Shown here piece after piece: positions 1 to 49,557 of a stretch of DNA of 49,557 nucleotides. A model generated the notes under the pieces. The model made no database searches. It saw only the letters and a list, made by a program, of their open reading frames with translations, and had not been told where the DNA came from. Numbering within the stretch: position 1 is the stretch's first letter; each line of letters starts with the position of its first letter. Made by a program: the position numbers and the translations under genes. The stretch spans positions 1 through 49,557 of the forward strand of contig CANSKS010000017.1 of assembly GCA_947647615.1 (NCBI GenBank), written 5' to 3'. This DNA is from an uncultured Neglectibacter sp. (GTDB taxonomy: Bacteria > Bacillota > Clostridia > Oscillospirales > Acutalibacteraceae).

Positions 1-101
1 TTATGGAAACCCTGGGCCTAACCATGGAGCAGGCTATGGCGGCGCTGAAAATCCCGGAGAACGAACGGCAAAAGTATATAGAGCTGCTGAAGCAGCAGTG
101 A
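1..101 (+). CDS. C-terminal end of an unidentified protein (5' truncated by window)
   Basis: An open frame runs from the window edge to a TGA at 99-101. The visible 32 residues begin at an ATG at position 3, which is probably internal. They are helical and charged (ETLGLTMEQAMAALKIPENE) and end in KQQ. Tails of this style are common at the ends of Rpn/PD-(D/E)XK nuclease-like proteins in Clostridia, but that is a memory of style and not a domain match. The start and true length lie outside the window. Confidence 0.45.
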   Translation, partial: METLGLTMEQAMAALKIPENERQKYIELLKQQ

Positions 102-355
102 TCGAATTTCCTTGAGAATTGATTTCCTTGCTTCAAATATGTTATACGTTCATACGCTGGAGCGACAATCTCAAATATATTTAAGGTAAGGCTGGGAACC
201 TTTTGGTAAGATTTTCGTCTGCGCTATTAGGTATTCAAATTTAATATCGAAAAATATACAGAGGCACGGCTCATATGGCTTTGGCAGGCCACATTGCACG
301 GCGGAGACGCTTGACAGCGTGAAGCCAAATATTCTCTTTGAAGGGGGTAGCTTTT
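102..355. other. Intergenic stretch, no gene recognised
   Basis: This stretch is AT-rich at its left and has no convincing reading frame. At 280-329 there is a possible two-part hairpin. An outer TTTGGC/GCCAAA pair (280-285 with 324-329) encloses ACGCT/AGCGT (307-311 with 316-320) with a TGAC loop. It sits just upstream of the small gene at 356 and could be a leader structure, but it is weak. Confidence 0.3.
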
Positions 356-532
356 TTGGGGCCTTATGAATATGTGGTGGAAAGTATAGAAGGCGATTAC
401 GCCTACCTGCGCCGAACAGATATTTACGATAGCGGCGAGCCCTTTATGATCGCCATGGCGCTGCTGCCGGAAGGGGTGGGCGTAGGCGACCGGCTGCGTT
501 GGGAGAATTTGGTATATTCCATTTTACCATAG
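356..532 (+). CDS. DUF3006-like small protein
   Basis: A 58-residue protein. The start chosen is the TTG at 356, because AAGGGGG at 341-347 lies 8 bases upstream. The in-frame TTG at 338 has no such site. The sequence shows a 'SIEGDYAYLRR' opening strand followed by 'ALLPEGVGVGDRLRW'. This is the pattern of DUF3006 proteins: an 'EGDyAvve' strand, then 'lLPegvkeGDvl'. These are small beta-rich proteins of unknown role, often near competence or secretion genes. No neighbour here suggests a function. Confidence 0.6.
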   Translation: MGPYEYVVESIEGDYAYLRRTDIYDSGEPFMIAMALLPEGVGVGDRLRWENLVYSILP

Positions 533-667
533 GGGAAGGCCTGGGAAAGGCATCTTTTACGCTGCAGGGCTGTCTTTTGTTTTTGGGAGCGTTTTTAATG
601 TAGTTGTACCGCGCGGAAAGGCTTGCGGCGCATCCGAATTTTTTTAGCTAGGAGTGAGGTAACAGCA

Positions 668-1981
668 ATGGCGGAAGGCTTCAATTTGGAAAGCTGTAAA
701 GCACATTTCGACAGGCTGCCCTTCCCCTTTTTTGTGGCGGAAATGCCCCGGGACAGCCAAGGCCTTGTGGTTCGTTATGCCAATAAGGCCTTGGCAGAGT
801 TGGCGGGCGCCTCTGGGGAAGGCTTGCTGGAAAAGGAGCTTTGTAGCTGCTGCCTCTCGAGGGGGCGCGGAATAAGTTGCCTGGAGCAATGCCGAGAGGC
901 GGCTTACCAGAGACAGGTTCGGGAATTTTATGTGTTCTGCTCAAAGCTGCAAAAGCATTTGCGGGTGGTCTCGTTCCCTTGGGAAGGGGAGGGATGCTGT
1001 GCCTGCCTGCTGATAGACGAAGAGAAGTGGGAGAAAAGCCAGGCCCATTTGGATTATTTGGCCGCCCGCCAGGAAGCGGAGAAAGACAAGGCCCGGGAGC
1101 AGAAGAAGCCAAGCCTCCCCAGAGAGGGGATTGTCTGGAAAGAAAGCTATTGCTTGGGAGTAAGCAACATTGACGTGCAGCACAGGGAGCTGTTCCGCAT
1201 GACCAATAAGCTTTTCCAAGCCCTGGAAGAGGAGACCGGTCCAAAAGCTTACCAGCAGCTCTTCCGGTTTTTCCAAGATTACGCCAAGATTCATTTTCAA
1301 GAGGAAGAAAGCTACCAGGCTTCTATTTGCTATGAGGGCCTGGAGGCCCACCGGGCGGAACATGGCCAATTTACGGAGGTCCTGGAAGGTTACCGGCGCC
1401 GGCTGGAGGCAGAGGGGTTTCCCTCGGTTGTCATGAGAGAGCTGGCAGAAAAGGTCTCGGCCCGGCTGGTGTTCCATGTGGCCAATACCGACCAAAAGAT
1501 CACCCCCGGCCCCCAGGCGAAGAACCGGGAAAAAGAGCGGGAGCTGGCGGGCATTTTTTTGGAAAGTGCTTTGAATGTACTGGAAAAGCTGTTGGGCGTG
1601 TCCAGGAATCCCGGGGGCCTTTTGGGGGAAAAAGCGCCGCGGATCCGGGGCGGCGTTTTCGCCAGGACAAAGCTTTCCGGCGATATTACAGGGATGGTCA
1701 CCTACCACTTTTCCAAAGAATTGACGTTGGCACTGTACGACAAAATGCTGCATAAAGAGCAGGCTGTGATCGATGAAGCCGCTCGGGCCGCTGTGTGGGA
1801 GCTTGCAGGTATTTTTGCCGACATGGGCGTTGTGAAGCTGGATGAACAAAACACTCACTGCAAACACGAGGCTCTGCCCCATTCCGCCAGCCTTTTACAA
1901 AATGAGGTGGGGGAAAGCGCTGTGGTAGATACGGGGACCGGTCTTTTAAAGGTGACCATTGCTCTGGAAGCTGCCGGTTGA
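668..1981 (+). CDS. PAS-like / bacteriohemerythrin / CheX-like fusion protein
   Basis: A 437-residue soluble protein. The start is the ATG at 668, with GGAG/GAGG at 651-659 in front. An ORF extension to 623 uses a TTG without such a site. Residues about 15-115 look PAS-like and are rich in Cys (C59, C61, C62, C71, C75). Residues about 160-280 are a hemerythrin domain with all seven canonical iron ligands: His172, His209, Glu213, His228, His232, His270 and Asp275. Residues about 295-437 resemble the CheX/CheC phosphatase fold ('GGVFARTKLSGDITGMVTYH'). However, the usual E-x-x-N pair is E-L-A-G at 378-381, so phosphatase activity is doubtful. Hemerythrin domains bind O2 or NO through a di-iron site, which suggests an oxygen or redox sensor. 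The gene appears monocistronic, with no chemotaxis genes alongside. Confidence 0.8.
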   Translation: MAEGFNLESCKAHFDRLPFPFFVAEMPRDSQGLVVRYANKALAELAGASGEGLLEKELCSCCLSRGRGISCLEQCREAAYQRQVREFYVFCSKLQKHLRVVSFPWEGEGCCACLLIDEEKWEKSQAHLDYLAARQEAEKDKAREQKKPSLPREGIVWKESYCLGVSNIDVQHRELFRMTNKLFQALEEETGPKAYQQLFRFFQDYAKIHFQEEESYQASICYEGLEAHRAEHGQFTEVLEGYRRRLEAEGFPSVVMRELAEKVSARLVFHVANTDQKITPGPQAKNREKERELAGIFLESALNVLEKLLGVSRNPGGLLGEKAPRIRGGVFARTKLSGDITGMVTYHFSKELTLALYDKMLHKEQAVIDEAARAAVWELAGIFADMGVVKLDEQNTHCKHEALPHSASLLQNEVGESAVVDTGTGLLKVTIALEAAG

Positions 1982-2015
1982 GGCAGGCGCTTTTCTGCTG
2001 CCCCAAGATTCCCCA

Positions 2016-2864
2016 TTACCGGTATAGCTTGCCATAAAAAAATTGCTCCTGGAAAGAAATGTCACCCAGAATTTTTTCGTCCGAAAGATCCTCTCCGGTT
2101 AAAGATACAATCCATTTATCCTCAATATCGTCAAACCGGTGCCACACAGCGATTACTTTCCCCTGGAAGGTCTCCAGGGGCTCTTCTGCCCCAAACAGGT
2201 AAACGTCTTGCTCCGCACCGTCTTTGGCGAACACGTCGTTTACATAACCATAATTGATGGGGTAGACCATTTTTGGGTGCCGTGGATGAGAGGCGCCCAA
2301 AGGTCTGTCAACAATACCTTGTACCGTTTTTCCAAGGATATGGCCGTAATCCGGTTTACCGGCCTCCATGACGCAGAAAAAGTAATCCAGCGATTGCACC
2401 AGCTTTTCTTCTTCATAAAGCCTTCGAATTTCGGGTGCTGCCATCCACTGGGAAGCCGCAACCTCATCGGTAGTGGCAGCTTCCAGGTTTACGGCTCCGT
2501 TATATTCGAAAAGCCATACATCCAGAATATCCTGGAAGGCCTTGCCATCATAGCAGTTGCGTATTTTTGTAAAAAGGAGCTTTCCGGCTTCCGGTTTTAG
2601 GCTCAGCCCAACTTCCTCTTTTACTTCCCGGAGCGCCCCCTCTAAGCTGGTTTCCCCTTTTAACACAGAACCGCCCACACATTCCCATAAAAGGGGGAAG
2701 GTTGGCCTGTTGGCGGAGCGTTGGGAAATGAGATATTCCCCTTTGCTGTTGCGGATCCAAACATGCACCACTAAATGATAAAGGCCTTTTGGAAGCTTTT
2801 CCCCCCGGAGGTGCTCTTTTCCGGTTTTTTCCCGGTATTTTGTATAGAGGTCCCACTTTTCCAT
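2016..2864 (-). CDS. Nudix hydrolase fused to inorganic pyrophosphatase-like domain
   Basis: 282 residues. The N-terminal half (about 1-165) is a Nudix domain with a complete box. It starts at GSVLKGETSLEGAL and continues REVKEEVGL, matching G-x5-E-x7-REUxEExGU. It resembles the IDI/YfcD-type Nudix proteins ('HLVVHVWIRNSKGEYLISQR'). The C-terminal half (about 175-282) resembles the short inorganic-pyrophosphatase-like proteins of Clostridia: 'VDRPLGASHPRHPKMVYPIN', 'NYGYVNDVF', 'DVYLFG', 'VIAVWHR' and 'EDKWIVS'. A Nudix enzyme releases NMP or PPi from a nucleoside diphosphate derivative, so a linked pyrophosphatase could pull the reaction forward (inference). The substrate is unknown. Confidence 0.8.
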   Translation of the reverse strand: MEKWDLYTKYREKTGKEHLRGEKLPKGLYHLVVHVWIRNSKGEYLISQRSANRPTFPLLWECVGGSVLKGETSLEGALREVKEEVGLSLKPEAGKLLFTKIRNCYDGKAFQDILDVWLFEYNGAVNLEAATTDEVAASQWMAAPEIRRLYEEEKLVQSLDYFFCVMEAGKPDYGHILGKTVQGIVDRPLGASHPRHPKMVYPINYGYVNDVFAKDGAEQDVYLFGAEEPLETFQGKVIAVWHRFDDIEDKWIVSLTGEDLSDEKILGDISFQEQFFYGKLYR

Positions 2865-2888
2865 AGAATTTACTGCCTCCTGGCTTTC

Positions 2889-3332
2889 TTAGCTTTTGTT
2901 TTCGCCTTGTGGCGGGCAATGACGGACAATGGTTTCAAAAACGCGGTTCGCGATCAGCTGATGCCCCAAGTCATTGGGATGGCAATGGTCCGGGCAAACC
3001 AGCCAGTCCACTCCCTGCTGCGCGGAATAGACATCCGCGTACCAAAGGCCGTTTTGTTCTGCCAATTGCCGAAGGATCAGGTTGTATTCCTCGGTGATCA
3101 GGAAATCGCTGTAGTTCCAATGCTCGCAGCTTGTGTAGAACTCCGGATGCATATAATACAGGTTAAGGCAAACCATAGCCGGCTGAATCTCTTTTCGAAT
3201 TTCGTCGATCATTCTTTGGTAATCCCGCCGGAAGACCTGGGGAGAGGTGCCTCCCCGGGAATCGTTGAGGCCATATGCCAGCAATAGAAGATCTGGCTTT
3301 TCCGCTATGACGTCTTCGCGCAGGCGTTCCAA
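2889..3332 (-). pseudogene. SGNH/GDSL hydrolase, 5' truncated
   Basis: The frame reads 'EKPDLLLLAYGLNDSRGG' (block III, G-x-N-D) and later 'CPDHCHPNDLGHQLIANRVF' (block V, the catalytic D-x-x-H). It lacks the N-terminal GDS block with the nucleophile serine and the block II glycine region. Upstream, the frame closes at a TAA at 3354-3356, after only eight further codons. The one start is a TTG at 3330-3332 without a good ribosome site. Full-length family members have about 200 or more residues, against 147 here. The gene therefore looks like a remnant that lost its first third, probably by deletion next to pckG. A frameshift with the missing part in another frame was looked for and not seen. 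Confidence 0.65.
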
Positions 3333-3432
3333 CCCGCATGGGTTCGCGGCAAATTAAAAAGCTCTTCACAGTGTTTTCTGCCAAATGGCTGTGGTAAAAA
3401 ATTCCGTTCTTCGCAGGTTAGCAGCCATGTGG

Positions 3433-3473
3433 AAAGCCCGTCCGGCGGCCTTTGCGGCAGCCGGGCGGGCTTT
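3433..3473 (-). terminator. Terminator-like hairpin after pckG
   Basis: A 13-bp stem (AAAGCCCGTCCGG at 3433-3445 with CCGGGCGGGCTTT at 3461-3473, one wobble) lies about 20 bases past the pckG stop. The T tract is short on both strands, so termination strength is uncertain. Confidence 0.6.
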
Positions 3474-3492
3474 TGTGTCGGCTTGTTGTTAC

Positions 3493-5268
3493 TTACTGGC
3501 AGTTCTTCTTCAAGGTCTCCAATTGGTTGCGGAGCTCCTGGGGCAGACGATCGCCGAACTGCTTGTAGAATTCCTCAATGCCTTCGGCTTCCTTGGCCCA
3601 GGCAGCCTTATCTACCGTGAGGATGCCCTTCAGGTCGTCGGCAGTAAAGCCCTCGAGGCCTTCCAGGTTGATGTCCTCGGCCTTGGGTACATAGCCAATG
3701 GCGGTTTCCTCGGCCTCCACTTTGCCTTCGCAGCGCTTGATGATCCATTCCACTACACGGAAGTTGTCGCCGAAGCCGGGCCAAATGAAGTGGCCATCCG
3801 CGTCGGTGCGGAACCAGTTTACGTTGAAGATTTTGGGAGCCTTGTCGCCCAGCTTCTCGCCCATCTCGAACCAGTGCTGGAAGTAGTCGCCCATGTGATA
3901 GCCGCAGAAGGGCAGCATGGCCATGGGATCACGGCGTACCACACCTACGGCGCCAGCAGCGGCGGCAGTGGTTTCGGAACCGGTGATGGAACCTACGAAT
4001 ACACCGGCATTCCAGCTCTTGGACTGGTACACCAGCGGCACGGTGTCGGGACGGCGGCCGCCAAAGATGATAGCGGAAATCGGCACGCCCTCGCCTTTAT
4101 CGAACTCGGGGCTGATGCAGGGGCAATTCTTGGCAGGAGCAGTGAAACGGCTGTTGGGATGGGCCAACTTACCGCCCCCGGCAATAAACTCGGGGCCGTT
4201 TACGTCGGCGCCTTTCCATTCCTGGGCGTTTACAGGCGGGTTTTTATCTAAGCTCTCCCACCACACGGTGTTGTCGTCCAAATTGCGGCCCACGTTGGTG
4301 AAAATGGTGCCCTTCTGGGTAGAAATAAGGGCATTGGGGTTAGATTTCATATTGGTGCCGGGAGCTACGCCAAAGAAGCCGTTCTCCGGGTTAATGGCAT
4401 ACAGACGGCCGTCGGGACCTTGGCGCATCCAGCTGATGTCGTCGCCCACAGTCCAAACCTTGTAGCCCTTTTCGCGGTAGCCTTCGGGCGGAATCATCAT
4501 GGCCAGATTGGTCTTGCCGCAGGCAGAGGGGAACGCCGCGCAGACATACTTCACTTCGCCCTTGGGATTCTCAATACCCAAAATGAGCATATGCTCGGCC
4601 ATCCAGCCTTCGTTCTTGGCCTGGTAAGAGGCGATGCGCAGGGCAAAGCATTTTTTACCCAGCAGTACGTTCCCGCCGTAGCCGGAATTTACGCTGATGA
4701 TATAATTATCTTCGGGGAAGTGGCAAATATAGCGCTTCTCCTCGTCAATGTCTACTTTGCAGTGCAGGCCCTTTACCCAATCGGTGCTGTCGCCCAGCAC
4801 ATCCAGAACCTTTTGGCCGGTACGGGTCATGATGGACATGTTTAATACAACATAAATAGAATCGGTCACTTCTATGCCGATCTTGGCCAGAGGGGAACCT
4901 ATGGGACCCATGGAATAAGGAATCACATACATGGTACGGCCCTTATAGCTGCCGCGAGCAATGTCGAACAGCATTTTATAGGCTTTTTGCGGCTCCATCC
5001 AGTGGTTGGTAGGACCAGCGTCCTCTTCCTTCCTGGAGCAAATAAAGGTACGGCCTTCCACACGAGCCACGTCGTTGACAGCGGTACGGTGGTAATAGCA
5101 GCCGGGCAGCTTTTCCTGGTTGAGCTTGATCATTTCGCCGGTCTCACAGGCCTGCTTGCGGAGCTCTTCCACCTGCTCCTCGGAGCCGTCGATCCACACC
5201 ACTTGATCGGGGGTGACCAGGCTCTTCATTTCTTCAAGCCAGCTGAGAACACTTTTGTTCTGGGTCAT
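3493..5268 (-). CDS. pckG: Phosphoenolpyruvate carboxykinase (GTP)
   Basis: 591 residues, the normal length for the GTP-dependent class, which catalyses oxaloacetate + GTP = PEP + CO2 + GDP in the cytosol. The sequence shows the P-loop '[14 protein letters not shown]' with the reactive hypermobile cysteine typical of this class. Other family blocks are '[20 protein letters not shown]', '[10 protein letters not shown]', '[14 protein letters not shown]' and the nucleotide-binding '[15 protein letters not shown]' region. The start ATG at 5268 is preceded by AAAGGAG. In anaerobes this enzyme often runs toward oxaloacetate, feeding succinate or propionate formation, but direction cannot be read here. 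The gene has its own promoter (5325-5353) and a hairpin behind it, so it is probably transcribed alone. Confidence 0.97.
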
Positions 5269-5324
5269 TATAATTTCTCCTTTCGCCCAATGGCAAAAAA
5301 ATGTAAGACTTGTTACCCAGCATT

Positions 5325-5353
5325 ATTCTAGCATAGAGGGAAGAAATAATCAA
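5325..5353 (-). promoter_or_regulatory. Sigma-A type promoter of pckG
   Basis: On the minus strand, -35 TTGATT (5348-5353) and -10 TAGAAT (5325-5330) are separated by exactly 17 bases. The pckG start codon lies about 57 bases downstream. Confidence 0.75.
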
Positions 5354-5364
5354 TGGCGAAATTG

Positions 5365-5562
5365 TTAATTTGTGGACGGGCTTTTAGGGCAGAAGGGCCC
5401 CTGGTCCCCCCATTCCTGCCAAAGGAAGAGCAGCACGGAAGCTGCCAAAAAGCTGTGGAAGACAAGGAAAATCCAGCCGGCTCTGCGCTCCGCAGCCCAG
5501 CTGAAACCAATGAAAGGCAGGCCGAGGCCTTGGCTTATAGGGAATAGCCTTGGAATAGAGCA
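5365..5562 (-). pseudogene. Hydrophobic open frame without a start codon, possible gene remnant
   Basis: An uninterrupted minus-strand frame of 65 codons ends at a TAA at 5365-5367 and has an in-frame TGA at 5563-5565 upstream. It contains no ATG and no clear ribosome site. The middle reads as a membrane segment, with 'AGWIFLVFHSFLAASVLLFL' followed by 'WQEWGDQGPFCPKSPSTN'. This looks like the last transmembrane helix and tail of a lost membrane protein. It could also be chance. The rest of the 5354-5594 gap holds nothing recognisable. Confidence 0.25.
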
Positions 5563-5594
5563 TCAGGAAAAGAAAATTCCCCTATACGGCAAAA

Positions 5595-5637
5595 TGATAT
5601 GCACCCCAAAAATCTCTAACTTTTGGGGTGCATATCA
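5595..5637 (-). terminator. Perfect 17-bp hairpin terminator of the corrinoid operon
   Basis: TGATATGCACCCCAAAA (5595-5611) pairs perfectly with TTTTGGGGTGCATATCA (5621-5637) around a 9-base loop. On the minus strand it follows the stop of the DUF71-CobO gene by about 24 bases and is followed by TTTT. The symmetric stem could also stop transcription from the other side. Confidence 0.75.
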
Positions 5638-5661
5638 GATCTCGCGACGGCCTTTGCTTAT

Positions 5662-6864
5662 TTACAGCTCTATCCCTTTTCGGGCAGGGACGCCTGCCCG
5701 GAAGTAATGGCAGTGTTCTACCATTTCTGTAACCAGATCGGCCTTTTGCTGTACGGCTTCCGGTGCTCCGCGGCCTGTAAACACCAATTCGGTATGCCGG
5801 GGCTTTTCCGCCATAAGTGCCAGCAGCTGTTCTTCTGTCAGGTAGTGAAGGCGGGCGGCCACGTTAATCTCATCCAGCACCACCAGGTCGTAACGGCCGC
5901 TGAGCAGCGCTTCCCGGGCCTGCAGGTAACCTTTTTGGGCCGCGGCGCCGTCTGTTTCCGGGTTTGGACGGCGAAGCTCATGGCCGTCGCCGAACTGGAC
6001 GAAGGTGACGGCCTCCCCAAGAAAGTTTTCCATGGCAAACTTTTCACTGGTTTCCTCTTGTTTCATAAATTGCCCGAAATACACCTTCATACCGGCGCCT
6101 GCCGCCCGAAGGGTAAGGCCCATGGCGGCGGTGGTTTTCCCCTTGCCGTTTCCGGTGTATACCTGGACATAGCCCTGTTCTAAGACAGGGGATTTTTCCC
6201 GAATTTTCACGGGAAGCACCCGGTAACTGTCCACTTCTAAAGGCGGGGCGAATTCCACGGCCACAGCCTTTTGAAAAATGGGGCCTTCGGTGACAAAGCT
6301 GTGGTATTCTCCATTTTCCCCGCAGACATCCACGCCCTGCTCCTTCAGCTGGGCGATGAGTTCTTCTGTAATGGGCCTGCCTAAAAATTCGGCGCTCATT
6401 TTTTCGGTATTCACCACGGTGATTCTGGGCACAAAACCGGCTTCTACGCACTCCCGTACCAAGTCCTCCCGGTTTTCCTGCCACAGAGGGAAACAGGCGG
6501 AAAGTCCGGCGGCTTCGCACCTGGCTTTCCCCCATTCCAAATGGCCTGGGATATCGATATCGCCAAATACACAAACCTGGGCCCCCAGTTCTTTTTGCTG
6601 CCGGAGCACGTCTTCGAAGCTTTGGTTGTAGGCCTCTCCGGTAGTTTTAATCAGGATCACCGGAGCGCCAACAGAGGCTTCCACCTGTCGGAGCACCTCC
6701 TCCGGAATGCCGTGGAACCAGGAACGGCCCAGGTCCGTGTTATAGGTGATGATCAGGGCTTGAAGCTCCATACCCTGGCGAACAGCCCTGTGAATGGCCA
6801 GCACGCTGTCTTTTCCGCCGCTGTAAGAGGCTATGAATTTTGTACCCTTGGGAAATCCTGTCAT
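5662..6864 (-). CDS. DUF71 (PP-loop ATP pyrophosphatase) - CobO fusion for corrinoid salvage
   Basis: 400 residues in two domains. Residues about 5-215 match the DUF71/COG2102 family, with PP-loop 'SYSGGKDSVLAIHRA' and the later 'GENGEYHSFVTEGP' block typical of diphthine-ammonia ligase-like proteins. Residues about 225-400 are a CobA/CobO/BtuR-type corrinoid adenosyltransferase: P-loop 'YTGNGKGKTTAAMGL', Walker B-like 'LVVLDEINVA' and the C-terminal 'ARKGIEL'. Bacteria do not make diphthamide. A bacterial DUF71 subgroup has been proposed from genome context to act in B12 salvage, and the physical fusion to CobO supports that. The gene overlaps the upstream cobQ-like gene by 4 bases (ATGA), is the last of the riboswitch-controlled operon, and is followed by a strong hairpin. 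The exact DUF71 reaction is unknown. Confidence 0.88.
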   Translation of the reverse strand: MTGFPKGTKFIASYSGGKDSVLAIHRAVRQGMELQALIITYNTDLGRSWFHGIPEEVLRQVEASVGAPVILIKTTGEAYNQSFEDVLRQQKELGAQVCVFGDIDIPGHLEWGKARCEAAGLSACFPLWQENREDLVRECVEAGFVPRITVVNTEKMSAEFLGRPITEELIAQLKEQGVDVCGENGEYHSFVTEGPIFQKAVAVEFAPPLEVDSYRVLPVKIREKSPVLEQGYVQVYTGNGKGKTTAAMGLTLRAAGAGMKVYFGQFMKQEETSEKFAMENFLGEAVTFVQFGDGHELRRPNPETDGAAAQKGYLQAREALLSGRYDLVVLDEINVAARLHYLTEEQLLALMAEKPRHTELVFTGRGAPEAVQQKADLVTEMVEHCHYFRAGVPARKGIEL

Positions 6865-7715
6865 GGGGAAACACCTCCTTCTAAAATAGCCTTTATGGCC
6901 GGGAAGTCCAAACAGTCTTCCAACAGATCGGCCAGCCTGTCGAATTCCTGCTCCTGAAAGGCTTCGAAGCTTATGCCGGGCGGAATCAGCTTTTCCAGGC
7001 TCTGCCTGGTTTGCGTATTTTCCCCCGGCAGGTCATCTTCGTCTTCCAGGTGCAGATCTATGTGGGGCACAACGCCCAATACCGGTACCTGGGTAAGCCG
7101 CGCGATGATGTGGCAGCCCTCCTGGAAGGAATTGGGATCGCCGTAAAAATCGTTGACAATAATGCCCTTCACCAGCTTGCGTTCCTCTGACTCAAACAGA
7201 GAAATGGTCCCGTAGACCGAGGCGAACACGCCGCCCCGGCGGATATCGGCCACCAGGATTACCGGGCAGCCGGCCTTCACGGCGAAACTCATATTCACCA
7301 TATCGTTTTGCTTTAAATTGAGCTCCACAGGGCTTCCTGCCCCTTCGGCTACCACCACTTCATAGGAGGCCTGCAAACGGCGGAAGGCTTCCAAAGCCCG
7401 GCTCCTTTTGGCTTCCAGGCTCAGCTCCGGGGAGAGTATACCGTCTACGAAGGTGCCGCCGTTTTTGCAGAACTTTACCAGAACGGGATTCATATCGGTA
7501 CTGGGTTCTACGCCGCAAGCAGCCGCGGCAATGGCCTGAGAACGTGCCATTTCTCTGCCATCCGGCAAAATGTGGCCACGATTGGAAAGGTTTTGGGCCT
7601 TAAAAGGAGCCACCCGCAGGCCCTGCCGGGCAAAAAGGCGGCACAGGCCAATGCAGAGGGTGCTTTTCCCTACACCGGAAGCCGTGCCTTGAAGCATGAT
7701 CGTTTTTCCATTCAT
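6861..7715 (-). CDS. CobQ/CbiP-type cobyric acid synthase lacking the glutaminase domain
   Basis: 284 residues, against about 490-510 for normal CobQ. The N-terminal synthetase domain is complete: P-loop 'GTASGVGKSTLCIGLCRLF', then 'APFKAQNLSNRGHI', 'GREMARSQAIAAAACGVEP', 'VVVAEGAGSPVELNL' and 'ILVADIRRGGVFASVYGT'. After 'VLGVVPHIDLHLEDEDDL' the protein jumps to 'EFDRLADLLEDCLDFPAIKAI', which resembles the extreme C-terminal helix of full-length clostridial CobQ. The class-I-like amidotransferase domain, with its Cys and His, therefore seems to have been removed from the middle. Such an enzyme might use free ammonia, ammonia passed by a partner, or have a different job. It overlaps both neighbours by 4 bases and is part of the corrinoid operon. 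Confidence 0.82.
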   Translation of the reverse strand: MNGKTIMLQGTASGVGKSTLCIGLCRLFARQGLRVAPFKAQNLSNRGHILPDGREMARSQAIAAAACGVEPSTDMNPVLVKFCKNGGTFVDGILSPELSLEAKRSRALEAFRRLQASYEVVVAEGAGSPVELNLKQNDMVNMSFAVKAGCPVILVADIRRGGVFASVYGTISLFESEERKLVKGIIVNDFYGDPNSFQEGCHIIARLTQVPVLGVVPHIDLHLEDEDDLPGENTQTRQSLEKLIPPGISFEAFQEQEFDRLADLLEDCLDFPAIKAILEGGVSP

Positions 7716-8233
7716 CGGTAATTCCTGCTTTCATAAGAAATTTCGTCCACCCCTTCCAGCTCATTGAGCTTTAGGGCCAAATAAAAGAAATAGCCGGAGA
7801 GCAAATTGCTAAGATCCAGAAGCATGGGGGAGACTTCATGGCCCTGCTGGCAGTAACGGTAAATCAACCGGGTAAGCCCTTTTCCCTGCACCCGCAGCAG
7901 GTGGGCGGTACAGGCGGCCTCGCAACCCTGGGTAAGTACGAACAGCTTGCACCGGGAACCGCATTCCTGTTTTAGCCGGTTGGCGGCTTCGAAAAGCCGT
8001 TGCTTTTCTTCCTCGGTCACCGTAAGACTGGTGCGCAGGGTGGGGTTGATGTGGTAAATGAGCTCGCAGACCCACAAAAGCTCAGCCTTTAAGGCCGGAT
8101 CTTTTACCTGGGCCCGCAGAAGTCCGGTACGGCTGGCCATTTCGTCGGTAAAAAGCTCGAAATCACAGCGAAGATCTTCTTTGTCGTCACAAAGGAAGGG
8201 ATAAGCCTCGTAGGGGCTTCGGTAAAGTTCCAT
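7712..8233 (-). CDS. PduO/EutT-like cobalamin adenosyltransferase family protein
   Basis: 173 residues. The C-terminal part resembles the four-helix-bundle PduO/EutT adenosyltransferases. 'LFVLTQGCEAACTAHLLRVQ' sits where those enzymes have the 'f.lpgG...aa.lh.aR' segment, and 'LLDLSNLLSGYFFYLALKLN' corresponds to 'LNRLSDyLFvlAR'. Several conserved polar residues of the true enzymes, such as the Arg of the LH.aR segment, are not obvious, so activity is uncertain. The position inside the corrinoid operon, between btuD and the cobQ-like gene, supports a corrinoid role. The gene starts 20 bases after btuD and overlaps the next gene by 4 bases. The same operon also carries a CobO domain, so two unrelated adenosyltransferase folds may be present. 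Confidence 0.6.
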   Translation of the reverse strand: MELYRSPYEAYPFLCDDKEDLRCDFELFTDEMASRTGLLRAQVKDPALKAELLWVCELIYHINPTLRTSLTVTEEEKQRLFEAANRLKQECGSRCKLFVLTQGCEAACTAHLLRVQGKGLTRLIYRYCQQGHEVSPMLLDLSNLLSGYFFYLALKLNELEGVDEISYESRNYR

Positions 8234-8253
8234 AGGGGTGCTCCTCCATAAAA

Positions 8254-9036
8254 TTATAGTTTTGCCTGGGGGGATGACGCGTGCTCCCAGCGTTGGAAGG
8301 AACTGCGCATGTACTGTTCCACGTCCACATGGTAAATTTGACTGATAAGGGAAAGGTCGAACTCTTCGGCCTTTCCAAAGGCCACGGCTCTTCCTTCGTC
8401 CAAAAGCAAAATTTGGTTTGCAAAGGCCAGGGCCAGGTTGATATCGTGCAGCACACCCACCACGCAGCGTTCCCCCTGCCGGGCCCAGTCTTTCAAATCT
8501 TCCACCAGCTGCAGCTGATATTTCAGGTCCAGGTGATTGGTGGGCTCATCCAACAGGATGATCTGTGGGTCCTGGGCAAAGGTCCTGGCCAGGAACACCC
8601 GCTGCAGCTGGCCGCCGGAAAGCTCGGTGATGAGCTTGTCTTTCAGCTCCAGGGTACCGGTGCGCCTAAGGCTTTCCAGCACCAGTTTGCGGTCTTCTTC
8701 CCGTTCCCCTGCCAGAAGCCCCTGCCGCATGTGGGCATAGCGGCCCAGCATGACGGTTTCATAGACCGTGTAAGAAAAGTAAACGGAAGACATCTGGCTC
8801 ATAAGGGCAATTTTCTGGGCAGACTTTTTCCGGGAAAGCTTCGAAAGGGCTTCCCCACAGACCGTGACTTTTCCCTGGGCGGGAAGCAGGCCGGAAACGG
8901 CTCGAAGTAAGGTGGTTTTTCCGCATCCGTTAGGCCCCAGCACACAGAGCCTGTCCCCGGGCGCTACGGAAAAGGAAAGGTCCTTGATCACCGGTTCGCC
9001 GCCATAGCCGCAGCGCAGATGCTCTACCTGTAACAC
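8254..9036 (-). CDS. btuD: Corrinoid ABC transporter ATPase (BtuD/FecE type)
   Basis: 260 residues. The start is the GTG at 9034-9036, preceded by GGAGG, and the protein opens 'LQVEHLRCGYGGEPVIKDLS'. A longer frame to 9249 only overlaps the permease gene. Motifs are Walker A 'GPNGCGKTT', Q-loop 'LMSQMSS', signature 'LSGGQLQRV', Walker B 'IILLDEPTNHLD' and the H-loop 'GVLHDINLA'. This is the FecE/BtuD class that powers type II importers for vitamin B12, siderophores or heme. The riboswitch and the downstream salvage genes point to corrinoids. The permease stop codon lies one base before the start, so the two are co-translated. Confidence 0.92.
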   Translation of the reverse strand: MLQVEHLRCGYGGEPVIKDLSFSVAPGDRLCVLGPNGCGKTTLLRAVSGLLPAQGKVTVCGEALSKLSRKKSAQKIALMSQMSSVYFSYTVYETVMLGRYAHMRQGLLAGEREEDRKLVLESLRRTGTLELKDKLITELSGGQLQRVFLARTFAQDPQIILLDEPTNHLDLKYQLQLVEDLKDWARQGERCVVGVLHDINLALAFANQILLLDEGRAVAFGKAEEFDLSLISQIYHVDVEQYMRSSFQRWEHASSPQAKL

Positions 9037-9037
9037 G

Positions 9038-10072
9038 TTACCTCCTCCTTCTTCCCGCGAAATAAAGGTAAAGAAAAAACGGCGCGCCCAAAAGGGCGGT
9101 GATGGCCCCAATGGGGATCTCCTTTGGGGGGACAAGTGTTCTGGCGGCCAAATCGCAAAGCACCATAAAAGTACCGCCGAATAAAGCACTGGCAGGCAAG
9201 ATCCGCCGGTGGGAGGAGCCAAAAAACTTCCGCACCACATGGGGGGCAATCAGATCCACAAAACCAATAATGCCCACAAAAGCCACAGCGGAACCGGTAA
9301 GCACAGCCACCGTCCCGGTAAGCACCCATTTTAGGACCTTTAAATTCACTCCCAGGGCTTCCGCCTGCTCTTCTCCAAAGGTCATCACGTCCATTTCCCG
9401 GGCGCAGAAAAGGAATACGGCAAGACATAAAAGAACCACCGGCAGCAGAATTTGTACCTGCCGCCATTCCTTCATGGAAAAGCTGCCCAACTGCCACAGG
9501 TTGATGCGTTGAGCATGTTCGGGGGAAGAGGTGGCCAGCATGCTCATGAGGGCGTTTAAAAACAAGGAAAGTACCATGCCAATGAGGATGATGGTGGTGT
9601 TGGACATGCCTCGGTCCAGCCGGGCAGAGATACCAATCACCAGCACTACTGTGACAACAGCAAACAGGAGACTGACAGCGGGCAGCAGGAACGCCCCCAA
9701 AATTCCCCCGGAAATGCCGGTGACAATCACCAGTGCCGCACCCAGGCCCGCACCGGCAGAAATCCCCAGGCCATAGGGGGAGGCCAAGGGATTCTTCAAG
9801 ACCGACTGCATGACGGTGCCTCCCAAAGACATGGCGGCGCCAGTGAGAAAGGCCATAAACACCCGGGGCATACGCATTTCGGTTACAAGCCCGGGATATA
9901 CAGGGTCAATAGATTCCGGCAGGCTTACGCCGAAAAGCCGGTTTAAAATGATCCGGCAGGTGTCGGCAGGAGGGATGAACACGCTGCCCACCCCAATGCC
10001 AAGCACCACCGCCCCCAGAGCCAGTAAAGCCAGAAAGGCCATTTTTGCTCCGGTTTTCTTGGTTTTCTTCAT
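9038..10072 (-). CDS. btuC: Corrinoid ABC transporter permease (BtuC/FecCD family)
   Basis: 344 residues, the typical length, with about ten hydrophobic segments. Family marks include 'RMPRVFMAFLTGAAMSLGG', 'MQSVLKNPLASPYGLGISAG' and 'VGIIGFVDLIAPHVVR'. It forms the membrane channel of a type II importer working with the ATPase encoded next and the binding protein encoded before. The start codon shares one base with the btuF stop (TGATG). The substrate is assigned as corrinoid from the riboswitch, since sequence alone does not separate it from siderophore or heme permeases. Confidence 0.92.
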   Translation of the reverse strand: MKKTKKTGAKMAFLALLALGAVVLGIGVGSVFIPPADTCRIILNRLFGVSLPESIDPVYPGLVTEMRMPRVFMAFLTGAAMSLGGTVMQSVLKNPLASPYGLGISAGAGLGAALVIVTGISGGILGAFLLPAVSLLFAVVTVVLVIGISARLDRGMSNTTIILIGMVLSLFLNALMSMLATSSPEHAQRINLWQLGSFSMKEWRQVQILLPVVLLCLAVFLFCAREMDVMTFGEEQAEALGVNLKVLKWVLTGTVAVLTGSAVAFVGIIGFVDLIAPHVVRKFFGSSHRRILPASALFGGTFMVLCDLAARTLVPPKEIPIGAITALLGAPFFLYLYFAGRRRR

Positions 10073-11046
10073 CAGCTATAATATTCCGGGTAAACCGCTT
10101 TGGCCATTTGGTCCAATGCCTTTACAATATTTTGGTTGGCCAGAGAAGAGGCCATGTTGTCAATGGCATACACTTGCTTTTGGCTTACGGCAGCAACAGC
10201 ACCCCAGCCGTCACGGTCTAAAATTTCCTGTACAGGGTCTTCCAAATAGTTTACGTTGGTGAGAATGACATCCGGGTTGGCGGCCACCACGTTTTCCAGT
10301 TCTACCGCAAGCCAGCCCTGCTGGCCGGCCAAAATATTTTCCGCACCCATAAGCTCTATCATTTCATTGAGGAACACACCGGAGCCAAAGCTGTAGGCGC
10401 TGGGAGCGGCGGCGATTTCGAAGTAGACCTTTTTCTTTTCCGTAATGGTTTTTCCAATGGCGGCGATGCGGTCCAGTTCCTCCTGCATTTTTGCGAGAAT
10501 GTCTTCCCCCTGCTGCTGGGCACCCAATACGGAGGCCACAAAGGCAATATCGTTTTTCACCTCTTCAATGCTTTCGCTGGAGGGAATGGTAATCACACAG
10601 GTACCGGCCTCCTTCAGTTGATTCAAGGCCTCGCTGTCATCGTAAAAGGTCATGTTAGACATAAAGAGCACGTCGGGCTTCAGGGCCATCAGCTGCTCCA
10701 CGTCGGGTTGGGTGAGATCGAAAGTAGGGAGGCCTTCTTTCAGGCCGGCCAGCCCGGTACTTTGGGTGTCGTGGCCTATAATTTTATCGCCCTGGCCCAT
10801 GGCCACAACCATTTCTACCACAGAGGGAGCCAGTACCACCATAGAGTGGATTTCCTCCGGGACTGTAATTTCCGCGCCGCTGCGATCTTTGGCAGGCAGG
10901 GAAGCTTCCGGCTGAGAACTGGGCTCACCGGCAGAAGAACTGGGTTCGCCGGCAGAAGAGACCTGGCTGGAAGTGCCGCCGGTTCCGCAGGCGGCCAGAC
11001 TCAGGGTGAGAAGCAGACAAAGAAGCAGAGAAAGTACTTTTTTCAC
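10072..11046 (-). CDS. btuF: Corrinoid-binding lipoprotein of ABC transporter (BtuF type)
   Basis: 324 residues. The start is the GTG at 11044-11046, with GGAGGG upstream. The longer frame to 11217 runs through the riboswitch and is not coding. A signal peptide with lipobox LAAC (Cys about residue 20) is followed by a Ser/Gly/Glu-rich linker. The periplasmic-binding-protein-2 fold of the BtuF/FhuD class then begins, with 'MVVLAPSVVEMVVAMGQGDK', 'GHDTQSTGL' and 'DVEQLMALKPDVLFMSN'. It captures the ligand at the outer face of the membrane for BtuCD. It is the first gene of the operon and lies directly behind the attenuator. Confidence 0.9.
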   Translation of the reverse strand: MKKVLSLLLCLLLTLSLAACGTGGTSSQVSSAGEPSSSAGEPSSQPEASLPAKDRSGAEITVPEEIHSMVVLAPSVVEMVVAMGQGDKIIGHDTQSTGLAGLKEGLPTFDLTQPDVEQLMALKPDVLFMSNMTFYDDSEALNQLKEAGTCVITIPSSESIEEVKNDIAFVASVLGAQQQGEDILAKMQEELDRIAAIGKTITEKKKVYFEIAAAPSAYSFGSGVFLNEMIELMGAENILAGQQGWLAVELENVVAANPDVILTNVNYLEDPVQEILDRDGWGAVAAVSQKQVYAIDNMASSLANQNIVKALDQMAKAVYPEYYS

Positions 11047-11080
11047 AAAAATCCCTCCAATAATATTTTTGATAAAAATA

Positions 11081-11112
11081 GAAACATCCTTTTCACGGAA
11101 AAAGGATGTTTC
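11081..11112 (-). terminator. Intrinsic attenuator of the cobalamin riboswitch
   Basis: On the minus strand GAAACATCCTTTT (complement of 11100-11112) pairs over 13 bp with AAAAGGATGTTTC (complement of 11081-11093). It is followed by TATTTTTAT, and lies between the riboswitch core and the btuF start. This is the expected layout for transcriptional control, with termination when the ligand is bound. Confidence 0.85.
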
Positions 11113-11250
11113 TGCAAAGCCACAGTCCATCCATCGTGAAATGTGCATCCTACAGGCCTTGGGATCCGACTTGGCGCGTAAGCGCTTTACGGTGGCGGGA
11201 CCGTGCGGGAATTTCACCCGGCTTCACCAAAGGGCGGCCTGCTGAAAAAG
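11113..11250 (-). promoter_or_regulatory. Cobalamin (AdoCbl-type) riboswitch
   Basis: The minus strand carries the family core, GAAGCCGGGTGAAATTCCC followed by GCACGGTCCCGCCACCGT. The B12 box lies at about 11190-11198, and a later AGTCGGATCC block corresponds to the conserved 'aGtCaGgA' region. It sits upstream of btuF and an attenuator. It is expected to lower expression of uptake and salvage genes when adenosylcobalamin is plentiful. The outer limits are approximate. Confidence 0.92.
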
Positions 11251-11411
11251 ATTATTCTATTTCAAAATCAGGATAAATTTTACGGAATCCGGTGGAAGAA
11301 GTCAAGAGAGATATTTTGCTATTTTTGGCATTTTCTTTCCCAGTTTTGCCGTTCCTTCGGCAAGTTTCCAGTTTGGATGGGCCTTTTAGCGGCCTGCGCC
11401 CGGAAACGGGT

Positions 11412-12500
11412 TTAATCATCCAGGTAAAAACTGAAGCATGTTTCCCCGCCGTTTAGGAATACCTCCCGCGTTCTGGTATCGGACAAAACTTTTGCACTGG
11501 AAACCTCTGACAGGGGCCGCTCAAAGAAGACCTTTTTCCCGTCGGTGACCTGTAAAGAGCTTCCTGCTTTTACCAGACAGTGATCTTCCTCCCGGAGGAG
11601 ACTTTGCGCTTCCGCCACGGGAAAGCTCAAAAGCTTCCCATCCCGCAGGCTCAACTCCCGGGGAAGAGATAAAGCTCCCGACCGCTCGGCCCCTTCGGGG
11701 ACCTTTTTTATCCAGCTGTACAGCCAGCCGATTACGATACGGCGGCCCTTGGCATCTAAGAAGCTTTGAGGGGCATAAAAATCCGGGCCTAACTCCGGCT
11801 GCTGGAAAGAGATAGGAGTGAAGGTTTTGCCGTCGAAATCGCCCACAACAAATTGGGCAGTCTGGTTATCCATACGGGAGAACATGAGCACCCAATGTTC
11901 CCCCAAGGGGAAGAGATCGGGACATTCCGGCACCTTGCCGAACCGATCGCTTTCAAAAATTTTACCCAGGTACTCCCAGTGCAGCAGGTCTTCTGAGCGG
12001 TACAGCAGCACAGCGCCTACATCGCCTTGGGCTGCGCCGCACACCATACGGTATTCGTTTTGGAAGGGAAACATTTTTGGATCTCGGAAATCCTTGTTTT
12101 CCGGGTCCAAGGGACATTGGGAGATCGCCGGGTTTTCTGCCCACTTTTCAAAATGTACCCCATCTTCGCTGACGGCAATAGATTGGGTCTGCCCCTGAGC
12201 CTTGGAAACGGAGGTGTACATCAAATAGAGTTTCCCGTCCTTTTCCAAAGCAGAGCCGGAAAAGCAGCCGCCTTCGTCTTCGTAAGGTTTGTCGGGGAAC
12301 AGGGCAATGGGCAACTCCTCCCAATTTACCAAATCCTCAGAAACGGCGTGACCCCAATGCATGATCCCCCATTTGGGCGCAAAGGGATAATGCTGGAAAA
12401 AGGCATGGTACTTGCCCTGGAACCAGCACAGGCCGTTTGGGTCGTTCATCCAGCCTTTTTCCGGTTCAAAATGGTGGAGCAGCCGGGGGATCTCTTTCAT
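11412..12500 (-). CDS. Glycoside hydrolase family 32 (sucrose/fructan hydrolase)
   Basis: 362 residues, cytoplasmic, with no signal peptide. GH32 marks are the nucleophile block 'GWMNDPNGLCWFQGKYHAFF', the stabiliser block 'FRDPKMFPF', and the acid/base block 'VPECPDLFPL'. The family hydrolyses beta-fructosides such as sucrose, sucrose 6-phosphate or short fructans. At 362 residues it is shorter than the usual 450-500. The five-bladed propeller is complete, but the C-terminal beta-sandwich is cut down to about 60 residues ending 'ETCFSFYLDD'. No sugar transporter or fructokinase is adjacent, so the substrate route is unclear. A radical SAM gene lies upstream with a 186-base gap that shows no clear promoter. 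Confidence 0.88.
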   Translation of the reverse strand: MKEIPRLLHHFEPEKGWMNDPNGLCWFQGKYHAFFQHYPFAPKWGIMHWGHAVSEDLVNWEELPIALFPDKPYEDEGGCFSGSALEKDGKLYLMYTSVSKAQGQTQSIAVSEDGVHFEKWAENPAISQCPLDPENKDFRDPKMFPFQNEYRMVCGAAQGDVGAVLLYRSEDLLHWEYLGKIFESDRFGKVPECPDLFPLGEHWVLMFSRMDNQTAQFVVGDFDGKTFTPISFQQPELGPDFYAPQSFLDAKGRRIVIGWLYSWIKKVPEGAERSGALSLPRELSLRDGKLLSFPVAEAQSLLREEDHCLVKAGSSLQVTDGKKVFFERPLSEVSSAKVLSDTRTREVFLNGGETCFSFYLDD

Positions 12501-12686
12501 CTGACATCAAGCCCTTTCCGTATAAAAATGTTGAAAAAAATATCATTTATCTTTGATGGATCAGAAGGCCTGTTTGAAAGCCCGACAGCGCCCAAAGGCC
12601 TTGTTTTCGGGCAGCCCTCCCAAAATTTGCAAGAAGGAGAAGCGCAAAGCGGCGCCGTCCCTGGCCAGGCCGGGGTCCCTTTCGGG

Positions 12687-14201
12687 CTACCGCAGTTTCA
12701 TCCTGCTGCCAAGGCTCCTCAACACAAAACGGCCTTTTTTGAAATAATCTCTGGCTTTCGCTTTCTTTTGGGCCTTTTGGTAAAGAACCTCCAGCTGAGC
12801 TTTGTGGTTCATGGGATCGTCCTCGAATTGCTCCACCTGTTTTCGCAGGTCAGGGTATTGCAGGCAGGTGATCATTTGGTACCAGGCTTGGCTTTCCGGG
12901 TCGTTTTCCTGCTTCCAATAGGCCTGGAACTGCTCCGACATGGGGGCGTACATAATCTCGTTCATGCGGCTTTCGGTGACGATGCCCTGCTCAATGGCCA
13001 TGCTTACAATATCGGTACCCGGCAGAAAGTTCAGGCCGTGAAGCTGGAGCTCAAAGGGCAGGTGCAGCTTTTTCACTAAGAAATAAGTCTCCTTGAGATC
13101 TTCAATAGATTCAAAGGGATGCTGCAGCATAAAGTCATAGCTGGCCCAAAACACGCCGGCTTCCCGAATCATCCGGGTAGACTCCACAATATCGTCTTGA
13201 GATTCGTAACGGTGAAAAATATCTCTCCGGATATGCTCGGAACCCGATTGTATGCCCATGGTGACTTCTATAAGCCCGGCATCTACCAGCTTTTCCAGTG
13301 TGTCCTGACGAATGGCCTTGGGATGGGACCAAATGGAAAAGGGCAGGTGAATACGCTTTTTATATTCCCGTACAAATTCGTCTACCCAACCGGGCTGGTT
13401 GGGGAAAATCTCATCATAAAAATGCACGAACACCAGGCGCTTGAATTTCTTTTTTACAATTTCCAGCTCGGCAATTACGCTGGCGGCACTGCGGGTACGT
13501 ACATATTTCGTGTCCTTCGGGAACAGCCTTCTCAGGTTTACACAGCAGCAATAGGAACAGGTAAAGGGGCATCCCCGAGAGGCGATGACCTCATAGCTCA
13601 TGGTGGTAAGCTGGGGGTCGCTGTGTTGTACGGTGTTTTGCTCGATATAGTAGGGGTCGCTGCATTCTATGGCGGGAAGACCGTATTCGTCGATCTCTGT
13701 CAAAATGTCGCCGATTTCGTTGATGACATTTTCCCCTTCTTTTTTATAGCACAAAGAAGGCAGCTGGCTGAAGTCCTCTTTTGCCAGGAGCCTATCCGCC
13801 AGGCGGCACATGGGAATTTCACCGTCGGCACGGATGACGAAGTTCACCCCCATATCCAAGAACCGCTCCGGGAACATGGTGGCGAAAGCGCCGCCGCATA
13901 CGGTGGTGGTGAGAGGGGCGGTTTTTCGTACCCGTTCTATGACCTTATCTACACTTTCCAAATACATAGAACTCATGACGGAAAAGCCTACGAAAAGAGG
14001 GCGCTTTTCCCGCACCAGCTTACAAAGCTGCTCGATTTCCGTGTCTGTGGCCAGCTCCGGATGCAGGCTGTTGAAATCTTTAAAAAACACGGTGGTGACA
14101 TGGTATCCGTTTTTCCGCAAGGCCGCTTCCAAATACCGGACACCCAGAGCTTTGATATTGTAAAAGGCAACCAACAAAATAGTCGCTTTTGAACCACTCA
14201 T
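12687..14201 (-). CDS. B12-binding-domain radical SAM protein
   Basis: 504 residues. Residues 1-150 look like the cobalamin-binding Rossmann fold of class B radical SAM proteins ('ILLVAFYNIKALGVRYLEAA', then 'TVCGGAFATMFPERFL'). The radical SAM core follows with the cluster motif CxxxCxxC in 'SRGCPFTCSYCC', plus 'VHFYDEIFP' and 'VTMGIQSGSEHIRR'. It should bind a 4Fe-4S cluster and SAM, and perhaps cobalamin, to act on an unknown substrate by methylation or rearrangement. It has its own promoter on the minus strand, and AAGGGAGA precedes the ATG. Its closeness to a B12-salvage operon is suggestive only. Confidence 0.85.
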   Translation of the reverse strand: MSGSKATILLVAFYNIKALGVRYLEAALRKNGYHVTTVFFKDFNSLHPELATDTEIEQLCKLVREKRPLFVGFSVMSSMYLESVDKVIERVRKTAPLTTTVCGGAFATMFPERFLDMGVNFVIRADGEIPMCRLADRLLAKEDFSQLPSLCYKKEGENVINEIGDILTEIDEYGLPAIECSDPYYIEQNTVQHSDPQLTTMSYEVIASRGCPFTCSYCCCVNLRRLFPKDTKYVRTRSAASVIAELEIVKKKFKRLVFVHFYDEIFPNQPGWVDEFVREYKKRIHLPFSIWSHPKAIRQDTLEKLVDAGLIEVTMGIQSGSEHIRRDIFHRYESQDDIVESTRMIREAGVFWASYDFMLQHPFESIEDLKETYFLVKKLHLPFELQLHGLNFLPGTDIVSMAIEQGIVTESRMNEIMYAPMSEQFQAYWKQENDPESQAWYQMITCLQYPDLRKQVEQFEDDPMNHKAQLEVLYQKAQKKAKARDYFKKGRFVLRSLGSRMKLR

Positions 14202-14234
14202 AAATATATCTCCCTTTCCAAATTATCTTTTGTT

Positions 14235-14263
14235 AGTATACCGCAAAAATCAGCTTTTTTCAA
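14235..14263 (-). promoter_or_regulatory. Promoter of the radical SAM gene
   Basis: On the minus strand, -35 TTGAAA (14258-14263) and -10 TATACT (14235-14240) have 17-base spacing. It is divergent from the padR promoter 30 bases away. Confidence 0.7.
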
Positions 14264-14291
14264 GCCGATTTCCGCTGGTTTCAAAACTCTG

Positions 14292-14320
14292 TTGACAATA
14301 TTCCATTTGTGGAATATAAT
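14292..14320 (+). promoter_or_regulatory. padR promoter with embedded palindromic operator
   Basis: Consensus -35 TTGACA (14292-14297), 17-base spacer, and -10 TATAAT (14315-14320). The spacer holds a perfect inverted repeat, ATATTCCA-TTTG-TGGAATAT (14298-14317). Its right arm overlaps the -10 box. The position fits autorepression by the PadR protein encoded immediately downstream (inference). Confidence 0.85.
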
Positions 14321-14352
14321 AAGACAAAATAAAGCAGGGGGAGCGGCGCCTG

Positions 14353-14907
14353 GTGCTGAAACATGGGATATTGGGGCTCTTAAGTTATAAAGAAATGACA
14401 GGCTATGAAATTATGCTGGTGTTCCGGGATTCTCTCCGTTTCTTTTGGAACGCCCACACCAGCCAGATCTACCGGGAACTGCAGGCTTTGGAAGAAAAGG
14501 GTTGGGCGGAAAAAACGCCGGTGCCCCAGCAGGGAAAGCCGGATAAAAACCTTTACGCCATCAGCCCCAAGGGGCGAAAAGAGCTGCTTCGGTGGCTTTC
14601 CGAAGGGGGACCGGAGCTGGAGGCTCGTGTTCCTATTTTGATGAAGGTGTTCTTTTTAGGAGAACGAGGACGGGAAGAAAACATCCGGTATTTTATGGCT
14701 TTGCAGGAATACTGCCGCATATTTTTAGAAGCCTTGGACCAGGTGCCGGCCCACATTGAAGCTTACAGCGCTTATTTGGATAACCCGGAGAAAGCCGTTT
14801 ATTGGCAAATGACAGTAGATTACGGCCGTAAGAATATGCAGATGCACATCCAATGGGCGCAAAGCTGCATAGACAAATTGGAAAGCGGGAAAGGGGAGGT
14901 TGTATGA
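14353..14907 (+). CDS. PadR family transcriptional regulator
   Basis: 184 residues starting at a GTG at 14353 behind a GGGGGAG site. The N-terminal winged helix is typical: 'ILGLLSYKEMTGYEIMLVFR', 'WNAHTSQIYRELQALEEKGW', and 'YAISPKGRKEL' for the wing. It is followed by the helical PadR-C/Vir-type dimerisation domain. PadR proteins usually repress their own operon and are released by small hydrophobic or phenolic ligands. The stop overlaps the start of the flavoprotein gene (ATGA), so the two proteins are made together. The palindrome in the promoter is the likely operator. Confidence 0.92.
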   Translation: MLKHGILGLLSYKEMTGYEIMLVFRDSLRFFWNAHTSQIYRELQALEEKGWAEKTPVPQQGKPDKNLYAISPKGRKELLRWLSEGGPELEARVPILMKVFFLGERGREENIRYFMALQEYCRIFLEALDQVPAHIEAYSAYLDNPEKAVYWQMTVDYGRKNMQMHIQWAQSCIDKLESGKGEVV

Positions 14908-16535
14908 AAGTTTTGGTCATTAACGGGAGTCCAAAAGGCAGAAACAGCAATACCTACCGGCTGACAAAGTCCTTTTTGGAGGGCCTGCGAGAGGAGGAAG
15001 GATCCCTTGACCTGGAGGAACTGGCGGTAAACGAGCTTGTTGTGAAGCCATGTTTGGGCTGCTTTTCCTGCTGGAACAAAACGCCTGGGAAATGCTGCCT
15101 TTGCGACGACATGACCCAGGTGCTGGAAAAGCTGCTGTGGGCGGATGTGACCATTTGGAGCTTTCCCCTTTATTATTTCGCTGTTCCCGGCGGCCTGAAA
15201 AATTTGATCGACCGCCAGCTTCCCTTGGTGCTCCCCTTTATGCAGCAGGCTGAGACTGCACCCGGGGGCAGCCATCCTTCCCGATATGACAGAAGCGGGC
15301 AAAAAACAGTGGTCATTTCCACCTGTGGATTTTATACGGCGGAAGGGAATTATGACGGAGTGGTGAATCTCTTTGACCACCTTTGCGGCAAGGGACAGTA
15401 TACCTCCATTTTCTGCGGCCAGGGAGAACTGTTCCGGGTGCCGGAGCTGCGGGGGCGTACAGAGGCGTATTTGGCCCGGGTAAGGCAGGCGGGCAAAGAA
15501 TATGCCAAAGGAGGAATTTTGCCGGAAACGCAGGAGGCTTTAAAGCAGCTGCTGTTCCCCCGGGAGGTCTTTGAGGAAATGGCGGACGCCAGCTGGGGGA
15601 TAGATCAAAATGCCGGGGAGAAGCAACGGGAATCCCTGGCTTTTACCAGGCAAATGGCGGCTCTTTACCAAAAAGAAAGCTGGCCCGGCCGGGACCTGGT
15701 GCTGGAAATGTATTATACCGATAAGGAAGAGCGTTACCAGGTGGTGTTGGGCCGGGAAGGCAGCAAGGTCCTCACAGATACCCTCTTAAAGGCTACCACC
15801 ACGGTGGAAACGCCTTTTTCCGTATGGAAGGCCATCGCTTCCGGGGAACTTCGCGGGGATGAGGCTCTGATGCAGCACCAATACAGGGTGACGGGGGACT
15901 TTGACCTGATGCTCCATTGGGACGAGTATTTTGGAGGCGTCGGGGCTTCCCAGGAGGAGCAGAAAAAAGCCCTGCAAGAGGGAATAGCCGGGCCGGCAAA
16001 AAAAGCCAGCTTTTGTTGCCTGCTGTTCCCCTGGGTCGTGTTTTGGGTGAGCGCGGCCATCTCCCCCTTCTGGGGAGGCCTTTGCAGTCTGGCGGCTTGT
16101 GGACTGAGCCCCTTACTGTTTTATCAAAACCGGAAGACTTTTTTCGATGTGCTTTCCGGCGGGCTGGTAACCGGTTTTTCTGCGGCGCTGCTGCTGGGAG
16201 CTCCGGTGCGCGCGGCTCTTCCGTTATCCTACCTTGCCTTCGGAGTTATGTGGATTACCACATGTCTTAAAAAGGTTCCTCTTACCGCCCGTTATTCTAT
16301 GGAAGAGTACGGCGGGGAACAGGCCTTTTTAAACCCCATTTTTTTGAAAACCAACCGCATTTTGACATTGCTGTGGGGTATTTTGTACCTGCTGACGCCC
16401 ATTTGGACTTATGTGCTGCTGGGCACCCCTGCCGCCGGATGGAGCGGCGCCTTAAATTCCGTTTTCCCCATCCTTTTCGGGATTTTTACCGCCTGGTTCC
16501 AGAAATGGTACCCCGCCAAGGTAGCCGGGGGCTGA
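14904..16535 (+). CDS. NAD(P)H-dependent flavoprotein fused to SCP2-like and membrane domains
   Basis: 543 residues starting at the ATG at 14904, with GGGGAGG in front and translational coupling to padR. Residues 1-190 are a flavodoxin-like NADPH:FMN reductase domain ('MKVLVINGSPKGRNSNTYRL', 'KPCLGCFSCWNKTPGKCCLC', 'WSFPLYYFAVPGGLKNLIDR'). Residues about 245-350 look like an SCP2 sterol-carrier-like lipid-binding domain ('TTVETPFSVWKAIASGELRG'). Residues about 365-535 contain five or six hydrophobic segments. The full three-part architecture suggests a membrane-anchored reductase acting on a hydrophobic compound, perhaps a quinone or xenobiotic that also induces PadR. This is inference. Confidence 0.82.
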   Translation: MKVLVINGSPKGRNSNTYRLTKSFLEGLREEEGSLDLEELAVNELVVKPCLGCFSCWNKTPGKCCLCDDMTQVLEKLLWADVTIWSFPLYYFAVPGGLKNLIDRQLPLVLPFMQQAETAPGGSHPSRYDRSGQKTVVISTCGFYTAEGNYDGVVNLFDHLCGKGQYTSIFCGQGELFRVPELRGRTEAYLARVRQAGKEYAKGGILPETQEALKQLLFPREVFEEMADASWGIDQNAGEKQRESLAFTRQMAALYQKESWPGRDLVLEMYYTDKEERYQVVLGREGSKVLTDTLLKATTTVETPFSVWKAIASGELRGDEALMQHQYRVTGDFDLMLHWDEYFGGVGASQEEQKKALQEGIAGPAKKASFCCLLFPWVVFWVSAAISPFWGGLCSLAACGLSPLLFYQNRKTFFDVLSGGLVTGFSAALLLGAPVRAALPLSYLAFGVMWITTCLKKVPLTARYSMEEYGGEQAFLNPIFLKTNRILTLLWGILYLLTPIWTYVLLGTPAAGWSGALNSVFPILFGIFTAWFQKWYPAKVAGG

Positions 16536-16680
16536 TCTTCGAAACCGGCAGGGGAATACCGCCAAAACGCCGCTCGTTCTCAATGAGCCCCGCCTTTTTG
16601 AGACGGCAGATCAGGCCGTGAAGCCGCGCTTATTTATATAATGACTATATCTGAATAGTATATTTGGTATAACATTTCAC

Positions 16681-16709
16681 TTGACTTTTTGAGGCTCCCA
16701 AAGTACTAT
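16681..16709 (+). promoter_or_regulatory. Promoter of the GntR-type regulator
   Basis: -35 TTGACT (16681-16686), 17-base spacer, and -10 TACTAT (16704-16709), located 70 bases before the start codon. The spacer contains an imperfect GAGGCTCCC symmetry but no clear operator. Confidence 0.65.
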
Positions 16710-16779
16710 AGCTTTAAAACAGCCTGTTTCAGGAGATGGAGACAGGGCAGAAATACGGGAGAAATTTGGGAGACTAGAT

Positions 16780-17892
16780 ATGGGAACGGAAAAGCCGGGC
16801 TTTTTGCACGAGCAGATATATCAGGATTTGCTGGCGGAAATTCGAACAAAAAAATTGACCATCGGCGACAGGCTGCCTTCGGAATTGGAGCTTGCGCAGC
16901 AGTACGGCGTTAGCCGTATCACCAGTAAAAAGGCCTTAAATAATTTATGCGAAAAGGGTTATGTGGAACGCCGTCCTGGCCGGGGCACTTTTCTTGTGGC
17001 GGACGATGACATGCTGCCGGCTTTGGAAGAAAAGGCGGCCGGGCCGGTTTGGCATCCCCGTCGGAAACTGGTGGGCCTTGTGATGGAAAGAGTATCTTCG
17101 GGTTTTGGAGGAGACCTGCTGCTGGGGATCGAACAAAAGCTTTCGGCTTTGGGCTATGACCTTGTGGTGAAGTTTTCTTATTCCAATTCCGATTTGGAAA
17201 GGATCGCGATTGAACAGCTGCAAGCCGCAGGAGTATTGGGGATTATTATCATGTGTGTTTATAACGAGATCTATAATCCTTTGCTGCTGCGCATGTACAC
17301 CGATGCTTTCCCTCTGGTGGTGATCGACAGAGAGCTAAAAGGACTTTCTATCCCCTTTGTGGGTACAGACAACCGTGCAGCCGCCCGGGAGCTGGCCGAT
17401 GAGCTTTTTCGGCGTGGGCACAAAAAAATTGCTTTTGTCAGCGTGGAGGGCAGCCTAATGGGTTCTACCGTTCAAAGCCGCTTGGAGGGCTTAATGGAAA
17501 GCTTTGCAGCTCACCACCAGAATTTTAGCCGGGAAGAGGTATTGCTTACGATTCCCCGAAATTTTTTGGCGGATGACACCGAGTATTCAGAGAAAAACCA
17601 GAAAATTATCTGCCGGTTTTTGGAAAAACACCCAGAGGTTACGGGTTTTTTGGCTGTTTCTTATTACCTGACGAATCAACTTACCCATGCTGCTACCCAG
17701 TTAGGCAGAGAAATCGAAATTGCCGGTTTCGACCGCCCTGCTCCTGTAAAAAAGGGGAAGCCTCCGCTTTATGTCGTGCAGGATCAACATAGAATGGGGG
17801 AAACGGCGGTGGAATATCTCGATTGCTTAATCGAAAAGAAAGGGACACCGCCTCGCACAACTTATGTAGATTACCTTTTGCTGGGGAAATAA
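16780..17892 (+). CDS. GntR-type regulator with LacI-like sugar-sensing domain
   Basis: 370 residues. The N-terminal winged helix of the GntR family covers residues about 5-75 ('LHEQIYQDLLAEIRTKKLTI', 'GDRLPSELELAQQYGVSRIT', 'GYVERRPGRGTFLV'). The rest is a periplasmic-binding-protein-like fold of the LacI/AraR kind ('LVGLVMERVSSGFGGDLLLG', 'VVIDRELKGLSIPFVGTDNR', 'FRRGHKKIAFVSVEG'). This AraR-like architecture usually represses sugar genes and lets go on binding the sugar. The next operon encodes a sugar importer and an alpha-mannosidase whose promoter carries long palindromes. It is therefore the likely repressor of that operon. Confidence 0.9.
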   Translation: MGTEKPGFLHEQIYQDLLAEIRTKKLTIGDRLPSELELAQQYGVSRITSKKALNNLCEKGYVERRPGRGTFLVADDDMLPALEEKAAGPVWHPRRKLVGLVMERVSSGFGGDLLLGIEQKLSALGYDLVVKFSYSNSDLERIAIEQLQAAGVLGIIIMCVYNEIYNPLLLRMYTDAFPLVVIDRELKGLSIPFVGTDNRAAARELADELFRRGHKKIAFVSVEGSLMGSTVQSRLEGLMESFAAHHQNFSREEVLLTIPRNFLADDTEYSEKNQKIICRFLEKHPEVTGFLAVSYYLTNQLTHAATQLGREIEIAGFDRPAPVKKGKPPLYVVQDQHRMGETAVEYLDCLIEKKGTPPRTTYVDYLLLGK

Positions 17893-17929
17893 TGCTATCC
17901 CGTTCCGTCATACCAGGCAAAACGAACAA

Positions 17930-17961
17930 CAGCATAGCCGCTTAGGCTATGCTGCTTTTTT
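17930..17961 (+). terminator. Rho-independent terminator after the regulator
   Basis: CAGCATAGCC (17930-17939) pairs with GGCTATGCTG (17945-17954) around a 5-base loop, followed by CTTTTTT. Confidence 0.88.
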
Positions 17962-18029
17962 ATGCCTTTTTCTCCCGAAGCAGAAAGGTGGCAAAATGGA
18001 TATTTATTTTGAGATTTCTAAAAACAATG

Positions 18030-18058
18030 TTGACAATATGCCTTTCTCATGGTATAGT
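18030..18058 (+). promoter_or_regulatory. Promoter of the sugar ABC transporter operon
   Basis: -35 TTGACA (18030-18035), 17-base spacer, and -10 TATAGT (18053-18058). The spacer and the bases after the -10 box form the arms of an 18-bp palindrome, so a bound regulator would cover the promoter completely. Confidence 0.85.
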
Positions 18059-18102
18059 ACATGAGAAAGGCATATTGATATATTTTTATATATATCAATA
18101 TG
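18034..18102. repeat. Two overlapping long palindromes (operator candidates)
   Basis: Palindrome 1: CAATATGCCTTTCTCATG (18034-18051) and CATGAGAAAGGCATATTG (18060-18077), 18 bp with an 8-base centre holding the -10 box. Palindrome 2: CATATTGATATAT (18071-18083) and ATATATCAATATG (18090-18102), 13 bp. They share the 18071-18077 arm, so CAATATG occurs three times in alternating orientation. The sites are probably operators for the GntR-type regulator. Palindrome 2 would also be transcribed as a hairpin. Confidence 0.85.
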
Positions 18103-18146
18103 AACCTATCTGACAGAGATATACTCATCAAAAGGAGGAAAACGCT

Positions 18147-19052
18147 ATGCAAGCAAATAAAAGACCTTTTTGGAAGCGTGACGGCTTTATAGGCTACCTA
18201 TTTATTTTACCTTCCCTAATTGGCGCGTCAATTTTTATTATCTACCCATTGATCATGACAGTGTTCTATTCCTTCACCCGCTGGGATGGTGTAAACGATC
18301 CGCAGTGGCTGGGACTCGGAAACTACGTGCGCATGTTCACGGTAGACCCTTCGTTTCCAAAAGCCTTGCAGGCTACTTTCCTCTATGTGTTGATTACGGT
18401 GCCTCTCACCATGGTATTTGGGCTTCTGCTGGCCCTTTTGCTGAATAAGGCTCTGCTGGGTATCAAGGTGTTTCGCACCCTGTTCTACCTGCCCGTGGTG
18501 TTGCCTTCGGTAGCGGCCCTGGTACTTTGGAAATTTATTTATGAACCCAATTATGGGCTGCTGAATCAGGCCCTTGCCCTGCTTGGCATGGAAGGCCGGG
18601 CTTGGCTTACCGATCCAAGTACGGCCATTGGTGCGGTTTCGGCGGTTTCGGTTTGGGGTGTGGGCAGCATGATGATTATCTTTTTAAGCGGCCTTCAGTC
18701 CATTGACGCTCAGCTGTACGAAGCGGCCGATGTAGACGGGGCCAACGGTATTACCAAGTTTTTTAAAATTACCCTTCCCATGATGTCTCCCGTGCTGTTC
18801 CTGCAGCTGATCACCGGGCTCATTAAGGCTTTCCAGGCTTTTAATGAGGTGGCTATTCTCACGCAGAAGCCCAAGGCTAATTACAGTACTTATCTTTTAT
18901 GTTACAGCATTTACGACAATGCCTTCAATAAGCTGAATGGTTACGGTTATGCCATGGCCCAGGTGATGATTCTGTTTGTGATTATCATGATCATGACGTT
19001 CTTTGTATTTCGCTTTTCCAATACATATGTGTACTACGAAAATAACGATTGA
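18147..19052 (+). CDS. Sugar ABC transporter permease 1 (MalF/UgpA type)
   Basis: 301 residues with an excellent AAAGGAGG site before the ATG. Six membrane segments are visible. The permease EAA loop 'YEAADVDGANGITKFFKITL' lies near residue 195, followed by 'PMMSPVLFLQLITGLIKAFQ'. The opening 'GYLFILPSLIGASIFIIYPL' is typical of CUT1 carbohydrate importers for oligosaccharides. It pairs with the next permease and the binding lipoprotein. No ATPase gene is present in the window. CUT1 systems of this kind often share an MsmK-type ATPase encoded elsewhere. Confidence 0.95.
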   Translation: MQANKRPFWKRDGFIGYLFILPSLIGASIFIIYPLIMTVFYSFTRWDGVNDPQWLGLGNYVRMFTVDPSFPKALQATFLYVLITVPLTMVFGLLLALLLNKALLGIKVFRTLFYLPVVLPSVAALVLWKFIYEPNYGLLNQALALLGMEGRAWLTDPSTAIGAVSAVSVWGVGSMMIIFLSGLQSIDAQLYEAADVDGANGITKFFKITLPMMSPVLFLQLITGLIKAFQAFNEVAILTQKPKANYSTYLLCYSIYDNAFNKLNGYGYAMAQVMILFVIIMIMTFFVFRFSNTYVYYENND

Positions 19053-19066
19053 GAGGGGTGTATGTT

Positions 19067-19933
19067 ATGTCCACGGCGACGGTAAGGCCGCGTTCTGCGA
19101 AACAGAAAAAACTGGTGTGGAACATTTTGCGGTTTTTGCTTTTATTAGTCATAGTAGTGCCCATGGTTTTTCCGCTTTTGTGGATGATTACTTCGGCGCT
19201 GAAATCCAATTCTTCGGTGTTGGCCATTCCCCCGGAATGGATTCCTCGAGAATTCCACTGGGAAAATTTTTCCGTTGGTCTTTCGGCTATCGACTTTCTG
19301 CCCCGCTTTTTCAACAGCTTATTTATCACGGTAATGTGCATCATAGGGCAGGTGATCAGCTGCACGCTGGTGGGCTATGGCTTGGCCCGCATCCGGTTCC
19401 CGCTGCGTAAGTTTTGGTTCTATTTCTTCGTGGGAGGTATGATGCTGCCCGGTATGGTGGGGCTGATCCCCGTATACCGCGTTTGGGCGGGTATGGGAGC
19501 TTTGAATACCTATTGGCCGCTGATTGTACCCTCTTTTTTAGGCAGTCCCTTTTACACGTTCCTGATCAGGCAGTTTTTTATGGGAGTGCCGCGCTCCTTT
19601 GACGAAGCGGCAAAAATCGATGGCGCCGGGCACCTGCGCATTCTGTTCCAGGTATTGGTCCCCGTGATAAAGCCCGCCATTGTCACCATTGTTATTATGC
19701 AGTTCCAGGCCACTTGGAATGAGTATTTGAGCCCTCTGCTGTATTTGATCGATTCCGACAAATGGACCCTTTCCTTGGCGGTGGCCTCTTACTCCAGCCT
19801 GTACGCGGTGGAATGGAACAAGTTCATGGCGGCAGACCTGATCTACATGCTGCCCAGCCTGATCATCTTCTTCGTGTGCCAGAAATACTTTATGCAGGGC
19901 CTGGGGTCCCTTACCAATACTGGCATTAAATAA
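19067..19933 (+). CDS. Sugar ABC transporter permease 2 (MalG type)
   Basis: 288 residues from the ATG at 19067, chosen for GAGAGGGG at 19051-19058. An upstream in-frame TTG at 19049 overlaps the previous stop and is less likely. Six membrane segments are visible, with the EAA loop 'FDEAAKIDGAGHLRILFQVL' followed by 'VPVIKPAIVTIVIMQFQATW' and 'NEYLSPLLYL', as in CUT1 MalG-like partners. It forms the channel together with the preceding permease. It is followed by a small GAAA-loop hairpin before the binding-protein gene. Confidence 0.95.
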   Translation: MSTATVRPRSAKQKKLVWNILRFLLLLVIVVPMVFPLLWMITSALKSNSSVLAIPPEWIPREFHWENFSVGLSAIDFLPRFFNSLFITVMCIIGQVISCTLVGYGLARIRFPLRKFWFYFFVGGMMLPGMVGLIPVYRVWAGMGALNTYWPLIVPSFLGSPFYTFLIRQFFMGVPRSFDEAAKIDGAGHLRILFQVLVPVIKPAIVTIVIMQFQATWNEYLSPLLYLIDSDKWTLSLAVASYSSLYAVEWNKFMAADLIYMLPSLIIFFVCQKYFMQGLGSLTNTGIK

Positions 19934-19944
19934 CTTTTGCCGAA

Positions 19945-19962
19945 TACCCGGGAAACCGGGTA
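19945..19962 (+). other. Short stable hairpin between permease and binding-protein genes
   Basis: TACCCGG (19945-19951) and CCGGGTA (19956-19962) pair around a GAAA tetraloop with no T tract. Such hairpins between permease and binding-protein genes can protect the downstream mRNA and raise binding-protein levels (general knowledge applied here as inference). Confidence 0.55.
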
Positions 19963-20003
19963 GGAGATAAATTTTCAGAAATTCCATATTAAGGAGGAAC
20001 ATC

Positions 20004-21401
20004 ATGAACACAAAACGCATTCTCTCGCTGGTTCTGGCGCTGTTGATGGTAGTGTCGCTAGCTGCCTGCAACGGCTCCAGCGAAAGCTCGGCCTCTTCTT
20101 CCACGGCCGATAAGAAGGAATCTTCTTCCGCGGCAGAAAGCAAAACAGAAAGCAGCGCCGAAGAAAGTAAAGCCAGCACCGGCGAAACCACATTGGTTGC
20201 CGGCACCTACGATTTCATGACCTGGGAATCGGAAGATATGAACCAGAAAATTTTAAAATCTTTCGATGCCTTCATGGAAGCCAACCCCGGCGTAGTGGTA
20301 GAGCTTACTGCCGCTCCTTTAAGTGACTACGGCACGAAGCTGAAGACCATGATCGCTTCCGGTACCGCCCCCGACATCTTTATGGTGGGCAACGACTGGA
20401 CCTTGCAGTACGGTTCTACCGGAAACCTTTACGACTGGACAGAATTGGCCCAGGCCGACGGGCTGGAAGCCATGTATTATCCCGGCGTAGTAGATAACTG
20501 GAAGGTAGACGGCCACCTGTATGGGTTCCCCGGCCTGCTGAACACCTACGGTATTTTCTACAATAAAAAGATGTTCGATGACGCCGGTGTGGAATACCCG
20601 AAGAACGGCTGGACTTGGGACGACATGCTGGCCGACGCCAAATCTTTGAAAGCCAGCGCGAATTCTACCTACGGCCTGGTTTGCGGCTGTGCCCTTGACC
20701 CCTTCACCACCGCAACCTACGCGAAATCCAAGGGAGAAGACACCTTTGTGGCAAACATTTCCGGCAACGACCAGGTAACCGTAAGCAATGCCATGAAAGA
20801 GGTCGTTACAAAGATTTCCGCTTCCATTTCCGCGGGCGATGTGAACCCGTATGAATACGATACCGGTAATGTGGCCACGGAATTCATGAGCGGCAAGCTT
20901 CCTATGCTGGCAGCCGGCCAGTGGTATGCCGATGAATTTATCCGCAACGCCCCCGAAGACCTGGATTGGGGATTCGTGGCATGGCCTGTAGGCGATTCCG
21001 CAAAGCCTTCTACCATTTATGACTGTACCGGTTGGGCCGCCAGCGCCAGCATTGAAAACCCCGAAACGGTTTACCAGATCATCAAATACATTCACACCCA
21101 AATGTATATGGAAGTTCTTCCCCAGAACCCGGTTGCTCCTGCTGCAGCCACCGATTACACAGCCGGTTACTACGAGACGCTGAAATCTAAAGGGCATGGG
21201 GATATGGTAGATGCACTGGATTATATGCTGACCTGCAAAGACAAGGTGGCCATTCGGTTCCTGGATGGCTTTGCTTCCGAAACTCAGGTTTACATCGACG
21301 ACCAGTGGGGCGGCATTTTGAACGGTACTTCTCCTATTGAGGATCTTGACAAAATGGCGGAAAACATCAACGCCGCGATAGCATCCTTCTCGGCGGGCTG
21401 A
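20004..21401 (+). CDS. Sugar-binding lipoprotein of ABC transporter
   Basis: 465 residues behind an AAGGAGG site. A signal peptide with lipobox SLAAC gives a lipid-anchored Cys near residue 22. A Ser/Glu/Ala-rich linker of about 40 residues follows, then the class 1 extracellular solute-binding fold ('GTYDFMTWESEDMNQKILKS', 'KTMIASGTAPDIFMVGNDW', 'GFPGLLNTYGIFYNKKMFDD'). It delivers an oligosaccharide to the two permeases encoded upstream. The alpha-mannosidase encoded next suggests a mannoside as ligand, but the sequence does not prove it. Confidence 0.93.
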   Translation: MNTKRILSLVLALLMVVSLAACNGSSESSASSSTADKKESSSAAESKTESSAEESKASTGETTLVAGTYDFMTWESEDMNQKILKSFDAFMEANPGVVVELTAAPLSDYGTKLKTMIASGTAPDIFMVGNDWTLQYGSTGNLYDWTELAQADGLEAMYYPGVVDNWKVDGHLYGFPGLLNTYGIFYNKKMFDDAGVEYPKNGWTWDDMLADAKSLKASANSTYGLVCGCALDPFTTATYAKSKGEDTFVANISGNDQVTVSNAMKEVVTKISASISAGDVNPYEYDTGNVATEFMSGKLPMLAAGQWYADEFIRNAPEDLDWGFVAWPVGDSAKPSTIYDCTGWAASASIENPETVYQIIKYIHTQMYMEVLPQNPVAPAAATDYTAGYYETLKSKGHGDMVDALDYMLTCKDKVAIRFLDGFASETQVYIDDQWGGILNGTSPIEDLDKMAENINAAIASFSAG

Positions 21402-21414
21402 TCTTACAGTTACA

Positions 21415-21454
21415 AAAAGGGGCGGAGGAGCGGTTCTTCGTCCCTTTTCTTTTA
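21415..21454 (+). terminator. Hairpin after the binding-protein gene
   Basis: AAAAGGGGCG (21415-21424) pairs with CGTCCCTTTT (21439-21448) with one mismatch, followed by CTTTTAC. It may be a partial terminator that lowers expression of the mannosidase relative to the transporter. Confidence 0.55.
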
Positions 21455-21488
21455 CTCGAAATTCATTTGCTTAGAAAGGTCTTACATT

Positions 21489-23933
21489 ATGAAAAAAATA
21501 CACATGATAGCCAATGCCCATTTAGACCCGGTTTGGCTGTGGCGTTGGCAAGAAGGCTGTGCCGAGGCCCTTTCTACTTTTCGCACAGCGGCTGAAATGA
21601 CGGATCAATTTGAAGGGTTTGTGTTCAACCATAACGAAAGCGTGCTTTACGAATGGGTAAAAGAGAATGATCCCAGCCTTTTCCAAACCATTCAGGAAAA
21701 GGTAAAGCGGGGACAGTGGCACATTATGGGAGGCTGGTATATTCAACCGGACTGTAATATGCCCAGCGGAGAATCTTTTGTACGCAACATAGAAACCGGT
21801 TTGCGCTTTTTCCGCGAAAATTTTGGAGTGCGCCCCACAACGGCGATCAACTTCGACTCCTTTGGCCATTCCCGCGGCCTGGTACAAATTTTGCGGAAGG
21901 CGGGTTACGACTCCTATTTGGTGTGCCGCCCCCACAAACAGTATTTCGATTTCCCACAACAAGACTTCCTGTTTGAAGGCCTGGATGGCAGTGAAATCCT
22001 GGTGCATCGTTCCGACGAGAATTACAATTCTGTTTGGGGCCATGTGGCAGAAGAACTGAAAGCATTTTTGGAAGATACAAAAGAAGAAAAGGTTTCCCTG
22101 TACCTTTGGGGCGTGGGGGATCATGGCGGCGGGCCTTCCAAGAAAGATCTTGCCGACCTGACGGACCTGCAGCGGGAGGGCTGTGGCTGCCTGTTGCTGC
22201 ACTCTTCTCCGGAAGCCTACTTTGAGGAGCTGCGGGAAACGCAGCCCCAGCTTCCCGTAGTTCGGCATGCGCTGAACCCTGTATCTCCCGGATGCTACAC
22301 TTCGCAGATCCGTGTGAAGCAAAAGCATCGGGAATTGGAGAACGAGCTTTACTCCGCCGAAAAAATGGCGGTGGCGGCTCATCTGGCCTGTGGCGCGCCC
22401 TACCCCAAGGAACGTTTTGAAGAAGCCCAGCGGGACCTGCTTTTCAGTGAGTTTCACGACGCTTTGCCGGGCTCCGCTACCCATGAGGTGGAGGAAGATA
22501 CCCTGCGTCTGCTTGACCATGGCCTGGAATTGATGAGCCGGGAAAAGATGAAATCCTTCTTAGCCCTTTCTGCCGGGGAGCCTCGGGTAATCGACGGTAC
22601 TACGCCGTTACTGTTTTACAACCCGCACCCCTTTGCCGTTGAGGGGGTATTCCGCTGCGAAATGGGGATTCCAAAGCAAAACTGGACCACCGATTTCATG
22701 TATCCCGAGGCAAAGCTGCAAGGGGAGACAGTGCCTACTCAGGCCATTATGGAAACCAGTCACTTCAGCCTGGATTGGCGCAAGAAGGTGGCAGTACAGG
22801 TGAAGCTGCCCCCATTTGCCATGACACGGCTGGATGTATATTGGAAGCCCATAAAGGCCCGGCCCAAGTTTGAAGAGATCGTATCGAAGCCCCTCTACAC
22901 CTTCTCCAACGGGGAACTGGAGGTGGAGATCGATACGGCTACCGGCCTTTTAAGCCGCTGCCTGCGAAAGGGAAAGGTCATTTTAAAGGAAAACAGCTTC
23001 CAGCTGGCCTGCTTTGACGACACCTATAGCCCCTGGGCTTTAAAATCGAAGACCTCCTCGGGCAAGCGAACCTTCCAGCTGCTTTCCCCCCATGCCGGAA
23101 GCGCCTTTTCCGGCATAGAAGATCGGGTGATCCCTTCTGTAAGGGTGATAGAAGACGGCCAGGTAGAAACGGTGGTAGAGTCGGTGTTCGGTCTGGGTGA
23201 TTCCAAGGCTTACCTGCGGTATATCCTTCCGAAGCAGGGCAGTTACTTTGATGTAGAGGTGTTGGTGCAATTTTCGGAAAAACAGCAATATTTAAAGCTG
23301 CTGCTCAACACACCTTTCGAAAACGGCACGTATTTGGGCCAGGTACCCTTTGGCCGCGACAGCCTCCTTTCCGACGGAACCGAAGAAGTATCTCAAAAAT
23401 GGTGCGGGCTAAGCAGCGGAGAAGAGGGGATCGCCGTGATCAACGGCGGAACCTATGGCTCCAGCTGCGAAAAGGGACAGATCGCCCTTACCCTTCTGCG
23501 CTCGGCAGGATACACCGCCTCCGATTTTGTCATGGGGAAAGCTTATAGTGAAGACCGCTTTGCGGAACGTATGGAGCAGGGAGAACGCCGGTTCCGTTTC
23601 CGGGTAAGCGGCCTGGAAGCCATAGATAACCAGGCTCTGGTATTTCAGGAGGCCCCTTACGCACTGGCCTATTGCCCTTCGGGCAAGGGAGAAAAGCCCG
23701 GAAGCTTTATGACAGTGGACGACCCGGAAGTGGTGGTTTCTGCCTTAAAAGCAGCGGAAGACGGCGACGGATATATTCTGCGCCTGTACGAGAGCACTGG
23801 AACCCACCGGAATCCCCGGGTTCAAATTCCCCTTTTGGAGATTGATGAAAAGGTGGAGATCCCGCGGAATTCTGTGGAGACCTTCCGTGTGCGGAAAGGC
23901 CGGTTGGAAAAAGCGCCGCTGATCGAGGAATAA
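21489..23933 (+). CDS. Glycoside hydrolase family 38 alpha-mannosidase
   Basis: 814 residues, cytoplasmic, with no signal peptide. The N-terminal GH38 catalytic domain shows 'NAHLDPVWLWRWQEG' (zinc ligands His and Asp), 'GGWYIQPDCNMPSGESFVRN' and 'INFDSFGHSRGLVQIL' (nucleophile Asp). The zinc-side block 'LYLWGVGDHGGGPSK' follows. The middle helical domain ('SEFHDALPGSATHEVEEDTL') and the large beta-sandwich C-terminal half are complete. The family removes alpha-mannosyl residues from glycans, here presumably from an imported short mannoside. It is last in the transporter operon and closed by a strong terminator. Confidence 0.93.
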   Translation: MKKIHMIANAHLDPVWLWRWQEGCAEALSTFRTAAEMTDQFEGFVFNHNESVLYEWVKENDPSLFQTIQEKVKRGQWHIMGGWYIQPDCNMPSGESFVRNIETGLRFFRENFGVRPTTAINFDSFGHSRGLVQILRKAGYDSYLVCRPHKQYFDFPQQDFLFEGLDGSEILVHRSDENYNSVWGHVAEELKAFLEDTKEEKVSLYLWGVGDHGGGPSKKDLADLTDLQREGCGCLLLHSSPEAYFEELRETQPQLPVVRHALNPVSPGCYTSQIRVKQKHRELENELYSAEKMAVAAHLACGAPYPKERFEEAQRDLLFSEFHDALPGSATHEVEEDTLRLLDHGLELMSREKMKSFLALSAGEPRVIDGTTPLLFYNPHPFAVEGVFRCEMGIPKQNWTTDFMYPEAKLQGETVPTQAIMETSHFSLDWRKKVAVQVKLPPFAMTRLDVYWKPIKARPKFEEIVSKPLYTFSNGELEVEIDTATGLLSRCLRKGKVILKENSFQLACFDDTYSPWALKSKTSSGKRTFQLLSPHAGSAFSGIEDRVIPSVRVIEDGQVETVVESVFGLGDSKAYLRYILPKQGSYFDVEVLVQFSEKQQYLKLLLNTPFENGTYLGQVPFGRDSLLSDGTEEVSQKWCGLSSGEEGIAVINGGTYGSSCEKGQIALTLLRSAGYTASDFVMGKAYSEDRFAERMEQGERRFRFRVSGLEAIDNQALVFQEAPYALAYCPSGKGEKPGSFMTVDDPEVVVSALKAAEDGDGYILRLYESTGTHRNPRVQIPLLEIDEKVEIPRNSVETFRVRKGRLEKAPLIEE

Positions 23934-23936
23934 ACG

Positions 23937-23975
23937 AAAAAAGCTGTGAACGCCCAAAGGGCCTCACAGCTTTTT
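23937..23975. terminator. Bidirectional terminator
   Basis: AAAAAGCTGTGA (23937-23948) pairs with TCACAGCTTTTT (23964-23975), and an inner GCCC/GGGC extends the stem. It has A and T tracts on both sides. It lies between the converging mannosidase and polA genes, so it probably serves both. Confidence 0.85.
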
Positions 23976-24045
23976 ACATCTCGAAATGGGAAAGCCTTAT
24001 CGTTTGGGGGCAAGAGGTTCAGCGGAGACAGGGGAAGACGGGAGT

Positions 24046-26616
24046 TCAGCCTTTCGCCTGGTACCAGGTTTTTCCGGAGTTGGCTTCCGCCACCATAGGC
24101 ACGGAAAGGGAAACAGCCTGTTCCATTTCTTCTGTCAAAAGGCGTTTTACCTGTTGGGCCTCTTCCTCCGGGCATTCCACAATCAGCTCGTCGTGGACTT
24201 GCAGAATGAGCCTGGCCCGCAGGTTTTCCGCCTCCAGCCGGCGGCTTACCCGGATCATGGCAACCTTGATAATATCGGCAGCAGCGCCCTGGATCGGCAT
24301 GTTCCGGGCCACCCGTTCGCCAAAGGCCCGCATGTTGAAATTGCTGCTTTTTAGCTCGGGCAAATACCGGCGGCGGCCGAACATGGTTTCCACATAACCG
24401 GTTTCCCGGGCGGTTTCTGTGACCTGCTTCATGTAGGCATCTACCCCGGAATAGTTGCGCAGGTATTCCTTGATATACTCGTCGGCCTCTTTCCGGGAAA
24501 CGCCGATGTCTTTGGAAAGGGAGAAGGCGCCGATGCCGTAAACAATGCCGAAGTTTACTGCCTTGGCCCTGCTCCGCATTTCGCTTGTGACCATGTCCTG
24601 GGGCATGGAAAATACCCTGGCCGCAGTGGAGGTGTGAATATCGCGGCCCTCTTTAAAATCTTCCTGCATGGCGGGGTCGTTGGCCACATGGGCCAGTACC
24701 CGCAGCTCTATTTGGGAATAGTCGGCATCTACCAGAAGGCCTTGCTCCGCGGCAAAGAATTTGCGGAACTCCCGGCCGATCTCTGTGCGCACAGGTATAT
24801 TTTGCAGGTTGGGTTCGGTGCTGGAAATGCGGCCGGTGCGGGTTTCTGTTTGGTTGAAGTTAGAATGGATGCGGCCGTCGGAGCCGATCACCTTCAAAAG
24901 TCCGTCGCAATAGGTGGATTTTAGCTTGGCCACGGTCCGGTAACGCAAGATATCTTCTACCACCGGGTTTAAATATCGCAGCTCTTCCAGCACATCGGCG
25001 TTGGTGGACCAGCCGCTTTTGGTCTTTTTTCCGTGGGGAAGGCCCAGCTTGTCAAATAGGGCTTCCCCCAGCTGCTTTGGAGAATTGATGTTGAATTCGT
25101 AACCCACCTGTTGAATGATAGCGTCGTGGAGGGCCGCCACCTGCAGCTCCAGCTCTTTCCCGTAGGCCTCTATACTGCCCTTATCTACAAAGAAGCCCAC
25201 ATATTCCATTTGAGCCAGTACATAGGCCAGGGGAATCTCAATGTTCTGCAATAGCTCCCTTTGGGAATTTTCGTCGATGGCTCGGGAAAGAACGGCACAA
25301 AGCTGGGGCATGGCCGCCGCCGTAGCCAACTCGGGCTCCTCAAAATCCGGCAAGGGCACAGAGTATTCCGCGGCAAGCCTGGATACGTCATAGCCGGAGG
25401 CGGAGGGGTTCAGCAGATAACCGGCCAGGGCAGTGTCCAGGGCCACGCCCTCTATTTTGACGTTTAAGGCCATGGCCGCCTTGTGCAGGGGCTTTACGTC
25501 GTGGGTGTATTTTTTGATGAGGCCGTTTTGGAAAAAGGCCCGCAGAAAAGCGGCGTCCGGAGCCACCCGGAACAGCTCTCCTTTGTGGCAGAAGATGAGG
25601 CTTTTTAAAGAACCGTCTTTCTCCCAAGCCGGGAAAAAGTAGGCTTGACCTTCGTCTTCCAACCGGGCCAGCATAGGCGCGCCGTCCAAAAGCTCTGTGA
25701 CAGGAGGACGTTCCGCTGCAGGGGCGCCGGGCTCCGGAGGAGCTGAGCCGTCCAGGCCGAATTTTTCCAGCAAAGAAAACAGCTCCAATTTTACCATGAG
25801 AGCGGAGGCCTTTTTGGGGTCTCCTTTTTCCGGAACGTAATGGGTCAGTTGGGTATCGATAGGAGCGTCACGGCGAATGGTGCCCAGATCGTAGCTCAAA
25901 AAGGCGTTTTCTTTGGATTTCTCCAGTTTATCCCGCATGGCGGGCTTAATCGCCAGCTCTGCCAAATGTTCGTACACATAGGAAAGGCTGCCGAATTTTT
26001 GGATGAGCTCCCCGGCGCCCTTGGGGCCAATCCCCGCCACGCCGGGAATGCAGTCGGAGGTGTCGCCCTGAATGGCCTTGATGTCGATCATTTGCCTGGG
26101 GGAAACGCCGTATTCCTCTTGAACCTTGGCCACATCGTACACCGTCACCTGGGGCTGGCCGAATTTGGTGGAGGCCAGGCGCACCGTGGTCTTTTCCGAA
26201 ACCAGCTGAAGGCTGTCCCGGTCACCGGTGGCGATGAGGCAGGAATCGCCGTTTTGCTCGCAGGCCTCGGCCAAGGTGCCCAGGATGTCGTCGGCTTCCC
26301 AGCCCTCGCAGGTGACAATGCGGTACCCCAAAGCCGTGAGCAGCTCCTGCAGCACGGGCAGCTGCTGGGCAAGCTCCGGAGGCATCCCCTTACGGTTGGA
26401 CTTGTACCCGGCGTATTGCTGGTGCCGGAAGGTGGGGGCCCGCATGTCAAAGGCAATGGCCACTGCATCGGGCTCTGTTTCGTCCCAAAGCTTCCGGAAC
26501 ATGGTAAGAAACCCATAAATCCCGTTGGTGAAATCTCCCGATTTGGTAGAAAGCAATTTAATTCCGAAGAAGGCCCGGTTTAGTATGCTGTTTCCGTCTA
26601 ATACCAATAGCTTCAT
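24046..26616 (-). CDS. polA: DNA polymerase I
   Basis: 856 residues. The start is the ATG at 26616 with AAAGGAG upstream ('MKLLVLDGNSILNRAFFG'), not the longer frame to 26640. The N-terminal 5'-3' exonuclease domain shows 'AIAFDMRAPTFRHQQYAGYK', 'CEGWEADDILGTLA' and 'GDTSDCIPGVAGIGPKGAGE'. The middle 3'-5' exonuclease-like domain lacks the D-x-E metal ligands ('AYFFPAWEKDGS'), so proofreading is absent, as in many Firmicutes. The polymerase motifs are intact: A 'DYSQIELRVLAHVA', B 'RAKAVNFGIVYGIG' and C 'LILQVHDELIVE'. It repairs DNA and processes Okazaki fragments. It lies 20 bases after the dihydrouridine synthase gene. Confidence 0.97.
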   Translation of the reverse strand: MKLLVLDGNSILNRAFFGIKLLSTKSGDFTNGIYGFLTMFRKLWDETEPDAVAIAFDMRAPTFRHQQYAGYKSNRKGMPPELAQQLPVLQELLTALGYRIVTCEGWEADDILGTLAEACEQNGDSCLIATGDRDSLQLVSEKTTVRLASTKFGQPQVTVYDVAKVQEEYGVSPRQMIDIKAIQGDTSDCIPGVAGIGPKGAGELIQKFGSLSYVYEHLAELAIKPAMRDKLEKSKENAFLSYDLGTIRRDAPIDTQLTHYVPEKGDPKKASALMVKLELFSLLEKFGLDGSAPPEPGAPAAERPPVTELLDGAPMLARLEDEGQAYFFPAWEKDGSLKSLIFCHKGELFRVAPDAAFLRAFFQNGLIKKYTHDVKPLHKAAMALNVKIEGVALDTALAGYLLNPSASGYDVSRLAAEYSVPLPDFEEPELATAAAMPQLCAVLSRAIDENSQRELLQNIEIPLAYVLAQMEYVGFFVDKGSIEAYGKELELQVAALHDAIIQQVGYEFNINSPKQLGEALFDKLGLPHGKKTKSGWSTNADVLEELRYLNPVVEDILRYRTVAKLKSTYCDGLLKVIGSDGRIHSNFNQTETRTGRISSTEPNLQNIPVRTEIGREFRKFFAAEQGLLVDADYSQIELRVLAHVANDPAMQEDFKEGRDIHTSTAARVFSMPQDMVTSEMRSRAKAVNFGIVYGIGAFSLSKDIGVSRKEADEYIKEYLRNYSGVDAYMKQVTETARETGYVETMFGRRRYLPELKSSNFNMRAFGERVARNMPIQGAAADIIKVAMIRVSRRLEAENLRARLILQVHDELIVECPEEEAQQVKRLLTEEMEQAVSLSVPMVAEANSGKTWYQAKG

Positions 26617-26636
26617 GGCAATGACTCCTTTATCTT

Positions 26637-27635
26637 TCATGAAAGGCCGGTAAGGTCTTCTTCCGGCAGGTTCCGGCGGTATATGGCCTCGATGAGGCGG
26701 TCCAGATCTTCCAGGGTACAGAGCTCCCCGGCCCGGCGGCGGAATTCCGCCGCGCCCTTTAGGCCGTGCAGGTACCAGCCCACATGCTTCCTGGCTTCCC
26801 GCATGCCTCGGGATTCCCCCTTTTCTTCACACAGACTATCGATATGGCGCTTCATTACCAGGAGTCGTTCGGAAAGGCCGGGGGCAGGGAGAATCCGGCA
26901 GGAATCTGTCAGGTAATAGTTGATCTGGCGGAAAACCCAGGGGTTTCCCAAAGCGGCCCGGCCCACCATCACCAGGTCGCAGCCGGTTTGTTCCAGCATC
27001 AGGCAAGCGCTTTGAGGCCCGGTGACATCTCCATTGCCTATGACGGGAATGGAAAGTGCCGCCTTTACTTTTTTAATGATCTCCCAATCGGCCTCGCCCT
27101 GGTACATTTGATCTCGAGTGCGGCCGTGGACGCAAACGGCGTCGGCTCCGGCCTCTTCGCAGCGCTTGGCCACCTCCAAGGCGTTCACATGTTCCTTGTC
27201 CCAGCCCATGCGCAGCTTTACCGTTACCGGCAGGCCGGAGCGTTTTTTTACGGCGGCAACGATGGCCCCGCATTTTTCCGGGCTTTTCATCAGGGCGCTG
27301 CCTGCCCCGTTTCCGGCCACCTTTGGCACGGGACAGCCCATGTTGAGGTCAATGCCGTCGGGCCCGTATTTCAGGGCCTTTTCTGCCGCCAGGCCCAGGG
27401 TGAAGGGATCGTCTCCGAAAAGCTGCAAAAATACGGGACGGTTGTCACTGCTCAGGTCCGCGATTTGGTCGGTCTTTTTGTCTTGGTATTGCAGGGCCTT
27501 CGCGCTTACCATTTCTGTTATGGCATAAGCCGCGCCCATTTCCCGGCAGAGCCTGCGGTAGGCGGCGTCTGTCACCCCTGCCATGGGGGCCAATACGGCC
27601 CGCCCTTCTATTTCCACATTTCCAATTTTCAGCAT
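26637..27635 (-). CDS. dusB: tRNA-dihydrouridine synthase
   Basis: 332 residues. The start is the ATG at 27635 with AAGGAA upstream. The TIM-barrel flavoenzyme shows the FMN and catalytic blocks '[20 protein letters not shown]', 'LQLFGDDP', '[20 protein letters not shown]' (catalytic Cys), 'KLRMGWD', '[16 protein letters not shown]', 'IGNGDV' and '[12 protein letters not shown]'. It reduces uridine in tRNA to dihydrouridine using NADPH. Length and motifs fit the DusB/Dus1 group. The symbol follows that group and the site specificity is not proven. It appears co-transcribed with polA. Confidence 0.93.
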
Positions 27636-27725
27636 GGCTTTCCTTCTTCTATAAAAATTCAATTTTCCCCGCCTATTCCCGCCTGGAGCCCCTTAGAGGA
27701 AGCCCGGGGAGACATTGGGGGAGTT

Positions 27726-28376
27726 TTAGGCCTTCAACACCTTGGAAAAGATCATCTGGGAAGATTCCGAAAATTTCAGGCCGGCCTCCCGGCTGTAATC
27801 CTGTTCTTCAATGGTGAGGCCGTAAGAGGGCAGGAACTCTTTTACAAAGTAGTCTGCCTCCGGCAGGTTCAGCCCCGCAATATTTTTTAAAATGGTTTGT
27901 TCCGCCTGCTGGAATTCCCGGTTTCCGCTTTTCCGTTCCTCCACACATTTGATCACGGCGGAAATTTTATCCGCTGCCTTCACAAGGGCTTCCAGTTCCC
28001 TATCTTCTTCCCCCTGCTGCTTCATAATGCTTTGGTAATCGGGCCGGAACTCCTCGGGCAGCATGGAAACCAAATGATCTACCGCCATTTCTTCTACCTC
28101 CGCATAAGCACTGCGGATTTCTTGGGAGTGGTATTTTATGGGGGTAGGCATGTCGCCGGTAATGATTTCGGAGGCATCGTGGAGCATACCCAGCACTGCG
28201 GCCCGCTGCGGGTCGTAGGTCTTCCCGAATTTTTTATTGCCGATCAGCGCCAAAGCGTGGGCAAGCAGAGCCACCTCTAAGCTGTGCTCACAAATATTTT
28301 CTTCCCGGGTATTGCGCATAAGCCCCCAGCGGTTGATGTACTTCATGCGGGAAAGCATGGCGAAAAATGAATACAT
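27726..28376 (-). CDS. HD-domain 5'-nucleotidase (YfbR-like)
   Basis: 216 residues. The start is the ATG at 28376, with AAGGAAGG in front. The longer frame to 28565 lacks a good site. Motifs are 'MLSRMKYINRWGLMRNTREE', 'ICEHSLEVALLAHALAL' and 'VLGMLHDASEIITGDMPTPI' (HD pair plus D/E), with a final Asp in 'VKAADKISAVIKC'. These match the YfbR class, which dephosphorylates deoxynucleoside 5'-monophosphates using a divalent metal. It sits 91 bases upstream of dusB in the same direction and could be read with dusB and polA. Confidence 0.87.
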   Translation of the reverse strand: MYSFFAMLSRMKYINRWGLMRNTREENICEHSLEVALLAHALALIGNKKFGKTYDPQRAAVLGMLHDASEIITGDMPTPIKYHSQEIRSAYAEVEEMAVDHLVSMLPEEFRPDYQSIMKQQGEEDRELEALVKAADKISAVIKCVEERKSGNREFQQAEQTILKNIAGLNLPEADYFVKEFLPSYGLTIEEQDYSREAGLKFSESSQMIFSKVLKA

Positions 28377-28582
28377 AGGGCGCGTCCCTTCCTTTCTTTG
28401 GCAGCGGAGATACGGAAAAAAAGATATCTCTATTTTACCTAAGGCCGGGCGGTTTTGCAACGGGAAAAACGGTGCTTCCCCCAAAATCCCACTGAAATAA
28501 ATCGAAAGGGAGTACAGCCATGCCCTCCTGTTCTCCCAAGGGTCTAATTTGTGAAGTTTTTTCATTTTTCTCCACTAAAGGC

Positions 28583-28611
28583 TTGACAAATCAGAAATAA
28601 TGTTATAAAAT
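28583..28611 (+). promoter_or_regulatory. Promoter of the BlaI/BlaR-like operon
   Basis: -35 TTGACA (28583-28588), 17-base spacer, and -10 TAAAAT (28606-28611). Downstream, TGTAGT near 28626 and ACTACTGTA near 28655 form a loose GTAGT/ACTAC symmetry with TGTA elements of the kind BlaI/MecI proteins bind. The operator itself is uncertain. Confidence 0.7.
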
Positions 28612-28681
28612 TCACTTGTAAAAAAGTGTAGTCGATATTAAATTGATGAACAAACTACTGTAAGAAAGGAGGTGAGCACCC

Positions 28682-29095
28682 ATGAGAAAAGATATTGGCT
28701 TGACGAAACGGGAAGAAGAACTGATGAACTTTTTGTGGGATTATGAGGAGCCTATCACCAGCAACGCTATTTTGAAGTTCTGTGAAAACCGCTCCTGGAG
28801 TGAAAGCTATTTGTATGTTATGCTCCGTTCCCTGCAAAAAAAGGGACTATTGCAGCAGCGGGAGCCAATGCAATACGGTTCCCAATACGCCCGGCGGTTT
28901 TACTGTACTATGACAAAGGAAGAATACTATGTAGCGCTGGCCGCAGGGAAAGATCTGGACACAAAAGCGTTCGCAAAAAATGTCGTGGCTATGGCTGTAA
29001 AAGAAGGCAAAGGAGATAACAAAGAGCTGCTGGAACAGTTAGAGCAAATGCTCAAAGAGGCTTCTGAAGGCCCCCCAGAAAAAGAAAAGAAATAA
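28682..29095 (+). CDS. BlaI/MecI family transcriptional repressor
   Basis: 137 residues behind AAAGGAGGTGA. The winged helix is clear ('LTKREEELMNFLWDYEEPIT', 'WSESYLYVMLRSLQKKGLLQ', 'YARRFYCTMTKEEYYVALAA'), followed by a dimerisation tail ending in Glu/Lys-rich residues. BlaI-type repressors are cut by a partner M56 membrane protease when a signal is sensed. The gene directly upstream of that protease fits this arrangement. The usual cleavage site region after the DNA-binding domain is present but no specific scissile bond can be named. No beta-lactamase or PBP2a gene is nearby, so the regulated genes are likely the cluster downstream. Confidence 0.88.
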   Translation: MRKDIGLTKREEELMNFLWDYEEPITSNAILKFCENRSWSESYLYVMLRSLQKKGLLQQREPMQYGSQYARRFYCTMTKEEYYVALAAGKDLDTKAFAKNVVAMAVKEGKGDNKELLEQLEQMLKEASEGPPEKEKK

Positions 29096-29112
29096 AAAAT
29101 GGAAGGTGCCCC

Positions 29113-30270
29113 ATGCAGTTTACTGTCTTCTCCTTTGTGACCTCCTGGGTTTTCAGCGCCGTGATCTTGCTCACGATCCACTTTCTGCGGAGAAACCGGG
29201 AATTTATCAAGAGCTTCGGCGTGGGAGCTATGCTCCTGCTTTATATTGGCTGTATAGTCCGTATGGCTTTCACTCCAGAATTTTCGTTTACAAGGTCTCT
29301 GGAACTACCCCGACTGGTCAATTCCTTTTACCAAGCAATTTACATAGAGCCCATCACAGTTTTCACCCATCAAATCTCGATCTATGTTATTTTTCTTGGG
29401 GTTTGGCTCTTGGTGGCAGCCCTGCTCACCGCTGTGTTTGCTCTGCGGTATCTTTTTGGGCTTCGGGAGATCAGCCAGTACGAGGCAAACACCAGCCGCC
29501 AGGGAGAGCGCATCTTGCATCGGGTACGATCAGAGCATTCCCGCAAAATACAGGCAAAGGTTTTTATCTGCCCTAAAGTTAAGTTCCCCATGGGCGTGGG
29601 CCTGAAGAAAAAGCGGATCTTGCTCCCAGCCGGCGAATACACGGACCAGGAGCTCTATTACATGCTCAAACATGAATACGCCCATTTCTATAACCGCGAC
29701 CTGACCGTGACATTTCTTGTCAACCTGTTTTGCTGTCTCTATTGGTGGAACCCGGCAGTCTACCTGCTGCGAAAAGATATCTCTCAAATGTTAGAGCTCA
29801 AATGCGACCTCACCGTCACGCAGCAGTTCAGCTTGAAGGAAAAAACAGAATATTGTTCTATCATCCTGGAGCTGCTGAAGGGCCCGAAACCAAAGAACGC
29901 TATAGATATCCCCGCCGCCGCGGGAATGGCAAAGCGAGCAAAAAGCTCTGCGCTGGTGGAACGGTTTGACGCGGTATTAAAGCCCTTTCAAAAAGGAAAA
30001 CGCTGGATTTCTGGCAGCGTTCTCGTTGGATTTTTAGCGGTTTTTCTCATGTCGTATACGGTGGTAATTCAACCATACTATGACCCACCAAAGAAAGAGG
30101 TAATGTCTACTGATGGGACTATAGACCCCGATCCTTCGGAAGGTTACATTCTCAAGCGCTCAGATGGAACTTATCTCATGGTATTGCCAGATCAGACATT
30201 TCCATTAAGCCAGGAAACCGCGGAAGTATTTGCTTCCACAGGAATTGAAATCAAGGAGGAAACAAAATGA
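29113..30270 (+). CDS. BlaR1/MecR1-like M56 membrane metalloprotease without beta-lactam sensor
   Basis: 385 residues. Three N-terminal membrane segments lie at about residues 5-25, 36-52 and 88-115. They are followed by the M56 zinc protease domain with HEYAH at 187-191 and a downstream ELKCD that supplies the third ligand (E228). A fourth membrane segment lies at about 297-318. BlaR1 proteins continue for about 250 residues with a penicillin-binding sensor. Here only about 65 extracellular residues remain, ending 'EVFASTGIEIKEETK'. The signal must therefore be something else, sensed by the short tail, the membrane loops or a partner. The stop overlaps the next ATG (ATGA), so this protein and the small secreted peptide are translated as a pair. 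Confidence 0.88.
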   Translation: MQFTVFSFVTSWVFSAVILLTIHFLRRNREFIKSFGVGAMLLLYIGCIVRMAFTPEFSFTRSLELPRLVNSFYQAIYIEPITVFTHQISIYVIFLGVWLLVAALLTAVFALRYLFGLREISQYEANTSRQGERILHRVRSEHSRKIQAKVFICPKVKFPMGVGLKKKRILLPAGEYTDQELYYMLKHEYAHFYNRDLTVTFLVNLFCCLYWWNPAVYLLRKDISQMLELKCDLTVTQQFSLKEKTEYCSIILELLKGPKPKNAIDIPAAAGMAKRAKSSALVERFDAVLKPFQKGKRWISGSVLVGFLAVFLMSYTVVIQPYYDPPKKEVMSTDGTIDPDPSEGYILKRSDGTYLMVLPDQTFPLSQETAEVFASTGIEIKEETK

Positions 30271-30533
30271 AAAAACTGATCACAACAGGCATCGTTTCTA
30301 TACTGCTGGTAACTTTAATCGCTTTCCCTGCGCAGGCTTCAGGAATAGAGTCTTTGGAAAACCAAAACAGGGAAACGATCACGCAAGCCGCAGCAGCATC
30401 AGGCGACGCGGTTATGCCTCTGGCTGACACAATTGTCATAAAAACCCGAACGTATAACGGAAAAAAGCAATACCGGCGGTGGAACGCTACAAAAGGCTAT
30501 TGGGTCGATCCCTATTGGATCGATTGCATATAA
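30267..30533 (+). CDS. Small secreted peptide coupled to the M56 protease gene
   Basis: 88 residues. A clear Sec signal peptide ('MKKLITTGIVSILLVTLIAF') ends at a likely PAQA cleavage site (about residue 24). The mature part of about 64 residues has a flexible Glu/Gln/Ala-rich first half. A basic-aromatic C-terminal half follows ('TYNGKKQYRRWNATKGYW', then 'VDPYWIDCI') with a single Cys one residue from the end. No lipobox is present. The family was not identified. Overlap of the start with the protease stop means the two genes are translationally coupled. The peptide could be the ligand, inhibitor or substrate of the M56 protein. This is inference. Confidence 0.75.
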   Translation: MKKLITTGIVSILLVTLIAFPAQASGIESLENQNRETITQAAAASGDAVMPLADTIVIKTRTYNGKKQYRRWNATKGYWVDPYWIDCI

Positions 30534-30857
30534 CAATCTATGGATTCTTGGGAGATGAGCAAACAACATACAATTTAGATAGTCCGCCTTGCTTGTTTAT
30601 CTATAAACATACGCAAATCCGGCCGTCAATTTTGACAATTGCTTATGGGCAAATTGGAGTTTTGCTCATCTCCAAGTTTCTTGGAAGGGGGTGATACCCA
30701 TGAACAAATAAGATATCCATATAAAACCGAAAGGCTGGGGGGCCTGCCGAACCAAGTTCGGCACACGGGTTTATATGGATTGGAATCATTATACTTGATT
30801 GCATTTTTATTTACAAGATTTTTGGAAAAATACGATTTTATGGAAGGAAAGAGAAAC
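30534..30857 (+). other. Structured non-coding stretch, candidate leader RNA
   Basis: No real gene was found; the only start-like site heads a 3-codon frame (ATG at 30700) behind a strong GGAAGGGGGTG. Two long pairings stand out. First, CTTGGGAGATGAGCAAA (30547-30563) pairs with TTTGCTCATCTCCAAG (30661-30676), one bulged G, 97 bases apart. Second, ATCCATATAAA (30715-30725) pairs with TTTATATGGAT (30770-30780). The second encloses CC-GAAA-GG and GCCGAAC-CAA-GTTCGGC hairpins, giving a three-way junction. There is no T tract, so this is not a plain terminator. It does not match a riboswitch core known to me. The metalloprotease gene starts 78 bases further on. Confidence 0.55.
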
Positions 30858-32126
30858 ATGAAGAAAAGATTGCTATCAATATTTTTGGCCATGTGTCTTA
30901 TAGTAACATCAACTTTCAGCATGAGTGTTTCTGCTGCGAGTAATAATTTCACTGACATTTCAAATCATTGGGCAAAGGTTTATATCAACTATGTATGCAA
31001 TACTAAAGAGGTCATGGAAGGTTTCGATGGCAGTACTACCACATTTTCTCCCAACACAACGTTAAGCCGCGCGGATTTGGCTATGATTATGGGAAAGGTG
31101 TGCGGAATTAAGTTATCCGAGTGGCAGGGGGCCACAAAATTTACCGATGTCAGCACCTCCTCAAGGTATTGCCCCTATATAAAATGGGCTAGTGAAATGG
31201 GTATTATTACCGGAAATTCGAGTACAACATTTGCTCCGGCTAACCCCATTAAACGTCAAGATGCGGCTGTGCTGCTGTATCGGTATATTACCAAATATAA
31301 TATTCCAGTAAGCCCTTCCGGAAGTTATCCGAACTTTACCGACCAGTCTTCCATTTCTTCCTATGCCACGGCAGCGGTAAAATTTGTGGTACAAGCAGGG
31401 TTAATGGGGGGAAGTGGTTCCAATTTTAACCCACAAAAAACTATAACACGGGCAGAAATTGCGACCATGGTCTATAACCTCTATGTTCGGTATTTGTCAA
31501 AAGAAGCATATAGCAACCGAACGGTCAACATAGTGGTAGGAACAACAAATTCATTCTATAAAGAGCATTCTTCTACCAACGATATTCGCAATTATCTCAG
31601 CAATGCTCAACTTCCTTTTACAAATCGCTGGAATATTTCTTTTAATCCTACTTATCAAATGTTATCCGACCTTCCTGAAGACGGATGCAGTAAATGGAAC
31701 TCGCTTTGCGATAATTCCTGTGGAACCAGATGTGTAGATAATACCTCCCAGCCAAATCACCATAAAAACTGGTACTGGAATTTTTATCATGTCTGGGAAC
31801 ATATGCCCTATCCAGGTAAAGCATTTCGAGTGGCAGCGACTTCTGCTTATCTCTGCGATCATATAGATGGTGGAAAGCATAATCACCGTATTGCCGGGTT
31901 AACAGCGGAAGATTTATCTATGGTTTACCTTGCAAAAGCAAATGGGGCAAATAATATTCGAATTATTCAACATGAACTTTCTCATCTATACGGTCCTGAT
32001 GATGGAAAGTGCTCTACAGGTGTTCTTTGCATTATGAGTGGCGGATTCGATTTTAATACGACTTATAATTTACAGAATATTTGGTGTCCGGGATGCTCTA
32101 ACAGCTTTACTCGGACAGCTCAGTAA
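30858..32126 (+). CDS. SLH-anchored zinc metalloprotease, archaemetzincin-like motif
   Basis: 422 residues from the ATG at 30858, with GGAAGGAAAGAG in front. The longer frame to 30639 runs through the structured leader. A signal peptide (cut near residue 27) is followed by three SLH repeats (about 28-85, 92-145, 158-212) that bind cell-wall polysaccharide. The C-terminal domain (about 220-422) has H372-E-x-x-H376-x-x-G379-x-x-D382. It continues with C385-x5-C391-x-M393 and C410-x2-C413. This is close to the archaemetzincin pattern of a metzincin core plus zinc-knuckle cysteines, but with Asp in place of the third His, as in snapalysins. Six further Cys lie upstream. It is AT-richer than the flanking genes and probably acts at the cell surface. 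Confidence 0.82.
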   Translation: MKKRLLSIFLAMCLIVTSTFSMSVSAASNNFTDISNHWAKVYINYVCNTKEVMEGFDGSTTTFSPNTTLSRADLAMIMGKVCGIKLSEWQGATKFTDVSTSSRYCPYIKWASEMGIITGNSSTTFAPANPIKRQDAAVLLYRYITKYNIPVSPSGSYPNFTDQSSISSYATAAVKFVVQAGLMGGSGSNFNPQKTITRAEIATMVYNLYVRYLSKEAYSNRTVNIVVGTTNSFYKEHSSTNDIRNYLSNAQLPFTNRWNISFNPTYQMLSDLPEDGCSKWNSLCDNSCGTRCVDNTSQPNHHKNWYWNFYHVWEHMPYPGKAFRVAATSAYLCDHIDGGKHNHRIAGLTAEDLSMVYLAKANGANNIRIIQHELSHLYGPDDGKCSTGVLCIMSGGFDFNTTYNLQNIWCPGCSNSFTRTAQ

Positions 32127-32158
32127 CTAAAAATATTATAAATCTGGAGGTAAAACTT

Positions 32159-32800
32159 ATGAAACGTCTATTCCTATCTCTGCTATGTTTTGCCGTGGCA
32201 ATAAGTTTATGCGCCTGCACTTCTAAAGAGACGGTTCAAGAATCATCCTTTATTAGGCTTGAGTCAATGGAGGAGTTAAGAGAATATTTAAGTCAGGAGC
32301 CGGCTGAGGTCGCTATGTCATTTACAGCTGAGGAAGAGCCTATTTATGTTCCAAATGAAGAGCAGGTCAGCGGGGAATTTAATGCCGATTTGAGTGAAAT
32401 CGTCCTGGATAACAACAATTTCTATTTCCGCTTCAAGGTCCGAGACGCTAACTTAAATTTGGCTAACGAATATGATCCTACCAATGGAGCTTTAAGTGAA
32501 GAAGAGAGCATCGATTCAGAAATGGCTCGAGCTTGCTCAGAAGATCTTATGATTGGCTGGCAACGCAATAGTAATGGAGAGGATGTTCTCAATGCTCTAG
32601 CAGAAAGCAATCCCCTTTATTATTGGGAGGAACATCCTGGGTACTATTACACTACTTCACCATATAACGGAATGGAAGATCCTTTAGGATATATGATTTA
32701 TTGGGTACAAGACAGTCACTTTTTCCAGGCGAGTGTTCCCGCAGAGAAGCTTGATATTTTCTGGGAAAATTGTGAAACGATGATAGGAGATTTATTATAA
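32159..32800 (+). CDS. Lipoprotein of unknown function
   Basis: 213 residues behind a TGGAGG site. The signal peptide ends in lipobox SLCAC, with the lipidated Cys near residue 20. The mature part is acidic, with many Glu and Asp, and contains aromatic runs such as 'PLYYWEEHPGYYYTTSPYNG'. No known domain was recognised. It starts 32 bases after the SLH metalloprotease gene and has the same AT-rich codon use, so the two were probably acquired and are expressed together. A 12-bp hairpin follows. It could be a partner, substrate or immunity-like protein of the protease, but nothing in the sequence decides this. Confidence 0.7.
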   Translation: MKRLFLSLLCFAVAISLCACTSKETVQESSFIRLESMEELREYLSQEPAEVAMSFTAEEEPIYVPNEEQVSGEFNADLSEIVLDNNNFYFRFKVRDANLNLANEYDPTNGALSEEESIDSEMARACSEDLMIGWQRNSNGEDVLNALAESNPLYYWEEHPGYYYTTSPYNGMEDPLGYMIYWVQDSHFFQASVPAEKLDIFWENCETMIGDLL

Positions 32801-32830
32801 AAATTCCTTTTCACGATAGGCTCCTATAAA

Positions 32831-32860
32831 TTCAGGTGCTCTAAACCAAGAGCACCTGAA
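32831..32860 (+). terminator. 12-bp perfect hairpin after the lipoprotein gene
   Basis: TTCAGGTGCTCT (32831-32842) and AGAGCACCTGAA (32849-32860) pair around a 6-base loop. No T tract follows on the plus strand, so it may be a transcript end or a processing hairpin. Confidence 0.6.
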
Positions 32861-32900
32861 AGCTGAACCAAAGATATTTAATCCAGAAAGGAAGAGCTTT

Positions 32901-33548
32901 ATGAAACAGAAGGTCGCGCTCCTGCTAGCGCTGCTGCTGTGCCTTTGCACCTTGTCCTTCCCCGTTCAGGCCCAGGCAGTTTTTACGGATATTGAGGGCC
33001 ATTGGGGAGAAGAAAGCATTCTTTGGGCTTATGAAAAAGGGCTGGTGAACGGGGTGTCTCCCACAAAATTCGCGCCCAACGCGCCCATGACCAGGGCGGA
33101 ATTCATCACCCTGGCATACCGTATGGCAGAGGGACCTGAGATAACCAATACGGAGCCCTTTTTTACAGATGTTCCCGAAACAGCGTTCTATTTTCAAGCG
33201 GTGCAATGGGCAGAGGAAAATAATCTCATGCACGGTCGCGGGTATCGGGAATTTTTGCCCAACAGTTTGATCACCCGGGAAGAGATCGCCATTGTGCTGC
33301 ACCAGTATGTGTTCTATGAATATCCCATCAAGAATCCCGGCGCGCCCTATTTTTCTTTCGACTATCCCGATTATCCGGAGCAATATACCGATACGGCAGA
33401 TATCTCAGAACATGCCGACCGGGCCATGCGTTGGGCTGTTGGGCTTTTTAAGATACTTTCCGGAAAAACGCCTACTACGCTGAACCCCAAAGATACCGCT
33501 ACTCGGGCAGAGGCTGTCACGTTTATCAAAAGGTTCCGGAACGAATGA
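32901..33548 (+). CDS. Secreted protein made of three SLH domains
   Basis: 215 residues with AAAGGAAGAG before the ATG. A signal peptide (cut after PVQAQA, about residue 26) is followed by three SLH repeats that fill the protein: 'FTDIEGHWGEESILWAYEKG', 'FFTDVPETAFYFQAVQWAEE', and a third ending 'ATRAEAVTFIKRF'. There is no additional effector domain, so it may be a wall-binding or scaffolding protein. Its codon use is GC-richer than the metalloprotease just upstream, so it may have a different origin. It closes the block that began with the BlaI-like repressor. Confidence 0.85.
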   Translation: MKQKVALLLALLLCLCTLSFPVQAQAVFTDIEGHWGEESILWAYEKGLVNGVSPTKFAPNAPMTRAEFITLAYRMAEGPEITNTEPFFTDVPETAFYFQAVQWAEENNLMHGRGYREFLPNSLITREEIAIVLHQYVFYEYPIKNPGAPYFSFDYPDYPEQYTDTADISEHADRAMRWAVGLFKILSGKTPTTLNPKDTATRAEAVTFIKRFRNE

Positions 33549-33660
33549 GAAAGAAAGACATGGAACCATAAAATTTTGGCCTGACGGCTTCTCATAAGGA
33601 GCACTATATTCGGTAACATAAAAAACATGGCAGGGGTTGACCATGTTCCAAAAAACATAA

Positions 33661-33717
33661 AGGTGAGTTTGCAACACAAAGGGAGGAGTGGCCGGTGAAA
33701 AGCCCGGCCATTCCTCT
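33661..33717. repeat. Hairpin-bearing direct repeat, copy 1
   Basis: It begins AGGTGAGTTTGCAACACAAA and contains the 12-bp hairpin AGGAGTGGCCGG (33684-33695) / CCGGCCATTCCT (33704-33715). The same block recurs in the same orientation at 34662-34718. A second small hairpin, AACATGG/CCATGTT, lies just upstream (33624-33647). Confidence 0.65.
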
Positions 33718-33746
33718 GGTCCTTGGCCTGGTAATAGCTGTGCAGC

Positions 33747-33997
33747 AACCGTGCGGAACGCAGCATAAAGCCGTTTGTTATGGGGAGAAAAACTGGCTGT
33801 TTGTCAATACCCCGGCTGGGGCCCAGAGCAGCGCGGTCATCTACAGCTTGATTGAAACGGCAAAGGAAAACAGGCTAGACCCGTACAGGTATTTATTGTG
33901 GGTATGGAAGCCCACACCGTCCTTGTTTGAAACGGGCTGGAGCTGGGCCCAAAAGCTGCTTCCGGCCTGTGCGCCGGAAGATTGCAAAATGAAATAA
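33747..33997 (+). mobile_element. IS66 transposase C-terminal remnant, frameshifted
   Basis: At 33747 one frame reads 'NRAERSIKPFVMGRK', a hallmark of IS66-family transposases. At about 33790 a base is missing and the reading moves to the frame 'NWLFVNTPAGAQSSAVIYSL', then 'IETAKENRLDPYRYLLW'. It ends 'LLPACAPEDCKMK' at a TAA at 33995-33997. Only the last 80 or so residues of a transposase of about 500 remain. No intact element, terminal repeats or accessory genes were found, so this is a dead fragment. Confidence 0.85.
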
Positions 33998-34146
33998 CGC
34001 TAAAATGCCTTTTTTGAGAGCGGGTTCTATGTGAAGCCGCTCTTTTTTTGCCTGAAACCTGACTTTTCAACATTTCTATTCACTGTAGTTCATGCCAAAT
34101 TTTTCCATTTCCTCCTATCCTTATCTTGGGAAAGGAGGTGATGGTT

Positions 34147-34371
34147 ATGCGCTATCCTTGTAATGGCCAAGCTTTGCGGAAATTCCGCAAGCAGAAAGGC
34201 AAGACTCAAGCCGGTCTGGCTGAAGGCGCCAACTGCTCCGAGCATTACATTTCTGATTTGGAGAACGGTAAAAAGTCTAATCCTTCTGCCGATGTCCTGA
34301 TGCGGATCAGTGATGCCCTGGAAGTTCCATTTGAGACTCTTTTGGATTTCCATGGCCCTGTGGAGGACTGA
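34147..34371 (+). CDS. Small XRE-family (Cro/CI-type) DNA-binding protein
   Basis: 74 residues. The start is the ATG at 34147, because AAGGAGGTG at 34132-34140 gives good spacing. The in-frame ATG at 34141 is too close to it. Nearly the whole protein is one helix-turn-helix domain ('GQALRKFRKQKGKTQAGLAE', 'CSEHYISDLENGKKSNPSAD', 'LMRISDALEVPFETLLDF'). Such stand-alone XRE proteins control mobile-element, phage or toxin-antitoxin genes. It is followed 25 bases later by an unknown small gene, and the two sit between two copies of a hairpin repeat next to transposase debris. Confidence 0.82.
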   Translation: MRYPCNGQALRKFRKQKGKTQAGLAEGANCSEHYISDLENGKKSNPSADVLMRISDALEVPFETLLDFHGPVED

Positions 34372-34396
34372 ATACTTTTTGAAAGGAATGAGTTAC

Positions 34397-34651
34397 ATGA
34401 ATGAACTGCTGCAGCTCTACCGGGCCTGGCTGGGAGATTCCTCCGCCATTCTGCCCGACCCTGTCCCTCTTGGCGATCTGGATGTTTTTGAGGATGATTC
34501 CCGTATCGTTAACCGCCTGTTTTGGGCTATCCCCTGCTTTACTGGTGATTCCCTGAAACTGTTCCTCTTTTTTGAGGAGAATATCCTCCTGAAAGATCAC
34601 TCGGGTGACTTAACCTTATGCTCTTCCTCTCTGCACATTTGCTCTAACTGA
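34397..34651 (+). CDS. Small protein of unknown function paired with XRE gene
   Basis: 84 residues from an ATG at 34397 with AAAGGAATGAG upstream. The sequence ('MNELLQLYRAWLGDSSAILP', then 'DVFEDDSRIVNRLFWAIPCF') belongs to no family I recognise. The last 20 residues, rich in Ser, Cys and Leu, look like read-through beyond a lost original end. The 25-base gap to the XRE gene suggests a two-gene unit. A toxin or anti-repressor role is possible, but nothing in the sequence shows it. A terminator-like hairpin in repeat copy 2 follows closely. Confidence 0.5.
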   Translation: MNELLQLYRAWLGDSSAILPDPVPLGDLDVFEDDSRIVNRLFWAIPCFTGDSLKLFLFFEENILLKDHSGDLTLCSSSLHICSN

Positions 34652-34661
34652 TTCTTTATTC

Positions 34662-34718
34662 AGGTGAGTTTGTAACGCAAAAGGCGGAATAGCCAAAGCT
34701 GGGCCATTCCGCCTTTTG
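34662..34718. repeat. Hairpin-bearing direct repeat, copy 2 (terminator-like)
   Basis: It begins AGGTGAGTTTGTAACGCAAA, matching copy 1. AAAAGGCGGAAT (34679-34690) pairs over 12 bp with ATTCCGCCTTTT (34706-34717). It can act as a terminator for the XRE/small-protein pair. The spacing from copy 1 is 1,001 bases. Confidence 0.7.
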
Positions 34719-34767
34719 TGCCAAATAGGCCTAATATGGGTGCGGTTGATTTTTTATGGTACAGTGG

Positions 34768-34800
34768 CAGGCCGCAAAGTTCATGCGGCCTGATTGTTGT
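34768..34800 (+). terminator. Rho-independent terminator-like hairpin
   Basis: CAGGCCGCA (34768-34776) pairs with TGCGGCCTG (34784-34792) around a 7-base loop, followed by ATTGTTGTTTTCCTTT. No gene ends directly before it other than the pair closed at 34651. Confidence 0.6.
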
Positions 34801-34829
34801 TTTCCTTTGGAAAGCAACGCCACTCGTTT

Positions 34830-34875
34830 ATCCTACACACTTGAAACTATTTACTGGGTTTCTAGTGTGTTGGAT
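34830..34875. repeat. Imperfect palindrome with regularly spaced T-T mismatches
   Basis: ATCCTACACACTTGAAAC (34830-34847) and GTTTCTAGTGTGTTGGAT (34858-34875) pair apart from two evenly placed T-T mismatches. A further GTTTATCC/GGATAAC symmetry lies around it. It could be the end or attachment site of a lost element, or an operator. Confidence 0.5.
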
Positions 34876-35063
34876 ATAGGATAACAAGAACAAAATACCT
34901 TTGCTTTTGAGAAATTGTTAAGGCAATGCCGCATAATTCTAAACGGAAACAAGATCACCTTCAGCCTCCACGCGAACTGGGGTGGCATCGTAGCGGACTG
35001 CACCATGGAGGACGTGCTGGAGAGGACACCCTGGGTGTGTGCTGCGAAGTCTCCAGGGCGGTC
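34876..35063. other. No gene recognised
   Basis: Open frames exist on both strands, but none has a ribosome site, a recognisable family or a natural end. The segment lies directly behind the decayed toxin gene and is probably debris. Confidence 0.4.
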
Positions 35064-35304
35064 TGATGGCCCTTGCGGGAGACGATCACCAGCGTGTCAC
35101 CCTCTATGCAGTACGGTCTACGTCATTGATGCGGCGGCTCCAAAGGCCAGACAGGTCATGCTTCAGCGGTTCCGGTTTCCCTATGCCGTGGAACGGATCG
35201 CGGCGGGCGTCTTTGATAAGCGCATTGATGCGTTTTATAGTTGCTTTGTCGCCCTGCCATTCGCAGTATTCGTCCCAGGTACCATTGTACGTTTCTCCCC
35301 ATGG
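35064..35304 (-). pseudogene. Decayed YoeB/Txe-type toxin gene
   Basis: On the minus strand one frame (35304 down to a TAG at 35104-35106) reads 'TWDEYCEWQGDKATIKRINA', then 'RRDPFHGIGKPEPLKHDLSG' and 'LWSRRINDVDRTA'. These are the conserved body of the YoeB/Txe mRNA-cleaving toxin. Near 35113 the match moves to another frame, 'YCIEGDTLVIVSRKGHQ', which is the natural ending. The gene therefore has a frameshift. No start codon is found in frame at its beginning. It lies directly after the antitoxin remnant in the usual order. Confidence 0.8.
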
Positions 35305-35427
35305 TCAATCTGCCTCAATGAGTTCGTGTTCTTCCAGCTTGGCAGTTCCAGCCTTAATATCGTCCAGCCGGCGTTTTAGCTCCGTAATATTGCTTTCACT
35401 GTAGAATGGGTCTGGGTCGGAGTCGGG
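35305..35427 (-). pseudogene. Antitoxin remnant (YefM/RelB-type C-terminus)
   Basis: A minus-strand frame ends at a TGA at 35305-35307 and reads 'FYSESNITELKRRLDDIKAG', then 'TAKLEEHELIEAD'. This is the toxin-binding tail typical of antitoxins paired with YoeB/Txe or RelE proteins. The N-terminal DNA-binding half is missing, replaced by a Pro/Asp-rich stretch and the promoter area of the next gene. It is a partial remnant that cannot give a full antitoxin. Confidence 0.7.
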
Positions 35428-35497
35428 GCCAACGGGTTTTGCAGCGGGAAAACTGCGCCGGAAAATTCCCCGCTCAAAAAACGGGCGGGAAAAATAG

Positions 35498-35526
35498 TGG
35501 AAAATTTGTGAAATTTATGCTATACT
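35498..35526 (+). promoter_or_regulatory. Likely promoter of the yfhO-like operon
   Basis: -35 TGGAAA (35498-35503), 17-base spacer, and -10 TATACT (35521-35526), followed by a leader of about 115 bases. Confidence 0.5.
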
Positions 35527-35643
35527 ATATTTCATCTTCCCGTGTAAGGTGTTTTCAGCTTCTGACGGGGCGTTTGGAGCGTTGTCGCCGGGGTTTCGCG
35601 GAAGCTTCTAAAGAGATAGATGAGTGACGGAGGTAATTTTCCA

Positions 35644-38241
35644 GTGAAGTCTTCGATATATACCCAGGAAAAGAAAAGCTGGAGGAACAACTATTTCCTC
35701 AAGGCCTTCTTTTTGGGCCTGGGCCTTTCTTTTTTGGTATTCCTGCCTTTTATGGTGATAGACGGCGGCCGGTTCCTGTTTTATGGGGACTTTAACGTGC
35801 AGCAGGTGCCCTTTTACCGCCTTGCCCACGACGCGGTGCGGGAGGGGAATTTGGGCTGGAACCATTTGACGGACCTGGGCGCGAACTTTATCGGTTCCTA
35901 TTCCTTTTACCTTTTGGGCAGCCCCTTTTTCTGGCTCACCATCCCGTTCCCTTCGGAATGGCTGCAATTTTTGATGGGCCCGCTGCTCATTTTAAAATTT
36001 GCCTGCGCCACTCTCACCGGCTATGTGTACCTGCACCGGTATACAAAATATAAAGAGAGCGCCCTGGTAGGCGCCGTGCTATACGCTTTTTCCGGATTTT
36101 CCATTTACAATATCTTCTTTAACCATTTCCACGAGGCCATTATATTCTTCCCGCTGCTGCTCACGGCGCTGGATGAATATGTGCTCCACCGCAGGCGGGG
36201 GCTTTTTGCCCTGGCAGTTTTTGCCTGCTGCTTTGTAAATTACTACTTCTTTGTAGGCCAGGTTACCTTCACACTGATCTATTTTTTCCTGCGGCTCATT
36301 TGCAAAAGCTGGCGAATTTCCTGGAAAGACTTTTTGCTGCTGGCTTTGGAGGCGGTGTTGGGGCTGGGATTGGCCTGTGTGCTTTTGGTGCCCTCGGTGC
36401 TCACCGTTATTCAGAACTACCGCACATCCAACTACATCAACGGCTGGAACGCGGTGCTTTATAACAAAAACCAGCGGTACCTGCACATTTTGGAATGTTT
36501 CTTCTTCCCGCCGGATCTGCCGGCCCGGCCCAATTTTACACCGGATTCGGAATCGAAATGGGCTTCCCTGGGGGCATGGCTTCCCCTGTTTGGCATGACA
36601 GGGGTAATAGGCTGGCTGCAAATGCGCCGGAAGCATTGGTTGAAAAAGATGCTGTGGATCTTGTTCACAATGGCTTTGGTGCCCTTCCTCAACTCCTCGT
36701 TCCAGTTAATGAACAGTTCTTTCTATGCCCGTTGGTATTATATGCTCACCCTGATGATGGCCATGGCCACGGTCTTGGCTTTGGAAAACGAAAGGGTCAA
36801 CTGGAAGCGCTCTATTACCTGGACCCTCTCCATTACCTTGGCTATAGCTTTGGTGATCGGGTTTATGCCCACCATTACCAAAGAGGATGGGGAGGTTACC
36901 GAAGTGACGGTAGGCCTGGAAAAATATCCCACCCGGTTCTGGTCTTATGTGGCCATAGCCCTGGTGTGTATAGGGGCGGTGGTGTACCTGCTCCTGTTCT
37001 GCCGAACTCACAGGAAACGGTTTTACCATTCGGTGCTCACGGTTCTTTCGGTGGTTTCTGTACTGTATTCTGTCTTTTTCATCGCTTTGGGAAAAACCCA
37101 GTCGGATTACACCTACCACCACATTATTCCCTATGCCCTGAACGGGGGGAAGAATATCGACCTGCCCGGGCTGCAGTCCTGCCGGTCCGACTTTTACGAA
37201 TCCTTAGACAATTCTGCCATGTTCTGGGAAATCCCTTCCATTCAGGCCTTCCACAGCGTGGTGCCCGGTTCCATTATGGAATTTTACGATTCTATTGGGG
37301 TACAGCGGGATGTGGCTTCCCGTCCCGACGTGGCTCACTACGCCCTGCGGAGCCTCACCTCTACCCGTTGGCTTTTTGACGACGACCACGACAAAGAATA
37401 TTTTGCGGGAGAGGCTATGGACGAGCCCGCTATGCCGGGCTGGGCTTATTACGGGAACGCCAACGGCTTTGACATTTGGGAGAATTCCAATTATATTCCC
37501 ATGGGATTTTCTTACGATTATTATATTACCCGCAGCGAGTATGACGCCCTCAGCGAAGGCGGGGACAAAGCCATTGGCAACCGGGAGCTTTCCATGCTTC
37601 GAGCCGTAGTGCTGGAAGACGGCCGGGAGGAAGCCTATGCGGGTCTTTTGACCCACCTGCCGGAGGACCAAAGGACCTTTGGAGAAGCCCAGTTCCAAGA
37701 GGACTGCGCCAGCCGCGCCGCGATTTCCTGCTCTTCCTTCCAATATACCAATACCGGCTTTACCGCCAGCATTGGTACCACAGAAGAACGGCTGATCTTT
37801 TTTAGCGTGCCTTACGAAGCCGGCTGGAGCGCCACGGTAAACGGCAGCCCCGCGGCCATTGAACGGGTGAACGTAGGCTTTATGGCGGTGGTAGTGCCCC
37901 AAGGGGAACAGGTGGAAATTCAGTTCACTTACCGCACGCCGGGCCTGGTTACGGGCCTTTGCATCACGCTGATCTCCTTGTTTGTACTGGTGGCGTACCT
38001 GATGCTGGAGCGCCGGAGAGGCTCCAGGCAGGTCCTGCCGAAAAACCCAGGTTTGCTGCGGCGCGGAAAGTTTTCCGATTATGCCAAAAAGCGAGGCGCC
38101 TCTTTCACCCGGCCCGGAGCCATGCTCCCGAAGGAGTTTTTGGGCAAGCCCCTGTTTTCCGAACCGGAAGAATCCCCGGAGAAACAGCCGCCGAAGCATA
38201 TTGAGAATTCAGAAAAAACCGTCAAGGAGGAAGAAGCATGA
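35644..38241 (+). CDS. YfhO family membrane glycosyltransferase (GT-C type)
   Basis: 865 residues from the GTG at 35644, chosen because GGAGGT lies 9 bases before it. An ATG at 35620 would add eight residues but has a poor site. About 12-14 membrane segments fill residues 1-490. An early acidic loop contains 'GRFLFYGDFNVQQVPFYRLA', a position where GT-C enzymes bear the catalytic Asp. The last quarter is a soluble extracellular domain with a final membrane segment and a charged tail. YfhO-type proteins transfer a sugar from an undecaprenyl-phosphate carrier onto cell-surface polymers such as teichoic acid. The coupled next gene encodes the CsbB-like enzyme that would charge that carrier. Confidence 0.88.
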   Translation: MKSSIYTQEKKSWRNNYFLKAFFLGLGLSFLVFLPFMVIDGGRFLFYGDFNVQQVPFYRLAHDAVREGNLGWNHLTDLGANFIGSYSFYLLGSPFFWLTIPFPSEWLQFLMGPLLILKFACATLTGYVYLHRYTKYKESALVGAVLYAFSGFSIYNIFFNHFHEAIIFFPLLLTALDEYVLHRRRGLFALAVFACCFVNYYFFVGQVTFTLIYFFLRLICKSWRISWKDFLLLALEAVLGLGLACVLLVPSVLTVIQNYRTSNYINGWNAVLYNKNQRYLHILECFFFPPDLPARPNFTPDSESKWASLGAWLPLFGMTGVIGWLQMRRKHWLKKMLWILFTMALVPFLNSSFQLMNSSFYARWYYMLTLMMAMATVLALENERVNWKRSITWTLSITLAIALVIGFMPTITKEDGEVTEVTVGLEKYPTRFWSYVAIALVCIGAVVYLLLFCRTHRKRFYHSVLTVLSVVSVLYSVFFIALGKTQSDYTYHHIIPYALNGGKNIDLPGLQSCRSDFYESLDNSAMFWEIPSIQAFHSVVPGSIMEFYDSIGVQRDVASRPDVAHYALRSLTSTRWLFDDDHDKEYFAGEAMDEPAMPGWAYYGNANGFDIWENSNYIPMGFSYDYYITRSEYDALSEGGDKAIGNRELSMLRAVVLEDGREEAYAGLLTHLPEDQRTFGEAQFQEDCASRAAISCSSFQYTNTGFTASIGTTEERLIFFSVPYEAGWSATVNGSPAAIERVNVGFMAVVVPQGEQVEIQFTYRTPGLVTGLCITLISLFVLVAYLMLERRRGSRQVLPKNPGLLRRGKFSDYAKKRGASFTRPGAMLPKEFLGKPLFSEPEESPEKQPPKHIENSEKTVKEEEA

Positions 38242-39215
38242 AAAATCCCCCCATTGTCTATTTTGTGATTCCCTGTTATAACGAGGAACCCGTGTTGCCG
38301 GAAACGGTAAAACGGCTTACGGAAAAGCTGGATGCCATGCGGGAAAAGGGCCTTGCCGGTGAGAAGAGCCGTATGCTTTTTGTGGACGATGGCAGCAAAG
38401 ACAAGACCTGGCAGCTGATTTCGGAATTTCATGAGGGAAACCCCTATGTAGAAGGGGTGAAGCTGGCCCATAACCGAGGCCATCAAAACGCTTTGCTTGC
38501 CGGACTGATGACGGCCATGAAATCCTGCGACTGCGCCATTAGCCTGGATGCGGACCTGCAGGACGATACCGATGTGTTGGACCAGTTTGTGGAAAAATAT
38601 AGGGATGGCTGCGATGTGGTTTACGGCGTGCGCAACAAGCGTGATACCGATACCGCCTTTAAGCGGACCACTGCCGAAGGCTTTTATAAGGTGATGAAGC
38701 TTTTGGGAGTGGATGTGGTATTCAACCATGCAGATTACCGGCTAATGAGCCGGCGGGCTCTGGAAGGCTTGTCTGAGTACCGGGAAGTCAATTTGTTTTT
38801 GCGGGGCATCGTGCCCTTGATCGGTTACCGCAGCGATTACGTGTATTACGACCGCCACGAGCGGTTTGCCGGGGAGTCGAAATATCCTTTAAAAAAGATG
38901 ATCTCTTTCGCGCTGGACGGCATTACAAGCTTTAGCGTCAAACCCCTGAAGCTGATTTCTCATTTGGGCATTTTGATTTCTGTGCTCAGCGTGTTCGGGC
39001 TTTTATATGCGCTGATTTCCTATTTTGCCGGCCGGGCGGTTTCCGGCTGGACCGCTATCGTGTGTTCCATTTGGCTTTTGGGAGGTCTCCAAATGCTTTG
39101 CCTGGGTGTTGTGGGCGGCTATATTGGGAAAATCTACAGCGAGGTAAAGGCTCGCCCTCGTTACCGTGTAGAAACCCATTTAAAGCAGGAAGAAAAACCC
39201 GAACAGAAGGGCTGA
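38238..39215 (+). CDS. GT2 polyprenyl-phosphate glycosyltransferase (CsbB/GtrB type)
   Basis: 325 residues, with the start overlapping the yfhO stop by 4 bases (ATGA). The N-terminal GT2 domain shows 'IPCYNEEPVLPETVKRLTEK', 'MLFVDDGSKDKTWQLI', 'NRGHQNALLAGL' and the metal site 'ISLDADLQDDTDVL'. Two membrane segments near residues 235-295 place it in the CsbB/GtrB class, which makes undecaprenyl-phosphate-sugar on the inner face of the membrane. With the YfhO-like partner it forms two parts of the known three-part glycosylation system. The small GtcA-type flippase that completes it is not seen in this window. Confidence 0.9.
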   Translation: MKNPPIVYFVIPCYNEEPVLPETVKRLTEKLDAMREKGLAGEKSRMLFVDDGSKDKTWQLISEFHEGNPYVEGVKLAHNRGHQNALLAGLMTAMKSCDCAISLDADLQDDTDVLDQFVEKYRDGCDVVYGVRNKRDTDTAFKRTTAEGFYKVMKLLGVDVVFNHADYRLMSRRALEGLSEYREVNLFLRGIVPLIGYRSDYVYYDRHERFAGESKYPLKKMISFALDGITSFSVKPLKLISHLGILISVLSVFGLLYALISYFAGRAVSGWTAIVCSIWLLGGLQMLCLGVVGGYIGKIYSEVKARPRYRVETHLKQEEKPEQKG

Positions 39216-39243
39216 GAAGAAAGCGGAAGGAAGAGAAAAGAAC

Positions 39244-39277
39244 GCAAGGCCTATCGAGTATGGTAGACCTTGCATTT
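39244..39277 (+). terminator. Terminator-like hairpin after the glycosyltransferase operon
   Basis: GCAAGGCCTA (39244-39253) pairs with TAGACCTTGC (39264-39273) with one mismatch, followed by ATTTTGCC. Confidence 0.65.
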
Positions 39278-39483
39278 TGCCATAACCGGGCGGAGAGGCT
39301 CCCTTTTTTTGGGGGTTACAGGGGCTTCTGAACAGTTGACTTTTTGATATGATTCCTGTATGATTTTATTACTTGTGAAAATTGGAAGAATGAAGCGGTA
39401 GGAATTTTTCGAGAATGGGGTTATGTGGACCTATGTGCGCAGGACCGCGAAAGCGAGGACCATGCGGGAAAGGAAAATTTGCT

Positions 39484-42069
39484 ATGGTCAAAGGAAAAAA
39501 CACGGCCAAGGAACAAAATATGATTAAAGATCAAAAGACAAAAATTATCCTGGTGATAAGCGCAGTTTGCCTGGTGGTTCTGGGCATTGGGGTTTTCTTC
39601 TGGATGGCGGTTGAGACGGGAGAGCAGAGCGAGACAACTCTCAGCAATCTCAGCGAAACCTATATGTCCGAGGTGAACAGGCAGCTGCAAAAAAAATTTG
39701 AAGCGGTTATTTCTCTGCAAATCGATCAGATAGAAGGAACCATAAACCAGATTTCGGAGGAGAACCTGGTTCAAAGCAACAGGCTGCGGGAAGAGCTGGC
39801 CCTATGTGCTAAAATACGGGATTTTTCCTATTTAGCCCTTTATCAAAAGGATGGGACGGCAGATGTGATCTACGGGGGCGACATAACCTTGCCCTACGAG
39901 GAAGAATTCCTGGAAATGTTGAATCACGGATCCGTTAAGGTGAGCAGTGGTCTTAATTCAAATGGGGAGAAGCTTTTCCTTTGCGGCGTGGATGCGGTGT
40001 ACCCCATGGCTAGCGGCGAGAAAAGCGATGTACTGGTAGTCGGGATGCCTATGGACTTTTTGAAAGAGATTTTGCAGCTGGACGAAGAGGACACCGACTT
40101 GCTTTCCCATATTATTGATAACGACAGCTCTTTCATTGTCCGCAGCGGCGACGCGTTCCGAGACACCTATTTTGAACGGATCAATGCGGTTTTTTCGGCT
40201 CATAACGGGAAAACGCCGAAGCAGTATGAGGAGGAACTGAGAGAGGCTCTGGAGTCGGGAACTACTTACAGCACCTGTGCCATGATCAATGGAGTCCACG
40301 AAAACCTCTATTGTTCCAAGTTAAACGATACCAACTGGTATTTGTTGACCATTATGCCCCACGGCATGTTGGACAGCGCGGTGCAATCGCTGGATACCCA
40401 GCGGCAGTTTACGGTTTTAATTGCCTCCGGTATTATTTTGGTGGGCTTTTTGATCGTTTTCATTTGGTACTATATGCTGAGTAAAAAGCAAATAGCGGAC
40501 CTGCACCGGGCAGAGCAGGAATCTGCCAGGGCAAGCCGGGCAAAAAGCGAGTTTTTGTCCAGTATGAGCCATGACATTCGCACTCCTATGAATGGTATTG
40601 TGGGCATGACAGCCATTGCCCAGGCAAATTTGAACGACCCGGCCAGAATAGAGGACTGTTTAAAGAAAATATCTCTTTCCAGCAAACATCTGTTGGGGCT
40701 GATCAACGATGTACTGGATATGTCTAAAATTGAAAGCGGGAAGCTTTCCTTGAATTCCCATATGGTGTCCTTGCGGGAAACCATGGACAGCATTGTGAAC
40801 ATAGCACAGCCGCAGATCAAGGCGAAGAACCAGAGCTTCGATATCTTTATTCAGAATATTCAAACAGAAAATGTCTATTGCGACAGCGTACGGCTGAACC
40901 AGGTGTTGTTAAATCTGCTTTCTAACGCCATTAAGTTCACGCCGGAAAAAGGGAAAATTCATGTATATCTGGAACAGGAGGATTCCCCTAAGGGCAAAGA
41001 CTATGTGCGCTGCCATTTTCGGGTTCAGGACAATGGCATTGGCATGACCCCAGAATTCCAAAAGACAATTTTTGACCAGTTCACCCGGGAACAGAGCAAG
41101 CAGGTCAATAAAATTGAGGGAACGGGCCTTGGTATGGCCATTACTAAGGCTATTGTAGACATGATGGAGGGCACCATTGAACTGGAAAGCGCTCCCGGAC
41201 TGGGAAGTGAGTTCCACATTATCCTGGATTTGGAACGGTCCACGGTGCAGGAGATGGATATGGTGCTTCCTCCCTGGAAGATGCTGGTAGTAGATGACGA
41301 TTCCGACTTGTGTAAGAGCGCGATTTCTTCCTTGAAGGAGATTGGTATCACTGCCGATTGGGCCTCCGGTGGGAAAATGGCCGTGCAAATGGCCAGGGAA
41401 CACCATATGGCTTCCGACGATTACCAGATCATATTGCTGGACTGGAAAATGCCGGGCATGAGCGGCTTGGAAACGGTAAGGAAGCTGCGGAAATATTTGG
41501 GGGATGATGTTCCCATTTTGATCATTTCCGCTTATGATTGGAGCGATATTGAGGCTGAGGCCAAAGAAGTGGGAATCCATGGTTTTATTTCCAAACCCTT
41601 GTTCAAGTCGAACTTGTTTTTGGGGCTCAGTCCTTACATGCTGGGAGTAAAGGAAGAGGAAAAAGAAAAGAAGCAGGAAAGAAAGCTTTTCCTGGGAAAA
41701 CGGATTTTGCTGGCCGAAGACAATGACCTTAACTGGGAGATCGCGGAAGAGATTTTGTCGGAAGAGGGTTTCCAGCTGGAACGGGCGGAAGACGGAAAAG
41801 TCTGCGTAGAAAAATTCCAGAAGTCCGAGGCAGGGTATTACGACGTGATCTTGATGGATATTCGTATGCCTGTAATGAACGGCTACGACGCGGCCAAAGC
41901 CATTCGCGCTTTGGAGCGGAAAGATGCCGACTTGCCTATTATTGCCATGACGGCGGACGCGTTTTCCGAAGATATTCAGTGTGCTTTGGATTGCGGCATG
42001 AATGCCCATATCGCAAAGCCCTTGGATATAGAAAGGCTTCTGCAAATTTTAGAGCAGTACTTGAAGTGA
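39484..42069 (+). CDS. Membrane hybrid histidine kinase with two receiver domains
   Basis: 861 residues from the ATG at 39484, with GGAAAGGAAA upstream. A second plausible ATG lies at 39520, and the frame itself opens at 39415 without a site. A first membrane segment ('IILVISAVCLVVLGIGVFFW') and a second ('FTVLIASGIILVGFLIVFIW') flank a Cache-like extracellular sensor of about 270 residues. The kinase core has the H-box 'MSHDIRTPMNGIVGM', N-box 'LLNLLSNAIKFT', 'DNGIGM' and 'GTGLGMAIT'. Two receiver domains follow, with phospho-Asp in 'ILLDWKMPGMSG' and 'VILMDIRMPVMNGY'. No HPt or output domain is attached, so a separate partner is needed. Confidence 0.93.
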   Translation: MVKGKNTAKEQNMIKDQKTKIILVISAVCLVVLGIGVFFWMAVETGEQSETTLSNLSETYMSEVNRQLQKKFEAVISLQIDQIEGTINQISEENLVQSNRLREELALCAKIRDFSYLALYQKDGTADVIYGGDITLPYEEEFLEMLNHGSVKVSSGLNSNGEKLFLCGVDAVYPMASGEKSDVLVVGMPMDFLKEILQLDEEDTDLLSHIIDNDSSFIVRSGDAFRDTYFERINAVFSAHNGKTPKQYEEELREALESGTTYSTCAMINGVHENLYCSKLNDTNWYLLTIMPHGMLDSAVQSLDTQRQFTVLIASGIILVGFLIVFIWYYMLSKKQIADLHRAEQESARASRAKSEFLSSMSHDIRTPMNGIVGMTAIAQANLNDPARIEDCLKKISLSSKHLLGLINDVLDMSKIESGKLSLNSHMVSLRETMDSIVNIAQPQIKAKNQSFDIFIQNIQTENVYCDSVRLNQVLLNLLSNAIKFTPEKGKIHVYLEQEDSPKGKDYVRCHFRVQDNGIGMTPEFQKTIFDQFTREQSKQVNKIEGTGLGMAITKAIVDMMEGTIELESAPGLGSEFHIILDLERSTVQEMDMVLPPWKMLVVDDDSDLCKSAISSLKEIGITADWASGGKMAVQMAREHHMASDDYQIILLDWKMPGMSGLETVRKLRKYLGDDVPILIISAYDWSDIEAEAKEVGIHGFISKPLFKSNLFLGLSPYMLGVKEEEKEKKQERKLFLGKRILLAEDNDLNWEIAEEILSEEGFQLERAEDGKVCVEKFQKSEAGYYDVILMDIRMPVMNGYDAAKAIRALERKDADLPIIAMTADAFSEDIQCALDCGMNAHIAKPLDIERLLQILEQYLK

Positions 42070-42162
42070 TGAGAAGGCATACAGGCAGGTTGCCCCAGGG
42101 CGGCCTGCCTGTCGTACAAAAAGCTGGAAAAGGCAGGCCTGCAGAAAAGGGGGCGATGGGCG

Positions 42163-43539
42163 TTGAAAAAATGGGGCTATGTGTTGTTGGCACTTTTTTT
42201 GGGGCTGGCTCTTTCTGGCTGTAATTTTTCCGGCTTAAATGATGCCCAAGCGCTGATGTCCCCACCCAAGGCCAACGCCGACCAACAAAATATTCACCAG
42301 CTGCTCCAGGGAAACCGGCAGGAGATTACCTTCATTTACCCCAAAAGCGGGGAATACCGGTCCGCCGTGATTATGCGGGATTTTACCGGAGATGGCATAG
42401 CGGACGCTCTGGGCTTTTGCGCCTCTAAAGATAACAGCGTGGAGGCGCAGTTTTTGGTGAGCTCCGGCCAGGGCCAATGGAGGACGGCTGCTGTCTTTGA
42501 AAACACCGCTACTCAGGTGGACCGGGTGCTGTTCGGCGATTTAAACGGCGACGGGATTAGCGATGTGCTCATAGGCTGGGGCAGCGCCTCGGGAGTTACC
42601 GGCCGTACTGCCCTGGTGTGCGCATACCTTTTGGGAGAAGACGGGCAAATTACCGAATACAGCTTGGGAACCTACGGCGATATGACCCTTACGGATTTTG
42701 ATGGAGACGGGGTACAGGAGCTCTTTACGGTAGATAAATTTGTGGCCTCGGAGGAGGAGGGTGGGGAAGGCCTGCCTGCCACCGCCAGGGTATTTGCTTA
42801 CCGGGATGGCTCTATTCAGGAAATTTTTTCCGCCAATGCAGACAATTCCATCACCAATTACGTCTCTGTTTCTTTTGGGAGAATTGCCCATGCGTACAAT
42901 GGTGTGGTGCTGGACGGAGCCAAGGCGGATGGCAGCATGACCACTCAGCTGTTCCTGCTGGATCCTGAGATGGGTGAGCTGAAAAATATTCCCAGTGGGA
43001 TAAATACCGAAAATTATGTGACACCCTTTTCCCGGCCTTCTACCGCTCCCTTTTTATCTAGGGATATCAACGGCGACGGTATTATTGACATTCCGGTGAC
43101 CACCTTGCTTCCCGGCATTGCAGATACGGTCACGCCGGATTCCACCAGCTACCAGGTAGACTGGTGCATTTACGACGGGGATAACGGAGCCCGCAAGGTG
43201 TTGTGCGGTCTGATGAATTTAAATGAGAACTATTGGTTCGAACTCCCCTATGGCCTGCGGAATAAGATCACATCTTCCAACGACGTAGGGAAGCGGACTG
43301 TGACTTACACGGCCCTGGTATCCGATGAAAAGGGGGAAGAGCTTTTATTGGGTGCCCCCTTGTTCAACATTCGGGTTTTCACCCGCTCTGCTTGGGACAG
43401 TCGGGGGGAAACTTCGGGCTATGAGCAGTTGGCGGTGCAAAACGACTTGGTCTATGGGATTCAAGTGCTTACCACCGAAAGCCGGTATGCCCACTCCATT
43501 GAACAGGTAAAGGAAAATTTCAAGCTGATCTCCGAATAG
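42163..43539 (+). CDS. Lipoprotein with FG-GAP/VCBS-like calcium repeats
   Basis: 458 residues from a TTG at 42163, with AAGGGGGCG upstream. The signal peptide ends in lipobox LSGC (Cys near residue 20). Calcium-loop repeats of the D-x-x-G-D-G kind appear four times: 'DFTGDGIADALGF', 'DLNGDGISDVLIGWG', 'DFDGDGVQELFTVD' and 'DINGDGIIDIPV'. This suggests a beta-propeller like that of FG-GAP/VCBS proteins. It lies 20 bases before the response regulator gene, so it is probably co-transcribed with the two-component system. It may monitor the cell surface for it, although no direct link is visible in the sequence. Confidence 0.8.
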   Translation: MKKWGYVLLALFLGLALSGCNFSGLNDAQALMSPPKANADQQNIHQLLQGNRQEITFIYPKSGEYRSAVIMRDFTGDGIADALGFCASKDNSVEAQFLVSSGQGQWRTAAVFENTATQVDRVLFGDLNGDGISDVLIGWGSASGVTGRTALVCAYLLGEDGQITEYSLGTYGDMTLTDFDGDGVQELFTVDKFVASEEEGGEGLPATARVFAYRDGSIQEIFSANADNSITNYVSVSFGRIAHAYNGVVLDGAKADGSMTTQLFLLDPEMGELKNIPSGINTENYVTPFSRPSTAPFLSRDINGDGIIDIPVTTLLPGIADTVTPDSTSYQVDWCIYDGDNGARKVLCGLMNLNENYWFELPYGLRNKITSSNDVGKRTVTYTALVSDEKGEELLLGAPLFNIRVFTRSAWDSRGETSGYEQLAVQNDLVYGIQVLTTESRYAHSIEQVKENFKLISE

Positions 43540-43559
43540 AAAAGGGAGGAAATTGGTGT

Positions 43560-44264
43560 ATGAAAAAGATCTTAGTGGCAGAGGACGAACAGAACATCCG
43601 GGAGTTTGTAGTGATCAACCTGGAGCGTGCCGGGTACCGCGCCTTTGAGGCGGCCAGCGGCGACGAAGCTATGGCACTTTACCAGAAGGAACACGGCGAT
43701 TTTGATGTGGCCGTGTTGGACATTATGATGCCCGGTGCTATGGATGGCCTGGCTGTGTGCAAGGAGCTGCGCCGGCAAAACAGCTCTATTGGCATTATTA
43801 TGCTCAGTGCAAAAACCCAGGAAATGGACAAGGTGAGCGGCCTTATGATGGGGGCCGATGACTACGTGACAAAGCCCTTTTCCCCCTCCGAACTGGTGGC
43901 CAGGGTGGATGCGGTTTACCGCCGGGTGGCCCTGGCGGCGGAAAAAAACGCGGGGGGCCTCCGGGATGAACTTGTTTCCGGCAGTTTTTCTTTGAACCTG
44001 AGGAACAGGGCCTTTTTAAAAGAGGGAAAACCCATCGAGCTGACCCAGGTGGAATTCCAAATTATGGAATACTTCTTTTCCAATCCCGGGGTGGCCCTGA
44101 GCCGGGGAGATATTTTAAAGCATGTTTGGGGCCCAAGTTATGTGGGGGAAGAAAAAATTGTGGATGTAAATATCAGGCGCTTGCGTATGAAGATAGAAGC
44201 GGAGCCCTCCAGCCCCCAACATATTGTCACCGTTTGGGGCTTGGGCTATCGGTGGGACGTATAA
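43560..44264 (+). CDS. OmpR/PhoB-type response regulator
   Basis: 234 residues with GGGAGG before the ATG. The receiver domain has the acidic pair in 'ILVAEDEQNIREFVV', the phospho-Asp in 'VAVLDIMMPGAMDG' and the Lys in 'DDYVTKPFSPSELVARV'. A winged-helix output domain follows ('IELTQVEFQIMEYFFSNPGV', 'VDVNIRRLRMKIE', 'VWGLGYRWDV'). It binds DNA after phosphorylation by the kinase encoded 75 bases downstream. Unusually, the phospho-Asp loop carries one extra residue (PGAMDG rather than PGMDG). This is worth noting but does not remove a key residue. Confidence 0.95.
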   Translation: MKKILVAEDEQNIREFVVINLERAGYRAFEAASGDEAMALYQKEHGDFDVAVLDIMMPGAMDGLAVCKELRRQNSSIGIIMLSAKTQEMDKVSGLMMGADDYVTKPFSPSELVARVDAVYRRVALAAEKNAGGLRDELVSGSFSLNLRNRAFLKEGKPIELTQVEFQIMEYFFSNPGVALSRGDILKHVWGPSYVGEEKIVDVNIRRLRMKIEAEPSSPQHIVTVWGLGYRWDV

Positions 44265-44339
44265 AAGGAGGTTCCGGCCGCTTCCTTCGGCGAAGAAAGG
44301 GCGGAAAAGGAGAAAAGGTACGGGAAGGGAGGCGGCGAA

Positions 44340-45830
44340 ATGGCGAAAAACGGAAAAGGGATCTCACGCCGGTGGTTTCTCAATACTGTGGGCGTAGTAT
44401 TTTTGATTTTGGCTGTTTCCATTGTCACCCTCTCTCTTATGGTGCAAAATTCCGCCTACAGCGGAATAGAATTGGTACTGGCAGGTCGGGCGGATGAGCT
44501 TCTGAACGTTCTGGCCTGGGGGAAAGGCTACCGGAACGCCACGGAATTTATCGCCGTTACCCGGGATTATATTGAGACTTTCCCCGATAAGGACGACATG
44601 GAGATTATGGCCCTGAGCAAAAACGGGCAGGTGTTAATTACCTCTACGGGCTTTGCTCCGGACCAGACCCAGGCTATGCCCGACTACCAGGACGCCTTGA
44701 TGAGCCAAAACGATTTTGGCAAATGGATCGGAGAGCTGAATACCGGGGAAAAGGTGATGGCTATTACCCGGGTGGTGCGGGATGACGCCGGAAGCTTGAT
44801 CGGTTCGGTGCGTTATGTGGTATCTTTGGAGCGGGCGGACCGGCAGACGGCAGTGGTGATTTTGACCCTGGTGGCGGCAGGGCTGTTCATTATACTTTTG
44901 ATCACCTTTTCCGGCATGTATTTTATCCGTTCTATTTTAGTGCCCATTCGGCAGATGGGCGCTACCTCCCGCCGGATTGCTTTGGGCGATTTCCAGGTGC
45001 GCATAGAACGCAGTAAGGACGACGAAATTGGCCAGCTTTGCGACGCTATCAACGATATGGCCGGAGAACTGGGGGCAGCGGAGCAAATGAAGAACGACTT
45101 TATCTCTTCCGTCTCCCACGAGCTGCGTACCCCCCTTACCGCCATTAAGGGCTGGGCGGAGACGCTGCAGGAAGGGGCGGACAGAGAAACCATGGAAAAG
45201 GGCATGGGAGTCATTATCCGGGAATCGGAACGTCTTTCCGGCCTGGTGGAAGAGCTTCTGGACTTTTCCCGGCTGCAAAGCGGCCGTATGCGGCTGAACG
45301 TTACCCGCATGGATCTTTTGGCCGAGCTGGATGAGGCGGTGTACTTGTTTACCGACCGGGCAAAAACCGAAAAGAAGACGCTGCACTATGAAGAAAACAC
45401 CTCCCTGTCCCCGGTTTACGGCGATGTGGACCGGCTTCGCCAGGTGTTCGTCAATATTATTGACAATGCGTTGAAATATACCCAAGAGGGAGGAACCGTC
45501 TTTGTTTCTTCCCAGGAAACCCCGCAGATCGTGCAGGTAGTTATACGGGATACCGGATGTGGGATTCCCGCCGAGCACCTGCCCAATGTGAAGAAGAAGT
45601 TTTACAAGGCCAACCAGCTGGTGAGGGGCTCCGGCATAGGGCTGGCGGTGGCAGACGAAATTGTAATGCTGCACGGAGGGACCCTGCTGGTGGAAAGCCA
45701 GGAAAACGTGGGAACTACTGTCACCATTTCCCTGCCAGCCGGAAAAGCTTTGGAAGGGGACCCAAATTTGGTGGAAACGCCGGAAATTCGAAAAATCGTA
45801 CAGGAAAGGAACCAAAAGACCCATGAGTAA
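44340..45830 (+). CDS. Sensor histidine kinase paired with the response regulator
   Basis: 496 residues behind GGGAGG. A membrane segment near residues 14-35 and another near 180-203 flank an extracellular sensor of about 140 residues ('ALSKNGQVLITSTGFAP'). HAMP follows ('RSILVPIRQMGATSRRIALG'), then HisKA with 'SVSHELRTPLTAIKGWAE' and the ATPase domain with 'VNIIDNALKYT', 'DTGCGIP' and 'GSGIGLAV'. It should phosphorylate the OmpR-type regulator encoded just upstream. Architecture is like WalK/PhoR kinases of Firmicutes but without a cytoplasmic PAS domain. The end overlaps the DUF1385 gene by 8 bases. Confidence 0.94.
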   Translation: MAKNGKGISRRWFLNTVGVVFLILAVSIVTLSLMVQNSAYSGIELVLAGRADELLNVLAWGKGYRNATEFIAVTRDYIETFPDKDDMEIMALSKNGQVLITSTGFAPDQTQAMPDYQDALMSQNDFGKWIGELNTGEKVMAITRVVRDDAGSLIGSVRYVVSLERADRQTAVVILTLVAAGLFIILLITFSGMYFIRSILVPIRQMGATSRRIALGDFQVRIERSKDDEIGQLCDAINDMAGELGAAEQMKNDFISSVSHELRTPLTAIKGWAETLQEGADRETMEKGMGVIIRESERLSGLVEELLDFSRLQSGRMRLNVTRMDLLAELDEAVYLFTDRAKTEKKTLHYEENTSLSPVYGDVDRLRQVFVNIIDNALKYTQEGGTVFVSSQETPQIVQVVIRDTGCGIPAEHLPNVKKKFYKANQLVRGSGIGLAVADEIVMLHGGTLLVESQENVGTTVTISLPAGKALEGDPNLVETPEIRKIVQERNQKTHE

Positions 45831-46761
45831 AAAAGTGACTACCATAGGCGGACAGGCCCTGCTGGAGGGCATTATGATGGTGGGGCCCAAGCGCACTACT
45901 GCCGCTTTTTGTGATGAAAAGGGCAATGTGACAATAGAGGATATTCAGGTGCCAAGGCTTACCAAGAAATATCCCATTTTAGGAAAGCCCTTCATTCGGG
46001 GAATTTTCTCCTTGATCGATTCCTTTCGGCTGGGGTACAAGGCCCTTTCCGTTTCTGCAGATAAGATCACGGAAGAACAGGGCGAAGAAGAGCTTTCCGG
46101 CATGGACAAGTGGCTCACAGAGCATTTCGGCGATAAAATCACGGGCATTATTATGGGGCTGGCTTCTGTTTTGGGGGTAGGCCTGGCCATTTTGTTGTTC
46201 TTTTGGCTGCCCACCGTGCTTTTCAACCTCTTGGAAGCAGCGGTGCCCGCCATATCCGGGGTTTGGCGTTCCCTGTTCGAAGGGGCCCTGCGGTTGCTGA
46301 TTTTTTTGGGGTACCTGCTTGTGGTATCTTTACTTCCCGATATTAAGCGGACCTTCCAGTACCATGGTGCGGAACATAAGACCATTTTTTGCTACGAAAA
46401 CGACCTGCCCCTCACCGTGGAAAATGTGCGGAAGCAGCGCCGCTTTCACCCCAGGTGCGGCACCAGCTTTCTCATTTTGATGTTGATCCTGGGCATTATT
46501 GTGGGCTTCTTCATCCCCTTTTCCAACCCCTTCCTGCGCACTGCCGCCAAACTGCTGTGCATTCCGGTGATCATGAATATCGGCTATGAATTGCAAAAAG
46601 CCTGTGCCCGGCATGAAGGCCTGCTCACCCGCATCATCACCGCTCCGGGTCTTTGGGTACAGAGGCTTACGGTAAAGGAGCCGGATGACAATATGATCCG
46701 GGCTGCCATTGCGGCCATGGAGGCGGTGATTCCGGAAAACGGCGAGGATCTGGTGAAGTGA
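45823..46761 (+). CDS. DUF1385 family membrane protein
   Basis: 312 residues. The family signature opens the protein ('TTIGGQALLEGIMMVGPKRT'), followed by 'FIRGIFSLIDSFRLGYKALS' and 'YHGAEHKTIFCYENDLPLT'. Four or so membrane segments lie at about 105-130, 145-170, 215-235 and 245-260. DUF1385 (YqhQ-like) proteins are widespread in Firmicutes and often sit next to prfA, prmC or rpmE, but their role is unknown. The start overlaps the kinase gene by 8 bases and the stop overlaps the prmC start, so the protein is part of a continuous four-gene translation unit. Confidence 0.9.
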   Translation: MSKKVTTIGGQALLEGIMMVGPKRTTAAFCDEKGNVTIEDIQVPRLTKKYPILGKPFIRGIFSLIDSFRLGYKALSVSADKITEEQGEEELSGMDKWLTEHFGDKITGIIMGLASVLGVGLAILLFFWLPTVLFNLLEAAVPAISGVWRSLFEGALRLLIFLGYLLVVSLLPDIKRTFQYHGAEHKTIFCYENDLPLTVENVRKQRRFHPRCGTSFLILMLILGIIVGFFIPFSNPFLRTAAKLLCIPVIMNIGYELQKACARHEGLLTRIITAPGLWVQRLTVKEPDDNMIRAAIAAMEAVIPENGEDLVK

Positions 46762-47603
46762 CGGCCAGGGAGCTGTTTCGCCAGTGCCGCCGGCGCTTGG
46801 AGGCCGCAAAGATCGATTCCCCGGATTTCGACAGCCTACAGCTGCTCTCCCACTTTTTGGGCTTTGACAGGGCGGCCCTGGCCCTGCGGGGCGGGGAGGA
46901 GGTTCCGCCGGAAAAAGAGGCGGTTCTTTTCCATGCTTTAGGGGAACGGGAGAATCGCAGGCCTCTGCAATATATTTTAGGGGAATGGGAATTTATGGGC
47001 CTTTCCCTGAAGGTGGGGGAAGGGGTGCTGATCCCCCGGGAGGATACGGCTGTTTTGGTAGAGGCGGCCCTTTCCCGCCTGCGTGAGCAAAAAGCTCCCC
47101 GGGGGGTGGACCTTTGCGCCGGTACCGGAGCGGTGGCCTTGGGCCTTTGCCAATCCCTGCCCCAGGCCTGGGTTACCTGTGTGGAGCTTTCGGAAAAGGC
47201 CTTTTCTTTTTTAGAAGAGAATACCCGGCGGTACCCCCAATGCCGGGTGGCCTGCCAAAGGGGAAACGTGCTGGAGGTTCCCCGGGGCTTTTCCCTCGGG
47301 AGCCTGGATTTTTTGGTATCGAACCCGCCCTATATCGCGGAAGGGGAGCTGCCCGGCTTACAGGAAGAGGTGCAAAAGGAGCCTGCCCTGGCCCTGAACG
47401 GCGGGGCGGACGGCCTTACCTTTTACCGGGCCATCGCAAAGCTTTGGCTGCCCCTGCTAAAGCCCGGCGGCTGCTTCGCCCTGGAGATTGGGGAAACCCA
47501 GGCGGAAGCCGTGACGGCTATATTCGCCGCCCAGGGGGGAACGGATCTCCTGGTACACAAAGACCTGGCCGGCCTAAACAGAGCCGTTTCCGGAAGGCTG
47601 TAA
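46758..47603 (+). CDS. prmC: Release factor glutamine methyltransferase
   Basis: 281 residues, starting at a GTG that overlaps the DUF1385 stop (GTGA). The N-terminal helical domain ('RQCRRRLEAAKIDSPDFDSL') is followed by 'RRPLQYILGEWEFMGLSLKV' and 'GVLIPREDTAVLVEAAL'. The SAM-binding domain has 'VDLCAGTGAVALGLC' and the catalytic 'VSNPPYI'. PrmC methylates the glutamine of the GGQ motif in release factors RF1 and RF2, which improves termination. The neighbourhood with DUF1385 is common in Clostridia. The prfA gene that often follows is absent here. Confidence 0.94.
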   Translation: MTARELFRQCRRRLEAAKIDSPDFDSLQLLSHFLGFDRAALALRGGEEVPPEKEAVLFHALGERENRRPLQYILGEWEFMGLSLKVGEGVLIPREDTAVLVEAALSRLREQKAPRGVDLCAGTGAVALGLCQSLPQAWVTCVELSEKAFSFLEENTRRYPQCRVACQRGNVLEVPRGFSLGSLDFLVSNPPYIAEGELPGLQEEVQKEPALALNGGADGLTFYRAIAKLWLPLLKPGGCFALEIGETQAEAVTAIFAAQGGTDLLVHKDLAGLNRAVSGRL

Positions 47604-47705
47604 GTTGGGCCTTTTGACCGTGGCGAGCGCTACCGTGTTTATAGGAGGATATTCACAAAAAATTTGCGGCGATGGAACACAATGCGGAAAGAGGAAGATC
47701 CATTT

Positions 47706-48446
47706 ATGAAATTATTCGATTTTGCATTTTGCTTAGATTATGAAAAGAAAATTCAAAGTCTAAGTGGCATTTGTCCTGAAAAGTGGAGCTTTGGCTCCAA
47801 TTCTGATAACACTATTTTAAAAAATTATATTGAACACACCTTTTCCAAACTTCACGATGAAAAGAATATACTGGTAACCGAGGAATATGCGCTATTCAAT
47901 ACAGGGCTCTTTACCATATATTATGAGCCTATTTTTGCCTTCTTTGTAAAGAACAAGATTCCAAATAGGCAGGAATGGTTTTTAGATGGCTTTTATACGT
48001 CTTATCAGTTGGGCATGATGGGGATTGTAACCTTCCCCCGGAGAGCAAATTATTTTGAAAGGCCGGCCGATTTGGTGTTTGATACCAATTGTGACATTGT
48101 TCCTCAATACCCGCATATCTTCGGCGATCCGGAGAATTTTCTCCGTATTCCGGAGGCGATACGAGAGAGCCCTAATAAAGCTATGTTATTTGACGGAGCA
48201 ATCAAACGGGCAAAATGTATGATCGATGCAAATTACAAAACGGCTGTCCCACAATACTATAAGGGAAAAATACAGCTTTTAATCCCGATATGCTTAGTCA
48301 GTGAAAGTGTTCCAAACCTCGCTCTGGTTGTCAGTAAAAATGCTGCGGGGAATCAATATTTGGGACATACTTGCTTAACATTAGATATGGCCTACAATAA
48401 TGCTCGGTTGATAGCGCGGCCGGATAGTGAATGGCTGAAGCCCTAA
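47706..48446 (+). CDS. DUF3825 family protein
   Basis: 246 residues from the ATG at 47706, with GAGGAAG upstream. The frame extends to 47664 but without a good site. The opening 'LFDFAFCLDYEKKIQSLSG' and the blocks 'ILKNYIEHTFSKLHDEKNIL', 'ALFNTGLFTIYYEPIFAFF' and 'PADLVFDTNCDIVPQYPHIF' match the DUF3825 pattern. This domain is of unknown function and is sometimes found with nucleic-acid-linked domains. The gene is AT-richer than prmC before it and the isomerase after it, which points to transfer from elsewhere. No mobile element is adjacent. Two terminator-like hairpins and a short tandem repeat follow. Confidence 0.75.
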   Translation: MKLFDFAFCLDYEKKIQSLSGICPEKWSFGSNSDNTILKNYIEHTFSKLHDEKNILVTEEYALFNTGLFTIYYEPIFAFFVKNKIPNRQEWFLDGFYTSYQLGMMGIVTFPRRANYFERPADLVFDTNCDIVPQYPHIFGDPENFLRIPEAIRESPNKAMLFDGAIKRAKCMIDANYKTAVPQYYKGKIQLLIPICLVSESVPNLALVVSKNAAGNQYLGHTCLTLDMAYNNARLIARPDSEWLKP

Positions 48447-48508
48447 AATTTTGCTTGACTTTTTTTCGGCCTTGGAATATAATAAATTATATTGAATATA
48501 CTGTTATT

Positions 48509-48553
48509 GATTGATGATGTTTTTTGATTGATGATGTTTTTTGATTGATGATG
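48509..48553. repeat. 17-base tandem repeat, 2.6 copies
   Basis: The unit GATTGATGATGTTTTTT occurs at 48509-48525 and 48526-48542, with a partial third copy at 48543-48553. It lies in the non-coding stretch after the DUF3825 gene and may vary in copy number between strains. Confidence 0.85.
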
Positions 48554-48566
48554 CAGATTTAATTTT

Positions 48567-48610
48567 GAAGAGACAGCTATGTCGTTTGATGTAGTTGTCT
48601 CTTCGTTTTT
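48567..48610 (+). terminator. Rho-independent terminator
   Basis: GAAGAGACA (48567-48575) pairs with TGTCTCTTC (48596-48604), with an inner CTA/TAG pairing, followed by GTTTTT. Confidence 0.8.
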
Positions 48611-48644
48611 GAGAGCTTATTTCTCCAAGGTCTCCCTAAAACAA

Positions 48645-48685
48645 AACCAGCTGCCGGCAAAAACCGGACAGCTGGTTGTTTTTTT
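48645..48685. terminator. Terminator between converging genes
   Basis: AACCAGCTGCCGG (48645-48657) pairs with CCGGACAGCTGGTT (48664-48677) with one bulge, followed by GTTTTTTTA. It lies just past the stop of the isomerase gene on the other strand and may serve both sides. Confidence 0.75.
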
Positions 48686-48702
48686 ATTTCTTGGAAAATA
48701 CT

Positions 48703-49536
48703 TTACAGGCCCAGTACATCCTTTATGTAAATGCGGGAAACCTCGGCGGAGTGGAAGTTGCACACTTCGGGGCGGTCCAGCTCTACGCAGAGCACACCGT
48801 CGTAGCCTACCTCTTCCAGGGCGGCCTTTACTTCGGGGAAGTTTACGGTGCCATGGCCCAGAGCCCGGAAGGAAGCCATTTTGGCGGGGCCTTCGGCCTT
48901 GGAGAGGGCGTAGGTATCCACATCCTTCAAATGCATGAAGGCAATGCGGTCGCCGTATTGGCGAATGAGCTTGGCGGGATTTATGCCAGCCAAGGTGGTG
49001 TGGGCGGTATCGAGGCAGAAGGAAACATATTCCGGCTTGGTGTGGGCGGCGAAGTAATCGATATCGCTTTGAGAGAACACGCAGGTGCCGTAGTGGGGGT
49101 GGAAACATACGGTAATGCCTTTCTCTTTGGCATAAGCGCCCAACTCGTTGGCGACCTGGCACATTTTATCGATCATTTCGGGATTGGTGGGACGCTCGCT
49201 GGGGCCGTCGTCGCCAAAGCCGCCGTTTTGGCAGTTATACCAGCTGCCGCCGATCTCCGAAAGGAAATCGATTTGAGCCTTGGCAATTTCCAGGGATTTT
49301 TCTACGTCAAAGGTGAAATGGCCGTAGAGGTTCACGAGCTTCACGCCGCAGGCTTCTGTTAAGCGTACCAGCTCCTGGGGATCGTCTTTATAATAGTCCC
49401 GGATAAAGGCAAAGTTTTCCACGTAGTCGTAGCCCAGGAATTTGCAGTCTTTAAAAGACTGCTCCAGCATGCGTTTGGCGGTTTCGGGGTCTTGGCTGTT
49501 GATCCAGGTCCAGCCGGTATAAGCAACTTTCATCAT
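48703..49536 (-). CDS. Sugar phosphate isomerase/epimerase-like TIM barrel protein
   Basis: 277 residues with AGGAGG 8 bases before the ATG at 49536. The fold is that of the xylose-isomerase-like / AP-endonuclease-2 family. Candidate metal ligands are in 'ITVCFHPHYGTCVF', 'VSFCLDTAHTTLAGINPAKL', 'AFMHLKDVD' and 'GVLCVELDRPEV' (Glu, Asp and His). Relatives such as IolE, IolH and tagatose/psicose epimerases act on inositol or keto-sugars, and the substrate here is unknown. Upstream context is cut by the window end. The gene faces the DUF3825 gene and shares the terminator region. Confidence 0.88.
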   Translation of the reverse strand: MMKVAYTGWTWINSQDPETAKRMLEQSFKDCKFLGYDYVENFAFIRDYYKDDPQELVRLTEACGVKLVNLYGHFTFDVEKSLEIAKAQIDFLSEIGGSWYNCQNGGFGDDGPSERPTNPEMIDKMCQVANELGAYAKEKGITVCFHPHYGTCVFSQSDIDYFAAHTKPEYVSFCLDTAHTTLAGINPAKLIRQYGDRIAFMHLKDVDTYALSKAEGPAKMASFRALGHGTVNFPEVKAALEEVGYDGVLCVELDRPEVCNFHSAEVSRIYIKDVLGL

Positions 49537-49557
49537 GAGAATTCCTCCTAAAAAATT

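Follow-up and report, generated by a model that had tools for sequence, protein, structure and literature searches.

The closest described systems are BlaI-BlaR1 and MecI-MecR1, and the locus we report here shares with them a BlaI-type repressor encoded beside an M56 gluzincin in which the HEXXH...E...D residues and a partner arginine are kept (as given in the available part of PMC9834060). It differs from them in having no penicillin-binding sensor, neither a beta-lactamase nor a PBP gene in a scan of ten nearby genes, a small third protein, and no TACANNTGTA operator. Mycobacterial BlaR (Rv1845c), which pairs with BlaI, is likewise an M56 protease without an extracellular sensor (PMC5473688, PMC9834060); it comes from a different phylum, and the available parts of those two papers mention no small third gene and treat sensing by this sensorless BlaR1 homologue as still an open question. 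The available text on cyanobacterial PetR-PetP (PMC7896320) describes a BlaI-like repressor and a BlaR1-like protease that serve a purpose other than beta-lactams, namely copper, and mentions neither a small protein nor an RNA leader. The BlaI family can also answer wall fragments: a peptidoglycan dipeptide releases BlaI (PMC3305447, in the part available), the signal there being a wall fragment in the cytoplasm rather than an encoded protein. As a general class, structured 5’ leaders resemble the folded RNA that we find 45-310 nt ahead of genes, except that this one has no Rfam family and many of its copies adjoin BlaI/M56 cassettes.

The window, which is the whole 49,557-nucleotide stretch of DNA that we analysed, carries a blaI gene, a gene for a sensorless M56 protease, a gene for an 88-residue peptide, a structured leader, and SLH and lipoprotein genes, and the initial annotation had described the locus correctly in these respects. 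With a probability of about one half, we read it as a self-regulated switch of the BlaI/BlaR1 type with a third, nearly obligate gene, in which the small protein is a detached extracytoplasmic part of the receptor and hydrolases are an output in a subset of genomes. The BlaI repressor would hold the operon off. Upon a signal, for which our guess is the state of the cell wall or surface, M56 would cut BlaI at the cytoplasmic face of the membrane, in the manner of BlaR1, allowing the operon to be transcribed. The small protein, of whose part we are less sure, would bind both M56 on the outside (by its short tail or its loops) and a conserved envelope ligand, gating the protease; as it is made from the same operon, there would be feedback. 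In some genomes, among them that of the window, the transcript would continue through the leader into genes for secreted hydrolases or surface proteins, and the switch would thereby also set their output.

Repressor, protease and operator

A sigma-70-like promoter of the trio, TTGACA-17-TAAAAT, lies at 28583..28611 (+), with 11 of 12 consensus matches and assigned by consensus only. The blaI gene (28682..29095, +) encodes a repressor of 137 aa of the BlaI/Penicillinase_R type, with a Penicillinase_R domain above its gathering score (40.9 bits, cut-off 22.6). The next gene (29113..30270, +) encodes an M56 membrane gluzincin of 385 aa (Peptidase_M56, PF05569, 107 bits, cut-off 31), which has HEYAH at positions 187-191, E228, D232 and R284. 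Among 71 proteases, H187, E188, H191, D232 and R284 are kept in all 71, and E228 in 68. By our own matching, these residues would correspond to H201EXXH, E242XXXD and Arg294’ of BlaR1, as numbered in the available part of PMC9834060. Against the blaR1_generic model, the window protease reaches 72 bits (cut-off 400). The alignment is limited to positions 102-333 of the 585-position model and leaves the C-terminal, class-D-like sensor region unaligned, so the penicillin-binding sensor is absent, as had been proposed. The accompanying remark that no beta-lactamase or PBP gene is near also holds, since none is found among the genes of the locus or among ten further genes scanned (20.0-45.8 kb), the remainder of the window being read by eye.

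The consensus of BlaI operators is of the TACA-N2-TGTA type. The operator TACANNTGTA, which is of this type, is found in none of the 49 upstream regions (chance expectation 0.3); these regions depend on start sites that were assigned by a rule, and the repressor may use a different operator. The pattern TACNGTA occurs in 8 of the 49 regions versus 1.6 expected; it was picked after inspection, and being a post hoc choice it does not give a convincing conserved BlaI operator.

A small third protein beside the protease

The third gene (30267..30533, +) starts with an ATG that overlaps the TGA stop of the M56 gene as ATGA, just as first annotated. It encodes a small Sec-type protein of 88 aa, rich in W and R, with a conserved aromatic/arginine core of ~38 residues (RRWN...W.DP.W). 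We find no convincing family match in Pfam, NCBIfam, PHROGs or PDB. In Pfam, the window peptide is unmatched and the best E among 25 family members is 0.013; NCBIfam and PHROGs give only weak matches to the N-terminus, the best of which (E 0.0059) fails to reach its cut-off, and the best E in PDB is 0.1. Judged by its sequence, it belongs to an undescribed family of small, mostly secreted proteins.

Homologues of the peptide had been expected to adjoin M56 genes, and they do. In a peptide-first scan, an M56 gene is directly upstream in 36 of 38 loci, and the two exceptions lie at contig edges, with 88 and 98 nt between the edge and their start. In the pooled loci, the peptide gene directly follows M56 in 75 of 79, of which 58 have a blaI call as well. 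The trio is widespread, occurring in several groups of Clostridia and in gut bacteria related to Acutalibacter and Roseburia, such as Agathobaculum butyriciproducens (L071) and Roseburia faecis. Because the other genes around it are not generally conserved in the 38 scanned loci, we regard the trio as a conserved unit. We found no paper on a blaI/M56/peptide trio in the open-access literature searched. The place of the small protein beside M56 at 75 of 79 peptide loci makes sensing by a sensorless BlaR1 directly testable in named gut bacteria.

M56 genes of the same type also occur without the peptide (L017, L019, L024, L025, L029). Together with the lack of SLH conservation at the other trio loci examined, they would suit an ordinary explanation: a routine BlaI/M56 pair, a small gene that has nothing to do with it, and SLH genes that are neighbours by chance. 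This we consider most improbable, because it is contradicted by the peptide-M56 link in the peptide-first loci and by the leader recurring beside the peptide in distant genera. In favour of the switch model itself, we count the peptide-M56 link, the kept catalytic residues of the proteases, the trio as the conserved unit, the high identity of the core, the close spacing of peptide and leader, and the remnant locus L168, these last three described below. Against it, we count the peptide-less M56 genes, the presence of the leader at only 5 of the 75 trios, and the missing TACANNTGTA operator. Phage or plasmid cargo was rejected, with the trio absent from the viral-contig set and the plasmid set searched. 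A further trio is found on one unverified phage-labelled faecal contig, and the label is doubtful because the trio adjoins an apparent glycosyltransferase gene (identified by eye).

Could the peptide be an output instead of a sensor? Bound to the wall, to lipid II or to a peptide that attacks the cell, it may protect the envelope, or it may act as a small antagonist, M56 sensing alone in either case; we hold this possible, if rather unlikely. The order regulator-protease-effector is that of bla operons, the peptide taking the place of the resistance gene in bla/mec. The core is conserved, and 65 of 79 peptide copies are scored as having a hydrophobic leader under a simple hydropathy rule, which was wrong for one row or more. 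The peptide may even travel as cargo: an orphan copy without M56 is present in the window’s own genome (C28:317-460), and L168 has retained a promoter-like site (by eye), a peptide gene in decay, the leader and a secreted gene, but no longer any match to M56 or blaI; the leader follows the peptide at both. An output would also suit the ABC exporter that is the next gene at 4 of the 13 loci with a leaderless peptide, and the radical-SAM gene and Cys-rich small ORF that follow the trio at one locus (L185). However, 75 of 79 copies remain with M56, whereas effectors often move between regulators; the peptides show little diversification, unlike weapons or immunity proteins; and no known antimicrobial family is matched.

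Those 13 loci, in the window’s genus, have the core and lack the signal peptide. Since leaderless forms stay in this genus (the ambiguous L131 aside) and most copies have a hydrophobic leader, secretion looks ancestral. The leaderless forms begin at start codons of their own shortly ahead of the conserved core, most of these codons being preceded by a stretch that resembles a ribosome site, and the frame of these forms relative to M56 varies between loci, which rules out a programmed frameshift or read-through fusing them to M56. Such start codons, with no fixed frame, would be expected if the core acted in the cytoplasm, on BlaI or on the M56 active site, with the leaderless protein as the working form and the signal peptide elsewhere as a membrane anchor or regulated sink. 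The restriction of leaderless forms to one genus, and the hydrophobic leader in 65 of 79, make this highly improbable to us. An extracellular role fits poorly with the leaderless loci if the protein has no other export route, and an ABC exporter is the next gene at only 4 of the 13; we count these loci against the detached-sensor model.

The initial annotation saw in the peptide itself a possible signal, which would be a diffusible autoinducer triggering M56 in cell-density or pheromone control. The peptide is small, mostly has a secretion leader, and shares an operon with its presumed receptor, as such a role requires. However, the core has a higher identity than M56 in 84% of 780 pairs (means 43% versus 28%), as expected for a part touching something invariant, and typical specificity-coding pheromones are not more conserved than their receptors. 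No hypervariable specificity region is evident in the peptides of A1 or A3, and 13 copies are leaderless. The two trios of G023 have almost identical cores that would cross-talk, although the three of G010 are more divergent. We find this proposal, which is unproved, improbable.

Returning to the detached sensor, the M56 protein has a C-terminal tail of ~60 residues after its last membrane helix, which by analogy with BlaR1 probably lies outside the cell. We considered the tail as a homologue of the peptide core, i.e. a split-off domain, and found no sign of it at the sequence level (hhalign probability 0.1 on a percent scale). The partial correlation with the core is 0.18 for the tail and 0.22 and 0.23 for two parts of the M56 body. 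All three exceed 500 permutations, which ignore descent; co-evolution of core and tail is indistinguishable from shared descent, and the tail has no special link to the core. Both the undetectable homology and the unexceptional correlation are counted against the detached-sensor model.

The RNA leader and the surface genes

The leader (30687..30796, +) consists of a conserved GGTGATnCCnATG segment and a three-way junction with its core at ~30716-30779. The claim of structure is confirmed in two ways: the region 30531-30857 folds better than 100 of 100 shuffles (z -4.1), and across copies both partners have changed in 16 of 24 pairs, where slid controls reach at most 6. We find 21 copies of this three-way-junction RNA, 9 of which come immediately after a peptide or M56 gene; the genes that the copies precede here are genes for secreted proteins. 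In Rfam 15, the window segment 30000-31200 has no match at E up to 1, and six loci with leader copies have no gathering-level match. A look-up of words in the main text of a study of structured RNAs in the human microbiome (PMC8040213) gave no match, and the leader may figure among the candidates of that study. That the leader encodes a protein is unlikely: its stems covary, and in L071 the reading frame is interrupted (by eye). Strongly covarying and consistently linked to secreted-protein genes, the leader is a candidate for a new class of RNA.

At five places (L071, L167, L168, C28, L110) the leader begins 16-27 nt past the peptide stop, a gap hardly long enough for a promoter, though one inside the peptide gene is possible at these loci. 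In the window, no promoter-like or terminator-like match is found on the plus strand from the M56 stop to the SLH protease gene, in a region where counts of such sites do not exceed those in shuffles. We take this gap in sites and the tight spacing of the leader as favouring a run-on transcript.

Three surface genes follow. The first (30858..32126, +) encodes a secreted protein of 422 aa with a probable metzincin-like protease domain, and the third (32901..33548, +) a secreted protein of 215 aa; each has three SLH stretches (114.6 and 107.3 bits). Between them, 32159..32800 (+) encodes a putative lipoprotein of 213 aa with a lipobox-like LCAC (by eye) and no Pfam family. The putative lipoprotein and second SLH protein are present as annotated, and of the proposed SLH-anchored zinc protease, the SLH part stands. 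The metzincin (M12-like) motif is HExxHxxGxxH/D, and the protein has HELSHLYGPDD. Its sole peptidase match, Reprolysin_5, scores 22.1 bits, under the cut-off of 27, and PDB gives no peptidase match, so a zinc protease is likely, not proved.

The trio recurs, and the proposed SLH partnership does not: none of the 38 scanned loci has an SLH gene directly downstream on the same strand. What recurs, in a minority of loci, is the structured leader together with some secreted protein. A more elaborate model has a split receptor (a BlaR1-type protease and a separate secreted sensor of ~40 residues) in one operon with a new three-way-junction RNA that marks secreted-hydrolase genes, transcription and leader RNA jointly controlling surface and extracellular output; we are doubtful of it. 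Only for a subset do we regard a link between the trio and extracellular hydrolases as plausible, because it is in that minority that the leader and secreted proteins, proteases and an amidase among them, recur. The secreted hydrolases near trios include a C39-like one in G007, a trypsin-like one at L186 (without the leader), and an Amidase_6 protein encoded by the second gene at L071.

The trio as a BlaI/M56 variant

All the genes listed by the initial annotation are present at their positions in the window. In profile searches, the blaI product (28682-29095, + strand) exceeds the Penicillinase_R cut-off, and the 385-residue protease encoded at 29113-30270 (+) is above that of Peptidase_M56. 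The M56 protein also matches three BlaR1/MecR1 models, all far under cut-off (the best with 72 bits vs 400), and comparison with these profiles bears out that it has no penicillin-binding sensor, as the protein ends ahead of the sensor region. The 88-residue peptide (30267-30533, +) could be assigned to no family by profile or sequence searches. A promoter-like site lies upstream of blaI, and from the M56 stop to the SLH protease gene (30858-32126) none was found on the plus strand; overall, the region has no more of these sites than its shuffles.

We describe this trio as a variant of the BlaI/M56 system with a new small-protein family, set apart from BlaR1. Published work reports direct cleavage of BlaI by BlaR1 (PMC9834060), a mycobacterial BlaR without the sensor whose input is described as open (PMC5473688, PMC9834060), a pair of the same kind, PetP/PetR, that serves copper (PMC7896320), and a wall dipeptide that can act on BlaI (PMC3305447). 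By analogy with BlaR1, the M56 of the trio likely cleaves BlaI. The zinc-ligand histidines are kept in 71 of 71 M56 proteases and the third ligand, E228, in 68; the residues equated with BlaR1 Asp246 and Arg294' (PMC9834060) are found in all 71.

The peptide has a conserved core, in which one arginine and two tryptophans are invariant in alignment A3 (32 rows, distant members included); the first tryptophan is replaced by tyrosine in some members still more distant. Pairwise comparison of 40 of the 71 loci (780 pairs) gives the core a higher identity than M56 in 84% of cases. Many M56 tails, the residues after the last membrane helix, have in common a pattern containing DG/NG (by eye). Tail and core have no detectable homology, and a mirror-tree test gives no special tail-core signal. 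Our preferred reading, that the peptide forms the receptor's extracytoplasmic portion, is accordingly an inference, held at about even odds. The main rival is that the peptide is an effector.

Distribution and forms of the peptide

The peptide gene is nearly inseparable from M56. The recurrence that the initial annotation proposed to test is seen when named GTDB genomes are scanned for the peptide first: at least 38 loci were found, 36 with a same-strand M56 directly upstream and two (L062, L093) that begin close to a contig edge (88 and 98 nt). Some of these loci are in records labelled Butyricicoccus, Agathobaculum, Roseburia faecis, Faecalicatena, Blautia, Pseudobutyrivibrio and others. Amongst 60 relatives, at least 17 have the peptide (own genome included), and all 17 fall within the 29 genomes of the window's genus. 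The peptide is present in at least 5 of 391 genomes in a class-wide draw and at least 2 of 398 in a phylum-wide draw (own genome counted in both), and in at least 24 of 250 in the family of genome G299; these counts are lower bounds, with 14-22 first-look candidates scored in most genomes. The 79 pooled, deduplicated loci, which exclude at least one decayed copy (L168) removed by the motif rule, have M56 upstream in 75 cases, with blaI called in 58 of the 75; the remaining four are three loci at contig edges and one orphan in the own genome. Starting from M56, the peptide is found at 23 of 32 places. Of the other nine, three belong to long frames (599-722 aa) that represent a different M56 type, one (L032) ends at a contig edge, and in five (L017, L019, L024, L025, L029) M56 is present and the peptide absent.

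The orphan (L006/L145, C28:178-460) has a core 79% identical to the window's, no M56, and lies near a contig end. Outside the 79, and located after the pooled count, MT839943.1 (L184), an unverified faecal contig labelled "Bacteriophage sp.", carries blaI-M56-peptide beside an apparent glycosyltransferase gene; the label is probably mistaken. In L185 (5930-10381, G023), behind the trio lie genes for a large membrane protein, unmatched in Pfam, and for a radical-SAM protein, then a small Cys-rich ORF of 64 residues, a set like a RiPP cluster.

The peptide takes two forms. Of the 25 rows of the first alignment, 11 have a signal peptide. The 14 leaderless rows are the orphan and 13 loci from the window's genus, spread over 11 genomes; M56 lies upstream in 12 of these loci, and L039 is at a contig edge. 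Leaderless peptides have their own start codon just ahead of the core, mostly preceded by a ribosome-site-like stretch, and their frame relative to M56 is not fixed between loci. The next gene is an ABC exporter at leaderless loci L059, L062, L063 and L066, and L070 has a related one 4.3 kb downstream (64-76% identity to the L059 exporter for the other four). This exporter may offer the leaderless peptide another way out of the cell; it is shared by no more than some members of a single genus.

A structured RNA leader

The three-way-junction leader ahead of the SLH protease gene (30687-30796) is a candidate new RNA family, without an Rfam match. A long imperfect hairpin (GGAGATGAGCAAA/TTTGCTCATCTCC, 30550-30680) separates it from the peptide gene. 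A DNA search with 30531-30870 finds additional copies in the own genome, and models R1-R3 bring the total to 21: six in the own genome (plus a seventh of 27 nt at a contig edge), two in G007, one in G014, two in Agathobaculum L071, one in Butyricicoccus L083, two in G1367, one in G1253, four in G1245, one in G1235 and one in G645 (L110). The leader occurs in 6 of 394 genomes of the order and 3 of 29 of the genus. Across 81 loci (619 kb), L110 is the sole R2 match (E 2.3e-7), and R3 adds just two at E 0.14 and 0.92. Own-genome contigs C77, C79, C1, C28 and C23 (L141, L142, L144, L145, L143) end in or near leader copies, so that the leader is probably a repeat that broke the assembly.

Alignment A9 has 19 copies (the identical L175 and the cut L142 omitted, another cut copy retained), and in it 91.3% of cells are paired and 16 of 24 pairs have both-side changes, in 49 cells, values biased toward the structure by the fitting of A9 to the leader model. 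Slid controls have no more than 6 such pairs and 8 such cells. None of 500 shuffles matched A9 in pairing, double-change pairs and double-change cells; in a fourth measure, further pair types, 99 of the 500 did. The unfitted A4 (six sequences) has a double change in one pair only.

Seven of the 21 copies are directly downstream of the peptide gene, 153 nt past its stop in the window, 193 nt in G007 C3, and 16-27 nt in L110 (16 nt), C28 (27 nt, the orphan), L071 (first copy), L167 and L168 (decayed peptide). In L170 (8756-10060) and L172 (2386-3687) (G1245), the leader and a secreted-protein gene directly follow a blaI-M56 pair with a Cys/His-rich tail and without this peptide. Three copies (second of L071, second of L170, L083) are within ~2.6 kb of peptide or M56 genes. 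For the remaining nine, some at contig ends, no trio gene was seen nearby; PadR-like repressor genes adjoin two (L171, and C77 in L141; by eye), on the opposite strand from the leader, in place of blaI. L168 (~6934-7400, G1367) looks like a trio with an internal deletion: what persists is a site resembling a promoter (TTGACA/TATGAT, by eye), the decayed peptide gene, the leader and the gene for a secreted protein.

Genes behind the leader and the trio

The next gene is callable for 16 copies and not for five. In all 16 its product has a hydrophobic segment at the N-terminus, compared with 34 of 107 controls taken from these regions; the threshold was chosen after viewing the 16, and the controls may include leader genes. 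The genes behind the leader include C39-like peptidases (L170, L174, and L175, interrupted), Amidase_6 (L071 second copy), DUF2599 (L168), fn3 (at cut-off in L170 second, under it in L173 and L083), Big_14 (L177), and SLH with a probable metzincin (window); profile search finds no domains in L071 first, L141, L142, L167, L172 and L176. Of the trio loci, 71 extend 700 nt or more downstream. A same-strand gene lies within 450 nt in 38 of them, and its product starts with a hydrophobic stretch in 13 of the 38, which makes secreted neighbour targets a minority arrangement.

The initial annotation had proposed that the circuit controls surface proteolysis through downstream SLH genes. An SLH gene directly follows the trio on the same strand in none of the 38 loci scanned, so this proposal does not hold as a family rule; it may apply to the window and to G007, L071 and L186. 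Near L061, L064 and L083 are genes that cluster with the SLH genes of the window; they are much longer and differently placed, with SLH identity Pfam-confirmed for L061 only. In L186, a secreted trypsin-like protease gene lies ~200 nt after a leaderless peptide, with no three-way-junction leader. A second, unrelated structured-looking leader, with no Rfam match, has copies 78-91% identical in L186 (6160-6310 and 8569-8709) and L070 (8130-8195), two genomes of the genus, where it stands after leaderless peptides and before genes with signal-peptide-like starts.
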